This document shows positions 1 through 64,000 of a DNA stretch of 64,000 nucleotides, in pieces. The DNA lies in the NCBI GenBank assembly GCA_030425385.1, contig JAUIAH010000003.1, forward strand, positions 1-64,000. Reading direction: 5' to 3'. The translations under genes were made by a program, and so were the position numbers. This stretch comes from Verrucomicrobiia bacterium (GTDB lineage Bacteria; Verrucomicrobiota; Verrucomicrobiia; Verrucomicrobiales; DEV007). How positions within the stretch are numbered: the stretch's first letter is position 1; every line of letters begins with the position of its first letter. A model generated the notes under the pieces. That model saw nothing but the letters and a program-made list of their open reading frames with translations. It was not told the DNA's origin and did no database searches.

Positions 1-339
1 CGGTGATCACGCCGGGTAATTCGTTTTTTCGGAAGCTACATCACAGATCGATTGAAATTGGGTGAGGGACGAGAAATCCCGGGGTGAGAGGAGAGGGATT
101 GTTTGGATGACACAAGACCCGTTCTCTGACGAGACCGGTTTTGTGTCTCTGCGAGGCCGCGGTTCACAACGGGGCCGAAACCGGGCCAGCACCTGCCCGA
201 TCTCGAGCGAATGGCCCGGTTGCCGCCCGTGGACAGCCCTGTTCAGGGCGCTTGCGCGGGCCTGTTGCAGGCCGATTTCGGGCATCTGTCTGTGATGTTC
301 GGCGGCGGATGACGAATTACCTCGTGACCGCTCACGATC
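1..339. other. Left-edge stretch without a convincing gene
   Basis: I see no recognisable protein here. Short open frames exist on both strands, but none has a family motif or a good start site. The stretch ends in a short inverted repeat just before the TraK-like gene. By analogy with IncP-type plasmids, where traK lies beside oriT, this would be the place to look for a transfer origin, but I see no nick-site consensus that I can defend. Confidence 0.4.
323..336. repeat. Short inverted repeat upstream of the TraK-like gene
   Basis: CGTGA (323-327) and TCACG (332-336) flank a 4-nt spacer and end 3 bases before the ATG of the TraK-like gene. It could be an operator or a relaxosome-binding site. 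A 5-bp arm is short enough to arise by chance. Confidence 0.25.
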
Positions 340-693
340 ATGAATTCCGACGACTTCCCTGAACATGTCCGGCCGAACCAGAGCTGCCTCGAATCGCATC
401 GACAGGAGATCGCTCTCGCGCGGAAGAAGAAGTGGCCCTACCACGCCATCGCGACCCTTTTGTTAGAGCGGCATGGTCTCACGATCCATCCGCGCACCGT
501 TGGGAAATTCTGTGACCGCCGTCGCATCGTGAAGGGCAAGGGCGAAACGCAGGTCGATCAACCTGCGAGTCCAACACGGAGATCCTCTCGCCCTTCAAAC
601 CGGCCAACGCCCGCGGAGAAGTCGGCCTTTGATTTCGATGAGTCGCTGCCGATGGAGACTTGGAAAACTCGAACCGGATCGCGGCCCGAATGA
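340..693 (+). CDS. TraK-like small DNA-binding protein of a transfer module
   Basis: This is a basic protein of 117 residues. Residues ~20-60 look like a helix-turn-helix ('IALARKKKWPYHAIATLLLE' followed by 'HGLTIHPRTVGKF'). The remainder is a low-complexity, Arg/Ser/Pro-rich tail. I do not recognise a named family by sequence alone. The reading as a TraK-like relaxosome protein comes from size, charge and order: it is followed directly by two ParA/TraL-like ATPases and a single-TM protein, matching the traK-traL-traM order of IncP plasmids. Its stop overlaps the next start as ATGA at 690-693, so translation is probably coupled. Alternative: any small accessory DNA-binding protein of an integrated element. 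Confidence 0.5.
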   Translation: MNSDDFPEHVRPNQSCLESHRQEIALARKKKWPYHAIATLLLERHGLTIHPRTVGKFCDRRRIVKGKGETQVDQPASPTRRSSRPSNRPTPAEKSAFDFDESLPMETWKTRTGSRPE

Positions 694-1475
694 GTTCGAG
701 ACAAACATCTGAAGCATCGTCCATTCGCGTCGTCTTCACCGATGGCGGAAAGGGTGGCGTTGGCAAGACGGAGGTGGCGGTGTGTCTTGCGACTTGGTAC
801 CAACGTCAGGGCATTCAGCCGACATGCATCGACTTCGGTGCCGAAAGCAACGCCAAGGGTTCCTTTCGTAGCTTCATTCCAAATGCGTTGAAGTTCGAGG
901 CATCGAAGCCGGGGGCGCTCGACCATTTCTTCGAAGGCTTGGATGGCAAGGATCGCGTGGTGCTGGCCGACATGAGCGCGGGCTCCGGCCCGGCGTTGGT
1001 GGATTGGTTTGATAGGACGCGAACGGACACGGATGCCTATCACTTTCGGTTCACGGCGATTGGGGTGACGACCAATGATCCGGGTGCCGTCAACGCGATC
1101 CTGCAATCGGCCAGGCGATGGCAGTCCCGCGTCGATTACCTCGTGGTCTTGAATCGTCTTTCGGAGACGCAAGGTGAGTTCCACTTCTGGCACCAGCACC
1201 CCGGTGTGGCGGAGTTCGAGCGTTTGCTCAAGCCAAGTGTCATCGAGGTGCGCGCTCGGCGCGCTCGTTACCAAGGCGAAGTCCGCAACCACGCGCTGAC
1301 CTTGGAGAAGATCATCGGTCGGCAAGTGGACGTGCCCTATTTCCGCTACTCCCGCCGCATCGCCTACGCGAGGCGCCTGCTCCGTCAGATCTACGGGGAG
1401 TTCGACCGCGTCTCGCACCTCCTCCTGCCCGAAGGGAGCCCTAACGCCGCCGTTCAACAAGCCCCTTTCATCTAA
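690..1475 (+). CDS. ParA/TraL-like P-loop ATPase, first copy
   Basis: This is a 261-residue protein with a deviant Walker A motif, GGKGGVGKT, near residue 20. It is followed by 'CIDFGAES' (the switch position of ParA/MinD ATPases) and 'VVLADMSAGSG' as Walker B. I chose the ATG at 690 rather than the upstream TTG at 660 because it forms an ATGA overlap with the preceding stop and begins MSS, like its paralog. The family uses ATP-driven dimerisation for DNA partition or, in the TraL branch, for conjugative transfer. Its neighbours favour the TraL-type role. It is clearly homologous to the next gene: both contain 'RFTAIGVTTNDPGAV', 'RVDYLVVLN' and 'LDHFFE'. It is not a typical parA, because no parB follows. 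Confidence 0.75.
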   Translation: MSSRQTSEASSIRVVFTDGGKGGVGKTEVAVCLATWYQRQGIQPTCIDFGAESNAKGSFRSFIPNALKFEASKPGALDHFFEGLDGKDRVVLADMSAGSGPALVDWFDRTRTDTDAYHFRFTAIGVTTNDPGAVNAILQSARRWQSRVDYLVVLNRLSETQGEFHFWHQHPGVAEFERLLKPSVIEVRARRARYQGEVRNHALTLEKIIGRQVDVPYFRYSRRIAYARRLLRQIYGEFDRVSHLLLPEGSPNAAVQQAPFI

Positions 1476-1507
1476 CCAAACCTGCAATCCAAACCACATG
1501 CATTCCC

Positions 1508-2269
1508 ATGTCCTCTAACGAACCCACTCCTCCCATCAGAGTCGTCTTCACCGAAGGCGGCAAAGGCGGTGTCGGCAAGACCGAGATCGCCATCAATCTC
1601 GCCACTTGGTATCAACGTCAGGGCGTCGCTCCTCGATTCATCGACTTTGACATCGAGAACACGGATAAGAGCGGTCTGAAGAACTTCATTCCGGATACGG
1701 TGAAGCTCGATCTTCACGTTCCCGGGGCGCTCGATCATTTCTTTGAGGTTTGCGATACTGATGATCGCGTCGTGCTCGCAGACATGGGGGCAGGTGCCGG
1801 AACCGCTACCTACGATTGGTTTGCCAGGATGTTTGAGGATTCGCGCGAAGAGAACATTCGCTTCACGGCGATTGGCGTCACTACGAATGATCCGGGGGCT
1901 GTTCTCTCCATTCTCAAATGGGCCAAGCATCTGCAGCATCGGGTCGATTACCTTGTCGTTCTCAACGAAATGCTAGAGTCCGACCGCGCGTTTGAATACT
2001 GGCACGACAACCCGCTGGTGAAGCAGTTCACCGACACCTTTCAGCCATGCGTCATGCAGGCCGACGTTCGCGTGGCCGAGTTCCAGACGGAACTCCGCAA
2101 TCAGGAGTTGTCGCTGGATGACGTAGTCAGTCGCAAGGCCAAGGCTCCGTTCTTCCGCAAGACGATGCAGATCGTCCGTGCCCGCCGCTACCAGCGGAAT
2201 CTCTACGCCGGTTTCGATGCCGCTTCCTCCATCCTCCTTCCAAACCCTAGCGATGACACCCATGAATAA
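1508..2269 (+). CDS. ParA/TraL-like P-loop ATPase, second copy
   Basis: This 253-residue paralog of the preceding ATPase starts 32 bases after it. The Walker A motif GGKGGVGKT lies at ~19-27, 'FIDFDIENTDKS' in the switch region, and 'VVLADMGAGAG' as Walker B. The C-terminal half ('QADVRVAEFQTELRNQELSLDDVV') aligns with the equivalent part of the first copy. The two have diverged well beyond a recent duplication, so they may form a heterodimer or act on different partners (inference). Its end overlaps the start of the TraM-like gene (ATG at 2253 or 2262, stop at 2269), consistent with one operon. Confidence 0.75.
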   Translation: MSSNEPTPPIRVVFTEGGKGGVGKTEIAINLATWYQRQGVAPRFIDFDIENTDKSGLKNFIPDTVKLDLHVPGALDHFFEVCDTDDRVVLADMGAGAGTATYDWFARMFEDSREENIRFTAIGVTTNDPGAVLSILKWAKHLQHRVDYLVVLNEMLESDRAFEYWHDNPLVKQFTDTFQPCVMQADVRVAEFQTELRNQELSLDDVVSRKAKAPFFRKTMQIVRARRYQRNLYAGFDAASSILLPNPSDDTHE

Positions 2270-2957
2270 CGCAACGACTATCAAGCGCATTACCGAAAGT
2301 CTGCCAGATGTGACGCGAGAGCGGTTCCTTGCCATCTGTGATCACCTTCAAACTGCCGAAGACGACGAAGAATTCCTGCTCTTGCAAGGGATGGGCCTGC
2401 TCATGACCGAGATGCGAGAAGTGCCAGAGACTGTCGCCACGATGCTAGACGAAACCAAGCGCGGTCTCACCGAAGACCAAGCGACGCGTCTTGGGAACCA
2501 GTTCTCGGAGATCCTCAAAGGCTCGCTGGAACTTCCGGCTTACCAAGACATGGAGCGATTTCATCGCACCATGCGCGATGCCTCCGAAACCCAGAAGCGG
2601 GAAACGAGCAAGCTCCGAGAGGAAATGCGATCAGCCCGAGTTGCCATCGGCAAATACGCTCGTGTGTTGCCAGTGCTGAGTTCGTCCGTGCTCTCCAGCG
2701 TGATCGTGCTCGTCATTGGATCGATCATCGCGTGGTTCCTCGTGCCTTATCTGTTTCGCATCCAACGTGTCTCCGTGCCGGAGACGCTCTGGCCCTACGT
2801 GGAATTGGAGCGGCAAGCGCGGCTGAGGCACCTCGACACCGAGCAAGACGGGATACGTGGTCGAGCGCTCATCATCGAGGACGTCGTCAATGCCCGGCTC
2901 GATGGAAAGAATGCTTTCATCGTGATCGAACTTCCGAACAAGGAGGTGTCTCAATGA
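2253..2957 (+). CDS. TraM-like single-pass membrane protein
   Basis: This protein has 234 residues. A long helical, charged N-terminal part has coiled-coil character at ~100-130. A single membrane segment of about 24 residues (~143-166, 'SSVIVLVIGSIIAWFLVPYL') follows, then a ~65-residue tail with more charge. I do not recognise a family. Its position after two TraL-like ATPases suggests the membrane-associated TraM of transfer modules. The start is either ATG 2253 or ATG 2262; both overlap the preceding gene. Its stop codon overlaps the next ATG (ATGA at 2954-2957), so the block 340-3163 behaves as a single coupled transcript. Confidence 0.5.
   Translation: MTPMNNATTIKRITESLPDVTRERFLAICDHLQTAEDDEEFLLLQGMGLLMTEMREVPETVATMLDETKRGLTEDQATRLGNQFSEILKGSLELPAYQDMERFHRTMRDASETQKRETSKLREEMRSARVAIGKYARVLPVLSSSVLSSVIVLVIGSIIAWFLVPYLFRIQRVSVPETLWPYVELERQARLRHLDTEQDGIRGRALIIEDVVNARLDGKNAFIVIELPNKEVSQ
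2941..2953 (+). promoter_or_regulatory. Strong Shine-Dalgarno site fixing the excisionase-like start
   Basis: AGGAGG at 2941-2946 sits 7 bases before the ATG at 2954. Most genes in this window lack a recognisable Shine-Dalgarno sequence, so this site is unusual here. It decides the start of the small HTH gene against a longer upstream reading. Confidence 0.7.
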
Positions 2958-3163
2958 AATCTCAAACTGGCAAGATTGATAGCGATGCTCCCCAAGCCGA
3001 GTTGATCAGTCGAGACCAACTGGCGAAACGCTGGGGAGTTTCCAAGGAGACGATCAAGCGTCGGGAACGCGAAGGGCTGCTCAACCCGGTGCGGTTCAAT
3101 CAGCGTCTCTTGCGGTACCGAATGGAGGACATCATCGAGGTTGAGAAGTCTCTGCTGGCCTGA
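2954..3163 (+). CDS. Small excisionase/MerR-type HTH DNA-binding protein
   Basis: This 69-residue protein has a winged-helix signature, 'LAKRWGVSKETIKRREREGL' followed by 'RYRMEDIIEVEK'. That is the pattern of HTH_17/excisionase-like proteins that bind att sites or act as small repressors. The start is set by a good AGGAGG site. It is the last gene of the left-hand transfer-like block and lies 188 bases from the 3' end of a tRNA-Leu gene. An excisionase or directionality factor for an element integrated at that tRNA would fit the position. No integrase is visible in the window; it would have to lie further left or be lost. Confidence 0.65.
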   Translation: MKSQTGKIDSDAPQAELISRDQLAKRWGVSKETIKRREREGLLNPVRFNQRLLRYRMEDIIEVEKSLLA

Positions 3164-3351
3164 CGAAACGTGCCCAATTTTCGGTCGCTTCGGCCGTCAA
3201 AAAATCGCTCAAACGGTGATCACTGGTGGGCACACTTGAGCCCAGAATCGGGCCTGGACTGAACCGAAAAAGTGCACAGTTACTGCACAGCTGCCATTTT
3301 GACCCTGCCATTTCACTCAAAACCAATCCTCGTAACTCGCTCACCTTTAGT

Positions 3352-3438
<87 letters not shown>

Positions 3439-3454
3439 GCTTGCGCTCAGACAC

Positions 3455-3482
3455 GGCTTATCCCAGCGGAATGGAGAGTCAA
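3455..3482 (-). promoter_or_regulatory. Possible promoter of tRNA-Leu
   Basis: On the minus strand, a good -35 (TTGACT, 3477-3482) lies 16 bases from a weak -10 (TAAGCC, 3455-3460). The -10 ends 16 bases before the tRNA 5' end. Only the -35 is convincing. Confidence 0.3.
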
Positions 3483-3497
3483 GAAGCGAATCGCTTC
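3483..3497. terminator. Hairpin downstream of the Asp-box protein gene
   Basis: This is a near-perfect palindrome with arms GAAGCG and CGCTTC around a 3-nt loop, about 40 bases past the stop of the minus-strand gene ending at 3536. It lacks a T-tract, so intrinsic termination is uncertain. Confidence 0.25.
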
Positions 3498-3535
3498 ACT
3501 GGCCGTTCCGTTCTGGGAAGATGGAGACAATTCGC

Positions 3536-6500
3536 TTAGCGTAGGATCACGCGAAGGCGAAGAAAGAGAGGAAAGCTTCCGGTGACTGTCATGGTGACTC
3601 GCTCGTGTGTTCCTGCGTCTGCAAGGGCTGTCTGTGTGATCGTGACGGGGGTTCCGTTGGCTTGGGTTTGCCCACTCTGCTTCCAGAGGCGCAGGTCTTC
3701 TGACCATTCTAAGATGCCGGTGGCCTGCCCCACGGCGGCTTTGTTTCTCCGATACGTGGCTTCAATGATGTTTCCGTTCGCCACGGCATCGAGATCTAGG
3801 TGCGCATCGAAGAGCGTGGGGTTGAGGTCCATGAAGAATTCTATCAAATTCACCAGGCCATCGCGATCAGGATCAGCGTGCGTGCCCCAAATGGATGCTC
3901 GCATCGAGGCGTCTGCTAGGGTTGCCTCCGGGAAATACTGCTTTAGCCAGGTCCGGTAGGCTGCGTTCCCCGCGAGGGCGTCAGGCACGAGGGCGTAAAC
4001 GATGTCGGAATCGCCCAGGAGAGGGGGCACTCTCCGCGCCCACGCCGTGAGGAGTCCGCTGTTCGTGGGGAGCACTGCGGCGGAGAAGTCGTTGCGAGAT
4101 CCTGGCAGGGCATAGGAATCAGCCGTCGTGGGTGTGGTCCACGTCAGGCCGTGATTCGTGCTGCAACTGACGACGACGGTGAAGGCGTTGGTGGCGCCAC
4201 CTAGGAGTGGCTCGTCCGTTGTCCAAGCGACGGTCCACTGTCCGGCGCGGTCGGTGGCGATCCATGGGAAGAAGTCTTCCGCGGTCTCTCCTGAGATGTT
4301 GTTGAGTCCAAACTCAGGTCCCCAAGTCGCGCCGTCATCTATCGAACGGGCTATAAGGACATCGTGACCGTCCATGGGCGTGCCTTCCACTGATCCTTCC
4401 AGATACCACGTCGCGATCCACCTGCCGTGGCCATCAGCGGCGAGACGAGGCGCAAAGTCATCTTCCTCTGCTCCATCCGTGGCCGCTTGCGAATTGAGAA
4501 AAGCACCGGCTGACCAGGTGGCCCCGGCATCAGTCGAGCGGCGGAAGAGGAGATCGTCGTCACCGCCTACCGCTGCGCCAATCCCTCCTGTGGGATTGTT
4601 AGACACCCAAGAGGCGATGAAGGTTCCCGAGACAGAGGCGTGCACGCTCATGCCAAACTCGTCGGCATTGTCTGTCGCCGCACCGGGATTCATCGCCTGG
4701 ATGGAAGACCACGTCTGGCCGCTATCCGTGCTGCGGGCCCAGGCGATGTCACCATCCATGCCAAAGGCACCGCTGATCGACCAGACGGCAACCAGATTGC
4801 CTTGTTCGTCGCTGGCCAGGAACGGCTCGCTATCGAGATCAGCGTTTCCATTGTCAGACGTGGCTGACGTATTCAAGGGGCTCGGAAAGGACCAGGTCTG
4901 GCCGCCATCAATGCTGCGGGACTGGAGGAGATCAGAATCTGTCCCCAACGTTCCTCCGAGATTCTCGTTGGATGTCCAGGCTGCAAGGAAAGTGTTATTG
5001 CCCACGTAGACCACTTTGGGATCGCGATCCGTGCCGGTGTCGCCTGTGCCATTGGTGTTTAGCAAGGATGTGGGACTCCAGGTCTTTCCACCATCGATTG
5101 ATCGGGCTACGAAGATGTCCTGATCCGTCCCTGACAATCCGTTAAGGTTTTCGTCAGAGAACCAGACGCACACCACCGTGCCGAGATGATCGGTGGCGAG
5201 CGATGGTTGGAAATCCGATCCGGTATCGACGCTGGCTTGATGATTGAGAGGGCCAGACATGCTTGGGAAGAAGTCCTTCGGTGCGAGAGCAAAGAGAAGA
5301 TCGAAGTCACTCCCAAGGGTTCCATTGAGATCATGTGAGGAGGTCCACACCGCCATCCACTGGCCATCGGTTCCCGCCGCTAAGGAGGGCTCGAGGTCTT
5401 GAGCATTCATCGAATCATTCGCGGCACTATTTCCTACGGAAGAAGGCACCGTCCATGTTTGCCCGTTGTCGAGACTGGCACTTATCCAAACATCGGCGTC
5501 GGTTCCTGAGCCGTTTCGTTCTGATTCCGAACTCCACGCCACCACCCAAAGGGAGCGCGAGCCCGAACGGGTATGGACGAGAGATGGGTTAAGATCCAGC
5601 GCATCATCGAGGGATGCATTGCGATTCACAGCAGCAGGTGCGGACCAGGTCGCGCCATCATCGTCGCTGAATGCCTGAAGGATGTCTTGGTCGTCTCCAA
5701 TGACGTTGGCGAGCGTATTGCCAGACTCCCATACGAGCATCCATTCACCAGGGAGATCTCCAGCGCGAAGTTCAGGTCCAAAGTCCTGGCCTTGGTCCGC
5801 TCCTGGACTGACAAAGACACCTGTGGGTGGCGACCAGTTGATTCCGCCATTGCGTGAATGCGAGGTGTGAATGTTACTCGTCCCGGTATCATCCGTTGCC
5901 CAGGCTACTAACATCGTGCCGTTTCCGCTCACATCCACCGTTGGAAGGAAATCTGCTGCGGAATCAGTGCCTGCCCCAGCATTCACCGGGAGAGGATTGG
6001 ACCAGGTGGCCCCTCCATCCGTGGAGGTGGCCACGAGGATGTCCTGATCACTTCCCAGCGTGCCTCCTCGCGTGTCGTCTGTTTCCCAAACTACAATCCA
6101 TCTACCAGAAGCATCGACGCTAATGTCAGGATTGGTGTCGGACCCGGTGTCCGAGGTTGCCTGTGAGTCGACTGCCTGCGGAGCGGTCCAGGTGACCCCG
6201 CCATCGTTCGATCGCGCAGAGAGGATGTCGCGATCAGTGCCAGCACCATTGAGATCTTCGTTTGATTCCCAAACAGCAACCCAACTTCCATTCCCATCCG
6301 TCGCCACAGACGGGCGGAAATCCGCGCCCGTGTCGCCGGGGGCGTTGCGATTGAGAAAAGCTGGAAACGTCCAGATCTTGCCATCCGTCGATCGGGCGAT
6401 GAAGATATCTGGATCTGTTCCTGAACTCGACAAGATGTCTTCGTTAGAACTCCAAACGGCGAGCCATCCTCCTTGGCCATCGCTTACAACCTGCGGTTGC

Positions 6501-6646
6501 GAATCGAAACCGATGTCTCCTGCGGCGGTGGCGTGAATCGTTTGTGGGGCGAGCCAGGCAGGGGCCGCCGAGAGGGAGAGGAATGGGATCAGAAACAAGA
6601 AGAGAGCGAGAGATGTGAACAGGCGAGAATGGATCGATGGATTCAT
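3536..6646 (-). CDS. Secreted sialidase-fold (Asp-box/BNR) repeat protein
   Basis: This is a 1036-residue exported protein. The chosen ATG at 6646 gives a clean signal peptide ('LALFLFLIPFLSLSAAP'); an upstream start at 6706 would put charged residues before it. The mature part carries about 12 Asp-boxes of the form S.D.G.TW (for example 'SNDGGVTW', 'SIDGGKTW', 'STDSGQTW') in ~70-residue modules that also contain 'G.W..VW.S'. This is the pattern of BNR/sialidase beta-propellers. Catalytic sialidase residues (the Arg triad and FRIP motif) are not evident, so a carbohydrate-binding or structural role is as likely as a glycosidase. The C-terminus has 'DPDRDGLVNLIEF', a 'WSEDLRLW' segment and 'FLRLRV', the module shared by several proteins here. 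Confidence 0.8.
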   Translation of the reverse strand: MNPSIHSRLFTSLALFLFLIPFLSLSAAPAWLAPQTIHATAAGDIGFDSQPQVVSDGQGGWLAVWSSNEDILSSSGTDPDIFIARSTDGKIWTFPAFLNRNAPGDTGADFRPSVATDGNGSWVAVWESNEDLNGAGTDRDILSARSNDGGVTWTAPQAVDSQATSDTGSDTNPDISVDASGRWIVVWETDDTRGGTLGSDQDILVATSTDGGATWSNPLPVNAGAGTDSAADFLPTVDVSGNGTMLVAWATDDTGTSNIHTSHSRNGGINWSPPTGVFVSPGADQGQDFGPELRAGDLPGEWMLVWESGNTLANVIGDDQDILQAFSDDDGATWSAPAAVNRNASLDDALDLNPSLVHTRSGSRSLWVVAWSSESERNGSGTDADVWISASLDNGQTWTVPSSVGNSAANDSMNAQDLEPSLAAGTDGQWMAVWTSSHDLNGTLGSDFDLLFALAPKDFFPSMSGPLNHQASVDTGSDFQPSLATDHLGTVVCVWFSDENLNGLSGTDQDIFVARSIDGGKTWSPTSLLNTNGTGDTGTDRDPKVVYVGNNTFLAAWTSNENLGGTLGTDSDLLQSRSIDGGQTWSFPSPLNTSATSDNGNADLDSEPFLASDEQGNLVAVWSISGAFGMDGDIAWARSTDSGQTWSSIQAMNPGAATDNADEFGMSVHASVSGTFIASWVSNNPTGGIGAAVGGDDDLLFRRSTDAGATWSAGAFLNSQAATDGAEEDDFAPRLAADGHGRWIATWYLEGSVEGTPMDGHDVLIARSIDDGATWGPEFGLNNISGETAEDFFPWIATDRAGQWTVAWTTDEPLLGGATNAFTVVVSCSTNHGLTWTTPTTADSYALPGSRNDFSAAVLPTNSGLLTAWARRVPPLLGDSDIVYALVPDALAGNAAYRTWLKQYFPEATLADASMRASIWGTHADPDRDGLVNLIEFFMDLNPTLFDAHLDLDAVANGNIIEATYRRNKAAVGQATGILEWSEDLRLWKQSGQTQANGTPVTITQTALADAGTHERVTMTVTGSFPLFLRLRVILR

Positions 6647-6772
6647 GAGGGCGACAAGGTTGAGGTCCGGCGATGACAGACAGAATCCTGCCAGCCATCG
6701 CCACATCGCCGTCGAGGCTACAACATTCCCCGAAGGAATACGATCAAACCCTGTGGTATCCGCCGATCCTTC

Positions 6773-9700
6773 TTACTCCCGGCTGACGCGGAGGCGGAAG
6801 TAGATCGCGTCCTGCTGCTGTAGCAGGACGGTGACCTGTTCGCCGCCTTCTGGCACTGCGGCCACGGATACAAAGTCAGGCCATGGCGATCCGGCCGGGC
6901 GCTCCACGATGGCATCCCAGGTCAGAAGATCAGAAGAAGCTTCAATCACATAGGCAACATCGGCGGGCGGATCTCCTAACGAAAGCACGAGAGCGTTTGG
7001 GCTGGCGGAGAAGGCTGCGCGATCACCGAGAGCATATTGGAGAAGCGCTTCCTTCTCGGTCGGCGAGGGGTCGCCGCCGCCACCGTCTTGAGCATTCTGT
7101 CCTCCTGGCGTACCGTGAGGGGCCTTTCCACTCTGCCAGAGAGGCAGGTCGAGGTCGAGCGCCTCAAGGGAATGGCCTTCCATGGCGATGGGCTCGTAAC
7201 GGAAATCAAGAATCGCCGCACCGAAGGGCTCAGGTAATGTGAGGGTGAGCGTCTCCCCACTGTTGTCGAGCTTGCCCGTATATTCGCCGGCGATGGGAAG
7301 CGTCGTTCCATGCCGTGCCTCAACGATCGCTCGATTGCGCACGATGAGAACGCGGCTTCCTGGCTCAAGCATCCACTCAGGGAAGATGAACTCAATGCCA
7401 CGTGTGAACCGCACGCCTTCTAACGGAATGGCTACTTCTCCCGTGTTGATGAGTTCCACAAACTCTTCCTCACTTCCATCGATCGGGTTGTAGTGCAGTT
7501 CACTGATGCGCAGGTGATCCATGAGGAGGAGGGCCTGCACCATGGCCTCTGCCGTCGCAGCGAATCCGTCTGTGGGGAATTCTGGAAAGAAGCTCGCCCC
7601 ATCGAACGTCCATGCTTGGGAGGTGTCTTGGGTTTGGGGTGAGAGCAATACGATCTCTCGTATCTGACCATCGGGAGAGATCAATGCGAGTGATTCGCCA
7701 TTAGCGTCCAAGGCAAAGTCCACGTGTCCATCTGCGGATGAGCCGTCCGCAATCAGTTTCCAGAAAGTCTTGCCGGCAAGATAGGTGTGAGGGGGAAAGC
7801 GATGCGCTTCTGGATCACCCTCAGGGTTGTCTGTGAGGCGCCAATCCGCGAGCGCGACCGGAAGTGAACTATCATTGTAGAGCTCGATCCAGTCTTCTCG
7901 GAAACGTTTATCCGTGGCCGCAAGGATCTCCGTGATACGCACTTCCTCTGCTGAACCTAAAGGCTGCTTCACGTTGGCTGCTCCGAGCGTTGGCACGGTC
8001 AATGTCCATGCACCACCCAAACGCCCGAGCGTGTAGCCTGCTGGTTGATAGCCGAAGCGGATCTCGTCCACAGGTTCTCCGTTAGGATCGAGGAGGAAGA
8101 GGGCGTCTCCATCCCGATCGAGGGTCACCTCGGTGACTACCAGATAGCCACGAGCTTCAAGAGTGCTGCCCTCGGGGAAGATGTAAGGATTCTCATCAGT
8201 CAAGCTCTCCGCCAATTGCCAGCCCGTCAGGTCTGCGGCGAGTCCCCGATTGTGAAGCTCCACCGCATCCTCGCCCACGGTTCGAAGCTCATGCAGGACG
8301 ATGTCTGTACTATTGGGTTGAATCGCCCATTCGCGAACAGTGACGTCCTCCTCGGGTTGCCAATTTCCGGCGAAATCTTGCCCTAACACTTCGAGACGTT
8401 GATTGCCTTCCACAAGATCTTCGAGCACGAGAGTGCTCCACCGAACGGTGGGCGCGTCGCGGAGGAACCTTCCTGGTGCAATGCTCACAGGGTCACTCCA
8501 CGGCCCGTCGTTGAGTCGCCAACGGTAGGCGAAGATTCCAGGACCGCCGACTTGGAAGGTCGCGTGTGTCTCTGCACTTCGTGAAAGGGGGCCACCGGTG
8601 AGGTGAGCCCATTCCCGGATCGACGCCCCCATAGGTAGGCCGTTGCTAGCGAATCGCGTCTCAGGTTCGCCTGACAGATTTCCCATTCCCCAGCGTTCAT
8701 CGAAGATTCCTCCAGGATGCTGGGAGCCGATTTCTGGATCCTCGAGTTGAGGATCGATGAGGTTGTGATCGATCTGAATCTGGCTGGTTCTGTCAGGGCG
8801 GTTGGGCTGGTCGAGGTCTGCCCAACTGATGAGACGCGGAAACCCAGTCTGGTTGAAGATCCCCGAGGATGCCGATCCGTAGAAGACGTTGTAGCCAAGG
8901 TAGGCGCCATCGCCTGGGGTGGGGGCAAAGTCTTCGGGAACGAAGAGATTGACGGCTGCGCACCGCACGTCTTGCTGGATGTTGCCCACTTCGTAGCGAT
9001 AGTCCTGAGGGAAATCGAGGCAGTCGTTGAACTCGAAGATGGTTCCTGTGCCGAGTTTGCAATTGATAGCGTGCTCCACATTGCGAAAGACATTGCCTGT
9101 GACGACGATGGTTGTGCCCGATCCGCGATCGCCCGTCGAGATGGCATTGGCGTAGCCGCGGTCCGAGGTGAACTCGTCTTTCCGCACATTCTCAAAGACA
9201 TTGAAAGCGATGTAGGCATCCCCACCGAGGTCGATGTGTTCATCGCCGACGGGACCATGAAAGTGATTGTAACGGCAGTCGAGCACGGTGCTCTCACCCC
9301 AGCGCCCGCTGTCCGCGTCAAAGACATCGTTGTGGCCTTTGTTTCCATAAAAGTGATTGTGATAGACTCGGAAATGGCCATTGACGGGAAAGCCCCCCAC
9401 GAAGCGGGGATCATCGGGGACGGCTGGGGATTCCACTTTGAGTTGCTCTGCCACATTATCCAAGCGAAGGGCCACCGGGCTTTCGTCCTCAGCAAACATG
9501 TCAGGAAAGATGCAATGCTGCACGGTGAGTGAGCAGTTACGCCCATAGATCATGCGGTAATGCGTTCCCGAGAAAGTGCAGTGCTCGATGAAGCACTCAG
9601 AACGGATCACTCCGATACTGCCTTGATTGTCTGTCGGCTGGGCATTCACAAACACCGCGTGTTGGATGATATTGTCAGGCGAGAGCGAATCTACGATACG

Positions 9701-12700
9701 AATTCCACCCCATTTGGGCGGCCCCATCTGCATCCCGGGCAAGAGCGGATCGTCTTCATCCGCCGCCTCTGGGTGCTCGGAGAATCGCACGGGGGCATAC
9801 TCCGTTCCTAACGCTTGAATGGTTCCTAACACCGTGAGGCGAACGCCTGGATCTGCGTAGACGCTGACGCCGGGATCGATTTGCAGGAGGCTTCCTTCTG
9901 GGACGGTGGCATCGTCTACGAGATGGAAGGGGCCATCCTCAGCCCGCCAATGAATGGTTCCGCCGATGCTTTCTGCTTCTTGATAGGGGAGCGCTCCCAT
10001 GTCGACACCCGCAGGGCCAGCGCCCCGCGCGGGAGAATGGCTTTGCAAATGGAAGTCTGATGACGCGGCATTGACGAACAAAGGAGCGTCAAGAAAGAGG
10101 GCGCTCGTATCGAGAGCGTCTCCATTGCCTAAGACTGTTGTTTCGGTATCGAGAATTGAAGCTGCGACAGAAACGTCGACTTCCGTTCCAAGGTCGAAGC
10201 CATTGGTGCCTACAAGGGTGAGATGATTGCCTGACAGGGTTCCTCTCTCTACCTGAACGCCCGTGGAGAAACCGTGAATGATCGTGTGATCGATCGCCAC
10301 TGTGCCGCCCACGACGCGCACGCCGGCTAGGCCATCTCCCGTAATCCGGCTCCCCGTGAGACTGACGGAAGCCGCGCTGTGCACGCCTTCAACAGAACTG
10401 GTGATCACGGTGTCTGTGATAGTGGTCTCTCCATCCAATGCCAGCACGCCCGTGAGGATGGTATTGCCTATCAATGTCATCTCTCCGTGATTCTCGATGC
10501 CTCCGGGAAAGCTTTCGATCGTGCTCTCCTGGATCAGAGTTGGGCCGGATCCTCCAAGTTGACGGATGGCGACGTTAGATTCGATATGGCCGTGAGTGAA
10601 TGTGAGCGTTCCCTCTTCCACCGTTAATCCATCTTGAGCACCGCTGATGAATGCATGGACCATCTCGATAGAGCCCCCGTTCACGATATGGAGACTCCGC
10701 CAACGGAGGTCCGTCTCGCTTGGCTCCCAGAGGATGGGCGCGGATTCCGTGCCCTGGGCATTCAGGACGCCATGCACATCCACTCCAGCATCGGGCGCCA
10801 CGCGAATCAGGGTGCCAGGGGAAATGGTGAGGGTACTCGTCGCGGGAAGGATTACCGATTCTGCCACAAGGATGCGTCCGCTCCAGACATGGTGCTGACC
10901 CTCTTGCAATTCCCCACCGACCGTTTGAAAGAATGATGGTCCTGCGACCTCCACAACCTTAACGAGGCGACTGACAGAACTGCGTCCCGCACGGACTTCA
11001 AGGTTGAACTCCTCGATCGCTCCCACGCCCTTCTGGCCAATGATCTCCGCTTCGAAATACTGGTCGTTTGCGACATCAAAGGGATTCGTGGAATCATAGT
11101 GAGGGCCCTGGTGAATCTGAACAGCGAAGACGTTAGGGCCTGGCACGAGATGCTCCATGGGAATGACAAAGTCTTCAAACTCAGAGGGAATCCCTGGTCG
11201 ATCGATGGTAGAAAGAGTGGACTCCGTCACGACAACGCCAAGGCCAGGGGTGGTGATCACGCGTTCGCCATTGACCCAGACGGAGGCGGCATCCGCGTAG
11301 CGCATCCGCAGGGTGAACTGGTGATACGCCTCGATGTCTAATGTTGCCGTATGACGCAAATGAGAGGTTGGGAACGCTGGCGGAAGGAATCCACCGTTGG
11401 CTTGATCTGGCGGAAAGCCTACCGGTGCTCCGGTTTGGACCCATTCGTTGTCGTCAAAGTCAGTCCCGCTCCACCCCGCTTCAACAGGTTCTGGTCGGAA
11501 GTGAACCTTCCAAGGGGTATCTCGCGTGACGAGGATGTCTTCTTCACCTAACAAAGCATCCAATTGATCCTGATCTGGAACCCGCGCCGTGACCAGGGCT
11601 GTTCCTAAGCCATTCTCTAGCACAATGGCGCTTGGCTGGAAGGTCACTCCTGGAATCGCAGAGGTTAATCGGGCCACTTCCCATGCTGGGTGTGCCTGTA
11701 GACGAGATCCTTCTTTGAGCCGCTGGACGCGGACGGGAAACGGGCGCCCCATCTCGATGTTGTTAGGCATCGCCACAACCAGCTCGCCCTCGCTCTCAGT
11801 GGCCGTGGCCGTGATGTCGCCTGAGATCTCCTGGGCAGGTGATCGGAAATACACCTCCAGTTGATCCGTGTGTACCCTTTCGCTGGAAGAATCTTCGCCA
11901 CGATGATAGGCGATCTCGAAGGCGTTGATGCCAGGGCGGAGGTGAGTTTCCGGGACGACGTATTCCCAAGTCCCTGCGTTCCCTCTCGATTCTCCATAGG
12001 AGATTTCGGCCGCTCGTCCGTTGACAAAGATCGCTCCCGTATCGCCCACATGGAAAGTCCCTCGCAACCAGACAAAGCCATCGGTCACGCGCAAGCCCCG
12101 AACTTCCATGGCGGAGTCGGTGTCCACCGATACCCCATAGGTTTGCGGGATCTGTTGGGAAATGGCTTCGCGATGCTCCCTCACAAATTGCTTAGCAGCG
12201 GCCACTTTCTCCTCCGGGGTCCATGAGCCGATCACCTGGTCAATGACGGGATCAATGATTTCAGGGCGAAACCAGCCCTCTAGCATTTCCAGATACGTTT
12301 GGTAATACTCACGAATGGTTTGCCGGTCCTGCCCTAACAACCGCTCCAGTCCATCGATCTGCCGGTAGATGAAGATGTCCTCCTGGGCGAAGTTGCGCTC
12401 CCCAATCGTCATGACCGTATCGAAGTCGTGCGGCAAGAGGACAAAGCGCGGGTCATTCACCCCGCGATAGATGCCAAAGTCATCCGCCCGCCCAGTGGCG
12501 AGGCCGCCTTCCATGTTGGCGATGAGGGTATTCACCGCCAGGTAGCGCAACCACTGCCGGACATTCACCACCTTCTCTACTTCCTCGCGGAAGGATTCCA
12601 TGGGTGCGCGATCCAGAGCATCCGTGAGTGCGATGATATCACTGAAGTCGTCCAAATCTTCATTTGTGCGCTTCAGATAGGTGATATTGTAAGGGTCGTT

Positions 12701-14236
12701 CTCGTCGCCCTCGTAGGTGAACTGGCCGGTGCCCAGTCGAGCGTGATCATCAATGCGATAGAGATTGCCATCGGGATCGTGCGGATACAGACGTTCGATC
12801 CAGTCCCCATTCATGGGCTCCGCCCTGACATAATGGCCGTATCCCACGGTGCCACGGTCTGCAGTGTCCGTGCCATTGACGCGCACGCGCACGGGGACAG
12901 CCTCCGTTGTCGGTAATCCTGCTAGTTGGAACATAGCAGCCCCCAGGGCCTGGCTAAACGGGTAACGTGAATTGAGCTGCATCGAGCGGCGCCCATTCCA
13001 AAGGTGGTCATTGGGAAAGGAGACGTTGAAGTTCACGGGATTGCCTGAGCGGCTGCTGTAGCCACGATCACGGACGGACATCCCATGGATGACCTGGACT
13101 CCGGTGCCGTCCACACTGACAAATGTGCCATGAAAGCGTGCGTTGACCGGATTGCGCGGACCACTCGCATCCTGGGCGGCCTTTAAACGAGCCCGCTCGT
13201 CAGGAGTCATGATCATGAGATAGATCGGCGTGTCACCGGGCTGCCACCTATCCAGTGCGTGCGCGTCATCGACTTGGAACAGCGCGTTGGTCTCATTCCC
13301 ATAAACGGGCAGGATCGCTCCCGTCTCAATCTCACGGGCGGGCGCGGGCCAGGTGCGGCTGTTTCCCGTCTCATCCGACGCTTCGACGTAGTATTCGCCA
13401 ATGCCCTCCGGGGGAACATTCGTGATGCGAATTTCAAACCGATCGTCTCCCATGGGGGCGGCGGGCACGGGTGTCCACGGCGTTTCACCAAAGACGCGAT
13501 AGTGTATGGTCACGTCTCCGAGTTGATCGTGATCATCACGCACTCTAGCAGAGATCGTCACCGTATCGCCCGTGCGAGGGATTGCCGGCTGATGCGAGAC
13601 GGCGGTGATGACAGGGGCAATGTTAGCCTCAAGGACAGAGTTGGCCTGACCGGGAGTGCCGCCTCCTGTCAGACTCTCGGTCCAGAGTTGTCCTTGATTG
13701 ATGGCAAAGTGAGGTTGGATGAGTTCTAACGTTCGGCCCCCGCCGTCCGCGAGATTCCTCCAGGTGCGGCCGAGAAAGTCTTGCTCGACTTTCTCAATCG
13801 TCCGCAAGCCCCATTCACCCTCGGTCGCGTAATCGACCGTATCGATCGCCTCTCCGTCTGCGTCGCGCAAGCGGATGGATTCACTGGCATTGCTCAAACG
13901 CCCCTCCCAACCACCGATGGCGGTGATCTCAGGATAGAGAGACTGGAAAGCGGTGAGATCGGCCGCCACCACGAGATAGCCATGGGCAGGGATCGCCACG
14001 CCATCTGGGAAGATGAAGTTTACCCCTCGCGTCAACTCCCAGCCACTGAGATCGACTTCAGTATCCGTGAGATTGTGGAGTTCCACCCATTCTTCTCGCG
14101 GATCCTCCACGGGCTCCCCTTTGGGATGGAACATCAACTCGTTGATGACGATCTGACCCTGCCCTGATGCGAGGGTTCCCAGAATCGCGAAACTCCACAG
14201 CAAATACCATCGACCAAGCAAGAGACGTTCCATCAT
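6773..14236 (-). CDS. Giant secreted lamin-tail / CotH kinase / beta-helix protein
   Basis: The protein has ~2487 residues. After an N-terminal signal segment comes a lamin-tail domain ('IVINELMFHP', 'WVELHNLTD', 'GYLVVA'). A CotH-type atypical kinase-like domain lies at roughly 320-650 ('GMSVRDRGYSSRSG', 'LLPHDFDTVM'). Then come a jelly-roll-like module with 'ASVWVNGERV', two stretches of right-handed beta-helix repeats, and three more lamin-tail domains ('IVLHELRTV', 'VRITEILAA', 'LRISELHYNP'), with 'YFRLRVSRE' at the end. CotH-family proteins in spore coats phosphorylate coat proteins; the substrate here is unknown. The start may be ATG 14236, ATG 14233 or GTG 14245. Proteins of this architecture are typical of Verrucomicrobiota and Planctomycetota surfaces. 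Confidence 0.8.
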   Translation of the reverse strand: MMERLLLGRWYLLWSFAILGTLASGQGQIVINELMFHPKGEPVEDPREEWVELHNLTDTEVDLSGWELTRGVNFIFPDGVAIPAHGYLVVAADLTAFQSLYPEITAIGGWEGRLSNASESIRLRDADGEAIDTVDYATEGEWGLRTIEKVEQDFLGRTWRNLADGGGRTLELIQPHFAINQGQLWTESLTGGGTPGQANSVLEANIAPVITAVSHQPAIPRTGDTVTISARVRDDHDQLGDVTIHYRVFGETPWTPVPAAPMGDDRFEIRITNVPPEGIGEYYVEASDETGNSRTWPAPAREIETGAILPVYGNETNALFQVDDAHALDRWQPGDTPIYLMIMTPDERARLKAAQDASGPRNPVNARFHGTFVSVDGTGVQVIHGMSVRDRGYSSRSGNPVNFNVSFPNDHLWNGRRSMQLNSRYPFSQALGAAMFQLAGLPTTEAVPVRVRVNGTDTADRGTVGYGHYVRAEPMNGDWIERLYPHDPDGNLYRIDDHARLGTGQFTYEGDENDPYNITYLKRTNEDLDDFSDIIALTDALDRAPMESFREEVEKVVNVRQWLRYLAVNTLIANMEGGLATGRADDFGIYRGVNDPRFVLLPHDFDTVMTIGERNFAQEDIFIYRQIDGLERLLGQDRQTIREYYQTYLEMLEGWFRPEIIDPVIDQVIGSWTPEEKVAAAKQFVREHREAISQQIPQTYGVSVDTDSAMEVRGLRVTDGFVWLRGTFHVGDTGAIFVNGRAAEISYGESRGNAGTWEYVVPETHLRPGINAFEIAYHRGEDSSSERVHTDQLEVYFRSPAQEISGDITATATESEGELVVAMPNNIEMGRPFPVRVQRLKEGSRLQAHPAWEVARLTSAIPGVTFQPSAIVLENGLGTALVTARVPDQDQLDALLGEEDILVTRDTPWKVHFRPEPVEAGWSGTDFDDNEWVQTGAPVGFPPDQANGGFLPPAFPTSHLRHTATLDIEAYHQFTLRMRYADAASVWVNGERVITTPGLGVVVTESTLSTIDRPGIPSEFEDFVIPMEHLVPGPNVFAVQIHQGPHYDSTNPFDVANDQYFEAEIIGQKGVGAIEEFNLEVRAGRSSVSRLVKVVEVAGPSFFQTVGGELQEGQHHVWSGRILVAESVILPATSTLTISPGTLIRVAPDAGVDVHGVLNAQGTESAPILWEPSETDLRWRSLHIVNGGSIEMVHAFISGAQDGLTVEEGTLTFTHGHIESNVAIRQLGGSGPTLIQESTIESFPGGIENHGEMTLIGNTILTGVLALDGETTITDTVITSSVEGVHSAASVSLTGSRITGDGLAGVRVVGGTVAIDHTIIHGFSTGVQVERGTLSGNHLTLVGTNGFDLGTEVDVSVAASILDTETTVLGNGDALDTSALFLDAPLFVNAASSDFHLQSHSPARGAGPAGVDMGALPYQEAESIGGTIHWRAEDGPFHLVDDATVPEGSLLQIDPGVSVYADPGVRLTVLGTIQALGTEYAPVRFSEHPEAADEDDPLLPGMQMGPPKWGGIRIVDSLSPDNIIQHAVFVNAQPTDNQGSIGVIRSECFIEHCTFSGTHYRMIYGRNCSLTVQHCIFPDMFAEDESPVALRLDNVAEQLKVESPAVPDDPRFVGGFPVNGHFRVYHNHFYGNKGHNDVFDADSGRWGESTVLDCRYNHFHGPVGDEHIDLGGDAYIAFNVFENVRKDEFTSDRGYANAISTGDRGSGTTIVVTGNVFRNVEHAINCKLGTGTIFEFNDCLDFPQDYRYEVGNIQQDVRCAAVNLFVPEDFAPTPGDGAYLGYNVFYGSASSGIFNQTGFPRLISWADLDQPNRPDRTSQIQIDHNLIDPQLEDPEIGSQHPGGIFDERWGMGNLSGEPETRFASNGLPMGASIREWAHLTGGPLSRSAETHATFQVGGPGIFAYRWRLNDGPWSDPVSIAPGRFLRDAPTVRWSTLVLEDLVEGNQRLEVLGQDFAGNWQPEEDVTVREWAIQPNSTDIVLHELRTVGEDAVELHNRGLAADLTGWQLAESLTDENPYIFPEGSTLEARGYLVVTEVTLDRDGDALFLLDPNGEPVDEIRFGYQPAGYTLGRLGGAWTLTVPTLGAANVKQPLGSAEEVRITEILAATDKRFREDWIELYNDSSLPVALADWRLTDNPEGDPEAHRFPPHTYLAGKTFWKLIADGSSADGHVDFALDANGESLALISPDGQIREIVLLSPQTQDTSQAWTFDGASFFPEFPTDGFAATAEAMVQALLLMDHLRISELHYNPIDGSEEEFVELINTGEVAIPLEGVRFTRGIEFIFPEWMLEPGSRVLIVRNRAIVEARHGTTLPIAGEYTGKLDNSGETLTLTLPEPFGAAILDFRYEPIAMEGHSLEALDLDLPLWQSGKAPHGTPGGQNAQDGGGGDPSPTEKEALLQYALGDRAAFSASPNALVLSLGDPPADVAYVIEASSDLLTWDAIVERPAGSPWPDFVSVAAVPEGGEQVTVLLQQQDAIYFRLRVSRE

Positions 14237-14269
14237 AACAATCACGAAAAGTTGAATTGCTAGGGAAAC

Positions 14270-14298
14270 TTGTCAAGAATGCCTCATTTCTCTGCTAT
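14270..14298 (+). promoter_or_regulatory. Possible promoter of the selenoprotein operon
   Basis: TTGTCA (14270-14275) and TGCTAT (14293-14298) are separated by 17 bases, in the short divergent region 48 bases before the first ATG of the operon. The -35 matches well and the -10 is mediocre. Confidence 0.3.
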
Positions 14299-14345
14299 TG
14301 TCGGGAATAAGATCCCATGCTCTCGTATCCATTCACCAATTCCCT

Positions 14346-14564
14346 ATGAAGTCGCTATTCTTCCTCCCATTGGGCCTCTTGTCGGCACTGTTCGTCAGTT
14401 GCGAAACCCTGCCTCTTAGTGAGCGACAGTTTATTTCTCAACCCTCGATGCTCTTTGAAGGGACGGGTGCACACAAGTTCGATTGTGGTCTGACAAGCCA
14501 GATCGAGACTGGCCGCGTGGGTGCCGGTGGAGCCTCTGGAGGCGGCTGCAGTTCTTGTCACTAA
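14346..14564 (+). CDS. DUF4266-type small lipoprotein with CSSCH C-terminus
   Basis: This is a 72-residue lipoprotein starting at ATG 14346 (an upstream start at 14298 would bury the signal). The signal peptide ends in the lipobox 'LFVSC'. The mature part has 'SERQFISQPSMLFEG' and ends 'GASGGGCSSCH'. This matches my recollection of DUF4266, a short family with 'L..P.M.F' followed by a C-terminal GGGC-C motif, usually encoded beside a DUF3570 outer-membrane protein and a thioredoxin-like protein. Here the terminal CSSCH also fits the CxxCH haem-c pattern, though a metal or disulfide role is equally possible. It is the first gene of a tight operon: 18 bases to the next gene, then two UGA-containing thioredoxin-like genes. 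Confidence 0.65.
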   Translation: MKSLFFLPLGLLSALFVSCETLPLSERQFISQPSMLFEGTGAHKFDCGLTSQIETGRVGAGGASGGGCSSCH

Positions 14565-14582
14565 CATCAAGGCGATCGCTCG

Positions 14583-15722
14583 ATGAAGGTGAAGACGCTT
14601 GCTCTTGGGGTGCTTGGATGGCTCAGCGTGGGCTGGCTGCCAGCCGGCGAATTTGTCGACACGGACGTGGACCCCGTTTTCGAAGAGGAATCAGGCCTCT
14701 TCTCCTCGTGGTCGTTCCGCACGCGATTCGATGCCGAGTCGTCCGTGCTCTGGGCGGACGGCATTGTCCTGAGCGAACACGCCTTGGGCGGACGGATCAC
14801 CTCGGATCCCTTCGACGTCGGGCTCACGGTTGGTTACAGCACCTTTGATCTCGACTACGAGCCCAGCATCTTTGGAGCGGACACGACGCTCACCGAAGAT
14901 CGGACTACCTACGCGCTCGATGGACGCGTCACGCTTGCCAGTCAGTGGGATCTCGTTGGCTCCGTCGCCTACTACGACGGCTTCTCTGACTACCGCTCGT
15001 TGTGGATCAGCGAGTATTACAATCAACTTTTCGGAGGGGTGCCCTCATTTGTCGATCCCGCACCTAAAGGCGTCAGCTACACGCTCGGGTTGGAGTGGGA
15101 ATACATTCCGATCATGGCCAAAGTGCGTCTGACCGGAGGCTATGGCAAGGACACCATCGCGCCCGCCTACGACATCGGCGAGAATGGTCTGGAGCGGAGT
15201 CGCCCTGACCTTTACACCAAATTGCTTCAACTGCAGACAGAGAACGTCCTCTCTTCCCGCGTCGTTGTTCAGAACACTTTCCAATACACAGACACGACCA
15301 ACCGGGAGAAGCGCTGGACGGCACAGACTGGGTGGAATATTGCCTTGGCGGACGCCCTTTATTTGCGTCTGCTAGGCGGCTATGCGGTGGAGCAACCGTC
15401 GTTCGAAGCCTATCACATCGGGGGCACCTTAGAGTATCAGGTCGCCGACGAGTGGTTTGTCCGCGTGAACGCACGCTACTACGAAGACACGGGCGAGATT
15501 GAGAATTCGCTTGGCGGCTTCACGAGTTCGGCCCCTGGACTAGAGTCCTTTGAGTTTGGTGCGGGGCTTCGCTGGCAAGGCGTGCACAGTGCCTTGAATC
15601 TCTATGCGGGCTACTATCAGACCAACTACGATGCCCTTGCGGAGGATAATCTCTTTCTCCAGAACCTCTACGCGGATCGTCGCTGGGGTTTGGTCCAGCT
15701 CAGTTATACTTACAGTTTCTGA
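14583..15722 (+). CDS. Outer-membrane beta-barrel protein (DUF3570-like by context)
   Basis: This is a 379-residue protein with an N-terminal signal peptide ('LGVLGWLSVGWLPAG'). Alternating hydrophobic/aromatic strands follow ('FDVGLTVGYSTFDLDY', 'LYLRLLGGYAVEQ', 'LNLYAGYYQTNY'), and it ends in Y-S-F, the aromatic C-terminal signature of proteins inserted by the BAM complex. I cannot name the family from motifs. Because it follows a DUF4266-type lipoprotein, a DUF3570-like role is a reasonable guess, but the sequence match is not clear to me. It probably forms a 14-16 strand barrel. The gene starts 18 bases after the lipoprotein stop and ends 20 bases before the first UGA-containing gene. Confidence 0.65.
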   Translation: MKVKTLALGVLGWLSVGWLPAGEFVDTDVDPVFEEESGLFSSWSFRTRFDAESSVLWADGIVLSEHALGGRITSDPFDVGLTVGYSTFDLDYEPSIFGADTTLTEDRTTYALDGRVTLASQWDLVGSVAYYDGFSDYRSLWISEYYNQLFGGVPSFVDPAPKGVSYTLGLEWEYIPIMAKVRLTGGYGKDTIAPAYDIGENGLERSRPDLYTKLLQLQTENVLSSRVVVQNTFQYTDTTNREKRWTAQTGWNIALADALYLRLLGGYAVEQPSFEAYHIGGTLEYQVADEWFVRVNARYYEDTGEIENSLGGFTSSAPGLESFEFGAGLRWQGVHSALNLYAGYYQTNYDALAEDNLFLQNLYADRRWGLVQLSYTYSF

Positions 15723-15742
15723 GTTTCCCTAACTTCCTAACC

Positions 15743-16750
15743 ATGAAACGGACGACACTCTTGTTAGCATCCTTCCTGGGTATCTTTGGGGCACTATCGC
15801 TCGCTTCCGCGCGGCCAGCTGTTGGCCAAACATCGAGAGTGCTTCCCCTCACAATCTTTAAAGATGGCGCCCTTACAAATGCGCACTTTGAGCAGTTATT
15901 AGGAAAGATAGTGATCGCCTACTACTACACTCCGTGGTGAAGTACGTGAGGCAGCACGGGCAGTCAGTTTGGCAGCCAAGTATTGAGTCAGATTGCTGAG
16001 AAGGGTCACCGGAATGCCAACGGTGTGGAGATCGTGAGCATAGCGATAGGTATCGAAGACAATTCCTTCTATGATCAGCACGTCATGCGAGACCCGGCTC
16101 GCTGGGGATTCGACCTTACCGGAATCGACTGCGTGCTTGATGGTGACACGCGGACACAGATCCGCGAAGGGATCGCTTACTACTCCGGTTATTCGGCCAA
16201 TGTTGTTATCGACAAGAATCGGCGCAACATTGTCATCCTCAATGGCGTGGCTGATTCTCCCAACCACAAAGCCTGGGAAGTCCTGCACACGTCGCCATAC
16301 TACATTAGCCAACAGCGAGATCGGATTCTTGCTGCCATCGATTCCGTAATGCCGGGAGAGCGTAGCGGTGCCTCCGAGGAAGAGAGCTTCGCGAGTTGGA
16401 TGGTCGCGGCGGGATTGCCCGGGGAAGACCCGTTCGAGGACAGTGATGGAGACGGCTTGTCCAATGCGTTGGAATACTATTTCGACACCTCTCCCACGAT
16501 CGCCGGTGCTAGTCCGCTGAGGTATGTCCATCGCCACGGTGCCCGCTGGATGGCCTTTCCCGCACGCAAGATCCGGAGCCAAGTCTCTGTGGAAATCGAA
16601 GCGTCCCACTCGCTTACTGATTGGCACATCTTAGAGATTCCTGAGGATGACTTTCGTATTGCTACGGAGGGGGCTATGGATCAAGCCGAGGTAAAGCTTC
16701 CTTCGGAATCCGCTCCGTTTGCTCGCCTCCGCGTCACTCTACCTGAGTAG
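15743..16750 (+). CDS. Exported thioredoxin-like selenoprotein with UxxU motif, paralog 1
   Basis: Read through two in-frame TGA codons (15938-15940 and 15947-15949), this is one continuous 335-residue protein with predicted selenocysteines at 66 and 69. The N-terminus is a signal peptide ('LLASFLGIFGALSLASA'). A thioredoxin-like beta strand ('GKIVIAYYYTPW') runs straight into U-S-T-U, where thioredoxins have CxxC. Downstream the frame stays open to 16750 with conserved 'NANGVEIVSIA.GIED' and 'NIVILNGVADSPNHK'. The C-terminal ~120 residues carry 'DSDGDGLSNALEYYF', a 'SLTDWH' segment and 'FARLRVTLP', the module shared by secreted proteins here. A near-identical paralog with the same two TGAs follows. 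A double-nonsense pseudogene is unlikely for that reason. UxxU with a diselenide bond is known in the SelL family; whether this is SelL or a distinct family is open. Confidence 0.85.
15938..15981 (+). promoter_or_regulatory. Candidate bacterial SECIS region, paralog 1
   Basis: The 44 bases from the first TGA onward are nearly identical to those in paralog 2 (two differences), including synonymous positions. Within them TTTGG (15968-15972) and CCAAG (15976-15980) form a hairpin around CAG. The loop begins 32 nt after the first TGA and 23 nt after the second, both in the usual distance range of bacterial SECIS elements. A smaller hairpin CGTG/CACG (15945-15948, 15955-15958) overlaps the second TGA; paralog 2 retains it through a G-U pair. 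Confidence 0.6.
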
Positions 16751-16776
16751 TTATCCCAACCCCAAACTTCCTAACC

Positions 16777-17796
16777 ATGAAATCAACCCTAACCTATCTA
16801 TCGGCTGTCCTTCTTGCCATGGGATCGTTTTCCGTGGCGTCTGGTCAACTTGCTGTGGGCGATGCGTCTGAGGTGCTCCCCCATACGATCTTTGAGAATG
16901 GCACGCTTTCCAATACGACTTTCGAGCAGCATGAAGGCAAGGTGATCCTCGCCTATTACTACACGCCGTGGTGAAGTACGTGAGGCAGCATGGGCAGCCA
17001 GTTTGGCAGCCAAGTGTTAGGCAGCGTGGCAGCGAATGGTCACCTGAATGCAAACGGCGTCGAGATCGTGAGCATTGCGTTAGGCATTGAAGACAATGCT
17101 GGCTTTGATCAACGCGTCATGCAAGATCCCGCCCGCTGGGGTTTCGACCTCGCTGGCGTCGACTGCGTCCTTGATGGGAGTGATCGCACGGAGATCCGTG
17201 AAGGATTCGCCTACTACACGGGGCTCTCTCCCAGCCGCATCCCAGGGACCGGTCAGCGCCGCGCGTTTGTGATCCTTAATGGGGTGACGAACTCCCCTTC
17301 ACACAAACCATGGGAGCTCTTGCACTTTTCCCATGGCTTTTCGAGCACGCAGAGTGACAGCCTCCTCGCCTTGATCGATTCCGTCATGCCCGGTGATGGC
17401 AGTGGAGGCGGCGGCGATCCGACGGGTCAGAGTTACACCGAATGGATGGCCGAAGCAGGACTCCCCGACGCCGCACCACTGGAGGATGGCGACGGCGATG
17501 GGCTCAGTAATGTCGTGGAGTTCTATTTCGACACGCCTCCTGGCCAGGCCAATCCCAGCCCCTTGCAGTTCTCCAGCATTGACGGTACCTTCCGACTCGC
17601 CTACCCCGTCGGGAAGGACCGGACTGGAGTCACGGTGGGCCTTGAGACCTCGACGAGTCTCGCAGAGTGGCAATCGCTCGATGTTCCCGAGGGCGATTGG
17701 GTCCTTACCGAGGGTGAATCGGTGGACCAAGTGGATGTTTCGCTGCCCGCCGACATGGAATCCTTTGTGCGTCTTCGAGTGACATTGAGCGACTAA
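16777..17796 (+). CDS. Exported thioredoxin-like selenoprotein with UxxU motif, paralog 2
   Basis: This second copy has 339 residues when TGA codons at 16972-16974 and 16981-16983 are read as selenocysteine (66 and 69, the same positions as in paralog 1). It has a signal peptide ('LSAVLLAMGSFSVASG') and 'GKVILAYYYTPW' followed by U-S-T-U. The downstream frame is open and conserved: 'HLNANGVEIVSIALGIED', 'RWGFDLAGVDCVLDG' and 'FVILNGVTNSPSHKPWELL'. The C-terminus repeats the 'DGDGDGLSNVVEFYF' and 'SFVRLRVTLS' module. Protein divergence from paralog 1 is substantial outside the UGA region, so the duplication is not recent and both TGAs have been kept. Both genes share the leader CTTCCTAACCATGAAA just around the start. 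Its stop directly abuts the stop of the convergent halogenase-like gene. Confidence 0.85.
16972..17015 (+). promoter_or_regulatory. Candidate bacterial SECIS region, paralog 2
   Basis: This stretch has the same hairpin as paralog 1: TTTGG (17002-17006) and CCAAG (17010-17014) around CAG, starting 32 and 23 nt after the two TGA codons. The conservation covers third codon positions, whereas the flanking coding sequence has diverged, which argues for selection on the RNA. Confidence 0.6.
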
Positions 17797-19383
17797 CTAA
17801 ACTTGGTCGCCTTCGGACATTGCCAAATCCGCTCTTCTTCCTCTCATCGGCAAGCGCTCTGTCGTCTGCGTCGATCGAGGGAGAAAGCGGTAGGCGAGGC
17901 CGCGGCATTCGCAGCGCCACCAGGCGAGCACACCTCTGATAAAGGGCTTGATGGCGGCTGGGCCTGGCGCAAAGCCAGGCTTGATCAGAAAGCTGCGATC
18001 CAAATTGCGAATGCCGTAGCGCCCTACAGCGTGACGCTGTTCTGCTAGAGCGACCAGGCGGCGATTGTAGAATCGCATGAATCGGGCGAACCATCCTCCA
18101 ATCGGTCCGTGATAGGGCATGCGGGCGAATTCGCGTTCGGTATGCCGATAGACGAAGTGGACAGGCCCCATGAAATAGGTGCCGATGTCTAACAGAAAGG
18201 CTGCTTTCATCAACTCGGCATCGCCCAGGTAGGCATACTTGTCGCGATAGAGTGCCTCAAACCATCGCCGATAGCACTGAGGATAGTTCTCACGATACGC
18301 CTCCCAATCGCCAGAAGCGTCTTCACCCTCTAGCGATTTGGCAATGAAGGCCTTCGTCGTCATGACCGTGTGCCCGATGAAATCGATGCCATGGCTGTAG
18401 AGCGGGTCCATGAAGCCAGCCGCATCCCCCACACACGCCCACCCGGGTCCTGCTACCTCTGTATTCTCGTAGGCCAGCTGTGTGTATGTCAGGGTGTCGC
18501 GAGGGACGGGCTCGGCGTCGGCAAAGAGCCATGCGCCGATGGGGTGTGATCGCAAATGATCGAGGAGCATTTCCGTGAGGGTGCCCTCGCGACGCGGTTG
18601 GAAATAGCGCGGGTCATAAGTGAGCCCGGCGCTGAGTTCGCCATTCCGCAAGGGGATGAGCCAACACCACCATCCGCGTCCCGTGAGGTGATTGGTCGCC
18701 GAGGCGCGAGACACGTCGCAGGCCATGGCCCATTCGGGATAACGCCTCTTCAGCTCGGGTCCGTCCAGGTCTCGCACATGGCGAAAGCGTGCCCAGACAG
18801 ACTTCGTCACGTGCTCTGAGAGAGGGCGCAAGGTTTGGCGCTGTCGCCCAATCACGGCTGCCTTACCGGTGGCGTCGACAACCCATTTCGCGCGGACGGT
18901 CTTCTCGGAGCCATCTGACAGTTTCACCGTCACTTCGTTCGCATCCACACCTTGGAGCGTCATGCCCGTCGCATGTGCCGGTCGGAGCACTTCACACCCC
19001 GCCGCCTCCGCGAGGTCCAAGACATGCTGATCCAATACCGCGCGATCCACTTGGTAAGTGGGCAAACGTGCTTGAAAGAAGGGGCCGATTTCGCCGCAAC
19101 GGGCCAAAGACGTGTTGCCCTCACGTTGAAACCAAAGGCGTAACCCATGCTTGACGACGTGCTCCTGCGAGAGATGTCGAGAAAGGCGCAGCACGCGGGT
19201 GAGGAAACAGCCGCCCACTTCGGACGTGGACTCGCCTACCCGACGTTTGAAAGCCGAGCCCTTCTCGACAATCTTGATGGACCACTCAGGATTCTGACGT
19301 TTCAGAAGGAGCCCCATCGAGGAACCGGAGAGTGACCCCCCCAGGATCAAGACATCGATGGCAGATGGATCAGCGCTGTTCAT
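17797..19383 (-). CDS. FAD-dependent halogenase-like oxidoreductase
   Basis: This 528-residue flavoprotein has the FAD-binding 'VLILGGSLSGSSMGLLL' at ~11-27, 'GESTSEVGG' near 50, 'WVVDATGKAAVIGRQ' at ~167, 'WCWLIP' at ~239-244 and 'CVGDAAGFMDPLYSHGID' further on. WxWxIP is the hallmark of flavin-dependent halogenases, and the GES-T and GDAAGF-DPL-S-G motifs are shared with tryptophan-halogenase-like proteins. The catalytic Lys of true halogenases is not obvious at the expected place, so a hydroxylase-type or other monooxygenase of the same fold remains possible. It needs a flavin reductase partner; a flavin-reductase-like gene lies 3.5 kb away (22855-23457), but no linkage is proven. It is convergent with the selenoprotein operon. 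Confidence 0.7.
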   Translation of the reverse strand: MNSADPSAIDVLILGGSLSGSSMGLLLKRQNPEWSIKIVEKGSAFKRRVGESTSEVGGCFLTRVLRLSRHLSQEHVVKHGLRLWFQREGNTSLARCGEIGPFFQARLPTYQVDRAVLDQHVLDLAEAAGCEVLRPAHATGMTLQGVDANEVTVKLSDGSEKTVRAKWVVDATGKAAVIGRQRQTLRPLSEHVTKSVWARFRHVRDLDGPELKRRYPEWAMACDVSRASATNHLTGRGWWCWLIPLRNGELSAGLTYDPRYFQPRREGTLTEMLLDHLRSHPIGAWLFADAEPVPRDTLTYTQLAYENTEVAGPGWACVGDAAGFMDPLYSHGIDFIGHTVMTTKAFIAKSLEGEDASGDWEAYRENYPQCYRRWFEALYRDKYAYLGDAELMKAAFLLDIGTYFMGPVHFVYRHTEREFARMPYHGPIGGWFARFMRFYNRRLVALAEQRHAVGRYGIRNLDRSFLIKPGFAPGPAAIKPFIRGVLAWWRCECRGLAYRFLPRSTQTTERLPMRGRRADLAMSEGDQV

Positions 19384-19461
19384 GGCAGGTAATGGTCTTC
19401 ACCCTATCGTGCTCCCTGCCGACCGCCAAGTGGCCAGTGGCCATCCCTCTTAAAAAACGGG

Positions 19462-19489
19462 TTGCGTCCCCCCGCGCGGGGGCCATACT
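19462..19489 (+). promoter_or_regulatory. Possible promoter of tRNA-Ala
   Basis: TTGCGT (19462-19467) and CATACT (19484-19489) are 16 bases apart, about 30 bases before the tRNA. The spacer is a GC-rich palindrome. Confidence 0.3.
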
Positions 19490-19518
19490 CACCATCTCGC
19501 AGCTGCTGCGGGAGATGT

Positions 19519-19594
19519 GGGGCATTAGCTCATCTGGTAGAGCGCTTCAATGGCATTGAAGAGGTAAGCGGTTCGAGTCCGCTATGCTCCACCA
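19519..19594 (+). tRNA. tRNA-Ala(GGC)
   Basis: This 76-nt cloverleaf includes an encoded CCA. The acceptor GGGGCAT pairs with ATGCTCC and the anticodon stem is CTTCA/TGAAG. The loop ATGGCAT gives anticodon GGC, the T stem is AGCGG/CCGCT, and the T-loop is TTCGAGT. Confidence 0.95.
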
Positions 19595-19658
19595 CTTCTC
19601 CCCCTGGGATCAGCGCTTTCTGCCTTCCCTTTCCCCTCAGGTGCCGTCAGCCTGAGGA

Positions 19659-21140
19659 ATGCGCGTATTCTTTCCATTTCTTTGGATCGTTCTCTTGTTG
19701 CCAATGCTCGGTGCTGAGCAACCCAACATCATCTTCATCCTCGCCGATGACATGGGCTACGGCGATGTCCGTGCTCTCAATCCAGATTCGGTCATTCCCA
19801 CGCCTCACCTTGATCGGCTAGCCCGTGAAGGCATGACATTCACGGATGCCCATTCGGGTTCTGCCGTGTGCACGCCGACTCGCTACGGCGTCCTGACGGG
19901 ACGCTACTGCTGGCGCGGTAGCTTGAAGCGCGGCGTGCTGAATGGATACGGCAAGCCTTTGATCGAATCAGGCCGAGCAACGGTCGCATCCTTCCTGGGC
20001 GCGCACGGATACACGACCGCCTGCGTGGGGAAGTGGCATTTGGGTCTCGGCTTTGTGCCTGAACCAGACGGGACTCCCACGGACCTCGATTTCACCAAGC
20101 CTCTCACGGATGGCGCCCACACTCGCGGGTTCGACTACTCTTACATCATCCCTGCATCCCTCGACTTCCCTCCCTATGTCTACATCGAAGATGGGAAAGT
20201 GACAGGTCAACCAGATCGTGTTCAGCCGGCACAAGCATTTCCCGCCTTTCTCCGCAAAGGCCCCATCGGCGCGGACTTCGACATGGAGGAGTGCTTAGAT
20301 CATTTGTTAGGCAAGGCCACTGATTTCATCCGAAAGCAGCAGGACACTGATTCCCCCTATTTCCTCTATTTCCCACTCACGGCTCCACACAAGCCTGTCC
20401 TTCCTCACAAACGCTTTCGCGGGAAATCAACGCGTGGCCCATATGGCGACTTTGTCATGCAGGTCGATGCCACTGTAGGTGGCGTTCTCCAGGCCTTGGA
20501 CGAGACCAATCAGGCGGACAACACCCTGGTCATCTACACCAGTGACAACGGCTCTTTCATGCACCGCTGGGAAGATGATCGCCCCACACATGTGTTAGAT
20601 GCCAAAGTGCAAGCCTATCACCCACGGCATCACACGGCTAATGGTCCCTTCCGCGGCACGAAGGCGGACATTTGGGAAGCTGGTCATCGCGTGCCATTCT
20701 TTGCCCGTTGGCCCGCTACCATCGCGGCAGGATCTGAGTACGGCCAGCCGGTCTGCCACGTCGACCTCTTCGCCACGTGCGCCGAGATCGTGGGCCAGGC
20801 ACTTCCAGACGAGGCGGCAGAGGACAGTTTCAGTTGGCTCCCCGCCATGACGCAAGTGACAGAGCAACCTACCCGCGCGCCCGTGATCCATCATTCCGCT
20901 TCTGGCGTGTTTGCCATTCGCGATGGGAAATGGAAACTCGTGCTGGGTAATGGATCGGGAGGACGTGCGCAGCCCAAGGGGAAACCGTTTGCCAAGCCCT
21001 ACTCTCTCTGGGACATGGATAGTGACATTGGCGAAGAGAATGATCTCATTGAGAAACATCCTGACATTGCCAAACGGCTAGAGGCCGCTTGCTTGGAGAT
21101 TCGAGATTCGGGACGCTCGCGCCCCGTTAGGGTCCAATAG
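19659..21140 (+). CDS. Exported sulfatase (arylsulfatase family)
   Basis: This is a 493-residue type I sulfatase with a short signal peptide ending near 'LLPMLGAEQ'. 'NIIFILADDMGYGD' at ~23-36 provides the metal-binding Asp pair. 'CTPTRYGVLTGRY' at ~71 is the sulfatase signature, whose Cys becomes formylglycine. Further on it has 'CVGKWHLG', 'PFFLYFP'-like 'SPYFLYFPLTAPHKP' and 'VIYTSDNGS' with the second metal-binding Asp-Asn. It presumably removes sulfate from algal polysaccharides in the periplasm; the substrate cannot be told from sequence. It needs a formylglycine-generating enzyme, which is not in the window. Its end overlaps the convergent lipoprotein-protease gene by 14 bases. Confidence 0.9.
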   Translation: MRVFFPFLWIVLLLPMLGAEQPNIIFILADDMGYGDVRALNPDSVIPTPHLDRLAREGMTFTDAHSGSAVCTPTRYGVLTGRYCWRGSLKRGVLNGYGKPLIESGRATVASFLGAHGYTTACVGKWHLGLGFVPEPDGTPTDLDFTKPLTDGAHTRGFDYSYIIPASLDFPPYVYIEDGKVTGQPDRVQPAQAFPAFLRKGPIGADFDMEECLDHLLGKATDFIRKQQDTDSPYFLYFPLTAPHKPVLPHKRFRGKSTRGPYGDFVMQVDATVGGVLQALDETNQADNTLVIYTSDNGSFMHRWEDDRPTHVLDAKVQAYHPRHHTANGPFRGTKADIWEAGHRVPFFARWPATIAAGSEYGQPVCHVDLFATCAEIVGQALPDEAAEDSFSWLPAMTQVTEQPTRAPVIHHSASGVFAIRDGKWKLVLGNGSGGRAQPKGKPFAKPYSLWDMDSDIGEENDLIEKHPDIAKRLEAACLEIRDSGRSRPVRVQ

Positions 21141-21996
21141 CAATGGGTGACAATTGGTAACCCCCTCCGAGTTCTCGCATCAAGTCATTGATGGCGGCGT
21201 AGTTCTGCGGATCGGAAATGAAAGGGCCTTGCCCCATGCCGCCAAAGGTATGCGTTTCGATCAAGACAGGTTGGCCCTGCACAATGATGAAGCCAGGGTT
21301 GCCGCTGTCACCTGTGATCAAAGGATCCGCATACCGTGCATCAAAGTCTCCCGCACGCCCATACCGCAAATGGCGATTTCCCACATGCGCGATGCGGCGT
21401 AAGAGTAGATTGCGGTCTTTGTCAGTGATCACCGCGAGACTGCCGACCAGATGTTCGGAATAGTCCGCCCGCGGGGGCAGGACTTGATAAAAAGTCACCG
21501 GCACATCGCGCTCTAACAACCCCACTGCCAGATCAGGCATCAGTCCGCCAGGGACAGCCAGGCGCCTTTCGATGATCCGTTGGTGCACGCGTCCGGCGCG
21601 ATCATGGAAACTGACCACGTCGCCCGGGTTCCGCTGATAGTGCTGCGCCATGAGCACGTGCCGAGGCGAGATGAGGGTGCAGGTTCGGACCTGGTCCATG
21701 GCGACCCCTGTGAAATCAAGGCGCTTGGTCCAATCACGTGCCCACAAAGCATCTGCTCGGGGCGCGTAACGGTCAAAGAGATTGATATTGCGAGGTGTCG
21801 TCGGCACCACCGCCATCGTAGAGGCATTGATCACGCCACGTGCTTCATGAACGCTTTGCAAGCGCACCGGCCCGCGAGGGCTGCCAGATTGGCAACCAGC
21901 GAGAACGAGTCCTATCAGAACACCTATGAATGCGTTTCGCACGTGTTGAGAAGTTAAGGCAAAAGCCCCGTTTGGGCCACTCCTTTCTCCTGCCAT
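21127..21996 (-). CDS. Trypsin-like serine protease lipoprotein
   Basis: This 289-residue protein has a lipoprotein signal ('GVLIGLVLAGC', Cys 35). A chymotrypsin-fold catalytic triad can be placed: His 119 in 'CTLISPRHVLMAQH' (the counterpart of TAAHC), Asp 155 in 'LMPDLAVGLL', and Ser 231 in 'ITGDSGNPGFI' (GDSGxP). It is therefore probably an active serine endopeptidase anchored in the envelope. It lies 9 bases downstream of the MauE-like gene and in the same orientation, so the two are likely co-transcribed. A GTG at 21942 is an alternative start closer to the signal peptide. The substrate is unknown. Confidence 0.65.
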   Translation of the reverse strand: MAGERSGPNGAFALTSQHVRNAFIGVLIGLVLAGCQSGSPRGPVRLQSVHEARGVINASTMAVVPTTPRNINLFDRYAPRADALWARDWTKRLDFTGVAMDQVRTCTLISPRHVLMAQHYQRNPGDVVSFHDRAGRVHQRIIERRLAVPGGLMPDLAVGLLERDVPVTFYQVLPPRADYSEHLVGSLAVITDKDRNLLLRRIAHVGNRHLRYGRAGDFDARYADPLITGDSGNPGFIIVQGQPVLIETHTFGGMGQGPFISDPQNYAAINDLMRELGGGYQLSPIAIGP

Positions 21997-22005
21997 CAGA
22001 ATACG

Positions 22006-22554
22006 TCAGAACAACATCCACCCTGCCATGGCTGCCATGGCAAGGTCTTCTGTCAGCGCCACCCTGGTCAGCGGCACCTTGAGGGTCGATCCCAGGCAGG
22101 CACATTGGAGATCCAACCCCTTTCGCAGCGCGATGAGCACGCCGACCGCTCCAAAAGCAAAGACCACGATGGTCACGCTATACACAATATTAGGGAACAC
22201 GTGCCCGAGGTAGCCGAGTCCCAACGCCAGCTCGATCCACGGGTATAGCAGGGCGTAAGGACGACATGGCCCCGCCAGCAGGTCGTATTTCTGGAAGCCA
22301 TCCGCAAACCCCGAGAGGTCGAACGCTTTCACCATAGCAAAGCTGACCAGGAAGAAGCCCATGAAATCATGCATCCATGTGCGGGTGTCCCATCCTCCAG
22401 CATAATGCAGCTGCTTCGCCATGGCAGCGAGCAAGCTAAACCCTACCAGAACTATCAATGGGCCATAATCACTGAGCGAGACGGCGCGATTCTTCTCTTC
22501 AGGAGCGTCGGCGCCTCCGCCACCACTACAACAAGACGGTTTCTCTGGGTTCAT
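22006..22554 (-). CDS. MauE/DoxX-like membrane protein
   Basis: This is a 182-residue integral membrane protein with four predicted helices. An N-terminal soluble stretch is rich in Cys and Gly (CCSGGGG). The core has 'WMHDFMGFFLVSFAMVKAFD', 'GFQKYDLLAG', 'YPWIELALGLGYLG' and 'LQCACLGS', matching the MauE/DoxX redox-associated membrane family. Members help maturation or electron transfer for envelope disulfide or metal proteins. The paired Cys residues in both the N-terminal tail and the C-terminal CAC motif would suit thiol or metal chemistry. It is transcribed ahead of the protease lipoprotein. Confidence 0.7.
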   Translation of the reverse strand: MNPEKPSCCSGGGGADAPEEKNRAVSLSDYGPLIVLVGFSLLAAMAKQLHYAGGWDTRTWMHDFMGFFLVSFAMVKAFDLSGFADGFQKYDLLAGPCRPYALLYPWIELALGLGYLGHVFPNIVYSVTIVVFAFGAVGVLIALRKGLDLQCACLGSTLKVPLTRVALTEDLAMAAMAGWMLF

Positions 22555-22607
22555 GGAATGGGTAAGTAGTCAATTGCTTCAATAGACACATCCTTCGCCA
22601 TGCTGCC

Positions 22608-22871
22608 ATGAAGTTGCAAATCAAAGCGCCCCTTGCGCTGTTCCTCTGCTTCCTACTTTAGGCGTGCGGTCTCTTGTCCATTATCACTATCCTCACATCA
22701 TCGTCCAGACCAATTAGCCATATGGCATCTCCGAGCAAGGCGAGGCAGGAAAGTACAGAGGATCGCACGTTCATGGAGGCAGGGCCGAGCATGCGGGTTC
22801 TCATCGCCATCGAATTCCATTGTCCCCGCTTCGCTAAGCCGCCAGGTTCGTGGCATGGAATTCGACTTTGA
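22608..22871 (+). pseudogene. Possible small lipoprotein gene broken by TAG
   Basis: An ATG at 22608 opens a lipoprotein-like signal ('MKLQIKAPLALFLCFLL'), then an in-frame TAG at 22659-22661. It continues 'ACGLLS' in the same frame, so that without the stop the lipobox L-x-A-C would be perfect. The frame then runs to 22871, overlapping the flavin-reductase-like gene. The downstream part has no recognisable family and its codon use is unconvincing. This is either a dead small lipoprotein or coincidence. Confidence 0.25.
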
Positions 22872-23457
22872 AGATAAGGATCTCCCGCAGGCTTACAAGC
22901 TCCTCGCCGGGCTGGTCACGCCGCGCCCCATCGCTTGGATCACAACCGTCGATGCGGATGGAAATGTCAATGCCGCACCCTTCAGTTTCTTTAATGTCTT
23001 TGGCAGTCGACCACCTATCATTGGCGTCGCTCCTGGAGATCGCGCTCCAGGGATTCCGAAGGATACCGCGCGTAACATCCGTCGCACGGGCTGTTTCGTG
23101 GTGAACCTTGCCAATGAGGCGTTGGCCGAAGCCATGGTCGCCTGCGCGGCTTCTTTGCCATCCGGCGAGAGTGAGTTGGCGACGGTGAATCTCGAAACTG
23201 CTCCTAGCGCAACCATTCGCGCACCCCGCATCGCCAGTGCGCCGGTGAGTTTGGAATGCACAGAGTGGAGCACCTTGGAGATCGGTCGCAATCGACTCGT
23301 CATCGGCGTGGTGAAACGCCTCCATGTGCAGGACGGCATCTTAGACCCAGAGAGCCTGCATGTGAATCTCGATGCCTACCGTCCCATTGGGCGTATGCAT
23401 GGGCCTGACGGATACACCAAGACACGTGAGTTCTTCACGATCGCTCGCCCTGACTGA
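22855..23457 (+). CDS. Flavin reductase-like FMN-binding split-barrel protein
   Basis: This is a 200-residue protein of the flavin reductase/DUF447 split-barrel type: 'YKLLAGLVTPRPIAWITTVD', 'NAAPFSFFNVFGSRPPIIGV', 'KDTARNIRRTGCFVVNLAN' and 'LVIGVVKRLHV'. I start it at ATG 22855, where the conserved domain begins; the open frame further upstream shows no conserved sequence. These proteins bind FMN and reduce it or act on small substrates. It could supply reduced flavin to the halogenase-like enzyme, but that is speculation. Its 3' end nearly meets the convergent PilZ-HlyD gene. Confidence 0.8.
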   Translation: MEFDFEDKDLPQAYKLLAGLVTPRPIAWITTVDADGNVNAAPFSFFNVFGSRPPIIGVAPGDRAPGIPKDTARNIRRTGCFVVNLANEALAEAMVACAASLPSGESELATVNLETAPSATIRAPRIASAPVSLECTEWSTLEIGRNRLVIGVVKRLHVQDGILDPESLHVNLDAYRPIGRMHGPDGYTKTREFFTIARPD

Positions 23458-23461
23458 TAAG

Positions 23462-25018
23462 CTATCGAAAGTCAGCAGACTTAGATTTGGCCATAGCTTC
23501 CAATGCCGGCTGCTGGCTGGGCAGGGACTTGCTCTCCCAGGGCCACTGGTGGTCCAATTGAATGGCCATGGCCAGACGCAGACCTGCTGGAGCCTTCTCT
23601 GGAATATCGGGTAAGGTGACTTTGATAGGAACCAAAGTGGGATCGGCTCTGAAGTCGGGATTCCAGCCATTCTGACTGTAGACGCCTCGGTGACCAATGG
23701 CGGCCACTCGTCCCTCCACCGCGATATCCATCGAAGGCAGGTGAACGCGCACCTTCTGACCAGGAAACACCTTCAATGCTTTCTTCGCATGCACGTGCCC
23801 GATCGCCCAATTCTCTTCCGAGGTTGAGATCGCGAGCACTTCGGACCCTGATTTGACGAAACTGCCAGGATGTTGATAGGTTGCGTAAACGACGCCTTCA
23901 CCAGTTGCCGTCACGGTGAAGCCCTTCCGCAACGCCTCCAAATGCGCCACCTGCGCCTCCAAAGCCGTGACTCTCGCTTGGAAAGTCGCATGGTGAGCGC
24001 GGGCCCGGGGAAGCGTCTCATCCAATCGATCCCCAACCAAGAGGACATCAGATTCGCGCAGCACACGTTCTCGTTGACTGAGTCGCTTCAATTCCAGCTG
24101 ACGCAACTCCAATGCAGACTTCGCGTGCTCGGCCGTCATCACGGCTTCGTCTAGTTTCTCCTTCACGATCACTCGACGGTCAGCCAGGGGTTTTAAGCGT
24201 TCTGCCAGCGATTGTGCGCGTCGGACCTCCGCTTCTGCCATGCGAATCGCCGCTTCCGCTAACTTGAGATCTTCCCCTAGCGCTTGAGCCAAGACTGCCG
24301 TTTGCCTCTCGGCAGTCTTCACGGCCTCTGCACTTTGATCGCGCTCGATCATGGCACCGGCGAGCTCTGCCCTGGCATTAACATAATCATGTTCCACCTT
24401 CTGGTCTACGATTCGAAACAATGGCTCGCCCTTGGTCACAACAGCACCTTCCTTGACCAAGATCTGCTCCACGATTCCGTCCGAGGGTGCCTTGACGGAT
24501 GCGAGATTGCCTAACAAGACAGCGTTGTAGATGGGGATCGTCAGCTGACTGCGGAAGTAGAACCACACTGCGGTAGTAATCCCGAGGATCCCTACTAGCA
24601 GTAGTACCGCAGCGACAACTCCGCGCGCCTTCCGAGTCGATGAAGGTCTCCCTCCTGGGGGAGGCCGGTGCGGTGGATCAGACTGGGCGACGCCGCCAGC
24701 AATCTGATCGTAGCTCATGTCATTCAGCATCTCGCCATAGGCGACTTCTGACGTAAGCATGCGACCCAATTCCTGCTGGTCCTTCAGACTCAGGTCGAGG
24801 AAGGTGTAGTGGGTTTTGTCAGGATTCGAAGAGCGAACTCGCACTCGCAATGGAAGTGATTGGCCCTCGTCGAACTCCAAGACACCCTTCAATTCGCTTC
24901 CGGGTGTGGAGCCATTCCCGGAAACGTAGAATCCGTGAGCGCTTAGGTTGTAGATGGGAATCGACTTCCCATCCATCCAGAATTTGGGTCCGGGAGAGGG
25001 GTCTAATGGCTGCTGCAT
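23462..25018 (-). CDS. PilZ-HlyD membrane-fusion protein (Alg44-like architecture)
   Basis: This protein has ~518 residues. An N-terminal PilZ-like domain contains 'NLSAHGFYV' (the NxSxxG half of the c-di-GMP site). A Pro-rich linker and one membrane helix ('VVAAVLLLVGILGITTAVWF') follow. The periplasmic HlyD part has a lipoyl-like half ('VKAPSDGIVEQILVKEGAVV'), a long coiled coil and a beta-barrel ('GQKVRVHLPSMDIAVEGRV'). PilZ-TM-HlyD is the layout of Alg44, the c-di-GMP receptor of alginate synthase. The RxxxR half of the PilZ motif is not evident, so ligand binding is uncertain. The start is ATG 25018 or GTG 25054. No glycosyltransferase is adjacent, so the partner is unknown. Confidence 0.7.
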   Translation of the reverse strand: MQQPLDPSPGPKFWMDGKSIPIYNLSAHGFYVSGNGSTPGSELKGVLEFDEGQSLPLRVRVRSSNPDKTHYTFLDLSLKDQQELGRMLTSEVAYGEMLNDMSYDQIAGGVAQSDPPHRPPPGGRPSSTRKARGVVAAVLLLVGILGITTAVWFYFRSQLTIPIYNAVLLGNLASVKAPSDGIVEQILVKEGAVVTKGEPLFRIVDQKVEHDYVNARAELAGAMIERDQSAEAVKTAERQTAVLAQALGEDLKLAEAAIRMAEAEVRRAQSLAERLKPLADRRVIVKEKLDEAVMTAEHAKSALELRQLELKRLSQRERVLRESDVLLVGDRLDETLPRARAHHATFQARVTALEAQVAHLEALRKGFTVTATGEGVVYATYQHPGSFVKSGSEVLAISTSEENWAIGHVHAKKALKVFPGQKVRVHLPSMDIAVEGRVAAIGHRGVYSQNGWNPDFRADPTLVPIKVTLPDIPEKAPAGLRLAMAIQLDHQWPWESKSLPSQQPALEAMAKSKSADFR

Positions 25019-25163
25019 AGGCTTCGTGCGGTGATCTTCGGTGTCCGCTCCCACAGCGCGCCGTTACCACCGAAGCCTCGCGCCGTCACCTAGAAAACAC
25101 GGGAAATCGGCCTTAATACCATAGCTAGGCCACCCAATAGCATTGGTGTATATTCCATAATTT

Positions 25164-26138
25164 CTATCCTGCGAGATCGACGGCAAGCTGTGCCGCTGCC
25201 AGGAGGGATCCTGGGTCTGCGCGACCTTTCCAAGCAATGTCAAAAGCGGTACCGTGGTCGACAGATGTGCGAATGATAGGCAATCCCAAAGTGACATTCA
25301 CAGCAGAGTCAAAGGCCAGAGCCTTGAGGGGGATATGCCCCTGATCATGATACATGCAAATGAACGCATCGGTCTGTTGACGTTTGGAAGGAATAAAAGC
25401 CGTGTCAGGAGGAATCGGGCCCTGCACGTTCCACCCGCGAAGGCGCGCGGCTTCCACTTCTGGCAGAATGATTCGCTCTTCTTCGCCGTGTCCAAATAGA
25501 CCATGCTCTCCTGCGTGGGGATTCAATCCTAACACCACCATCGCAATCGAATCCTTCGGTCGGTTTCGAATCTTCCTCACCGCTTCCCCAGTAAGATCGA
25601 TCACATCTCGCAGACGCTCTCGTGTGAGCAGTCGTGGCGCCTCGGCATAACCACAATGACAGGTAACGAAAGAAGCCGTCACTTCGTCTGACACTTGTAG
25701 CATACAAGTCTTGGTGGATTGCGTGAGGGCCGTGAGAATCTCCGTGTGCCCCGGATAGGGGAATCCAGCAGCATGCAAGGCTTCCTTGTTCAGCGGCGCC
25801 GTGACGATTGCATCCACCACCCCGGCCAAAGCGTCCTCAATCGCCGTGGCCAGATAGGCATAGGCAGCTTGACCACAGCGTGCCTCCACGCGTGCAGGCA
25901 CAATGCTAAGGGAGTCAGTCAAGCTTCTGACAGGATTGACGCACTCGGAAGGAGCCATGGGAAGACCCACTACATGGGCGACGCGCTCAAGGACCATCGG
26001 ATCGCCATAGATCACAGGCATCATGCCAGGCATGCTTTCGCGACGCTGCACCAATTGAAGGCAAACTTCCGGACCGACTCCCGCGGGATCGCCCATTGTC
26101 ACGGCAAGGCGTTTCGGCTGAGAAACAGGAAGAGTCAT
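25164..26138 (-). CDS. pdxA: 4-hydroxythreonine-4-phosphate dehydrogenase PdxA
   Basis: This 324-residue protein, full length for the family, oxidises 4-phosphohydroxy-L-threonine in pyridoxal phosphate synthesis. The conserved features include 'VTMGDPAGVGPEV' at the N-terminus, 'VTAPLNKEALHAAGFPYPGHTE' with a metal-binding His, 'LNPHAGEHGLFG' and 'YHDQGHIPLKALAFD'. I chose ATG 26138 because the family's usual start lies just before 'LAVTMGDPAG'; the upstream residues are not conserved. pdxH, which finishes the same pathway, lies 3.6 kb to the right. A Y1 transposase gene begins about 100 bases upstream on the other strand. Confidence 0.93.
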   Translation of the reverse strand: MTLPVSQPKRLAVTMGDPAGVGPEVCLQLVQRRESMPGMMPVIYGDPMVLERVAHVVGLPMAPSECVNPVRSLTDSLSIVPARVEARCGQAAYAYLATAIEDALAGVVDAIVTAPLNKEALHAAGFPYPGHTEILTALTQSTKTCMLQVSDEVTASFVTCHCGYAEAPRLLTRERLRDVIDLTGEAVRKIRNRPKDSIAMVVLGLNPHAGEHGLFGHGEEERIILPEVEAARLRGWNVQGPIPPDTAFIPSKRQQTDAFICMYHDQGHIPLKALAFDSAVNVTLGLPIIRTSVDHGTAFDIAWKGRADPGSLLAAAQLAVDLAG

Positions 26139-26186
26139 CAGCCGAACAAGGATGGCCCCTCGAATCAAAGCAAACTCCATTGCTTT

Positions 26187-26213
26187 ATAAGGGTCTGACC
26201 ACAATAACATTGA
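26187..26213. repeat. REP-like motif beside the first Y1 transposase
   Basis: The core AAGGGTCTGAC, followed by an AT-rich stretch and TTGAC, lies 33 bases before the transposase start. The same core occurs at 46358-46369. This type of short GGGTCTGAC end is what Y1 transposases of the REP-associated group commonly mobilise (family knowledge). Confidence 0.4.
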
Positions 26214-26245
26214 CGGGGTGGCGGTGTTTGGGGTAGGGATGGGTG

Positions 26246-27274
26246 ATGAGAGCGATTCGAATCAAAGGGGAGCCTGGGGCGGCGTCTAACTGTTACCACG
26301 TGATGTCTCGAATCATTGAGGGGCGGTTTGTGCTGGAGGGGCCGGTGAAGGAGAAATTTCGGGAACTCTTGGAGATTCAGTGCGGGTTTGCCGGGGTGGA
26401 GTTGATCACGTTCTGCTTGATGTCGAATCACATCCATTTGCTGATCGAGGTGCCGAATGCGGAGGAACATCGCGCGGCGATTGATGATGCGGAGTTGCTG
26501 CGACGGTTGGCGTTGGTGACGACCTCCGAGGAACAGTTGATTGGGGTGCGGCAGATGTTAGCGCGGATGAAAGAACAGTGTCCTGAGAAGGGGTATCCCG
26601 AGTATCGGCAACGCTTTCTGAATCGGATGGCGGATGTGTCGATGTTCATGAAGGAACTGAAGCAGCGGTTCACCCAGTGGTATAACAAACAGGTTCGGCG
26701 CAAGGGGCCGCTTTGGGAGGATCGGTTTAAAAGTGTGTTGTTAGAGAATGACGAGACGGTGTTGCTGACGATGGCAGCTTACATCGACCTGAATCCGGTG
26801 CGGGCGGGGATCGTGGAAGATCCGAAGGATTATCGGTGGAGCGGGTATGGGGAGGCGGTGGCGGGGAATAGGGCGCGGCGTCGGGGATTGATGCGGGTGT
26901 TAGGGGTGGAGCATGGGGGTCCTCAGCAATGGCGAACGTGTCAGGCGCAGTATCGGCTTTATTTGTATGGGTTTGGGGAAGCGGAGGCTGGCGAGGCTGC
27001 TGGCCAAGGGCGAGCAGGTATTCAGGGGAAATCGGTGGAGAAGGTGGTGCGACAGGGAGGGCAATTGAGCCTGGCGCAGGTGGTGCGGGTGCGTGTCCGC
27101 TACTTCAGTGAAGGCTTGGCCTTGGGGAGTGAGGCCTTCATTGAGGAGGTGTTTGCGCGGCATCGGGAGGGGATGCGGGTGAAGCGTGCGCGTGGGGCGC
27201 GCCCGGTGAAGGCGGCGGGGATGGAGAAATGGCGGGGGCTGGTGGATCTTCGAAACGAGCGGCTGAAGTTGTAG
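26246..27274 (+). CDS. REP-associated tyrosine (Y1, IS200-like) transposase, copy A
   Basis: This 342-residue protein has the Y1 transposase core: 'YHVMSRIIEGRFVL', 'FCLMSNHIHLLIEV' with the catalytic HxH, 'RFTQWYNKQVRRKGPLWEDR' with the nucleophile Tyr, and 'YIDLNPVRAGIVEDPKDYRWSGY'. A C-terminal extension of about 120 residues follows, typical of the long RAYT group. Such proteins are domesticated single-copy transposases that move short palindromic REP sequences. Local GC richness and G-rich strand bias differ from neighbouring genes. It starts at ATG 26246 (or GTG 26243). A related copy lies at 56502. Confidence 0.9.
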   Translation: MRAIRIKGEPGAASNCYHVMSRIIEGRFVLEGPVKEKFRELLEIQCGFAGVELITFCLMSNHIHLLIEVPNAEEHRAAIDDAELLRRLALVTTSEEQLIGVRQMLARMKEQCPEKGYPEYRQRFLNRMADVSMFMKELKQRFTQWYNKQVRRKGPLWEDRFKSVLLENDETVLLTMAAYIDLNPVRAGIVEDPKDYRWSGYGEAVAGNRARRRGLMRVLGVEHGGPQQWRTCQAQYRLYLYGFGEAEAGEAAGQGRAGIQGKSVEKVVRQGGQLSLAQVVRVRVRYFSEGLALGSEAFIEEVFARHREGMRVKRARGARPVKAAGMEKWRGLVDLRNERLKL

Positions 27275-27395
27275 TGATCCTTCCCAGATGCGTCGTCTAA
27301 GCTTAAAGGCGTCCGCAAAGCACGACTGGGCATGTTTGCGTTGAACTTGCATCGTTGTCGCTGCCATGAGACGAAGGTTTCTCTCGGAGAACCAT

Positions 27396-29732
27396 ATGCC
27401 ACGCTTCCCACACTTCCTCGCCGCCATCTTGCTGATTGCGACTCTCGTCTCGTGCCAGCGGAAAGAAGCAACGGGTGTGCGCCAAGAACGATCTTCTAGC
27501 CCTGACAAAGCCACCTTTGTGGGATCCCAGAGGTGTGCAGCCTGTCATCAGCAGGAAATGGACGATTGGCAAGAGAGCGATCACCATTTGGCCATGCAGG
27601 CTGCGAATGCGGAGACAGTGCTCGGCGATTTCGATGACGTGGTCTTCTCACACTTTGGAATCAAATCGACGCTCTTTAAGAAAGGGGATCGCTTCTTTGT
27701 GAGGACGCCGAATGGCGAGGGTGACCTGACCGAGTATCCCGTCGACTATACCTTTGGACACTATCCCTTACAGCAGTATCTGATTCCCTTTCCCGGTGGG
27801 CGTTACCAAGCCTTGAACATTTGTTGGGATTCGCGTCCAGCGGAGGAGGGCGGGCAACGATGGTTCCATCTCTATCCCAATGAGGCGATGCCGCATGATG
27901 ATGTGCTGCATTGGACACGCGAGCATTTCAATTGGAATTACATGTGTGCCGACTGCCATTCGACTGAACTGAAGAAGAATTACGACGTGGCGAGCAACAC
28001 GTATCAAACCACCTGGTCTGAGATGAATGTCAGTTGTGAGGCCTGTCACGGGCCTGGCTCCGAGCATGTGGTCTGGGCTCAAGCGCCAGAGACCTATGCC
28101 GGTGACGCCATGGGCTTGGTGGTTCAGCTCAAAGAGGCATCCCCGGGCCATTGGCTGCAGGATCCGGAAACCAACAAGCCCGTACGCAGTCACCCGCTCG
28201 AATCTCAAACCCAGCTGGAAACTTGTGCGCGCTGCCATTCGCATCGTCGCATCCTGGAAGAATCCTTTACCCATGGCCAACGCTTTGCCGATACGCATCG
28301 GCCCTCCATCCTTGAGGACCTCCTCTATCATGATGACGGACAGATTGATGAAGAGGTCTACGTTTATGGATCGTTTGTGCAAAGCAAGATGCATCATGCA
28401 GGGGTGCAATGCACGGATTGCCATCATCCACACACCATGAAGCCACGCTTCGAGGGCAATCTCCTCTGCGCGCAATGTCATCAGGCGGGGCTCTATGACA
28501 CGCCCTCACATCATCATCATGAGATGGGCTCAAGTGGCGCTCAGTGTGTGGAGTGCCACATGCCTACAAAACATTACATGGTCGTCGATCCACGCCGGGA
28601 TCACAGTTTGCGCATCCCCCGGCCCGATCTTTCCGAGACGATGGGCACGCCCAATGCCTGTAATCAATGCCACAAGGATCAGTCGGCGTCATGGGCGGCT
28701 GCGGCGTTGCGTGCGTGGTTGGAAGAAAGTGGCAAGCCTGCGCTTCCTGAGCACTATGGACAAATGTTAGCAGCGGGGCGCGCGCGGGCTGAAGGAGCAG
28801 AAGCACGGCTGGTTGATCTCCTGGCTGATCAGGAATCACCAGCCATTGTACGAGCGACAGCGTTAGCGGTGTTGGGCGAACGGCCGACTCAGGCCAGCGC
28901 GCAGGCTGCCTTGACAGCGTTGTCAGATCCCAACCCGGCCGTCCGCGAGACTGCCTTGACGAGCTTGGAAGCGATCGATGTGCGCCAACGGGTGCAGTTG
29001 GCGGCTGCTCTTCTGCGCGATCCGCTGCGCTCTGTGCGTATCGAAGCGGCGCGTGTCTTGGCCCCTGCGGTTCCGTTAGGATTGCTAAAGGGTGAGGATC
29101 AGCGAGCGTTCAATCGTGCGCTGGGCGAGTATGAACGTTCCTTGCAAGCCGTGGCTGACCGGCCCGGAGCACACATGGGGCTAGGCGTGCTCTACAGCAA
29201 TCTGGGCGATGCCAACCGGGCGGAAGAAGCCTATCGTCAAGCCATCCATGTGGAACCGAGGCATGCCCAATCACGGGTCAATCTTGCCGACTTGGTATTT
29301 CGGTTAGGGAATGTTGCAGAGGCGCAGAAGCTTCTGCAAGAGGCAGTCGCACTGCAGCCAGACAATGGCATCTATCACGAGGCCCTGGGGCGTCATTGGA
29401 TTCGGGTGAAAGACTATCAGCGGGGAGTGCGCTCAATCGCACGAGCGGCGCAGTTGATGCCTGATAATGCGGCGATCCATTTCTTCTATGGAGTGGCTCT
29501 CAATCAACTCGGCACCTTGGAACAAGCTCTCCCGGTGCTTCAACAGGCGCACGTGATCGAACCGGACAACGCCGAGTATCTCTCTGGCATCGTCACGATT
29601 TGTCGCGATCGAAGACGCTGGGATCTTGCATTGCCCTATGCGCAGGAACTCGTCCGGCGCCACCCTCAACAACCTGCCTACGGCGATCTCCTACGACAGA
29701 TTCAGTCTCAATCTTCCCAATCTCAACCCTAG
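27396..29732 (+). CDS. Octaheme cytochrome c / HEAT / TPR lipoprotein
   Basis: This is a ~778-residue lipoprotein (lipobox 'LIATLVSC') starting at ATG 27396. Eight CxxCH haem-c motifs occur in order: CAACH, CADCH, CEACH, CARCH, CTDCH, CAQCH, CVECH and CNQCH. They are followed by HEAT-like repeats ('LLADQESPAIVRATALAVLG') and then TPR repeats ('GVLYSNLGDANRAEEAYRQA', 'AIHFFYGVALNQLG'). This is the layout of the cytochrome c-554-like multihaem TPR proteins of Planctomycetota and Verrucomicrobiota. Likely roles are periplasmic electron transfer or detoxification of N or S compounds; the substrate is not evident. pdxH starts 8 bases downstream. Confidence 0.85.
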   Translation: MPRFPHFLAAILLIATLVSCQRKEATGVRQERSSSPDKATFVGSQRCAACHQQEMDDWQESDHHLAMQAANAETVLGDFDDVVFSHFGIKSTLFKKGDRFFVRTPNGEGDLTEYPVDYTFGHYPLQQYLIPFPGGRYQALNICWDSRPAEEGGQRWFHLYPNEAMPHDDVLHWTREHFNWNYMCADCHSTELKKNYDVASNTYQTTWSEMNVSCEACHGPGSEHVVWAQAPETYAGDAMGLVVQLKEASPGHWLQDPETNKPVRSHPLESQTQLETCARCHSHRRILEESFTHGQRFADTHRPSILEDLLYHDDGQIDEEVYVYGSFVQSKMHHAGVQCTDCHHPHTMKPRFEGNLLCAQCHQAGLYDTPSHHHHEMGSSGAQCVECHMPTKHYMVVDPRRDHSLRIPRPDLSETMGTPNACNQCHKDQSASWAAAALRAWLEESGKPALPEHYGQMLAAGRARAEGAEARLVDLLADQESPAIVRATALAVLGERPTQASAQAALTALSDPNPAVRETALTSLEAIDVRQRVQLAAALLRDPLRSVRIEAARVLAPAVPLGLLKGEDQRAFNRALGEYERSLQAVADRPGAHMGLGVLYSNLGDANRAEEAYRQAIHVEPRHAQSRVNLADLVFRLGNVAEAQKLLQEAVALQPDNGIYHEALGRHWIRVKDYQRGVRSIARAAQLMPDNAAIHFFYGVALNQLGTLEQALPVLQQAHVIEPDNAEYLSGIVTICRDRRRWDLALPYAQELVRRHPQQPAYGDLLRQIQSQSSQSQP

Positions 29733-29740
29733 CAAGTAAC

Positions 29741-30382
29741 GTGAAAGATCTCAGTCATCACCGCCGCGAATATCTAGCCGATGGGCTCCATCGAGAGCAC
29801 CTGCAGGACGACCCAATCCATCAATTTGCCCTCTGGTTTGAGGAGGCCTGCAAGGCCGAGATCCTCGAGCCGAATGCCATGACCGTGGCTACCTGTGGCG
29901 CTGATGGCCATCCTTCGCAGCGCACGGTGCTGCTCAAGAAATTTGATGCCCAGGGATTCGTCTTCTTCACGAACTACGGCAGCAACAAGGCAAAGCAGAT
30001 TGCGGAGAATGCGAATGTCAGTCTCCATTTCTTGTGGCTCCCTCTGGAGCGTCAAGTGAACCTCTCAGGTACTGCTGAGAAGATTTCGTCTGCCGAGACC
30101 TTGAAGTATTTCATCACGCGTCCTTTGGAGAGTCAGTTAGGGGCGTGGGCGTCCTCGCAGAGCGGTGTCATCTCCTCCCGCAAGGCCCTCCAAATGAAGC
30201 TAACCGAGGTGAAGCAAAAGTTTCGCGATGGGAAAGTGCCCGTTCCCAGTTTCTGGGGAGGTTATCGAGTCGTGCCGCGCACGATCGAGTTCTGGCAGGG
30301 CGGAGCGGGGCGCCTGCATGATCGCTTTCTCTACTCGAAACAGGAAGATTCGTCGTGGATGATCGAGCGGCTCGCTCCGTGA
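29741..30382 (+). CDS. pdxH: Pyridoxamine 5'-phosphate oxidase PdxH
   Basis: This 213-residue protein is the usual length for PdxH. The FMN-dependent enzyme oxidises pyridoxine or pyridoxamine phosphate to PLP. Motifs include 'NAMTVATCGADGHPSQRTVLLK', 'GFVFFTNYGSNKAKQI', 'LPLERQVNLSGTAEKI', 'SQSGVISSRK', 'PVPSFWGGYRVVPRTIEFWQG' and the C-terminal 'RLHDRFLY' and 'WMIERLAP'. It starts with GTG at 29741, chosen because the conserved N-terminus begins there and the upstream frame overlaps the cytochrome gene. It is probably translated from the same mRNA as the cytochrome gene. Confidence 0.95.
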   Translation: MKDLSHHRREYLADGLHREHLQDDPIHQFALWFEEACKAEILEPNAMTVATCGADGHPSQRTVLLKKFDAQGFVFFTNYGSNKAKQIAENANVSLHFLWLPLERQVNLSGTAEKISSAETLKYFITRPLESQLGAWASSQSGVISSRKALQMKLTEVKQKFRDGKVPVPSFWGGYRVVPRTIEFWQGGAGRLHDRFLYSKQEDSSWMIERLAP

Positions 30383-30467
30383 TCGTGTGTTCTATTCGCT
30401 TGCCGCGTCGATTGCTTCTGGGTGAGGTTTAGAAACTGAGTCTGAACTCAACCATCCCAAGAACTCC

Positions 30468-31364
30468 ATGAATGCGACTGCTACGAAACACCCGCCGATC
30501 CCACAGGAAGCCTTTGATTGGTACGATGAATACGCCCACGGAGTCATTGGGCGGCGGACCTTCATGACGCGACTGTCTACCCTGGTCACGGCGACATTGA
30601 CGATGAATGTGTTGTTAGACGCCCTCATGCCCAACTACGCGCACGCCGAGCAGGTGTCTTTCAATGACCCTGACATCAAGGCGACCTATGCCACGTTTCC
30701 TTCGCCCAATGGTCATGAGGAAGGCCGTGGCTACCTGGTGAAACCTGCTGATGCGGATGGCAAGGTGCCAGCGGTCTTGGTCGTGCACGAGAATCGCGGC
30801 CTCAATCCTCACATCAAAGATGTCGCTCGACGGGTGGCCAAGGCAGGCTTCCTCGCCTTCGCTCCCGATGCGCTGCATCCGTTAGGCGGTTATCCCGGCA
30901 ATGACGACGAGGGTCGATCAATGCAGCGTTCCATGGAGCGAGCCAAGATCGAAGCGGATTTCATTGCCGCAGCGACTTTTCTGAAGGAGCACGAGTCAAG
31001 CACGGGGAAGCTCGGCGCGGTGGGCTTCTGCTTTGGGGGCTATGTGGTCAACATGTTAGCCGCCGCCATCCCAGATCAACTGAACGCGGGCGTGCCGTTC
31101 TACGGCACTCCTGCTGCCAAGGAGATTCGCAAAGACATCAAAGCACCTTTGCTGATTCAACTGGCAGAACTCGATGGCCGTGTGAATGCGAGTTGGCCCG
31201 AGTATGAGGAGGACTTGAAAGCCGCTAAGGTGGACTACACCATGCACATGTATGAGAAAGCCAACCATGGCTTTCACAATGATTCCACGGGGCGTTACGA
31301 CGAGAAGATGGCGGAGTTGGCCTGGGAACGGACAGTGGCTTTCTTCAAGAAACATCTCAGTTAG
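30468..31364 (+). CDS. Dienelactone hydrolase family protein with Tat-like signal
   Basis: This is a 298-residue alpha/beta hydrolase. The N-terminus has '[23 protein letters not shown]', a twin-arginine-type signal preceded by about 28 residues. The catalytic triad of dienelactone hydrolases is visible: Cys 188 in '[10 protein letters not shown]', an Asp in '[10 protein letters not shown]' and a His in 'ANHGFHNDS'. '[20 protein letters not shown]' is also typical. It likely hydrolyses a lactone or ester in the periplasm. Such Tat-exported family members are annotated as carboxymethylenebutenolidases, but true substrates are rarely known. Confidence 0.85.
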
Positions 31365-31400
31365 CTCGCTGGCTAGCGCTTTCCTATTATAGCTGTCGGT

Positions 31401-32795
31401 TTGTCGATTCTACGTCCTCTCGTCCTGGCTTTGGCGCTCATGCTAGCGTTGATCTTCCCGTCGTGTGTGGGAGGATCGCGTGGCCTGGTGTCTGCGGTGG
31501 TGGAGGTAGCGCCGCACTATCATGAAGGCGGTTCGTTTGAGACGGCAGCGCCTGTATGCGATCCCTGGTGGGAGGCGTTTCACGAAGGAGCGCTCGATCG
31601 CTTCATGAAACAGGCGTTGTCGCGCAACCTCGAATTGCAAGCGGCAGCGGCCCGCATTGCCCAGGCAGAGGCCGCGTTTCGCCAAGCCGGGGGACAACTC
31701 CTTCCGCAGGTGACGGCCGATGGCTCGTTTGGGACGCGTTGGATTCTCGCCGATGCCGACGATGCTTCACCGAATCGGGAGACGAGCGCTGATTTGGGAG
31801 GGTTGCTAGACTGGGAGCTGGATTTGTGGGGACGTCTGCGTGCGGCGCGGGATGCTCGGCGGTTGGAGCGTGAGGCCACGGTGGCCGACTGGCAAGGCGC
31901 GCGCTTGCTGCTGTCTGTGGCGGTGGCGGAGACCTACTTCGAGCTCTTGGAGCAGCAACGGCAGTTGCGTTTGTTAGAAGAACAGATCGAAGCTGGGCAG
32001 ACCTTGCTCGACCTCACGGAATTGCGTTTTGGGCAGGCACAGTCTTCAGTGGTGGATGTCCTGCAGCAACGGGAGCAATTGGCGGCGACCAAGACATTGG
32101 TGCCGATTGTGGAGGGACGTTTGCGGCAATTGCAGTATGCGCTCGACGTGTTGTTAGGCCGTGCTCCTGGAACTGGAAGCGCCGTTCCCGAGCGCAAAGT
32201 GCCCGTGCCTCCAACGCTTGGCGAGATTGGCGTTCCCATGGATCTATGGCGACAGCGTCCGGACCTCCTGGCAGCCATGAACCGGGTCGCGGCCCTGGAT
32301 CGCGAGGTTGCCGAGGCCATTGCCGATCGTCTCCCGCGTGTGTCGCTCCGGACTGGTCTCAGCAGTCTTGGCAGTCCTCGCATAGACACCATCGTTGCCA
32401 ATGCGCTAGCGGCAGTCACCGCGCCCTTGATCGATGGTGGGGTGCGCCAGGCAGAGATCGCCAAGCGACGAGCGGCCCTGCAGGAGGCTTTGGCAACCCT
32501 GTCAAATGCCTATTTGGAAGCCGTGCGCGATGTGGAGACCGCCTTGGCCTTGGAGCGCGCTCAAGGAAAGCATCTCCACTTGTTAGAAGAACAACTGGAT
32601 ACCGCGCAGAGCTTGTTGCGAGAGTCTCGCAATCGTTACCGCCAGGGACTGACCGATTATTTGCCTGTGCTCACCGCACTCGTCACCGTGCAGCGTTTGG
32701 AACGTGATCGCATCACCAGTCGGCGCGAATGGTTGAGTGCCCGCATCGCCTTGCATCGCGCGCTAGGAGGCCCGATGGGGAAACAATCTCGATAG
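31401..32795 (+). CDS. RND efflux outer-membrane lipoprotein (TolC/NodT family)
   Basis: This is a 464-residue outer-membrane factor. It has a lipoprotein signal ('LMLALIFPSC') and two repeated coiled-coil halves ('NLELQAAAARIAQAEAAFRQ', 'DLLAAMNRVAALDREVAEA'). 'DLGGLLDWELDLWGRLRAARD' and 'RYRQGLTDYLPVLTALVTVQ' are hallmarks of the NodT/OprM group. It starts with TTG at 31401; ATG 31440 would cut the signal. It is the first gene of a three-gene efflux operon, 4 bases before the adaptor gene. Confidence 0.9.
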   Translation: MSILRPLVLALALMLALIFPSCVGGSRGLVSAVVEVAPHYHEGGSFETAAPVCDPWWEAFHEGALDRFMKQALSRNLELQAAAARIAQAEAAFRQAGGQLLPQVTADGSFGTRWILADADDASPNRETSADLGGLLDWELDLWGRLRAARDARRLEREATVADWQGARLLLSVAVAETYFELLEQQRQLRLLEEQIEAGQTLLDLTELRFGQAQSSVVDVLQQREQLAATKTLVPIVEGRLRQLQYALDVLLGRAPGTGSAVPERKVPVPPTLGEIGVPMDLWRQRPDLLAAMNRVAALDREVAEAIADRLPRVSLRTGLSSLGSPRIDTIVANALAAVTAPLIDGGVRQAEIAKRRAALQEALATLSNAYLEAVRDVETALALERAQGKHLHLLEEQLDTAQSLLRESRNRYRQGLTDYLPVLTALVTVQRLERDRITSRREWLSARIALHRALGGPMGKQSR

Positions 32796-32799
32796 TCAC

Positions 32800-34002
32800 G
32801 TGTCCGCTTTGAATCGCTCCTCGAAATCGCTTCCTAGCATTCTGCTTGTTCTGGTCATCCTCATCTTGGGTGGGGGTGTCACCGCGTATCTGATGATGAC
32901 TGCCCCCACGACCGAGCCGACGGAGAAACCGAAGGCCGTCAAGATCGTCCAAGTGATGGAAGCGACGGGGGCGACGGAGACCATTCATGTCACCGCCGAG
33001 GGCGTGGTGCTTCCCATCCGCGAGGTGACCATCAAGCCAGAAGTGCGTGGGCGTATCCTGGCGCATCATCCCGCGCTAATCTTGGGAGGGCGCCTGCGCG
33101 AAGACGAGGAGCTTGTTAGAATCGATCCAGCGGATTACGAACTTGCTCTCACGGAACATCAGGCCGCCTTGGAGGAAGCCGAGTTTGCCATCGAGGTTGA
33201 GCAAGGCAGGCAAGTGATTGCCCAGCGCGAGTTCGCTCTCTTGGAGAAGGATCTGCAGGCGGATGACGTGAACCAGGCCTTAGTGCTGCGCCAACCGCAC
33301 TTGGAACGAGCGGAGGCGTTGTTAGCCAAGGCCAAGAATGAGATTGCTAAGGCCGAGCTCGCCCTGACACGCACCACCATTCGCGCGCCGTTCAACGCCG
33401 TGGTGATTGAGGAATCGGTCGAGAAAGGGCAACTGATCGACTCTAGCGATACCATCTGCAAGCTAGCCGGGACGGATGCGTTCTGGGTGCAAGTGACCGT
33501 TCCTTTCGAGGACTTGAAGTGGATTCAGTTCCCAGGACAAGACCGCTCGGGTTCGCAAGCCACGGTCATTCACGATCGCGGCGGTGAGAGCCTAGCAGAA
33601 TGGCCAGGTGTCGTCGATCAATTGCTAACTGATCTGCAGCCGAATACGCGCAAGGCGCGCGTGCTCATTCGAGTCGATGATCCGTTAGGATTGTATGGCA
33701 GCGATGAGGCTTCGGCATCACCTCTCTTCCTGGGTAACTTTGTGAGGGTGCGGATCGAGGCCGGCACCTTGGACAACGTCATCGATATCCCGCGGGAAGC
33801 GTTGCGAGGTGACGATGAGCTTTGGGTCGTGGATCAGGCCGAGACCCTACAGATTCGCCAAACGAAAGTGCTGTGGAAACGCAAGGACTCGCTTCTGGTC
33901 GAGAATGTGCTCCAGGCAGGGGAGCGTGTCATTGTGAGTGACCTCCGGGCCGCGCTCCCAGGCATGCAGGTATCCGCGCAACCTCGAGCCACCTCGCCGT
34001 GA
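32800..34002 (+). CDS. RND efflux periplasmic adaptor (HlyD/MFP family)
   Basis: This 400-residue adaptor has one N-terminal membrane anchor ('SILLVLVILILGGGVTAYLM'). A lipoyl-type half ('GVVLPIREVTIKPEVRGRIL') follows, then a coiled-coil hairpin, the second lipoyl half ('TTIRAPFNAVVIEESVEKGQ'), and beta-barrel and membrane-proximal domains ('VRVRIEAGTLDNVIDIPREAL'). It bridges the inner-membrane pump and the outer-membrane factor encoded on either side. It starts with GTG 32800 and overlaps the pump gene by 4 bases (GTGA at 33999-34002). Confidence 0.92.
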   Translation: MSALNRSSKSLPSILLVLVILILGGGVTAYLMMTAPTTEPTEKPKAVKIVQVMEATGATETIHVTAEGVVLPIREVTIKPEVRGRILAHHPALILGGRLREDEELVRIDPADYELALTEHQAALEEAEFAIEVEQGRQVIAQREFALLEKDLQADDVNQALVLRQPHLERAEALLAKAKNEIAKAELALTRTTIRAPFNAVVIEESVEKGQLIDSSDTICKLAGTDAFWVQVTVPFEDLKWIQFPGQDRSGSQATVIHDRGGESLAEWPGVVDQLLTDLQPNTRKARVLIRVDDPLGLYGSDEASASPLFLGNFVRVRIEAGTLDNVIDIPREALRGDDELWVVDQAETLQIRQTKVLWKRKDSLLVENVLQAGERVIVSDLRAALPGMQVSAQPRATSP

Positions 34003-37000
34003 CCGCTTCGCCCACAGAGCATCGGGGCCTCCTGGCCTGGTTTGCCCGCAATCACGTGGCGGCGAATCTCCTCATGATTGCGGTGGTGACCGTGGGATTG
34101 GTGGCGGCCACCAAGATCAAGCAAGAGGTCTATCCAAGTTTCGAAATTGATACGGTTTCCATCCGCATGCAGTACCGTGGGGCCAGCCCGGAGGAGGTGG
34201 AGACCTCAATCGTCTTGCCGATCGAGTCCGAACTGCGTGGCATGGAACTCGTGCGGCGCGTCGTTGCCAATGCCCGTGAAGGGGGGGCGAGCGTGGTCGT
34301 GGAGATCAATCCAGGCTTTGACCGGAACCGGGCTCTCCAGGAAATTACCGCCGCCGTGCAGCGGGTCAGCCTCTTTCCTGACGATGCGGAGTTGCCAGTC
34401 ATTGCGTTAGGAAGTGGGCGTCGCCGTAGCGTGATGAGCATCGCTGTCTATGGCGATCTCAGTGAACGCACCTTGGTGGACTTTGCGCGCCAGTTGCAAG
34501 ATGGCTTGTTAGCCGATCCCGACATCGCTCTGGTATCTGTGTCAGGGATGCGTGAGCCGGAGATTCACATCGAGATCCCTCAGGAACAGCTTCGTGCGCT
34601 TGGTCTGACCTTGGGTGATGTGGCGCGCACCATTGATGCTTCTGCGCTCGATGTGCCAGCGGGAACATTGAAGACGCCTGGGGGCGATATCCTGCTCAAG
34701 ACGACCGAGCGGCGTGACTTCGCGAGTGAATTTCGCAATCTAGAGGTCATCAGTACCATGGACGGGTCTAAGGTGCGTCTGTCAGAGATCGCATCAGTCC
34801 GAGACGACTTTGAGGAGTCAGACCGGGAGGCCTATTTCAATGGGCAACGCGCGGTCTTCCTCTCAGTCTACAGCTCGGAGGAACAGCCGCCCCTCAAGAT
34901 CGCGGCTGCCGTGCGTCGTTTCATCGAGAAACAGCGTCCCAGTCTGCCGCCCTCAGTGGGAGTGACTCTCACGCGAGATCGCTCGGATGACTATCAAGAA
35001 CGCATTTCCCTTCTCTTTCAGAATGGAGCCATCGGTCTGATCCTCGTGTTGCTCGCATTGGGATTGCTGTTAGAGCTGCGCGTGGCGTTCTGGACCGCTA
35101 TTGGCATTCCTGTTTCGATCATCGGGTCGCTGGTCCTTCTGCCGGTGCTCGATGCTACCATCAACATGATTTCACTCTTTGGCTTTATCATCACGTTAGG
35201 CATCGTGGTGGATGACGCCGTGGTGGTGGGCGAAGACATCTTTCACAAGATCAGTCAGGGCATGCCGCGCTTGGATGCGGCCGTGGAAGGCGTGCGTCAG
35301 ATGTCGGTGCCGGTGGTGTTTGCGGTTTCGACCAACATCATCGCTTTCCTACCCTTGCTCTTCGTCACGGGGGAGGCGGGGCTCTTCTTCAAGGTACTGC
35401 CGGCGGTGGTCATCGCTGTCTTCACGGTATCACTGGTGGAGTGCTTGCTGATCTTACCCGCTCACTTGAGCAGCAAACGCCAGCGCCACGCAGTTGATGG
35501 ACGGTTGTCATTGTTTGAGCGCTTTGATAGGAAGCAGGCCGCCTTCCGAGAGCATCTGGACGGCGTCATGGAACGTAGCTACGAGCCGCTCTTGCAGGCA
35601 GCGATCCGGCATCGCGCCATCACGATCAGTGTCTTCGTCACGGCATTGGCTGTGGTGGGTGGGTACGTCGCGAGTGGACGGATCGACTTCGCGTTTCGCC
35701 CGACCATTGAGACGAATTTCATCCAGGCTGAGATCGAGATGCCCTCTGGCACGCCCATAGATCGCACGCGTGAAGTGGCTATGGAGATTGAGGCGGCCGC
35801 GCGACGGGCAGTCGAGCGCACGGGGGAGGAAGGGATTCTGGTGGGGATCTTTAATGAGATCGCCGAGCGCTCTAGCAATGAAGCCGAAGTGTCCGTCACG
35901 CTAGTCCCTCAAAGTCAGCGGACCATCACGGGTGGGGAATTTGCCAGTGTGTGGCGTGAGGAGATTGGAACCATTTCCGATCTGGAATCGCTCTTCTTCG
36001 ACTACATCTTCGGGCCGGGTGGGTCGGCAGAGATCGATATCCAATTGGCGCATCCGGAGGTGGAAACCTTGCGTGCGGCCGCGAGCGATGTGGCGGAAGC
36101 CATCGCGCTTTACCCTGGGGTGAAAGACGTCCGCAAAGGCTTTGGCCGAGAGATGCCGCAGTTCAATTTCGAGATCAAGCCGGCCGGGCGCAGCATGGGG
36201 ATCACGGCAGACGAGCTGGGGCGACAGATCCGCCATGCGTTCTATGGCGCCGAGGCGCTGCGGCAGCCGCGCGGGCATGATGAGTTGCGCGTGATGGTGA
36301 AACTGCCAGAAGAAGCGCGCCGATCACTCTCCGGTTTGGAAGACCTACTTGTGCGCGCGCCCAATGGGGGTGAGATCCCGCTCGGCCAAGCTGCTGACGT
36401 TATTTCCACCAGCGCCCCTGTCCGCATTGAGCGGGTGAACGGCGCGCGCGTCCTCAACGTGACGGGCAATGTGATTCTCGGAGAAACAACGGGAAACAAA
36501 GTGTTAGGTGCCTTTGCGCAGAATGAACTGCCTGCCATTCTAGCTAAGTATCCAGGCCTTCGCTACACCTTTGAAGGGGAACAGCGGGAGCAACGGGAAG
36601 CGATGGATGGCTTGCTCTGGGGGCTGGTGGCCTCAGTCTTCGTGATCTATGCGCTCATGGCGTCGCTGCTGCGTAGTTACGTGCAGGCGTTTGTCGTTCT
36701 CCTCACCATTCCATGGAGTCTTGCAGGAGCGGTTGTTGGCCACATCTTGCTCGGGTTCGAACTCAGTGTCTTCAGTGTCTTCGGCATGATTGCCCTTTGT
36801 GGGATGGTTGTGAACGGTGCCTTTGTCCTAGCTGTGACACGCAATCGGTATCTGTCAGAGGGGCGAGATGCAGGCCAGGTGACCAAGCTCGCGGCACAGC
36901 GCCGTTTCCGCCCGATCTTCCTCACCTCACTCACGACCTTTCTCGGGTTGGGTCCCATGATCTTCGAGACGTCCATCCAGGCAAAGTTTCTCGTGCCCAT

Positions 37001-37106
37001 GGCCATCTCCGTGGGGATCGGAACCCTGGTCTCATCCCTCGTGATTCTCTTTCTAATTCCTGCTATTCTATCGTTGTTAGAGTGCGAGCGCGAGGCGGTC
37101 GCTTAG
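33999..37106 (+). CDS. RND family inner-membrane efflux pump
   Basis: This 1035-residue AcrB/MexF-type permease has twelve predicted helices and two large periplasmic loops. It contains 'QEVYPSFEIDTVSIRMQYRG' near the N-terminus and 'GASPEEVETSIVLPIE'. The proton-relay Asp pair is in 'GIVVDDAVVVGEDIFHKI', and the repeat-related 'FGMIALCGMVVNGAFVLAVT' lies in the second half. It exports hydrophobic or amphiphilic compounds using proton motive force. Start GTG 33999 overlaps the adaptor stop, so translation is coupled. Its last ~30 bases overlap the convergent peptidase gene. Confidence 0.95.
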   Translation: MTASPTEHRGLLAWFARNHVAANLLMIAVVTVGLVAATKIKQEVYPSFEIDTVSIRMQYRGASPEEVETSIVLPIESELRGMELVRRVVANAREGGASVVVEINPGFDRNRALQEITAAVQRVSLFPDDAELPVIALGSGRRRSVMSIAVYGDLSERTLVDFARQLQDGLLADPDIALVSVSGMREPEIHIEIPQEQLRALGLTLGDVARTIDASALDVPAGTLKTPGGDILLKTTERRDFASEFRNLEVISTMDGSKVRLSEIASVRDDFEESDREAYFNGQRAVFLSVYSSEEQPPLKIAAAVRRFIEKQRPSLPPSVGVTLTRDRSDDYQERISLLFQNGAIGLILVLLALGLLLELRVAFWTAIGIPVSIIGSLVLLPVLDATINMISLFGFIITLGIVVDDAVVVGEDIFHKISQGMPRLDAAVEGVRQMSVPVVFAVSTNIIAFLPLLFVTGEAGLFFKVLPAVVIAVFTVSLVECLLILPAHLSSKRQRHAVDGRLSLFERFDRKQAAFREHLDGVMERSYEPLLQAAIRHRAITISVFVTALAVVGGYVASGRIDFAFRPTIETNFIQAEIEMPSGTPIDRTREVAMEIEAAARRAVERTGEEGILVGIFNEIAERSSNEAEVSVTLVPQSQRTITGGEFASVWREEIGTISDLESLFFDYIFGPGGSAEIDIQLAHPEVETLRAAASDVAEAIALYPGVKDVRKGFGREMPQFNFEIKPAGRSMGITADELGRQIRHAFYGAEALRQPRGHDELRVMVKLPEEARRSLSGLEDLLVRAPNGGEIPLGQAADVISTSAPVRIERVNGARVLNVTGNVILGETTGNKVLGAFAQNELPAILAKYPGLRYTFEGEQREQREAMDGLLWGLVASVFVIYALMASLLRSYVQAFVVLLTIPWSLAGAVVGHILLGFELSVFSVFGMIALCGMVVNGAFVLAVTRNRYLSEGRDAGQVTKLAAQRRFRPIFLTSLTTFLGLGPMIFETSIQAKFLVPMAISVGIGTLVSSLVILFLIPAILSLLECEREAVA

Positions 37107-38210
37107 GTAGGCTTCGCAGATGTGATAGTAGGTTTCCATGCTGGCGATGTCGATCCACTCGTCGTGTCCATGGAGATTCCCCACGGTGGGGCGCGAGAGA
37201 ATGACAGGAATCCCGTGCGCATTGAGAAATCGGGCATCGCTGCCTCCTGAAGCGCGGACTTTGGTCACCGGTGTGTGCGTGAGGCGTTCCGTGATCGCGA
37301 GAAATACGGGGTCCGGATCCAGGGTCGTCGCTTCGGCGGTGATGATGGTGTTGAAGGTGAGGGAATGCTTGGGGTCATGTTTCCTGACAAGCTCCTCAAT
37401 GAAAGCCACCATGGATGAGGCGGTGTGAGGCGGTGGGAAACGGATGTCGAGGGTCGCGCACGCTTCCGAGGGAATGCGGTTGATCGATTGATTAGGCGTG
37501 GCGATCTGTGTCACCGAACACGTCGGATACCAATGCTCGGCGCTAGCGGTGGCAGGGGGAATCTGCTCCGTGAAATGATGCCTCAGGGCGGTCAGGGCGT
37601 CCATGAGAGTTGTGAGAGGATTGCAAGCCAGCCAGGGACGAGCGGCATGCCCAGACTCACCGACGGCGCAGAGGCGACCGTGAATGATGCCTTTCTCGGC
37701 AATGGTGACGTTGGTGAGGGCACCGCCGTCGGGAATGATGGCGATGCCGCAACGCAGGCCTTCGGATTCTACCAAATAGTGGAGCCCATTCGTGCCGCCG
37801 ATCTCTTCATCAGTGGTGATCGCGAGTCCCAGAGATGCGCTGGGGTGACGCCGAATGACACGGAGGAACAACTCTATCAGAATGGCGACGGCCCCCTTCA
37901 TGTCACCCGAACCTGGTCCATGGATCTGACCATCGCGTACTGTGGACGCGTAAGCGTCGAGGGAAGCGTGCTCGACCACATCCAAGTGCCCGCAGAGCAA
38001 GACGTCGGGGTGATCACAGCCCTTAGGAGTCACCACGAGCGATTCGTAACCCTGAGATTCGTAGCGCTTGATCTCAAGGGAATCGATTCCTTGCAGGTGA
38101 TTGAGCACAAACTGCACGGCTCGACGGCGTTCGTCAGGGCGGCTATCGGTGCTCGGGATGAGCATGAGGTCGCGCGTGAGCGAGGTGAGGCGTTCTGCTA
38201 GGGGCGTCAT
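37077..38210 (-). CDS. M20-family metallopeptidase (ArgE/DapE/CPG2-like)
   Basis: This is a 377-residue zinc hydrolase. Motifs are 'DVLLCGHLDVVEHA' (metal His and catalytic Asp), 'IHGPGSGDMKGAVAILIELF' (bridging Asp), 'LGLAITTDEEIGG' (catalytic Glu pair), 'SGGSDARFLN' and a C-terminal 'LHGHDEWIDI' His. A dimerisation domain sits in the middle ('RLCAVGESGHAARPWLA'). Start ATG 38210 puts the first conserved segment at the usual distance. It lies 10 bases after the ATP-grasp gene on the same strand, so the two probably form an operon of a ligase and an amidohydrolase acting on related amino-acyl amides. The substrate is unknown. Confidence 0.85.
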   Translation of the reverse strand: MTPLAERLTSLTRDLMLIPSTDSRPDERRRAVQFVLNHLQGIDSLEIKRYESQGYESLVVTPKGCDHPDVLLCGHLDVVEHASLDAYASTVRDGQIHGPGSGDMKGAVAILIELFLRVIRRHPSASLGLAITTDEEIGGTNGLHYLVESEGLRCGIAIIPDGGALTNVTIAEKGIIHGRLCAVGESGHAARPWLACNPLTTLMDALTALRHHFTEQIPPATASAEHWYPTCSVTQIATPNQSINRIPSEACATLDIRFPPPHTASSMVAFIEELVRKHDPKHSLTFNTIITAEATTLDPDPVFLAITERLTHTPVTKVRASGGSDARFLNAHGIPVILSRPTVGNLHGHDEWIDIASMETYYHICEAYLSDRLALAL

Positions 38211-38220
38211 CAGGAAGCGA

Positions 38221-39708
38221 TTAGTCGCGTTCAAAGTCAAAGGTGACCGGCAGATCTTCTTCACCCAAATGCAAGTAGCGTTCACACTCGGGAATGGTGG
38301 CGGCGAGGCAGAGAAACTGGCCCTTCACAATGCGCCCGGAGGGATCCGCATTCAAATTGATAGGTAGAATGCCTGCGGGCATGCCCGGGCGAAAGAGATG
38401 GCCATGGTCGTCGAGGAGGCTGAGAAGGCTTTGGGCCGCTTGCGGTTGGCGAAAGCGTAAGTTACGCATGAGCCAGGCACCTTTGGGTTGGAAGTGACGC
38501 GCCAACACGGCGGGGTAAGTGGCTCCGGTCACTCTGGCATTGATCTCGCAGACATAGGCCTGCATGGAGCCGTCCGTTGTCTCCGTCACGAGGAAATCGA
38601 CGGAGGCTGTGCCCCGGTAACCCTGGTCATGGAGCCATCGTCCGGCGACAGCGGCTTGTTCGTAGAGCGTTTCCTGCATCGCGGGGCGATCTATGAAATG
38701 GGGAGGGGGTGCCACGTTGCCCTCATGAATACTAGCCTCGTCCAGAATCTGCTCAGTCAAGTCATAGAGAAAGACGCCTAACGTTGCCTCCAAATAGAGC
38801 TGCACGCTTGGACTGTAGACGGCGCTGATGTTGCCATGACCGGGAGCGAGCCAGCCTTGCAGCATGCAAGGACCTTCAAAGAAGAAGAGATCAGGGACTG
38901 GATCCACGGAGCCGTGCGTATCCATGGCATGAATGCCGATTCCAGAGGCACCCACTTGAGATTTGAGCACGGCGCGTGCATAGCCTTGGTCACGGAGCTG
39001 GCGAAGAGCAGTTGGCACCGCATCGGGGGAATCGACCATCACGGTGTCAAACACAGGGAGGCCCTCTTTCTCCAAGTGATCGTGGAGCAACCACTTGTTG
39101 TTGCCTTTGCGGCTCCCCTCCTCGGTGCTCAACGTGGCCGCGCTGCAGTATTCTGCTAGAATCGAAAGGTCGGGATCGGTCACGTATCCGTGGAGGCAGT
39201 CTAACTGATGGGTGGCCAAGCGTTCGGGAATGGCGGCCAATTCTTCCAACGGCTTGCCGGCGCGAAGGCGACGCACAATTGCCAGGTAATCGTCGTGTTC
39301 GAGTGTGACGATGTTGGGCAGTGACAGGCCGAGTTCGTCTTGCAGGTAGTGGTTGAGGGTCTCTTCAGGTGCCTTCTCCAAGACGAGGTCTGGGGTTCCG
39401 CCAGGAAAGAGGAGATTGAGGATGGGAATGAGCCGTCCGCCATAAGACTCGATTTGTCCGACCTTTTCCCGGAGCAACTCGGTTTCCTCGCGATTGCCAT
39501 AGAAGAGTGAGAGGAGATTGGCGACGAAAGCGGCCCGTCGTGGAGGAAATGGCGGCAAGGCGCCGTGGGTGATGGTGATGGCGGGCTCTGACACTGATAA
39601 GACGGCTTTGGGAAACGATGCGGTGGAGGGCAGTCTCCATGCAAGCGCGAAAGGTGCAAGTGTGCCGGGGAGAAACGCCTTCTTGCATCGCCGCGCGAAG
39701 CGTGGCAC
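38221..39708 (-). CDS. ATP-grasp ligase-like protein with pre-ATP-grasp region
   Basis: This protein has ~495 residues. The N-terminal ~210 residues resemble a pre-ATP-grasp domain ('PDLVLEKAPEETLNHYLQDE'). The ATP-grasp part follows: 'NNKWLLHDHLEKEGLPVFDT', 'ARAVLKSQVGASGIGIHAMD', 'GTASVDFLVT' and 'VCEINARVTGATYPAVLARH', which supplies the Mg-binding Glu and Asn. Such enzymes join a carboxylate to an amine or thiol; the PGM1-type peptide ligases have a comparable layout, but I cannot assign it there. The start is uncertain: GTG 39708 or 39735, since a longer frame to 39864 would overlap the divergent M50 gene. It is coupled to the M20 peptidase gene. Confidence 0.65.
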   Translation of the reverse strand: MPRFARRCKKAFLPGTLAPFALAWRLPSTASFPKAVLSVSEPAITITHGALPPFPPRRAAFVANLLSLFYGNREETELLREKVGQIESYGGRLIPILNLLFPGGTPDLVLEKAPEETLNHYLQDELGLSLPNIVTLEHDDYLAIVRRLRAGKPLEELAAIPERLATHQLDCLHGYVTDPDLSILAEYCSAATLSTEEGSRKGNNKWLLHDHLEKEGLPVFDTVMVDSPDAVPTALRQLRDQGYARAVLKSQVGASGIGIHAMDTHGSVDPVPDLFFFEGPCMLQGWLAPGHGNISAVYSPSVQLYLEATLGVFLYDLTEQILDEASIHEGNVAPPPHFIDRPAMQETLYEQAAVAGRWLHDQGYRGTASVDFLVTETTDGSMQAYVCEINARVTGATYPAVLARHFQPKGAWLMRNLRFRQPQAAQSLLSLLDDHGHLFRPGMPAGILPINLNADPSGRIVKGQFLCLAATIPECERYLHLGEEDLPVTFDFERD

Positions 39709-39747
39709 GAAGTGACGTGTCGGTTCACACCGCACGTGTCGCCTTCC

Positions 39748-41904
39748 ATGACCAGCAACGACCAGACCTTTAGTGAATCGTGGTATCGCGTGGCCAATGA
39801 GCGCCTTCATTTGCGATCGGGGATCGTGGTGCGTCGGCAGCGTTATCGAGGTGAGCTCTGGCATGTGTTAGAGAATCCCTGGAGCAACCAGTTCTTCCGA
39901 ATCCGACCCGAAGCTTACGCCTTCCTTGGCCGACTGCGCCCAGATCGTACCGTGGAGGAGGTGTGGAAAGAAAGTTTGCAACGTGATCCGGAAGCCACTC
40001 CGGGACAGGGAGAGGTCATTCAAATGCTATCGCAGCTCTATCATGCGAATCTCTTACAATATCACGTGGCTTCTGATAGCCGTGAACTCTTCGAGCGCTT
40101 CACCCAGAGGAAACAGCGTGAGACCCGGGCGCGCTTGACGAACATCATGTTCATGCGCTTTCCCCTCATTGATCCTGACAGATTCTTGGATCGCACCCGG
40201 GCCTTCGGGCGTCTGGTCTTCTCCTGGGTAGGGCTGGCGATCTGGTTGTTCATGGCTGGATGGGCGCTTAAGGTGGTGGTGGAGCATTTCCCCAGCTTGC
40301 GCGATGAATCGCAAGGGATCCTGGCCCCTGGGAACCTCATCTGGCTCTATCTTTCGATCATCGTCGTCAAGCTGCTGCATGAGTTTGGGCATGCCTACGC
40401 CTGCAAACGCTTCGGTGGCGAGGTGCACACCATGGGCATCATGCTCTTGATCCTCACACCGATTCCCTATGTGGACGCGACTTCTAGTTGGGGGTTTCGC
40501 AGTCGATGGCAGCGCATCTTAGTCGGAGCGGCTGGCATGCTCGTGGAAGGCTTTATCGCGGCAATCGCAGTTCTCATCTGGTCGCAGACGGCTCCAGGAA
40601 TCCTGCACAATGTGTGCTTCAATGTGATCTTCATCGCTTCGGTATCGACCTTGCTCTTCAATATCAATCCGTTGCTACGCTTCGATGGCTACTACATGCT
40701 TTCAGATTGGTTAGAAATTCCCAATCTGCACCAACGGGCGGCCGGACATCTGAAGCATGTGTGCAAACGTTATCTCTTTGGCATGAAACAGTCGGAGAGT
40801 CCGGCGCGCTCAGGGAGAGAACGCTGCTGGCTGACGACTTTCGGCATGCTGAGCAATGTGTATCGGCTAGTAGTCTTCACAGGAATCGTGCTTTTCGTGG
40901 CGGATCGCTTCCTCATCCTCGGATTGATCATGGCCGTGATCTGTATCGTGAGCTGGATCATGGTGCCCCTTGTCAAATTGGGCCACTATCTCCTCTTCGC
41001 CCCAGAGTTAGAACGGCACCGGCCCAGAGCCCTTGCTGTCTCATTAGGGTTTCTGTTAGGGGTGTTTGCGTTCCTCCAGTTCGTGGCGTTTCCCAGCCAT
41101 TTCCGTGCTCCGGGCGTGCTCCAGGCGAAGAAGCGTAGCGAGATCTACACAGGAACGGGTGGCTTCATTGCCGAGATTGCGGTGTCCTCGGCAACCAAGG
41201 TGAAGGAGGGCGCTCTGATCGCACGGCTCGTGAATCGCGATCTGGAACACGAAACGGCTCGAGCCTTGGGGGCGAAAGCTGAGATTGAAGCGCGCATGCT
41301 AGCGGCTATGGATCAGGATCCGAGCGTGATGAAACCGCTGGAATCTCAAATGGCCAGCGCGGAGAAGGTGCTCGCCCGCCTGGAGGAACAACGTCAGGCG
41401 TTGGCGATTCGCGCTCCGCATGAGGGTGTCTGGGTGAGTCCAGAGTTGGAACAGCGTCTGGGGACCTGGGTGCCTCGCGGTGCGCCCATTGGGCTCTTGT
41501 TAGATGATGCATCCTTTGTCTTCAGCGCCACAGTGGATCAGGATGATGCCAAGAGGCTCTTTGATCGCGATTTGCAAGAGGCGGAAGTTAGGCTCTTTGG
41601 ACAGGCACACCAAGTGATCACGGTGTCCGATTTGGAGATGGTGCCAGGAGAACGTCGGCAGTTGCCTTCTGCGGCCTTGGGTTGGCAAGGTGGGGGCGAG
41701 GTGGCTACCGAATTGGATGACCCTGGTGGGCGACGATCCGTGGAGCCTTTCTTCGAAGTGCGTGGGGACATGGCCATGCCGGACGAGATCGCGACCTATC
41801 ATGGGCATGCGGGCAAGATGCGATTGTTCGTAGGGAAGGAGCCCCTGCTTCCGCGCGGGATCCGGCGGCTGCGTCAACTCTTGCAGAAACGTTATCAACT
41901 TTGA
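39748..41904 (+). CDS. M50 site-2-type protease fused to a HlyD-like domain
   Basis: The protein has 718 residues. The N-terminal ~110 resemble a PqqD-like winged helix ('WSNQFFRIRPEAYAFLGRL'). A polytopic membrane core carries the M50 zinc site: HEFGH at 211-215 and a second motif, 'NINPLLRFDGYYMLSDW'. The C-terminal ~250 residues form a HlyD-like periplasmic arm with a lipoyl-type half ('GTGGFIAEIAVSSATKVKEG'), a coiled coil and 'LAIRAPHEGVWVSPELEQRL'. All residues needed for zinc binding are present. It is followed after 7 bases by a SecA-like motor gene, so a joint export or processing role is likely (inference). Start ATG 39748 was preferred to 39712, because the added residues are not conserved-looking. 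Confidence 0.8.
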   Translation: MTSNDQTFSESWYRVANERLHLRSGIVVRRQRYRGELWHVLENPWSNQFFRIRPEAYAFLGRLRPDRTVEEVWKESLQRDPEATPGQGEVIQMLSQLYHANLLQYHVASDSRELFERFTQRKQRETRARLTNIMFMRFPLIDPDRFLDRTRAFGRLVFSWVGLAIWLFMAGWALKVVVEHFPSLRDESQGILAPGNLIWLYLSIIVVKLLHEFGHAYACKRFGGEVHTMGIMLLILTPIPYVDATSSWGFRSRWQRILVGAAGMLVEGFIAAIAVLIWSQTAPGILHNVCFNVIFIASVSTLLFNINPLLRFDGYYMLSDWLEIPNLHQRAAGHLKHVCKRYLFGMKQSESPARSGRERCWLTTFGMLSNVYRLVVFTGIVLFVADRFLILGLIMAVICIVSWIMVPLVKLGHYLLFAPELERHRPRALAVSLGFLLGVFAFLQFVAFPSHFRAPGVLQAKKRSEIYTGTGGFIAEIAVSSATKVKEGALIARLVNRDLEHETARALGAKAEIEARMLAAMDQDPSVMKPLESQMASAEKVLARLEEQRQALAIRAPHEGVWVSPELEQRLGTWVPRGAPIGLLLDDASFVFSATVDQDDAKRLFDRDLQEAEVRLFGQAHQVITVSDLEMVPGERRQLPSAALGWQGGGEVATELDDPGGRRSVEPFFEVRGDMAMPDEIATYHGHAGKMRLFVGKEPLLPRGIRRLRQLLQKRYQL

Positions 41905-41911
41905 TCCGCCC

Positions 41912-43822
41912 ATGTCCGCACCTGCCAACTATCAGGGGGCGGACGCCCTTGTGCATGGGGCCATCGGGCGCTGGCAGCGGCGACCCTCACAGAAACAGCG
42001 ACGCAAACGTCAGGCAGAAAGAATCGATGCCTTGGAAAGGCAATGGAAAGATCTCGATGAGGCGTCGTTGCGAGCGCAGCTCCACGATTGCCGCGCGGAC
42101 TGCGCTCGAGCAGGGGCTCATTTGCCCGAGGATCGGCTTCTGCAGACGCTCGCCGGGTTGCGCGAAGCGGCTTCTCGCACGGTGGGATGGCGCGCCCACT
42201 TGGTGCAATTGCAAGGGGTGCTTGCTCTCAATGAGGGGCACTTGGCGGAAATGGCGACCGGGGAGGGAAAGACGCTCGTGGCGGGCTTGGCTGCTGCCCT
42301 CTCTGCCTTTCGACGACGTCCCTGTCATGTCATCACGGTGAACGACTACCTGGTGCGCCGCGATGCGCAGCGGATGCGCTCTTTCTATGACTGTTGTGCG
42401 CTGCGTGGCGGGTCGGTCATCGCGGGCATGCCGCCGAAGGAGCGTCGGCTTGTCTATGCTCAGGAGGTGACGCATGTGACAGCTAAGGAAGTGTTAGCCG
42501 ATCTCCTGCGCGATGCGCTCGCGCGTGATGCCGAACCGCATGCCAGTCGCGCCTTGATCCGGGAGATGCGTGCGTCCACGCGCTCACCGCGCGTTCTCGG
42601 TGGGCCTCTGGTGGCCGCGATCGTGGACGAGGCGGATTCGGTGCTGATTGATGAAGCCGTCACTCCCCTGATCATTTCGCGCCCGCGTGAGAATACGGTG
42701 CTGACAGCGGCGGCTCGCGAGGGAGCCGCCCTAGCAGAAGCGTTCATGGAAGGCGTCGACTATACGGCGGACGCAGCTCGCAAGGAGATCCGCTTGACCG
42801 ATGCGGGAAAGGCGAAATTGATAGAGAGGGGTGAGAGCATGGGAAGCCTCTGGTGCGCTCCCAAGCGGCGGTGGGAATTGCTCCGCAGTGCTCTCATCGC
42901 GCGCGCCTTCTTTCATGTGGATCAGCAGTACCTCATCGAGAAAGGTAAGATCGTCATCGTGGATGAATTCACTGGTCGTCCCATGCCACAGCGGACGTGG
43001 CGTCAGGGATTGCATCAAGCCATTGAGGCGAAGGAAGATCTGGAGATCACGCCGCCCAATGAGACGATCGCGCGCATGAGCTTCCAACGATTCTTGCGTA
43101 GCTATCGCTACCTGTCGGGAATGACCGGCACAGCGCGGGAAGCGGCTTCCGAACTCTGGCACATATACGAATTGCCAGTCATGCGTATCTCTCGGCATCG
43201 ACCCGAGATCACCACGCGCTTGCCGCTGCAGGCCTTTGATCGTGCCGAGAGCAAATGGGAGGCGATCGTCGCTGCCATTCAGGAGGTGCACGCCTCGGGA
43301 CGTCCCATTCTTGTGGGCACGCGCAGTGTGCACGCGAGCGAGCAGCTTTCGCAGCGCTTGGGAAGCGTGGGGCTTGCCTGTCAGGTCCTCAATGCGGCGC
43401 GTTTAGCAGAGGAAGCGTTGATAGTAGCCAAGGCTGGGGAGTGTGGGCGGGTGACCATTGCGACCAATATGGCTGGTCGAGGAACGGACATTGTGTTAGA
43501 CGATGAGGTGGTCCCGCTGGGAGGGCTGCACGTCATCGTGGCAGAACCTCACGAGTCTTCGCGGATCGACCGTCAGCTCATGGGGCGGGCTGGGCGTCAG
43601 GGAGATCCAGGTAGCGCGCAGCTCTTTCTGAGTTTCGAGGATGAACTCTTTCAGAAACACCTTTCCTCCCAAGAGCGGCGCGTGTTGTGCCGCCGACCGC
43701 TCGCCACCATGGCGCTGCGCCGAGCCCAGTCGCGCGCTGAGAGCCTTGCCTACAAGCAACGCCGCCAGGTGCTCAAGATGGACGATTGGCTCGATAAATC
43801 GTTAGGCTTTGCTGGCAGCTAG
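41912..43822 (+). CDS. Short SecA-like motor lacking the C-terminal scaffold
   Basis: This is a 636-residue SecA homolog. Walker A 'MATGEGKT' is at 114-121, with 'VITVNDYLVRRDAQRM' and the DEAD/SecA signature 'VDEADSVLIDEAVTPLIIS'. A preprotein-crosslinking-type insert follows, then 'SGMTGTA' and motor domain 2 ('IATNMAGRGTDIVLDD', 'GGLHVIVAEPHESSRIDRQL', 'GRAGRQGDPGSAQLFLSFED'). The protein ends ~60 residues later, so the helical scaffold/wing and zinc-binding tail of canonical SecA (usually 830-1000 residues) are missing. It is unlikely to be the housekeeping SecA. Its partner is presumably the M50-HlyD protein encoded just upstream. Confidence 0.85.
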   Translation: MSAPANYQGADALVHGAIGRWQRRPSQKQRRKRQAERIDALERQWKDLDEASLRAQLHDCRADCARAGAHLPEDRLLQTLAGLREAASRTVGWRAHLVQLQGVLALNEGHLAEMATGEGKTLVAGLAAALSAFRRRPCHVITVNDYLVRRDAQRMRSFYDCCALRGGSVIAGMPPKERRLVYAQEVTHVTAKEVLADLLRDALARDAEPHASRALIREMRASTRSPRVLGGPLVAAIVDEADSVLIDEAVTPLIISRPRENTVLTAAAREGAALAEAFMEGVDYTADAARKEIRLTDAGKAKLIERGESMGSLWCAPKRRWELLRSALIARAFFHVDQQYLIEKGKIVIVDEFTGRPMPQRTWRQGLHQAIEAKEDLEITPPNETIARMSFQRFLRSYRYLSGMTGTAREAASELWHIYELPVMRISRHRPEITTRLPLQAFDRAESKWEAIVAAIQEVHASGRPILVGTRSVHASEQLSQRLGSVGLACQVLNAARLAEEALIVAKAGECGRVTIATNMAGRGTDIVLDDEVVPLGGLHVIVAEPHESSRIDRQLMGRAGRQGDPGSAQLFLSFEDELFQKHLSSQERRVLCRRPLATMALRRAQSRAESLAYKQRRQVLKMDDWLDKSLGFAGS

Positions 43823-43844
43823 TTTGGTAGATTGGAGGAACCCA

Positions 43845-44948
43845 TCACGGGAGCGCTTTCCTCCCCGACACGATGGTGCCGTCTTTGAGTACCTTCGAAA
43901 AGCTTCCGCCATTCTTCCTAGCAAGTTCATAGAGTTGCTCTGCCGCCTTGGGTTCCATCATCGCGGTGGTGAAGATCTTGGCTTTCTTCCCTCCGCGACG
44001 ATTCCACTGTGAGATGTCTTTGACCGCTGTCGCGGCATCGCGAACGGCGCCATCGGTCATGAAATAGATGACGTCGGGCTTGGGATCCATGCTCAGCGCC
44101 ATTTGGAGGGGCATGTGCCAGCTAGTGCCGAAGGACTTGCCCACTGCGTCCACATCCCGTGTGGTTTGGCGGATACTGCTCGGACTAGCCGTGCGCCAAG
44201 GCTCTGCGGGTAAAGGCTGTTGGCCATCGGCGAAACGAAAGCCATCAGCGCTCCCATCCTCACTTTCCCACACAAGCTTCTTCCCGCGAGGCCCATCGAT
44301 GACGGCACGATGGCGTCCTTCACGATTCACGCGTTGCCCTGCAAACCACACGGGTCCTGAGAAGAAGATCACTTGGTAACGCGTGCCAGGCGACAATCCC
44401 ATGAGGGAGCGCGTCAACTCCGCCTTCATCAACGTGAACTGGTCATTGCTCATAGACGCGGAGACATCCACGACGAAAGCGATACGGTTCCCATCGCTTT
44501 GGTTGCCAAAGAAAGTGGTGCTTCCCAGTCCCAGGCCTGCTCCCGACCCCAGGCCGGCCCCAAAGCCGACCCCTTCTCCGAGATCGACGCCTAACACAGC
44601 CATGTCCGCCATTTCCTCAATCTGCGGGACAGCCACCGGAGTCACTCGATTCGCAGTGACGACAGCATTCGCTGCACTGCTAGGGGCCGCGGGGCGTTCG
44701 GGTGAGGCAAGAGGGGTCACCGTGCGCTCGGGATGGGGCGTGGTGCTGGGAATCGTAGGGGCTGCGACGATAAGAGAGGGCTCCTTCGGTGGCAACAATG
44801 GTAGGGCAAAGAGCGCCAGCCCCAGGCCAAGCAATCCGTGAATGATCAACGCCACGACGAGGCCCGTCACCGTCTGGCGGCGACGAGCCTCCTTCACAAG
44901 AGCATCCATGTGCTCCGCAGAGGGCTTGAGTGACGCTGCGTCCATCAT
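43845..44948 (-). CDS. Membrane-anchored von Willebrand A domain protein
   Basis: This protein has 367 residues: a short cytoplasmic N-terminus, one membrane helix ('VTGLVVALIIHGLLGLGLAL') and a Pro/Thr/Ala-rich linker. A Gly-rich segment ('GVGFGAGLGSGAGLGLGS') precedes a VWA domain from ~155 with the MIDAS motif 'FVVDVSASMS' (DxSxS) and the later metal ligand in 'VIYFMTDGAVRD'. It binds a partner protein through a divalent metal in the periplasm. It is convergent with the SecA-like gene and divergent from threonine synthase, so it may be an independent unit. Confidence 0.8.
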   Translation of the reverse strand: MMDAASLKPSAEHMDALVKEARRRQTVTGLVVALIIHGLLGLGLALFALPLLPPKEPSLIVAAPTIPSTTPHPERTVTPLASPERPAAPSSAANAVVTANRVTPVAVPQIEEMADMAVLGVDLGEGVGFGAGLGSGAGLGLGSTTFFGNQSDGNRIAFVVDVSASMSNDQFTLMKAELTRSLMGLSPGTRYQVIFFSGPVWFAGQRVNREGRHRAVIDGPRGKKLVWESEDGSADGFRFADGQQPLPAEPWRTASPSSIRQTTRDVDAVGKSFGTSWHMPLQMALSMDPKPDVIYFMTDGAVRDAATAVKDISQWNRRGGKKAKIFTTAMMEPKAAEQLYELARKNGGSFSKVLKDGTIVSGRKALP

Positions 44949-45044
44949 CTCACCACCATGATCGTGTGCTCCGCGATCTCCAAGACCTATCTATCTATCT
45001 ATCCTGCCCTTGACGGGACCTTGTGGGATTCAGTAGCAGGCGGC

Positions 45045-46274
45045 ATGGGTTCTCCATTACCAGATACCAAGAGCTACTTCACTCACCTCGAATGCAGCGC
45101 CACAGGGGAGACTTATCCTGCTGGCCAGCCCCATAACTTGTCTCAGGCAGGAAAGCCGTTGTTGGCTCGGTATGATCTAGCTGCCCTCAAGGGTGGGTTG
45201 GATCAACGGGATCTCGCATCGCGCCCGCAAGACCTTTGGCGCTATCGGGAATTTCTCCCGGTGGCTTCGGCGGGGAATCGCCTCACCCTGGGCGAGATAC
45301 GGACCCCGCTGTTACCGTTGAATCGCTGGAAGGGTGGCGGGCGTGTGCTGGTCAAGGATGAGTCGCGGTTGCCGACGGGATCATTCAAAGCCCGCGGTCT
45401 TTGTTTGGCGGTAAGCATGGCGAAAGAGCTAGGCATTCGCCGGATCGCCATGCCGACGAATGGGAATGCTGGGGCGGCATTGGCTGCTTATGCGTCTCTA
45501 GCAGGGATCGAGAGCTATGTCTTCTGCCCCGAAGACACACCTGAGGTGAATGTGAGGGAGATTGCCTTGCAAGGGGCTCGGGTGTGGAAAGTCAATGGAT
45601 ACATCCATCATTGTGGGCAACTCGTGGCCGAGGGAAAGGAGGCAATGGGGTGGTTTGATTTCTCCACGCTGAAGGAGCCGTACCGTATTGAGGGAAAGAA
45701 GACGATGGGCTTGGAACTGGCCGAGCAGCTTGGCTGGGATGTGCCAGATGTGATCTTTTACCCCACAGGAGGGGGCACAGGCCTCATCGGAATGTGGAAG
45801 GCGTTTCACGAGCTGGAAGCTGTGGGTTGGTTAGGAAAGAAGCGGCCGCGCATGATGGCGGTGCAAGCATCGGGATGTGCCCCGATCGTGCGGGCGTTCG
45901 AGTTGGGGGCTCCTTTCGCCGAGGAGTGGATGGAGGCATCCACGGTGGCTTCTGGGATTCGCGTTCCCAAGGCAGTGGGAGATTTCTTGATCTTGCAAGC
46001 AGTACGCGAGAGTGGTGGAGCTGCCATGGCAGTGCCCGATGAAGCCATTCTTGAGACGCAACGCGAGATCGCGCACCAAGAAGGGCTCTTGTTAGGACCT
46101 GAAGGCGCGGCGACCGCGGCTGCCTATGCGGAGGCCTTGCGGACGGATTTGGTATCAGGAGAAGAAACCGCCGTGCTCTTCAACTGTGGAACGCCGTTGA
46201 AATACCCGATGCCTCCTGCCACCGCGACTCTGGATCGCCATGCGCCGTTTGATGCCACGGTGTTCGAAGATTGA
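45045..46274 (+). CDS. thrC: Threonine synthase
   Basis: This 409-residue PLP enzyme converts O-phosphohomoserine to threonine. The N-terminal 'YFTHLECSATGETYPAGQPH' is the threonine-synthase zinc-finger-like start. 'TPLLPLNRW' and 'KDESRLPTGSFKARGL' (PLP lysine) follow, then 'MPTNGNAGAALAAYAS' and the phosphate loop 'FYPTGGGTGLIGMWKA'. Late motifs 'GLLLGPEGAATAAAYAEAL' and 'LFNCGTPLKYP' also fit. Start ATG 45045 removes an unconserved extension; a start at 44958 is possible. Confidence 0.9.
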   Translation: MGSPLPDTKSYFTHLECSATGETYPAGQPHNLSQAGKPLLARYDLAALKGGLDQRDLASRPQDLWRYREFLPVASAGNRLTLGEIRTPLLPLNRWKGGGRVLVKDESRLPTGSFKARGLCLAVSMAKELGIRRIAMPTNGNAGAALAAYASLAGIESYVFCPEDTPEVNVREIALQGARVWKVNGYIHHCGQLVAEGKEAMGWFDFSTLKEPYRIEGKKTMGLELAEQLGWDVPDVIFYPTGGGTGLIGMWKAFHELEAVGWLGKKRPRMMAVQASGCAPIVRAFELGAPFAEEWMEASTVASGIRVPKAVGDFLILQAVRESGGAAMAVPDEAILETQREIAHQEGLLLGPEGAATAAAYAEALRTDLVSGEETAVLFNCGTPLKYPMPPATATLDRHAPFDATVFED

Positions 46275-46309
46275 AGTAATTTCCAATCCCAATCCTCTCC
46301 ACAAAAGGA

Positions 46310-46369
46310 GTCAACGTATTTAGGGTCTTACGTTGATTATCAGCCACGTCAACACATTAAGGGTCTGAC
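46310..46369. repeat. Pair of REP-like direct repeats
   Basis: Two related 22-base units lie at 46310-46331 and 46348-46369, differing at 4 positions. Each begins GTCAAC and contains AGGGTCT. The second has the core AAGGGTCTGAC also found at 26187-26213 next to the Y1 transposase. No transposase is here, so this looks like a stand-alone REP-type insertion in the gap after thrC. Confidence 0.45.
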
Positions 46370-46496
46370 TCTAATTTTAGTTTGGGAGTTCGCCTGCCTT
46401 GCCGACCCGGCTGGCTTGCCGAAGGAGACTCTCGATTGACAACGGGGGTGGTTGAGTCGTTGCATGAGGCCCTTTGTCCATGATTTCGCGATATCC

Positions 46497-47423
46497 ATGA
46501 AGGCTCGACGGCCATGGCGAGAGCGCTTTGGAGCCTACAGTGGCTTCTGGAGTCGCTACCTGTCTTGGGGAGTGCGGCATTGTCCATGGACGGTCGAGCC
46601 AATCCTGCTCGCTGGGTATTCCTTTGGGTTCTATCTAGTGGCGGGAACGTTCCGGCGCCATATTGCTAACAATCTTCGAGCGCTCTTTCCTCAGGACCAC
46701 GCGCTGTCCCTACAGTGGCGCACCTATCAAGTGTTCTGGCACTTTGCAGCCGTCGCCGTGGATGGCGTGCGGGCGCGGGAAGCCCCAGGAGTGATTCATT
46801 GGGAACTTGAGGGCTTGCCAAACTTCGAGTCCCTCCGCGCTTGCCCGAGTGGGGTGATCCTGATCACGGCGCACATGGGCAATTACGACTTGGCCGGGTC
46901 TGTCTTTGCTCGGCGCTTCGAACGCACCGTCCACGCGGTGCGCGCCCCCGAACGCAATGCTGAGTTACAGGCGCTTCGCAAGGCGGAATTGACCAGTCAT
47001 GACAGTGATTGTTACCGTGTGATCTACAATGAGCCTGGGAGCATGTTAGGCATCACGCTGGCAAAAGCCTTGCAACGGCAAGAAGCTGTCGCTATTCAAG
47101 CGGATCGCGTCCTGTTCGATGTCTCTCCCATGACCATCCCGTGGGATGCCTTGCATACCATCGAGATCCCACAAGGCCCTTTCATCCTTTCCCTTACAAC
47201 GGGATGCCCCATTTATCCCTTGTTTATGACAAGGCTAGGACGCTGTCGGTATCGCGTGCACGTGGGGGAGGCTTTCCACTGTGAACGGACCGGTCGTGAC
47301 AAGGAGAAGGATCTGAAACGAGCGGGAGCGCAATGGGTGGTGCTTTTGAAAGAGCAGGTGCAGCGTCATTGGAATCAGTGGCTGGTGGTGGAAACCAATC
47401 TCAACCCCATATCGGAAGGATAA
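46497..47423 (+). CDS. LpxL/HtrB-like lysophospholipid acyltransferase
   Basis: This 308-residue protein is of the lauroyl/myristoyl acyltransferase superfamily. An N-terminal hydrophobic segment ('ILLAGYSFGFYLVAGTF') is followed by 'RRHIANNLRALFP' and the HxxxxD catalytic motif in 'LITAHMGNYDLAG'. 'AVAIQADRV' and 'GPFILSLTTGCPIYPLFMTR' follow. It likely adds an acyl chain to lipid A or a related lipid at the inner membrane. The start could also be ATG 46464. Its stop (TAA, 47421-47423) directly touches the ATG of the deacetylase gene, so the pair is co-translated. Confidence 0.8.
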   Translation: MKARRPWRERFGAYSGFWSRYLSWGVRHCPWTVEPILLAGYSFGFYLVAGTFRRHIANNLRALFPQDHALSLQWRTYQVFWHFAAVAVDGVRAREAPGVIHWELEGLPNFESLRACPSGVILITAHMGNYDLAGSVFARRFERTVHAVRAPERNAELQALRKAELTSHDSDCYRVIYNEPGSMLGITLAKALQRQEAVAIQADRVLFDVSPMTIPWDALHTIEIPQGPFILSLTTGCPIYPLFMTRLGRCRYRVHVGEAFHCERTGRDKEKDLKRAGAQWVVLLKEQVQRHWNQWLVVETNLNPISEG

Positions 47424-48623
47424 ATGCCTGGACCCTGCACTGCCTTGGGCCGCCGATGGTGGCCATCATTTCACGAACGTTCCACTTCGGCTGATGCTGT
47501 CCAGGCGGCGACCCTGCCAGGACAGCACGCAGGGGAAGTCTACGGATTGGCCATCGTCGTCTTTGCTTTTCAGATGCTCTGGTCGATTGATGTTATAGGG
47601 TCTTGGTGGTTGGGGGTTCCGCTAGGATTCGCGCTCTATCACGTGATTGCCCTTGGGTGCGCGGCTTTGGGATCAATCTGGGGACGTTGGTTTCCTGGAC
47701 AGGCCTATCATTGGCCGCAAAGCCTCCATTGGTGGGCCACAGGGATGATGGCGTGGATTTCTGTGAGGGCATCTTTCCCGCTGAGTCGCTGGCTGGCCTG
47801 GCCGCTAGGGTGCTTTCTCATCTTGAATCTGGTTGCCTGGTTGGTGGAAAGGCGCGCATGGGGACTGCTCGTCTTCACGTGCTTGCACGGGATCGGGTTC
47901 GTGGTTTGGCAGAAGGCTGGCTTTGGCATGGCCTGGCCAATCTTTGTTGGCACGCATGTGGGCATGCTCGCGGAGACGCTGTTGCCGCGTTTCGCGTGGT
48001 GTCATCGAGGCGTGCGCCAGATAGGGTCGGGGGAGTCGTTGGAGAAGGAGGTCTGGTTGACGATCGATGATGGACCGTGTGACGATACGGAAGCGATCTT
48101 GTCTATGTTAGAGCGATACGGTGCCAAGGCCACCTTCTTCCTCATTGGCGAGCGTGTTGCCGTCCGACCTGCGTGGGCACAAGCCATCGCGAGTCGGGGA
48201 CATGCGATCGGAAATCATACCTATCGGCATCCCGCGAAAACCTTCTGGAGTGCGCCCCCTTGGGTGATGGCGCGGGAGATCGCGCAGACTCAGGCGTGTT
48301 TGGAGCAACACGTGCCACAACGTCCTCAGTGCTTTCGAGGACCGGTCGGGTTCACGCCTCCCTGGCTTCAATTGGTCCTGGATAGCTTTCAACTCCGCTT
48401 GATCGGCTGGGACGCGCGTGGCTTTGATGGGGTGGGGAATGATGCCGACAAGGCGCTGCGACGGCTTCAACGGGATATCCGGCCTGGCAGCATCATTCTT
48501 CTGCACCAAGGACGTCCCATGAGCGTGCCATTGCTTGAGGCGCTTCTCGCCTGGTTGGATGCGGAAGGATTTCGGAGCGTGATCCCGAAAGGATTTGAGA
48601 ATGAGGCAGGCGGGGTATCGTGA
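47424..48623 (+). CDS. Polysaccharide deacetylase (NodB domain) with membrane N-terminus
   Basis: This protein has 399 residues. The first ~190 contain five or six predicted membrane helices ('YGLAIVVFAFQMLWSIDVIG', 'WPLGCFLILNLVAWLV'). A NodB deacetylase domain follows: 'VWLTIDDGPCDDTEAILSML' (catalytic and metal Asp), 'GHAIGNHTYRHP' (HxxxH metal site), 'CFRGPVGFTPPW', and a C-terminal 'GSIILLHQG' His. It probably deacetylates an N-acetylated glycan at the inner membrane. Because it follows an acyltransferase gene without a gap, envelope lipid or glycolipid modification is the likely setting. A membrane-embedded N-terminus is unusual for NodB enzymes. Confidence 0.85.
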   Translation: MPGPCTALGRRWWPSFHERSTSADAVQAATLPGQHAGEVYGLAIVVFAFQMLWSIDVIGSWWLGVPLGFALYHVIALGCAALGSIWGRWFPGQAYHWPQSLHWWATGMMAWISVRASFPLSRWLAWPLGCFLILNLVAWLVERRAWGLLVFTCLHGIGFVVWQKAGFGMAWPIFVGTHVGMLAETLLPRFAWCHRGVRQIGSGESLEKEVWLTIDDGPCDDTEAILSMLERYGAKATFFLIGERVAVRPAWAQAIASRGHAIGNHTYRHPAKTFWSAPPWVMAREIAQTQACLEQHVPQRPQCFRGPVGFTPPWLQLVLDSFQLRLIGWDARGFDGVGNDADKALRRLQRDIRPGSIILLHQGRPMSVPLLEALLAWLDAEGFRSVIPKGFENEAGGVS

Positions 48624-48636
48624 AGTCTTCTCCATC

Positions 48637-49518
48637 ATGCCTATCACTCATCTCAACACGATCGCAGAAATGCGCTCTCATCTGGAAGCCCGTCGCGCGG
48701 ACTTTCCTGGTCCTGTCGTTCTCGTTCCCACCATGGGTGCCTTGCATGAGGGGCACGCGTCCCTCATTCGACAGGGACGAACGCTTGCGGGCAAGGACGG
48801 GACTCTTGTGGTGAGTGCCTTCGTCAATCCGACGCAATTTGGCCCTAACGAAGATCTCGAAGCTTACCCGCGGACGCTCGATCACGATCAGGATGTTTGC
48901 GAACGGTGTGAGGTCGATGTTCTCTTCACCCCTCCAGTGGGAGAGATGTATGCGCCCGATCATTCTGTGAGTGTGCGTGAAGATCGCCTTTCCGAAAGTC
49001 TGTGCGGAGCCAGTCGACCAGGTCATTTCCCTGGCGTGTGCCTCGTGGTTCTCAAGCTCTTTCATATCGTGCAGCCGAACGCCGCGGTCTTTGGAAAGAA
49101 GGATTATCAGCAACTCGCGGTCGTTCGTCGGATGGCACGTGACTTGAATCTGGCTGTGGACATCGTGGGTGGCGAGACTGTGCGGGAAGAGGACGGCTTG
49201 GCCATGAGTTCGCGGAATGAGAATCTCACGCCAAGTGAGCGTAGCGCTGCGCCGGGCATCCAGCGCGCCCTACAGGCCGGGAAAGCGCAGTGGGAGAAAG
49301 CGCCAGACACGACGGTGGGTATTCTCTTGCGCTTGGTGCGTGCGCGATTGGAGCAGATCCCGGAAGGGCAGATCGATTATCTCGAGTTGGTGGATGCGGA
49401 AACGTTAGAGCCTGTCAGTGTGGTAGACCGCCCTGTGGTCCTGGCGCTCGCCTATTACTTCAGCGCCGCCCGGTTGATCGATAATATTGAGTTTGGCCCC
49501 GAACGGGAAAACGGTTAG
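48637..49518 (+). CDS. panC: Pantothenate synthetase PanC
   Basis: This 293-residue protein ligates pantoate and beta-alanine using ATP. Motifs are 'VVLVPTMGALHEGHASLI' (HIGH-like), 'VSAFVNPTQFGPNEDLEAYP', 'GASRPGHFPGVCLVVLKLF', 'VFGKKDYQQLAVVRRMARDL', 'EDGLAMSSRNENL' and 'IDYLELVD'. I chose ATG 48637 because the family starts a few residues before 'TIAEMRSHL'. It overlaps no neighbour except the upstream frame; nadB begins 9 bases after its stop, suggesting a cofactor-biosynthesis pair. Confidence 0.95.
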   Translation: MPITHLNTIAEMRSHLEARRADFPGPVVLVPTMGALHEGHASLIRQGRTLAGKDGTLVVSAFVNPTQFGPNEDLEAYPRTLDHDQDVCERCEVDVLFTPPVGEMYAPDHSVSVREDRLSESLCGASRPGHFPGVCLVVLKLFHIVQPNAAVFGKKDYQQLAVVRRMARDLNLAVDIVGGETVREEDGLAMSSRNENLTPSERSAAPGIQRALQAGKAQWEKAPDTTVGILLRLVRARLEQIPEGQIDYLELVDAETLEPVSVVDRPVVLALAYYFSAARLIDNIEFGPERENG

Positions 49519-49527
49519 AATGGTAGG

Positions 49528-51120
49528 ATGACCCATTCGGATTTCCTCGTCATCGGTAGCGGCATTGCGGGCCTCACCTTTGCGCTCAAGGCTGCAAAGC
49601 ATGGGTCGGTAGCACTCGTGACAAAGCGTCAGGGGATGGATTCCAGCACCGCTTGGGCGCAGGGCGGGGTGGCTTGTGTCACCGCTGAGGAGGATTCCTT
49701 CGACCTCCATGTGGCCGATACGCTTGATGCGGGCGCGGGGCTATGTGATGAGGATGTGGTGCGAACGATCGTTTCGGAGGGACCGGATCGGATTCAGGAA
49801 CTGATCGGCCTCGGAGTCGCCTTTGATCAGCATGAGGATGAGGGGAAACAAGTCTTGAGCCTGGGACGCGAAGGTGGCCATTCCAAGCGTCGAATCCTCC
49901 ACTCGCGCGATACGACGGGACGAGAGATTGAGGAGAAATTGTTAGCCGCGGCGCGAGCCGAGCCGAACATCACCTTTCACGAGCACCACTACGCGATTGA
50001 TCTCATCACGACCGCGAAGCTGGGACTCCCCTCCGAGAATCGGTGTGTGGGAATCTACGCTCTGGATGAGAAGGCAGGCGTGGTGGAGAGCTTTCGATCC
50101 GATCGCGTCATCCTGGCAACAGGGGGATGTGGCAAGGTATACCTTTATACGAGTAATCCTGACATAGCCACCGGTGATGGCGTGGCCATGGCCTGGCGGG
50201 CGGGCGTGATGATCAGCAACATGGAGTTCATTCAATTCCATCCTACCGTACTCTACCATCCTCAGGTGAAGTCTTTCCTCATCTCAGAGGCTCTGCGAGG
50301 AGAGGGAGGTGTCTTGTTAGGAAGCGATGATCAGCCCTTTATGGCGAAATATGATGAGCGCAAGGATCTCGCTCCTCGCGATATCGTCGCCCGCGCCATT
50401 GATTCGGAAATGAAGCGAACGGGAAGTCGCTGTGTCTTCCTCGACATGCGTCATCACACCAAGGAGTATCTGGAAGATCGGTTTCCTAACATCTACCAGA
50501 CCTGTTTGCAGCATGGTATTGATCCGGCGAAGGAACCCATCCCGGTAGTCCCGGCAGCGCACTATCAATGTGGCGGCGTGCGCACGGACATCCACGGGGC
50601 GACTTCCTTGCAGGGCCTCTACGCCATCGGTGAAGTCGCCTGCACCGGCTTGCATGGTGCCAATCGCCTGGCGAGCAATTCGCTTCTCGAAGGTGCTGTG
50701 CTCGCCCACCGCGCAGCTGCGCACGTCGTGAGTGCCTTACCCCTGGGACGGTCAAACATCGAGATCACCATTCCCGAGTGGCAGAGTGGCGATGCCGAAG
50801 ATGTGGATGAACTCGTCGTCATCTACCACAACTGGGATGAGATCCGTCGTTTGATGTGGGACTATGTGAGTATCGTGCGGACGGACAAGCGTTTGCAACG
50901 AGCCGCCACGCGCTTGCGGAACTTGAAACAGGAAGTGCACGAATTCTACTGGCACTTCAAGATCACTGCTGATCTGCTAGAGCTGCGCAATCTAGTCGAT
51001 GTGGCGGCCGTGATCGTCGAGTCCGCCAGACGCCGACAAGAGAGCCGCGGGCTTCATTACACACTGGATCATCCCGAGAAATCCGCTCGGGTAGAAGACA
51101 CGTTGCTCAGCCGCTTCTGA
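49528..51120 (+). CDS. nadB: L-aspartate oxidase NadB
   Basis: This 530-residue flavoprotein catalyses the first step of de novo NAD synthesis, aspartate to iminoaspartate. 'FLVIGSGIAGLTFALKAAKH' binds FAD. 'SSTAWAQGGVA', 'GREGGHSKRRILHSRDTTGR' and 'MEFIQFHPT' are present, as are 'HYQCGGVRTDIHGATSLQGL' and 'LHGANRLASNSLLEG', which are specific to the succinate dehydrogenase/aspartate oxidase family. No iron-sulfur subunit is adjacent and the panC neighbour is biosynthetic, so NadB is favoured over a fumarate reductase. Confidence 0.95.
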   Translation: MTHSDFLVIGSGIAGLTFALKAAKHGSVALVTKRQGMDSSTAWAQGGVACVTAEEDSFDLHVADTLDAGAGLCDEDVVRTIVSEGPDRIQELIGLGVAFDQHEDEGKQVLSLGREGGHSKRRILHSRDTTGREIEEKLLAAARAEPNITFHEHHYAIDLITTAKLGLPSENRCVGIYALDEKAGVVESFRSDRVILATGGCGKVYLYTSNPDIATGDGVAMAWRAGVMISNMEFIQFHPTVLYHPQVKSFLISEALRGEGGVLLGSDDQPFMAKYDERKDLAPRDIVARAIDSEMKRTGSRCVFLDMRHHTKEYLEDRFPNIYQTCLQHGIDPAKEPIPVVPAAHYQCGGVRTDIHGATSLQGLYAIGEVACTGLHGANRLASNSLLEGAVLAHRAAAHVVSALPLGRSNIEITIPEWQSGDAEDVDELVVIYHNWDEIRRLMWDYVSIVRTDKRLQRAATRLRNLKQEVHEFYWHFKITADLLELRNLVDVAAVIVESARRRQESRGLHYTLDHPEKSARVEDTLLSRF

Positions 51121-51131
51121 AAGAACGGAAC

Positions 51132-51842
51132 CTAGGCGCTGTTCGTATAGACCGCCTGGACATCTTCGTCGTCTTCGATGCGATCAATGAGCTTCTCGAT
51201 GTCTTCGAGCTGTTCTTCCGTGAATTCCATTGGATTGTTAGGGATCCGCTGCACGGAGGCCTTCGCCACCTCGATGCCCATTTCCTCACAGGCAGTCGTA
51301 AGGTTGCCGAAGCTCGTGAATTCGCCGTAGACGTAGACGCGGTCATCGGAGACCTCCAGCTCTTCAAGGCCAGCATCAATCAGTTCCAACTCAATCTCTT
51401 CGAGGTTGTGATCCTCTTTCTTCTCAAACTCAATAACGCTCTTGCGATCAAAGAGAAACTCTAACGAACCACCCTGCACGAGCTGCCCGCCACCTTTGTT
51501 GAAGTAGGTCTTGAGATTGGAAACCGTCCGATTGGTATTGTCCGAAGCGCATTCCACAAAGATCAGCACGCCATGCGGCCCTTTGCCCTCGTAGTTGATC
51601 TCCGTGATAAGGGCTGCATCCTTGCCTGTGGCGCGCTTGATGGCGGACTCAATGTTGTCCTTCGGCATGTTCTCCGCCTTCGCATTGAGGATCGCCGTGC
51701 GTAGCTTGGCATTGGACTCAGGGTCAGGTCCACCTTCCTTCGCGGCAACGGTGATCGATTTCGCCAACTTCGGAAACATCTTGGACATCTTGTCCCAACG
51801 TTTCTCCTTGGCGGCGCGGCGGTATTCGAAAGCTCTACCCAT
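51132..51842 (-). CDS. YebC/PmpR family protein
   Basis: This 236-residue protein is of the YebC family, reported as either transcriptional regulators or translation factors for difficult peptide motifs. Features include '[20 protein letters not shown]', '[20 protein letters not shown]', '[20 protein letters not shown]' and '[14 protein letters not shown]'. Start ATG 51842 gives '[19 protein letters not shown]', the variant N-terminus in place of the usual 'MAGHSKWANIKHRK'. An upstream ATG at 51878 adds an unconserved stretch. Confidence 0.9.
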
Positions 51843-51893
51843 AAATTTGTAAACGGTCCTGAGCAGTCGTTTAGCCACAAGACAGCGCAGCCG

Positions 51894-53237
51894 TCAAACG
51901 AGGAAGTCGAGAAAGCGGAAATGCTCCGGGTCTTCTGCTGCCGCCGTCGCATAACCTGGGATGACCTTGTCCAGCGTTGCCGGGTCATCGTGGAAATGAC
52001 GCGTGAAGATCTCGGCAAAGACCGCTCGGAAATCCGTCCTCCGCGCGAGGTAGCGGTCGCGCTCGCTGAAGAGATCGCCGTCCTTCCAGGTCTGAGCGTT
52101 GCAGTTGTAGACGCCGCCTTGCACACCACCGCCAGCGACGAACATTGTGCTGGCTTCGGCGTGATCCGTGCCCTTGCCGCCGTTCTCTTTCGAAGTGCGG
52201 CCAAACTCTGTCATCGTCACTACCAGGAGATTCTCCCAGTGCTCCTCCAGGTCGAGGTGGAGCGCTTGGAAACCTTCCGCCACCTGGCCTAGCAGATTGC
52301 CATGAGAACCATTCGCCTGTCCCTGGTCAGCGTGCGTGTCCCAACCTCCAATATTCAGACCAAGGATCTTCACGTCCGTCCGCTTGATCAGCATGGCGGC
52401 TTCCTTGAGTTTATCGCCAAAGGATCCATTTGGATACTCCGCACCATTGGAGGGTCGGTAACCTTGCCGCGCCGCGTCTTGTACTTTCTTAAGCGTGTCG
52501 CCCAACGCTTGGCCCGTGTTCTGTACCAATTCTGTGTAGAGATTCTTCTCGCTCGAATCCATTAGCAGGTCGCGCTCATAAAGCCCTAACACTCCGCGCG
52601 CTCGAGGGTCACCTCCCGTGCCGCGCTTGCCCAAGGTCTTCCGGGCCAGAGAAGCCGATCCTTGCAGGCGGAAACGTTCCGCCGCTTTGAAGCTTGGAAA
52701 TGGTGATTCGCCACGCAAAGCAAGTAATTGAGAACTCGATACCGACGCGGCCACAAAGTTGTTCTTCGGGTCAGATAGATCCAGCGATTCCTGGAGCAAA
52801 CGGAAGAACATCCCATCTTTCCGCTCTTCCCCCGGCACGCCATGCTCCCAATAATTCTGACTATCAAAGTGCGAACGGCTTTGGTCAGAATAACCAATTC
52901 GATGGATCATGGCGAGATTCTTGGCATTGTGATAAAGATCCATCATGGGCTCTAATCGTGGATGGGCTTGGGCAAAGCCATTGCCCAGGTCGAGCGCATC
53001 ACCCTGAGGGATATAAAGTGTCGGGCGGGTCTTCCGATTGTAGTCGCGGTCTCCACGCGGGATCACCGTGTTGATGCCATCATTGCCGCCACGCTGAAAG
53101 ATGAAGATCAAGCGCTTGTCATCCGCAGGTCGCTGTGCCGCCAGGACTTGGCGGGGCAGAAGGAAAGGATGATTCAAGGCCAATCCGGCAGCTCCGGCAG
53201 CCAGATTCATTCGGAGGAAATCACGTCGATGATACAT
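51894..53237 (-). CDS. DUF1501 family secreted protein
   Basis: This 447-residue protein has a twin-arginine signal ('HRRDFLRMNLAAGAAGLAL'). The DUF1501 core is recognisable in 'RLIFIFQRGGNDGINTVIPR', 'HPRLEPMMDLYHNAKNLAMI', 'ILGLNIGGWDTHADQGQANG' and 'VVTMTEFGRTSKENGGKGTD'. The family belongs to the sulfatase/alkaline-phosphatase-like superfamily, but its function is unproven. It is encoded 20 bases after the DUF1800 gene, the usual partnership in Planctomycetota and Verrucomicrobiota, and is presumably co-expressed with it. Confidence 0.92.
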   Translation of the reverse strand: MYHRRDFLRMNLAAGAAGLALNHPFLLPRQVLAAQRPADDKRLIFIFQRGGNDGINTVIPRGDRDYNRKTRPTLYIPQGDALDLGNGFAQAHPRLEPMMDLYHNAKNLAMIHRIGYSDQSRSHFDSQNYWEHGVPGEERKDGMFFRLLQESLDLSDPKNNFVAASVSSSQLLALRGESPFPSFKAAERFRLQGSASLARKTLGKRGTGGDPRARGVLGLYERDLLMDSSEKNLYTELVQNTGQALGDTLKKVQDAARQGYRPSNGAEYPNGSFGDKLKEAAMLIKRTDVKILGLNIGGWDTHADQGQANGSHGNLLGQVAEGFQALHLDLEEHWENLLVVTMTEFGRTSKENGGKGTDHAEASTMFVAGGGVQGGVYNCNAQTWKDGDLFSERDRYLARRTDFRAVFAEIFTRHFHDDPATLDKVIPGYATAAAEDPEHFRFLDFLV

Positions 53238-53257
53238 ATGGGCGAGCGGTTGCGGAT

Positions 53258-56071
53258 TTATTGAAATTGAAATTCCTGCGTTGATAAGATCATCCCCACC
53301 ATTTGGCGCAAACGATGGAGCCGTGCGCGTTTGGGCAAGGATTCCACTGGGTCGCGGTATCCCTCGTCATCCGTATGGACGAAATCGAGGAACACTGCCT
53401 GGCGCCGAGCTGGGAGCTTGCCTTGGAACAGAAGGCGATTGAAATAGCCGATGATCGCCTCCGGAGTTTCCAGCTGATCGCTCTCCATGAGGTCCTCCAA
53501 AGACCATTCCCCCGCCGCAGCCTCGCCGTTCACCGCGAGGGACTGGCAGAAACGCAAGCGCTCCAACAAGTTATGCGTGTCCATCCACTCATAGCCCAAC
53601 TCGGGGTAGCCATCGGGATCATCACGTCTGAAAAGGTCCATGCCCATTTCTTCCATGCGCGCGGTCGGTGCGGCGCCGACAAGACGCGCCCCCAACGCAC
53701 GGTAAGCACTATTGATAAATTCAATAGGGGTCTTGATCTTGGCTCCGTAGGCGCGCCGCGACCAGAAAGCGCTCGCTTGGCGATCTGGATCGAGGATGGT
53801 CCGCATCACATGACGCAGATTGCCAGGCCGTTCCGTCGCATTCCAGGCAGCGATTGCCTCGTCCATGAGCGCCAATAACGCTGGTGGTGCGGTGCGGTTG
53901 TGAAAGGTTTCCAAAGAGATCTCATCGGAAACGAATTTATTGAGCAATTTGACAACAATAAACTCGCTCGTAGATGGATGGGCGGCCATCGCATCGATCA
54001 CCTGGATCGCGTCTTGCACGCCAGCTCGCCCCTCCCGTCCAGCAGGCACCCGGATTTCGTGAGGCGTCCCTTCAAAGAGAATCTTCTCACCAGTATCATG
54101 CGCGTCGGGCCGGAATCGAAAGGTCCACGTTCCTAGCGGATCCGTGAGGGGGATGCTACCCGCTTCGTAGTTGCGCGCCACGATCCGTGGGCGAATGGAG
54201 AAATCGCTGCTATTGCGCGAACCATTGTGGGCCTGAATCGCAATGGTATTCAGGGCGGGCGGTGGTTTGAGAAACGCGCGTAACGCCTTGAGATCGATCG
54301 TGTCCACTCCTTCGTCAATCTCGTGGTTCTCCGGCACAATATAGTCATGCGCGGGAGGCGAACCCGCATCCTCCATATTCGCGCTGCGACCGACCTCTTG
54401 TCCATTCACATAAACCACGTAACCGTCGTCATACGTGAACTCCAAGAGGACATCCTCATAACCGCGCGGGAATGTGATTGGAACCTCCTTACGCAAATAC
54501 ACCGAAACATAACGTCCTTGCATGTCCTTGAGGACCGTCGTGTCATCCCCGTCGTCATAGCCGATTCCCGTCGCGCCCGTTAGCCAACTGCCATCGGAGT
54601 ATCGAGTCTGCGCCCATCGAGTGGTGGGCGCGCCTTTCCGATCGGGAGTCGGTTCCACGCGTCCTTTGAAATACCGCCACTCCGCTCCATCATCCAGCAA
54701 CACCCGCTCCTGCGCAATCGATTGACTTGGCGTGATCGAAGGACTGCGTGCGGATTGAGGGAAGGACGGTTTGTCTTTCGGATCCATCTTGCGAATTGTC
54801 CACCCGGTGAAGCAGCGAGCGAGTTCTTCGATATCCTTCTGAGTATAGCGATTGTCGACTCCGAAAGCATAAAGCTCCAGAATCTCGCGCGCGTAATTCT
54901 CGTTGGGTTCCTCCTTCAAATTCAGCACGCTATCTAAATAGATCAGCATGGACGGGCTGGTAGCGCTATAGAGTAAGAGGTCTCCGAAATGTCCCAAGGC
55001 ATGCTTGTATAAGAACGTGTATTCTTGCATCTCAATCCCAGCGGCTTCAGATCGAATCTGCCGTTCAACCCGCTCTTCCCCCTCGGCAGACTGTTTCCGT
55101 TCATATGCAGGCATGTCATCAATATAATCCTCCACCTTATCGAAGTCCGTGCAGAAATGGTTCTCCCAAAACTCCGCCATCACCGCCTGCAATTGCTTGC
55201 GTGAATACACGCCGCGCAAATGCATCCATTCCTGCACCTGTTGCACGCCAGCCACGATCCGGGCGGGGGCCTCAGACGCATAAGCCAACTCTGGAATCAA
55301 GGTGAGATCAGAACTTCCGATGCGATGATTGTGAACCTGAAACGCCAACACATTCTTCCCCTTCCGTAGGAACCGCTTCGCCTCCGGTATCGGAAACACA
55401 TCGTGTTCACCCCGCTCCACCGTGCCACTGGACACGCTCGCCTTCTGATCATGACGCGGAGGTGATCCTTCCAAGTTCTTTCTGAGAATCTCACGCCCAT
55501 TCAAATAAGCCACAAAACCATCATCATAACCCACGCGGAGATATAAATGACCAATGGAGTCCAGGTTGGCGACATGGAACTCCCGCCTCACATAGAGCGA
55601 AAGGAAACCCTCTTGCTCATCCGTTCCCCGCATATCATCGATCACCGTCCTATCATCGTCATCGCCATACCCAAACCCAGAGCGCCCCGTGGGCCAGCCG
55701 CGTGCCACAAAGCTGAGCGCCTGCCAACCTCGCGGTGGCTCCACCTTCCCTTTGAAATACTGCCACGTATCGCCCTCACGCACGAGAAAAGCACGGCTAC
55801 CAGGAATCATATCAAGAAACAGCGACGCTTCAGCCTCCCTCAAAATTTCCGGTTCGACCCCATCAAGGCGTTCAGGGTGCAACTGTTCATCTAAATAAGC
55901 ACGCACGCCCATCGCACGCACACGCGCCACATCCGCCGCGCTCGGTCCATAAGCCACGCGATTCAAGACATGCCCAATCTTCTCCTCCTCCGAAAGAGAC
56001 CTCTCTTCAGCCGCCACAAAAGGAAGCCAAGCAGTCAGCAACAGCCAAGGAACGATCAAACGTGGATTCAT
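53258..56071 (-). CDS. DUF1800 family secreted protein with two inserted jelly-roll-like modules
   Basis: This protein has ~937 residues. ATG 56071 gives a compact signal peptide ('LIVPWLLLTAWLPFVAAEE'), preferred over 56212. DUF1800 features are 'IGHVLNRVAYGPSAADVARV' at the start and 'NENYAREILELYAFGVDNRY' in the middle. 'EFIVVKLLNKFVSDE' and 'LLERLRFCQSLAVNGEAAAG' come towards the end. Two related ~160-residue modules interrupt it, each with 'W.YFKG.VEP', 'GYDDG', 'YDDGFVAYLNGREI' or 'YDDGYVVYVNGQEV', and 'A.Q.HN'. DUF1800 is of unknown function and is typically paired with DUF1501, as here. Confidence 0.9.
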   Translation of the reverse strand: MNPRLIVPWLLLTAWLPFVAAEERSLSEEEKIGHVLNRVAYGPSAADVARVRAMGVRAYLDEQLHPERLDGVEPEILREAEASLFLDMIPGSRAFLVREGDTWQYFKGKVEPPRGWQALSFVARGWPTGRSGFGYGDDDDRTVIDDMRGTDEQEGFLSLYVRREFHVANLDSIGHLYLRVGYDDGFVAYLNGREILRKNLEGSPPRHDQKASVSSGTVERGEHDVFPIPEAKRFLRKGKNVLAFQVHNHRIGSSDLTLIPELAYASEAPARIVAGVQQVQEWMHLRGVYSRKQLQAVMAEFWENHFCTDFDKVEDYIDDMPAYERKQSAEGEERVERQIRSEAAGIEMQEYTFLYKHALGHFGDLLLYSATSPSMLIYLDSVLNLKEEPNENYAREILELYAFGVDNRYTQKDIEELARCFTGWTIRKMDPKDKPSFPQSARSPSITPSQSIAQERVLLDDGAEWRYFKGRVEPTPDRKGAPTTRWAQTRYSDGSWLTGATGIGYDDGDDTTVLKDMQGRYVSVYLRKEVPITFPRGYEDVLLEFTYDDGYVVYVNGQEVGRSANMEDAGSPPAHDYIVPENHEIDEGVDTIDLKALRAFLKPPPALNTIAIQAHNGSRNSSDFSIRPRIVARNYEAGSIPLTDPLGTWTFRFRPDAHDTGEKILFEGTPHEIRVPAGREGRAGVQDAIQVIDAMAAHPSTSEFIVVKLLNKFVSDEISLETFHNRTAPPALLALMDEAIAAWNATERPGNLRHVMRTILDPDRQASAFWSRRAYGAKIKTPIEFINSAYRALGARLVGAAPTARMEEMGMDLFRRDDPDGYPELGYEWMDTHNLLERLRFCQSLAVNGEAAAGEWSLEDLMESDQLETPEAIIGYFNRLLFQGKLPARRQAVFLDFVHTDDEGYRDPVESLPKRARLHRLRQMVGMILSTQEFQFQ

Positions 56072-56223
56072 GGTCAGTAGCGTTAAAAGTACGCAGGAAC
56101 AAAGAAATGCCAAGGCCAGCCTGAGAAATGACCGGAAGTTGTGGATGAGGGCAGTTTGCGGAACACCAATCGAGTCCTGTGATTGGTTGGGCGGCAGCGA
56201 TACCGTCAACAAAGCACACCAGC

Positions 56224-56427
56224 CTTTCTTTTAAAGGGACAGGAGAAATAATGAGAAAGAGGTTGTCAAGATCAAAAGGTGGGTGTAGGTGCAGATTATG
56301 AGGACGCCGCGTCGCATGATGTTAGTCAAGGGGGCGCAGTGTTTTCACGTCGTAGCACGTGTGAATGGGCGGCATTTCCTGTTGGATGAGGAGGCAAAGG
56401 AGCGCTTTGCGACGCTGCTGCGGAAAG
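56224..56427 (+). repeat. Tandem direct repeat, unit 1 (with truncated transposase 5' end)
   Basis: This unit is repeated with about 90% identity at 56428-56631, exactly 204 bases on. It contains the leader (with AAAGGGACAGGAG) and the first ~130 bases of the Y1 transposase gene. The second unit continues into the intact gene, so unit 1 looks like a partial duplication that has since drifted. Confidence 0.85.
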
Positions 56428-56438
56428 CTTCTTTTTAA
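56298..56438 (+). pseudogene. Truncated 5' fragment of a Y1 transposase
   Basis: ATG at 56298 opens a 46-residue frame nearly identical to the N-terminus of the downstream transposase ('CFHVVARVNGRHFLLDEEAK'). It runs out of homology at 'RKASF' and stops at TAA 56436-56438, exactly where the second repeat unit begins. The HxH and Tyr catalytic parts are absent. It is a remnant of tandem duplication. Confidence 0.8.
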
Positions 56439-56631
56439 AGGGACAGGAGAAATAATAAGAAAGCGGTTGTCAAGATCAAGAGTCGGGTGTAGGTGTAGAT
56501 TATGAGGAAGCCGCGTCGCATGTTGTTAGTCGAAGGGTCGCAGTGTTTTCACGTCGTATTACGTGTCAATGGGCGGCATTTCCTGTTGGATGAGGAGGCG
56601 AAGGAGCGGTTTGCGACGCTGCTGCGGAAGG
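56428..56631 (+). repeat. Tandem direct repeat, unit 2
   Basis: This is the second 204-base unit; it supplies the leader and 5' end of the intact transposase gene. The junction between units lies at CTTC/CTTT near 56428, with matching CTT-rich sequence at 56224, suggesting slippage or an aborted transposition. Confidence 0.85.
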
Positions 56632-57539
56632 TGGAGCGCTTTGCGAATGTGACCGTGGTGACGTGGACGATGCTGGACAACCATCTGCATTTGGTGCTGC
56701 AGGTGCCGGAGACGATTGGGGTGGATGATTTGCCGGAGGAAGAGTTCTGGGCGCGGTTGAGTGCGTTGTATTCTCGGGAGGAGATGGATGCGATTCGGGC
56801 GCGGATCGCGTCGTTTTATGAGCTTAATGGGGGCGCGACGGCGGTGGTGCAGGAGAAGGCGTATCGGCAGGATTTCGTGAACCGGATGCATGATCTTTCA
56901 GAGTTCATGAAGACCCTATTGCAGCGGTTCACGGTGTGGTTCAACAAGCGTTATGAGCGGGTGGGGCGGCTTTGGGAACAGCGGTTTAAGAGTGTGGTGA
57001 TTGAGGGCGGTTGGGACGCGTTGATGACGGTGGCGGGGTATGTGGATCTGAATGCGGTGCGTGCGGGGATGGTGGAGGATCCAAAGGATTATCGGTGGTG
57101 TGGGTATGCGGAGGCGGTGGCGGGGAAACCGGCGGCGCGTCGTGGGTTGGGCTTTCTGATGCAGGAGGAGGCGTTGCGCGAGGGGCGGGCGATTCCGAAT
57201 TGGCGTGTGGTGGGTCGGGAGTATCGGCGGGTGTTGTTTGGGATGGGGGAGGCGCAGGTGACGGCTACTGGGGAGGTGGTGCGGAAGGGGGCGTCTGCGG
57301 AAGCGGTGGCGGCGGTGCGTGAGGCTGGAGGGGAGCTGTCGTTGGCGGCGCTGTTGCGGTGTCGGGTCCGTTATTTCACGGATGGGGTGGTGATAGGATC
57401 GAAAGGGTTTGTGGATGGGTTCTTTGAGGCAAAGCGAGAGTACTTTGGGCCGAAGCGGAAGGATGGTGGACGGAAGATGCGTGGCGGGGATTGGGGAGAG
57501 TTGCGGTCGCTGCGCGACTTGCAGGAACGGTCGGAGTGA
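56502..57539 (+). CDS. REP-associated tyrosine (Y1) transposase, copy B
   Basis: This 345-residue relative of the transposase at 26246 is clearly a distinct subfamily member. 'CFHVVLRVNGRHFLLDEEAK', 'VTWTMLDNHLHLVLQV' (catalytic HLH), 'RFTVWFNKRYERVGRLWEQR' and 'GYVDLNAVRAGMVEDPKDYR' are the same landmarks as in copy A. A C-terminal extension ends with 'LSLAALLRCRVRYFTDGVVI', shared with copy A ('LSLAQVVRVRVRYFSEGLAL'). Copy B is likely intact. Its leader is duplicated just upstream. Codon use is unusually G-rich, as in copy A. Confidence 0.9.
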   Translation: MRKPRRMLLVEGSQCFHVVLRVNGRHFLLDEEAKERFATLLRKVERFANVTVVTWTMLDNHLHLVLQVPETIGVDDLPEEEFWARLSALYSREEMDAIRARIASFYELNGGATAVVQEKAYRQDFVNRMHDLSEFMKTLLQRFTVWFNKRYERVGRLWEQRFKSVVIEGGWDALMTVAGYVDLNAVRAGMVEDPKDYRWCGYAEAVAGKPAARRGLGFLMQEEALREGRAIPNWRVVGREYRRVLFGMGEAQVTATGEVVRKGASAEAVAAVREAGGELSLAALLRCRVRYFTDGVVIGSKGFVDGFFEAKREYFGPKRKDGGRKMRGGDWGELRSLRDLQERSE

Positions 57540-57646
57540 GTGCTAGGCCTAGGGTGTGATGCAGGAATGCCTATGGGCTGCCTTGCTCGGGAGGCCTTGG
57601 CGGAGGGCGTTCTGGAAATGGCATCATGCGATGCCCGCTTCAAAAG

Positions 57647-58411
57647 TCACAGGGCCCTGGCATACGCGCCGCCGTCGACTAACAATGTCTCACCAGTGAC
57701 ATAGCTGGAGGCGTCACTGCCAAGAAAGAGGGCGGGCCCGACGATCTCTTTGGGATCAGCCCAGCGTCCTATGGCGGTGAAGTCAGCGAAACGCTGTTTT
57801 TGTTCGGCATCGAGCAAGCTCATAGGCAGATCGGTGAGGAAGGGGCCCGGGGCGATGCAGTTTACGGTGATTCCGTGAGGGCCGAGGTCTAGGGCACTGG
57901 CTTTTGAGAGTCCGATGAGGGCGGCCTTGGTCGCGGAGTAGGCATTGCGTGCTTCTTTCGAGCCCACGCCGAGGACGGAAGAAATGTGAATGATCCGTCC
58001 CCAACCGCGCTCTTTCATCTGAGGAACCAGGGCTCGAGTGAGCGTCATCACACTATTCAAATTCACCTCCATTTGAATGTCCCAATCCTCGTCGTCGATG
58101 GCGTCGATGGGTTGGGGACGGTTGATGCCCGCGTTGTTGACCAGAACGTCCACCCGCCCCATTTCCTTGAGAGCGGTGGCGGCCAAATGCCTAACTGATT
58201 CGCGGTCCGCCATGTCCACGACGGCATAGGCCACCTTGCGGCCTGTGGCTCGCACGATTGCTTGTTGGGTGGCGATCAATTCGGTCTCAGTGCGTGCGCA
58301 AAGGAAGAGGTCAGCGCCGGCCTCGGCAAATCCCATCGCCATGGCACGTCCCAGACCGCGGCCCCCTCCCGTGATCAGCGCAACTTTCCCTGTCAGGTCA
58401 AACAGCTGCAT
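57647..58411 (-). CDS. SDR family oxidoreductase
   Basis: This 254-residue classical short-chain dehydrogenase has 'VALITGGGRGLGRAMAMGFA' (TGxxxGxG cofactor site), 'VDVLVNNAGIN' (NNAG) and 'IIHISSVLG' with catalytic Ser. The Tyr-Lys pair is in 'NAYSATKAALIGLSKASALD', and 'VNCIAPGPFLTDL' and 'YVTGETLLVDGGAYA' follow. It is closest in style to gluconate 5-dehydrogenase or 3-oxoacyl-ACP reductase-like enzymes. The substrate is not decidable. It starts at ATG 58411 and is divergent from an AraC regulator, which may control it. Confidence 0.9.
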   Translation of the reverse strand: MQLFDLTGKVALITGGGRGLGRAMAMGFAEAGADLFLCARTETELIATQQAIVRATGRKVAYAVVDMADRESVRHLAATALKEMGRVDVLVNNAGINRPQPIDAIDDEDWDIQMEVNLNSVMTLTRALVPQMKERGWGRIIHISSVLGVGSKEARNAYSATKAALIGLSKASALDLGPHGITVNCIAPGPFLTDLPMSLLDAEQKQRFADFTAIGRWADPKEIVGPALFLGSDASSYVTGETLLVDGGAYARAL

Positions 58412-58507
58412 GGTTCCATGGAAGCGGGAGGACATCCGAGAGTCAACTGCCGAGCGCGCAAGCTTCCGTGTTGCAATTGAGACTCAGTCGCAATAGAGTG
58501 CCCTGTC

Positions 58508-59371
58508 TTGATCATCTCTCTTCATGCACAGCCCCTGGCGGAAGGGAGTTGTTGGCGGCGCTTCGAGCATGCCGCATCCGCGAAGCCCATCTGCTGGGAA
58601 AGTCATTGGGAACGCGGTCTCCTCCTCGTGCTCAATCTGAATGGGCAGAAACGCTGGCAGCGGGGTGAAGGCGAAGGCACGACACTGGCTCCACGTTCCG
58701 TGGCCGTAACATGGGTGGATGGAAAGGCGCGCATAGAGGGCTTGGTGGCGCAGCGCCATGAAGCGGTGTGTTTCTGGGCGAGCCCATCGTGGTTGCACAC
58801 ATTTCTGGGCGGAACGTTGAAGGCAGTGGTGCCTCAGTGGCAAACGTTGGAAGAAGGCGACGACGACGTGGTTCTGACCACTCCGCTAGAACAAGAAGAA
58901 ATGGAATTGGCACAAAGGTTAGGGAGATTGCCGGAAGGGGCGCTCCAGAAGGTTTGGCTGGAGGCCCAATGGCGGCGCCTTCTGTGTTCGATCTTGCAAC
59001 GTGCACCCGCAGCGGCAGACGATGAGTTCTTCTGCTTGCGGTATCACAAGATATGCGATGATCGTGTGGAGAGCGCTCACGCATGGCTTCGAAGTCACCT
59101 CGATAGCGAGTTAGATCTCAAACAATTGGCTGCCCACGTGGGTTGCAGCCAGTTCTATCTCAGCCGCATCTTTTCCGAACGGACAGGGCAAACCATTCGG
59201 CAGTGTCATCGTCGGTTTCGACTGGAAGAGGCGGCGCGGTTGCTCAAAGGCGGGCGGTTCAATGTTTCTGAAGTGGCGGTGGAAGTAGGCTATCGCAGTC
59301 TCTCACATTTTACGAAAGCGTTCACCAATCAAATGGGCTGTCGCCCAAGCGAATTCTCACGGAATCGCTAA
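58508..59371 (+). CDS. AraC family transcriptional regulator
   Basis: This 287-residue protein has a variable N-terminal sensing domain. The two AraC helix-turn-helix motifs are at the C-terminus: 'LDLKQLAAHVGCSQFYLSRI' and 'FNVSEVAVEVGYRSLSHFTK', followed by 'MGCRPSEF'. The start is probably TTG 58508, since no ATG fits. It lies divergently beside the SDR gene with about 100 bases between them, so SDR control is plausible. The ligand is unknown. Confidence 0.85.
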   Translation: MIISLHAQPLAEGSCWRRFEHAASAKPICWESHWERGLLLVLNLNGQKRWQRGEGEGTTLAPRSVAVTWVDGKARIEGLVAQRHEAVCFWASPSWLHTFLGGTLKAVVPQWQTLEEGDDDVVLTTPLEQEEMELAQRLGRLPEGALQKVWLEAQWRRLLCSILQRAPAAADDEFFCLRYHKICDDRVESAHAWLRSHLDSELDLKQLAAHVGCSQFYLSRIFSERTGQTIRQCHRRFRLEEAARLLKGGRFNVSEVAVEVGYRSLSHFTKAFTNQMGCRPSEFSRNR

Positions 59372-59375
59372 CCAA

Positions 59376-59909
59376 CTAGCAGAGCGCTCGTTTGCTGCTC
59401 CATCGCTCCATCTGGTGCCACACAAGCCAGGCAAGGGTCAGTCCCAGCAACCAACCCGCGAGCACATCTGATGGGTAGTGGAGTCCCTTTCCAACCCGTA
59501 CACACCCTGCCACCAGTGCGAAAACCAGAGCCCCAACCCGCACGGCGATCTGTGGCGACCGAGCCACGATGATGCCAGTAGCCGTCCCTACCAGAGTAGC
59601 ATGGGAAGAGGGAAGGCCATGGATACTGCGCTCGCGTGCTTCGGCATGGGGGGCTTGGGCCGCTGTAGCTGGTCGCGGCCGGGCAACTAGATCTTTGAGA
59701 GTGCTTGCGAGGGTCATGGTGATCGCAAACAGCGCGACAAAGGTGCCGAGCTTTGCGAAGGTGAGGGACCAGCGGAAGGGCCGAGCAATGCAGGCGAGAA
59801 TGGCCATGAGCATCAGCACTGAACTGACGACGCTCCCCACCGCTCCTAGCCAGGGCCAGTCCATGCCCCAGCCAACCCAACGTGCTTCCCAATGATCCAG
59901 AGTGCCCAT
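59376..59909 (-). CDS. PAP2 family membrane phosphatase
   Basis: This 177-residue integral membrane phosphatase has the three PAP2 motifs: 'KDLVARPRP' (KxxxxxxRP), 'HGLPSSHAT' (PSxH with catalytic His) and 'RVGKGLHYPSDVLAG' (SRxxxxxHxxxD type, with R-V in place of S-R). Five hydrophobic helices are visible. Likely substrates are undecaprenyl pyrophosphate or phosphatidic acid. It lies 16 bases downstream of the PEP-synthase-like gene and probably shares its transcript. Confidence 0.85.
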   Translation of the reverse strand: MGTLDHWEARWVGWGMDWPWLGAVGSVVSSVLMLMAILACIARPFRWSLTFAKLGTFVALFAITMTLASTLKDLVARPRPATAAQAPHAEARERSIHGLPSSHATLVGTATGIIVARSPQIAVRVGALVFALVAGCVRVGKGLHYPSDVLAGWLLGLTLAWLVWHQMERWSSKRALC

Positions 59910-59925
59910 GGTGAAGGTGAAAGTG

Positions 59926-62151
59926 TCAGCGAACCCAAGGGCGAGCTTGTTTGATCACCAGGGCTCCCTGTGCCGTGATCTTGAATTCGATCTCCATGGC
60001 GAAGCGGGGAGAGACGGCTCCGGTCACCTCTTTGAAATGACTGGTAATCGTTTCTAACAAACTTGCTACGCTTGTGGTCTCGTCGACGGACAGCACGTTC
60101 TCATCCTTCCCTGGACGGCTCAGGGACGAGGCGCGCATGCGGACCGGATGCCAATGCGTTGGGCTGGGTCCACTACCGACCACGATCCATTCTTCTGGCA
60201 CGGCGCTGGCACTGGGATTGGTTACCAGGTCCTCGCCTAACTGGGCATTGATTGTGTAGCCAGGTGCTCCGGCTGTGAAGAGATTGGTAGCCACGGCCAC
60301 GCCGTTGGCCAGCTCGTCATCGAAATTAGGGTGGACCAGCACAGCCATCTTGGCGGTGAGGTGGTCGATCCGGTAGAAGGCGCGTTCTTCAAAGGCGCGT
60401 TCCGTCCAGAGACTGGCCCATACTTGCCGGATAGAATTCACCAATAGCCCTTCGTGAGGGCGGTGTGTGTATGACTCATAAAGTCCCGCACCATTGAATC
60501 CTAACAAGTCTTCACTGTTGGCGCTTGAACGACAGCGGAGAGGTTGGCCCGCTGGGAATGTGGCCCGCTGTGCCTCTAGCAGAGTGATACGCTCAGTGGA
60601 CACGGCTACATCGCGGATCCGTTTGCGGATCGCTTTCAGCAACGCGTTCCGGGTCTCGCGATTGACCGCTTCCAACCGGGGCAGCTGTGCGGCGATCCAT
60701 TGGTCAAGGCCACTGTCGGCCATCGCTTCCTCGAACCAAGAGTAGGGGACAGCGAACCCATCCGACACGCTATGTTCGGGAATGATCTTGCCAAGCTCGC
60801 CAAGATTCGAAGCCTTGGAGCCGTAGGCCATGAAATCCGTGTGCCCCAAGGTTGCCAGAGAACGAAGATCCTGGGTGGTAAGGTCCGCTTCTAACACTGT
60901 CTCATCTTGTGGTCGAATGGCGTCCAGCCAGTGCTCGACTTCGGTCGCACTCGATTTGGATAGGGTAAGTCCCGCCGCCGTCACCTCAAGGCGCACCGGT
61001 TGATCAATGAATGGAGCGATCGCAGGGTCGAAGGAAGCATTGCGAACGTAGGCATTCGGCACCCCATCTTGGCGTGCGCGCAAGTTGACATGAGAGAGAG
61101 GTGTTTGCGGTGTCTCCGTGATGACGCCTGCGAGGCGACCGATCTCATTTGGGATGGCCTGAAAGATGGCAATATCAGAGGGGCGAAGAGTATCAATGGC
61201 AGCCCCGCTTGCCAAGCGTAGCCATCCGTAACTCACTCCGCCATTGAGTGCTTGATAGGGCTGTGAAGCGTAGAGGGTTTCATCCGTGACCACCGTCACA
61301 AAGGAATGATCGAATGCCTGACGTGCTTCCGACCAGAGCGCGCGTTGGACATCGCCTGATGGGTGATAGGCGATCGGAGCCTCGAGGTCGGGAGCGCCGA
61401 GACTGACGAGATCGTAGATTCGCGCTATGAAAGGAAGATCAATGGGGTCATTAGGAAGGGACTCGATCAAGTAGATCCCCCTCGAGCCATCATCTCGCAT
61501 GGTGTTAGGGCGATAGACGAGAGTGCCGGCAAAGTACTTTCGGGGGACGGAACCTGCGTAGCCAAACTGGAGAAAGTCGCGAATGCCTAACACTTGATTT
61601 GCAAAGAGAGAATGGCTCCGGTGGCGCGCCGTATTCATGAACCAGATCTGCGGGCTGTCTTCGTTTAGCCCGGCCACCAGAAACTTCACCTCACGCAATT
61701 CCAACTCGGGTTGTGTGAGATCTTGATAGGCCAGTTCTTGGAAATGAGCGCTCGACGCCAGCGCAAGAGCGCCATCGCCGGTTGCAATGGGCGTCCCAGG
61801 GTTGAGCGGGTGCTGGGCTGGCCATTCCGCAAGTTCAGAGAGGTCGGGAATGCCATCGCCGTCTGTGTCTGTGGATGCATCCACAGCGCGGGCGCGGTAG
61901 TAGCCTTGACGTCCTTTCGACGAAACATCGGACACCAGCGCCGGGCGATCGTGCCGGCCTGAGACGACGCGAACAGCGGTCCACGTCTGCAAATCGGAGG
62001 AACGCTCCAGCACGAGGCTCTCATTCTCCACCGCTGCGGGCCAGGGAAAAGCGAAGCGATTCCCTTGGTGGAACTCCTGAGCCTGGAGCGGGTACGCCAC
62101 CGCGCCACCATAGGCGCAAGCGATCAGAAGGCGACGAGTCATCGGATCCAT
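59926..62151 (-). CDS. Apparently exported PEP-synthase/PPDK-like protein
   Basis: This protein has ~741 residues. The N-terminus looks like a signal peptide ('RRLLIACAYGGAVAYPLQAQ'). A 'SSDLQTWTAV...YYRARAV' module and a 'DTDGDGIPDLSEL' calcium-type motif follow, both hallmarks of secreted proteins here. Next comes a PEP-utilising swivel region with 'TPLSHVNLRARQDGVPN' (phospho-His about residue 354), then a PPDK-type ATP-binding domain ('YGSKASNLGELGKI', 'RCRSSANSEDLLGFNGAGLY', 'ANGVAVATNLF', 'IKQARPW'). The order swivel-then-ATP-grasp differs from canonical PPDK. The PEP-binding TIM barrel is absent. A kinase acting outside the cytoplasm would be odd; a pseudoenzyme or surface role is possible. 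ATG 62151 or 62142. Confidence 0.75.
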   Translation of the reverse strand: MDPMTRRLLIACAYGGAVAYPLQAQEFHQGNRFAFPWPAAVENESLVLERSSDLQTWTAVRVVSGRHDRPALVSDVSSKGRQGYYRARAVDASTDTDGDGIPDLSELAEWPAQHPLNPGTPIATGDGALALASSAHFQELAYQDLTQPELELREVKFLVAGLNEDSPQIWFMNTARHRSHSLFANQVLGIRDFLQFGYAGSVPRKYFAGTLVYRPNTMRDDGSRGIYLIESLPNDPIDLPFIARIYDLVSLGAPDLEAPIAYHPSGDVQRALWSEARQAFDHSFVTVVTDETLYASQPYQALNGGVSYGWLRLASGAAIDTLRPSDIAIFQAIPNEIGRLAGVITETPQTPLSHVNLRARQDGVPNAYVRNASFDPAIAPFIDQPVRLEVTAAGLTLSKSSATEVEHWLDAIRPQDETVLEADLTTQDLRSLATLGHTDFMAYGSKASNLGELGKIIPEHSVSDGFAVPYSWFEEAMADSGLDQWIAAQLPRLEAVNRETRNALLKAIRKRIRDVAVSTERITLLEAQRATFPAGQPLRCRSSANSEDLLGFNGAGLYESYTHRPHEGLLVNSIRQVWASLWTERAFEERAFYRIDHLTAKMAVLVHPNFDDELANGVAVATNLFTAGAPGYTINAQLGEDLVTNPSASAVPEEWIVVGSGPSPTHWHPVRMRASSLSRPGKDENVLSVDETTSVASLLETITSHFKEVTGAVSPRFAMEIEFKITAQGALVIKQARPWVR

Positions 62152-62411
62152 TAGCGGAGTCAATCATATCCTACCTGAAGGGAGCGCGGTGGCTTGCAGG
62201 AAATTGGCGTTGGCTTGCGATTCGAGGAAATTTCGCAAGATAGCGCTAATAGATAGCAAGGGAGCGCAAGCCGGGCCTCTGAATCCGTGTGATGAGCGGC
62301 CCATTGATGGTCATGCCAATCTTCCGATGCCGCGAGTTCAGACGATCTTTGGGTATTGTTGATCTCTGGGGCGGAGGCGGGTGGGACCACTCAAGCAATC
62401 ACGAAAGTGTC

Positions 62412-63749
62412 ATGAAGCGAATTAGTTTATTCTTGTTAGTCTCTGCCGTGGCGGCATCCGCACAGACCTACTTTGGCGATTTCGTCATCCATCCGAATAG
62501 GGGTCAAGAAGGGCACCGATTCACCTATTGGGAAAGCTTTACGCAAGCGTATCAAGCTCCCAACTTTGCGCGTCCTGATAGTGCCGACACGGAAGGGCAC
62601 GTTTCTAACTACAACGACAACGTGACGATCACCCAGACGGAGCAGGTGGGCGCGTTCATCACAGGCTCGGGGAGCATCTATAGCCATGGCGGCGCGACGA
62701 CGTTCAAGATCGAGTATTTCCACGACGGCGCAGAGCCTCTCACAGGCATCGTCTGCCAATTTCAAACTGGCGGTACGACGATCGATCTCCGACTCGTGAG
62801 CCTTTCCTATCAAAGTGTGAGTTCCAAGGGTGAGCCAATCACCGTGACGCTTCCAGGGAAATACCATGCCTTTCACCAGCCCGGCGAAGGCGGCTTCACG
62901 GATCGGACGGCCTCAGGAGTCGAATGGATCTTCACCCCAGAAGATCCGCCGGTGAAGGATTTCGTCATTCACCTGGAATCCCCTGATATTTCCATGCCGA
63001 TCTATCAAGCACAGCTCGATGTGATCGCCGAAGCTGATTACGCAGGAACACTGGGTTACTTGTTGTCTGTGGATCAGAAGCCCCAACCTCGATATGGCAA
63101 ACCGCTGATGATTGAAGGGAGCAATCCTGAGACAGGTGAATCGCGTTTCTTCCGCCCCGGAGAGAGCGCTCAGCTCACGGTTGCGCCCAGCGATCCTGAC
63201 AAATTCGTCTTTGTCGGCTGGGCAGATCCTCTTGGGACCACCGAGATGGCCGTCGATCATCGCTTTGAAGATGCTGACTACGCGGCCACAGCGCTCTACG
63301 CTCCGCTTTCCTACGAGGCGTGGCGGGAGACCATGTTTCATCACATTCTCACCACGGGCGAAGACGCGGATGATCTGGACGACGCCATCAGTGGCCCCTT
63401 CGCTGATCACGATGGGGATGGGTTCATCAATCAGTTAGAATATGCCTTTGGAGGAGATCCTTACCATGCCGATGCCGGTCTCCTCACCCCTGAAATCGCA
63501 CAACAGGAAGATGGCACCCTAACCATCACCCATCGGCGGTGGAAACTGCCCCCTGATCAGCAACGAGTCGCCTACCTTCCAGAATATTCGCTCGACCTAA
63601 AGGAGTGGCATCGAGCGGAGGAAGTGACGTTGATATCCGATTTCCAGGACAATCAAGATGGAACGGAAACCGTTGCCATCTCCCTTCCTGCTGCTTCCGA
63701 TCATGCGGCTCGCTACTACCGTCTGAATATCACCCTACCTGAGAACTAA
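62412..63749 (+). CDS. Secreted protein of unknown function with the shared C-terminal module
   Basis: This is a 445-residue protein with a signal peptide ('RISLFLLVSAVAASA'). I do not recognise the main body, which is beta-rich ('TFKIEYFHDGAEPLTGIVCQ', 'IDLRLVSLSYQSV', 'FRPGESAQLTVAPSDPDKFV', with 'FVGWADP' resembling InlB-type B-repeats). The C-terminus carries 'DHDGDGFINQLEYAFGGDP' plus 'YSLDLKEWHRAEEV' and 'ARYYRLNITLP', equivalent to the module on the selenoproteins and Asp-box protein. Start ATG 62412 was chosen because the signal peptide begins there. A Kelch-like gene follows after 5 bases, so the two form an operon. Confidence 0.7.
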   Translation: MKRISLFLLVSAVAASAQTYFGDFVIHPNRGQEGHRFTYWESFTQAYQAPNFARPDSADTEGHVSNYNDNVTITQTEQVGAFITGSGSIYSHGGATTFKIEYFHDGAEPLTGIVCQFQTGGTTIDLRLVSLSYQSVSSKGEPITVTLPGKYHAFHQPGEGGFTDRTASGVEWIFTPEDPPVKDFVIHLESPDISMPIYQAQLDVIAEADYAGTLGYLLSVDQKPQPRYGKPLMIEGSNPETGESRFFRPGESAQLTVAPSDPDKFVFVGWADPLGTTEMAVDHRFEDADYAATALYAPLSYEAWRETMFHHILTTGEDADDLDDAISGPFADHDGDGFINQLEYAFGGDPYHADAGLLTPEIAQQEDGTLTITHRRWKLPPDQQRVAYLPEYSLDLKEWHRAEEVTLISDFQDNQDGTETVAISLPAASDHAARYYRLNITLPEN

Positions 63750-63754
63750 CGCTC

Positions 63755-64000
63755 ATGACCTCGCGAATCTTATCTATCATTGCTCTTGGAATTCTAGCAT
63801 CGCCGCTACATGCCGAGACGCCGCCACCTCCAGCCTTGCCTCAACCCGTCGCCAGCTTTGGTGCCACGGCGTTGAATGGGCGCTTCTATGTTTATGGAGG
63901 GCATGCAGGGAGGCCCCATGCTTACAACCGCGAGGATGTGAATGGGAATCTCTATGCCTGGGCGCCGGGAGAGGGCGAGTGGTCGCAGGTCGCGCAGGGG
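63755..64000 (+). CDS. Start of a secreted Kelch-type repeat protein (runs off the window)
   Basis: ATG 63755 opens a frame that is still open at the window end (82 residues visible). A signal peptide ('ILSIIALGILASPLHAE') and a Pro-rich stretch are followed by 'FGATALNGRFYVYGGHAGRP' and 'LYAWAPGEGEWSQVAQG', the pattern of a Kelch beta-propeller blade. It lies 5 bases downstream of the preceding secreted-protein gene. Confidence 0.75.
   Translation, partial: MTSRILSIIALGILASPLHAETPPPPALPQPVASFGATALNGRFYVYGGHAGRPHAYNREDVNGNLYAWAPGEGEWSQVAQG

Follow-up and report, generated by a model that had tools for sequence, protein, structure and literature searches.

Tandem genes for predicted exported UxxU selenoproteins in an outer-envelope operon of Verrucomicrobiales, with a lipoprotein partner that is a predicted selenoprotein in relatives

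In a 64,000-nucleotide stretch of DNA from a Verrucomicrobiia bacterium (contig JAUIAH010000003.1; hereafter the window, meaning the whole stretch analysed), two adjacent paralogous reading frames each meet TGA at codons 66 and 69 and then stay open, in copy 1 until a TAG at 16748-16750 and in copy 2 until a TAA at 17794-17796 (Table 1). The pair has the same context in both copies, YYYTPW-U-S-T-U-G. Are these broken genes, or do they encode proteins with two selenocysteines (Sec), and if so, what might such proteins do? An earlier note on this DNA had described the two frames and expected automated calling to yield four truncated genes; the coordinates were confirmed, and under translation table 11 each gene does break into a 65-residue ORF followed by one of 255 or 268 residues.

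Table 1. Positions and predicted features of the operon in the window, and of Sec-containing lipoprotein genes in relatives (named by locus).
Feature	Position	Strand	Remark
Small lipoprotein	14346..14564	+	72 aa; FVSC as lipobox-like signal; GGGCSSCH at the C-terminus, behind a Gly-rich linker (proposed redox partner, tail taken to be mobile)
Outer-membrane beta-barrel	14583..15722	+	379 aa, no Cys; OMP_b-brl E=0.0011
Selenoprotein copy 1 (predicted)	15743..16750	+	335 aa; UxxU thioredoxin-like domain at ~residues 25-205; signal peptide identified by eye
TGA as Sec codon 66, copy 1 (predicted)	15938..15940	+	
TGA as Sec codon 69, copy 1 (predicted)	15947..15949	+	
Predicted bSECIS hairpin, copy 1	15959..15977	+	7-nt arms, one A.A mismatch, loop AGUUU
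Copy 1, C-terminal part	16343-16747		TSP3-like + beta-sandwich module
Selenoprotein copy 2 (predicted)	16777..17796	+	339 aa; tandem duplicate, architecture as copy 1
TGA as Sec codon 66, copy 2 (predicted)	16972..16974	+	
TGA as Sec codon 69, copy 2 (predicted)	16981..16983	+	
Predicted bSECIS hairpin, copy 2	16993..17011	+	
Copy 2, C-terminal module	17377-17793		
Sec lipoprotein, L153 (predicted)	3624-3845	+	
Sec lipoprotein, L154 (predicted)	6478-6693	+	
Sec lipoprotein, L155 (predicted)	6818-6967	-	
Sec lipoprotein, L158 (predicted)	3571-3795	-	tail GUTUSSN (UxU)
Sec lipoprotein, L159 (predicted)	390-506	+	tail GTGUAAC
Sec lipoprotein, L160 (predicted)	6841-7062	-	
Sec lipoprotein, L161 (predicted)	6823-7050	-	
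Sec lipoprotein, L198 (predicted)	1179-1394	+	

The two copies share the leader AACTTCCTAACCATGAAA at their starts, which points to a tandem duplication, and their proteins are 55% identical. Substitution 3' of the TGAs is strongly biased towards silent sites (dN ~0.18, dS ~1.34; NG86) and, as set out below, 31 orthologous loci have TGA or Cys at both positions. Judged from these sequence comparisons, the double-TGA frames are more than a chance occurrence.

Frames of this kind would also be open if TGA were reassigned or generally read through in this genome, with a residue other than Sec at these positions. However, the beta-barrel gene directly upstream of copy 1 ends at an ordinary TGA stop (15720-15722), so the genetic code is unchanged; moreover, orthologs have Cys at the residue, a SECIS element is present and the Sec machinery is complete. 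In the window's genome (8.0 Mb, 74 contigs, 95.5% complete), SelA (491 bits), SelB (283 bits), SelD (361 bits) and tRNA-Sec (selC, 65 bits) all score above their curated cut-offs, as a search proposed in the earlier note had to establish. A changed code was thus rejected, and we allow it only a negligible chance. The SelD gene (within C23:119376-123299, minus strand) has a CGU motif with one in-frame TGA and is itself a predicted selenoprotein.

Using a profile of the domain, we identified orthologs in two other families of the order, while same-genus genomes hold further copies, mostly UxxU. TGA stands at codons 66/69 in 26 loci of the order (18 UxxU and 8 UxxC), and five more orthologous loci are CxxC, which supplies the Cys homologs that the earlier note had asked for; TAA or TAG at these codons, which it held would refute the Sec reading, occurs in none of the 26 TGA loci or the five Cys loci. 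The U/C state switches at least four times on the tree, and near-identical proteins differ in it, one being UPTC (L157) and two CPTC (L162, L163). SelA was found in 17 of the 18 genomes that have a U form, the one exception being a 72%-complete metagenome-assembled genome (MAG), and is missing from eight of the ten Cys-only genomes (in four of these ten the only form is the rather distant CGPC type); SelA persists in two Cys-form genomes. Most of the relatives are MAGs. This natural set of intact UxxU, UxxC and CxxC orthologs within one double-Sec family, near-identical Sec/Cys twins included, opens to direct testing the question why a protein should employ a diselenide in place of a disulfide.

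The same ortholog set bears on whether the TGAs are simply true stops, in pseudogenes undergoing decay or in sequences containing errors. Some same-genus MAG copies do carry lesions, an in-frame TAG in one UxxU/UxxC gene (L087) and frameshifts in two others (L084, L089), which may be MAG errors or decaying copies. Against this, the TGA positions are identical in 26 loci from many independent genomes, dN/dS is low 3' of the TGAs, the downstream hairpin covaries, Cys orthologs exist and SelA co-occurs. The pseudogene reading was therefore rejected: in practice the ortholog set rules it out, leaving it next to no credence.

Nothing comparable was found outside the order in a phylum-wide sample. 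A TGA-specific DNA pattern run over 84,980 species genomes returned 15 stretches, ten of them true members, all assigned by record title to Verrucomicrobiales, Akkermansiaceae, Verrucomicrobiia or Verrucomicrobiaceae; the other five, in Planctomycetota, Micrococcales, Pseudomonas and Burkholderiales, were discarded as chance matches without family sequence or conserved hairpin. Back-translated Cys peptides gave no match against genome contigs because the relatives carry TGA. As far as we have searched, the UxxU family is confined to one order, Verrucomicrobiales.

A bacterial SECIS (bSECIS) had been anticipated 3' of the TGAs, and a bacterial-type hairpin with strong covariation is found there. 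It aligns without gaps in the 26 TGA loci, with arms at nucleotides 22-28 and 34-40 from the first TGA and a loop AG[U/G]UN. The arms are paired in 75% of cells, compared with 54% in shuffles; double-changed pair cells number 42 versus 15.9 in shuffles (a value reached by 0/500) and 9-18 with an arm slid; and the covariation score is 0.57 versus 0.18 in shuffles (again 0/500) and 0.09-0.24 with an arm slid. RNAalifold recovers the identical stem unprompted. The hairpin is lost in Cys orthologs, where the mean minimum-energy z is +0.2 against -2.2 for the U forms (p=2e-5), and in the two CPTC near-twins a CGC to CGG change, silent for the Arg, disturbs the stem. The SECIS assignment rests on the 26-sequence covariation, because the two window copies show only a slight rise in codon identity near the TGAs (p=0.02). 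By itself the copy 1 hairpin is modest (-7.4 kcal/mol over 25 nt, z ~-1.5, an internal mismatch; -14.2 over 60 nt).

The published bSECIS model has a 4-16 bp stem, a 3-9 nt loop with G in its first two positions, a minimum free energy of at most -7.5 and a UGA-to-loop distance of 16-37 nt (PMC13188914). Loop, spacing and covariation satisfy the criteria, with the 25-nt value of copy 1 at the energy limit; Rfam returned no match at the site. Since the loop starts 25 nt from UGA66 and 16 nt from UGA69, both within the range of the model, one bSECIS can satisfy both UGAs, and we infer that a single element probably serves both: the hairpin would stay outside the ribosome until both codons had gone by. 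By this reading, two UGAs separated by nine bases may share a single bacterial SECIS, with implications for how SelB is reused.

Although there are no proteomic, selenium-labelling or expression data, we regard it as close to certain that UGA66 and UGA69 are decoded as Sec, by a ribosome that would use SelB and tRNA-Sec. The best explanation of the locus as a whole, functional Sec genes with one shared hairpin, encoding an exported TlpA/peroxiredoxin (Prx)-like domain that forms a relay with a lipoprotein, has in our estimate a probability of roughly 0.8.

The lipoprotein in question comes from the operon. Irrespective of the active site, three families of the order (f1, f2 and f4) keep the gene order lipoprotein-barrel-thioredoxin (Trx); the lipoprotein ends in GGGC[SA]xC[H/R/Q], and the barrel has one Cys or none. 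Among 387 genomes of the order, 26 have both a barrel and a Trx gene. In two genomes with a barrel no Trx was detected (one contig stops directly behind the barrel, and the other case is a weak match); conversely, two with a Trx are without a barrel, each being fragmented or at a contig edge. The Trx genes belong to a conserved outer-envelope redox operon, although the pairing is not obligatory, since in a same-genus genome (G003) a lipoprotein-barrel pair stands without a following Trx and UxxU paralogs lie outside the operon, several of them in G003 and one in the window's own genome. That genome also has a second copy of the operon (within C74:1-10000, minus strand); its lipoprotein ends in GGCASCR, and besides a barrel it includes a TlpA-like protein of the all-Cys form CPPC, behind which comes a tail rich in repeats. 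The CxxCH ending of the window lipoprotein was not taken for a heme-c site, because orthologs end in CASCR, CASCQ or UASCSN.

In eight relatives, the lipoprotein gene upstream of the barrel has TGA within its C-terminal Cys pair. Seven have a tail of the type GGGUxxC plus two residues, and the eighth, L158, has UxU. Each TGA is followed by a hairpin at or past the stop codon, with G in or next to the first two loop positions, and the mean hairpin z is -3.6 in these genes versus +0.2 in the same stretch of the Cys lipoproteins. On this evidence the Sec-tailed lipoproteins are probably an undescribed family of selenoproteins, Sec being a prediction. The 2026 review of prokaryotic selenoproteins includes neither a lipoprotein nor a DUF4266 family (PMC13188914), and the available part of a study of DUF4266 makes no mention of Sec (PMC8238504). 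The presence of Sec in the tail speaks for its being redox-active and part of the pathway to which the Trx belongs. Standard annotation cuts apart or truncates all of these genes, Trx and lipoprotein alike.

What kind of redox domain, then, carries the UxxU? The domain model (pLDDT 95.9) has a thioredoxin fold with the redox pair at the start of a helix. Peroxiredoxins and ResA rank highest in Foldseek, with 2-Cys peroxiredoxins at the top by E-value; the best VIA-align matches are a Bacteroides putative disulfide isomerase, Chlorobium DsbE, ResA and CcmG (Z 13-15), and Sco1 is also among the structural matches (Z ~13). Model and matches agree with the earlier assignment of a thioredoxin-like fold with UxxU at the CxxC site. 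Pfam matches to the domain are weak and divided between AhpC-TSA, Redoxin and Thioredoxin; NCBIfam and PADLOC hold no family for the proteins, NCBIfam giving only weak TlpA/PDI matches. All members retain a second redox residue at +3 (UxxU, UxxC or CxxC). The expectation of a cis-proline before strand beta-4 failed: the position is Arg in 28 of 28 family members, while the CPPC/CGPC paralogs retain the proline (AIP, YVP, GIP, GFP). The predicted fold is thus thioredoxin/TlpA/peroxiredoxin-like, with the cis-proline replaced by an invariant arginine. We take this position to be also that of the peroxiredoxin catalytic arginine and of the Sco metal ligand, so that the chemistry may not be plain disulfide exchange.

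The main rival to a relay follows from this arginine. Granting the Sec proteins, the UxxU domain could be a peroxidase (a Prx-like selenoperoxidase or hydroperoxide reductase), with the invariant Arg as its catalytic arginine and the operon lipoprotein as its reductant. The Arg stands exactly at the cis-proline of the CPPC/CGPC paralogs, the Foldseek ranking by E-value leads with 2-Cys peroxiredoxins, and AhpC-TSA (PF00578) is matched by 21 of 28 members at E<=1 (best 1.4e-5; window copy 1 is not among them) and Redoxin by 20 of 28. Yet the second redox residue at +3 in all members is thioredoxin/TlpA-like and not a peroxiredoxin active-site motif, and the nearest solved folds by VIA-align are of TlpA/ResA/DsbE type, which leaves the peroxidase unlikely, if a serious contender.

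The missing cis-proline would also allow UxxU/UxxC and the lipoprotein tails to act mainly on a metal or metalloid, binding or handling it (in Sco-like fashion, or as in organomercury or arsenic chemistry), with redox exchange secondary. Metal-binding Trx folds, Sco among them, typically lack the cis-proline, and the Sco1 match would fit. Many bacterial selenoproteins are also linked to metal or metalloid resistance (PMC13188914). Nevertheless, the position holds Arg and not His, the operon showed no gene for metal transport or resistance, and we consider this role improbable.

With some reservation, we favour a relay between the UxxU domain and the lipoprotein tail. The product would be exported, an inference from a signal peptide identified by inspection only, and would form a thioredoxin domain of TlpA/Prx-like fold whose redox centre is UxxU. 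This domain would most likely exchange electrons with the C-terminal CxxC tail of the lipoprotein (UxxC in relatives), forming an extracytoplasmic selenol/thiol relay at the outer membrane beside the beta-barrel, probably fed by a DsbD-type reductase. The diselenide-type bond in UxxU, the selenol chemistry, the direction of electron flow and DsbD as donor are all inferred. Counting against a relay, neither DsbD nor ApbE is adjacent to the operon (the genome has one DsbD and four ApbE genes, all on other contigs), and replacement of the cis-proline by Arg is unusual for a simple thiol-disulfide reductase. A bolder form places selenium at both ends, with a diselenide-type UxxU Trx under a shared bSECIS passing electrons, beside the barrel, to a Sec-tailed lipoprotein whose own bSECIS lies at or beyond the stop; this stays tentative, falling a little short of an even bet. 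If true, the system would have no described counterpart, and a DUF4266-type tail would for the first time be known as a selenoprotein. For Verrucomicrobiales, the findings point to an extracytoplasmic redox route based on selenium, in which the partner lipoprotein is apparently an unlisted selenoprotein.

How much of this is new depends on the known systems with which it is compared. The kind of active site is not: bacterial Prx-like thiol:disulfide oxidoreductases (PF00578) with UxxC or UxxU are already known (PMC2398784, PMC9312934, PMC13188914), including several UxxU reads of 'Prx-like 2' in Global Ocean Sampling data (PMC2398784). The window family shares with them a Trx/Prx fold, UxxU/UxxC forms with CxxC homologs and a bacterial SECIS; unlike them, it has a signal peptide, a C-terminal surface-type module and Arg for the cis-proline, lies in an operon with a lipoprotein and a barrel, and is confined to one order as searched. 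SelL, a selenoprotein of fish, invertebrates and marine bacteria, likewise has UxxU in a Trx-like fold, and it has a diselenide bond (PMC2397514). In contrast to SelL, the window proteins are predicted to be exported, multidomain and operon-borne, and Pfam scans returned no AhpC-TSA_2 match. TlpA, ResA and CcmG share the fold and a periplasmic redox role, and the CPPC protein of the second operon in the same genome is of this type, whereas the window proteins have Sec for Cys, Arg for the cis-proline and a long C-terminal module. Mammalian thioredoxin reductase ends in a Sec tail, GCUG. The lipoproteins of relatives resemble it in having a flexible Gly-rich C-terminal arm with Sec, but they are separate small proteins with UxxC or UxU and a hairpin at or after the stop, and we claim no homology.

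A precedent for the context is a set of clusters of a Trx-like protein, DUF4266, DUF3570, ApbE and sometimes DsbD, assigned to extracytosolic electron transfer, for which redox cycling of the DUF4266 tail has been proposed (PMC8238504). The earlier note had called the setting unfamiliar and the neighbour a DUF4266-type lipoprotein. The double-TGA tandem beside a lipoprotein and a barrel is real, but these clusters provide a precedent; similarly, the neighbour is a small lipoprotein with a Cys-pair tail, but its DUF4266 match is weak (Pfam E=0.0036) and at 18.7 bits remains below the cut-off of 27, as does that of one relative (L080, 15.5 bits), and the other lipoproteins scanned gave no match. 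Both systems have a small secreted protein with a C-terminal Cys pair, a beta-barrel-like partner and a Trx-like protein. The operon differs in a CxxC(H) tail in place of CxC (one UxU exists), in a barrel that is only marginally DUF3570-like (3 of 14 orthologs touch DUF3570, best E=0.0048) and, in the window, lacks the [ST]GA[ST] flavinylation motif, in having ApbE and DsbD elsewhere in the genome, and in Sec in the Trx and, among relatives, in the lipoprotein tail. In its proposed working, the operon resembles the DUF4266-DUF3570-thioredoxin clusters without meeting the formal marks of membership. The operon, the shared hairpin and the Sec-tailed lipoprotein appear to be undescribed in the literature searched, and the combination of predicted export, an operon setting, Arg in place of the cis-proline and a partner that is a selenoprotein in relatives is new as far as our searches reach.

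Some further observations concern the remainder of these proteins and their surroundings. The C-terminal module gave only generic Ig-like fold matches, none at E<=0.001, and recurs in about 46 other places in the genome at that threshold, most of them inside much longer open frames; it resembles a module of general use in secretion or surface attachment, with no function assigned. The third UxxU paralog of the genome, outside the lipoprotein-barrel operon (L085:7872-10442, minus strand, on C73; 856 aa), is fused to tandem bacterial surface-type repeats, GGxVxGxGxxDxGxxxxxxAxPxxGYRFxxW, and in another UxxU protein (L081:15969-18122, plus strand) a long Glu-Pro repeat linker joins the redox domain to surface-type repeats. 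Divergent from the operon, at 6773-14245 on the minus strand, lies a gene for a 2490-aa exported protein with an RLRV-type C-terminus in common and apparently lamin-tail/CotH-like and parallel-beta-helix-like parts. Convergent with the operon, at 17797-19383 on the minus strand, is a gene for an FAD-dependent monooxygenase related to tryptophan halogenases (Pfam E=1.7e-12).
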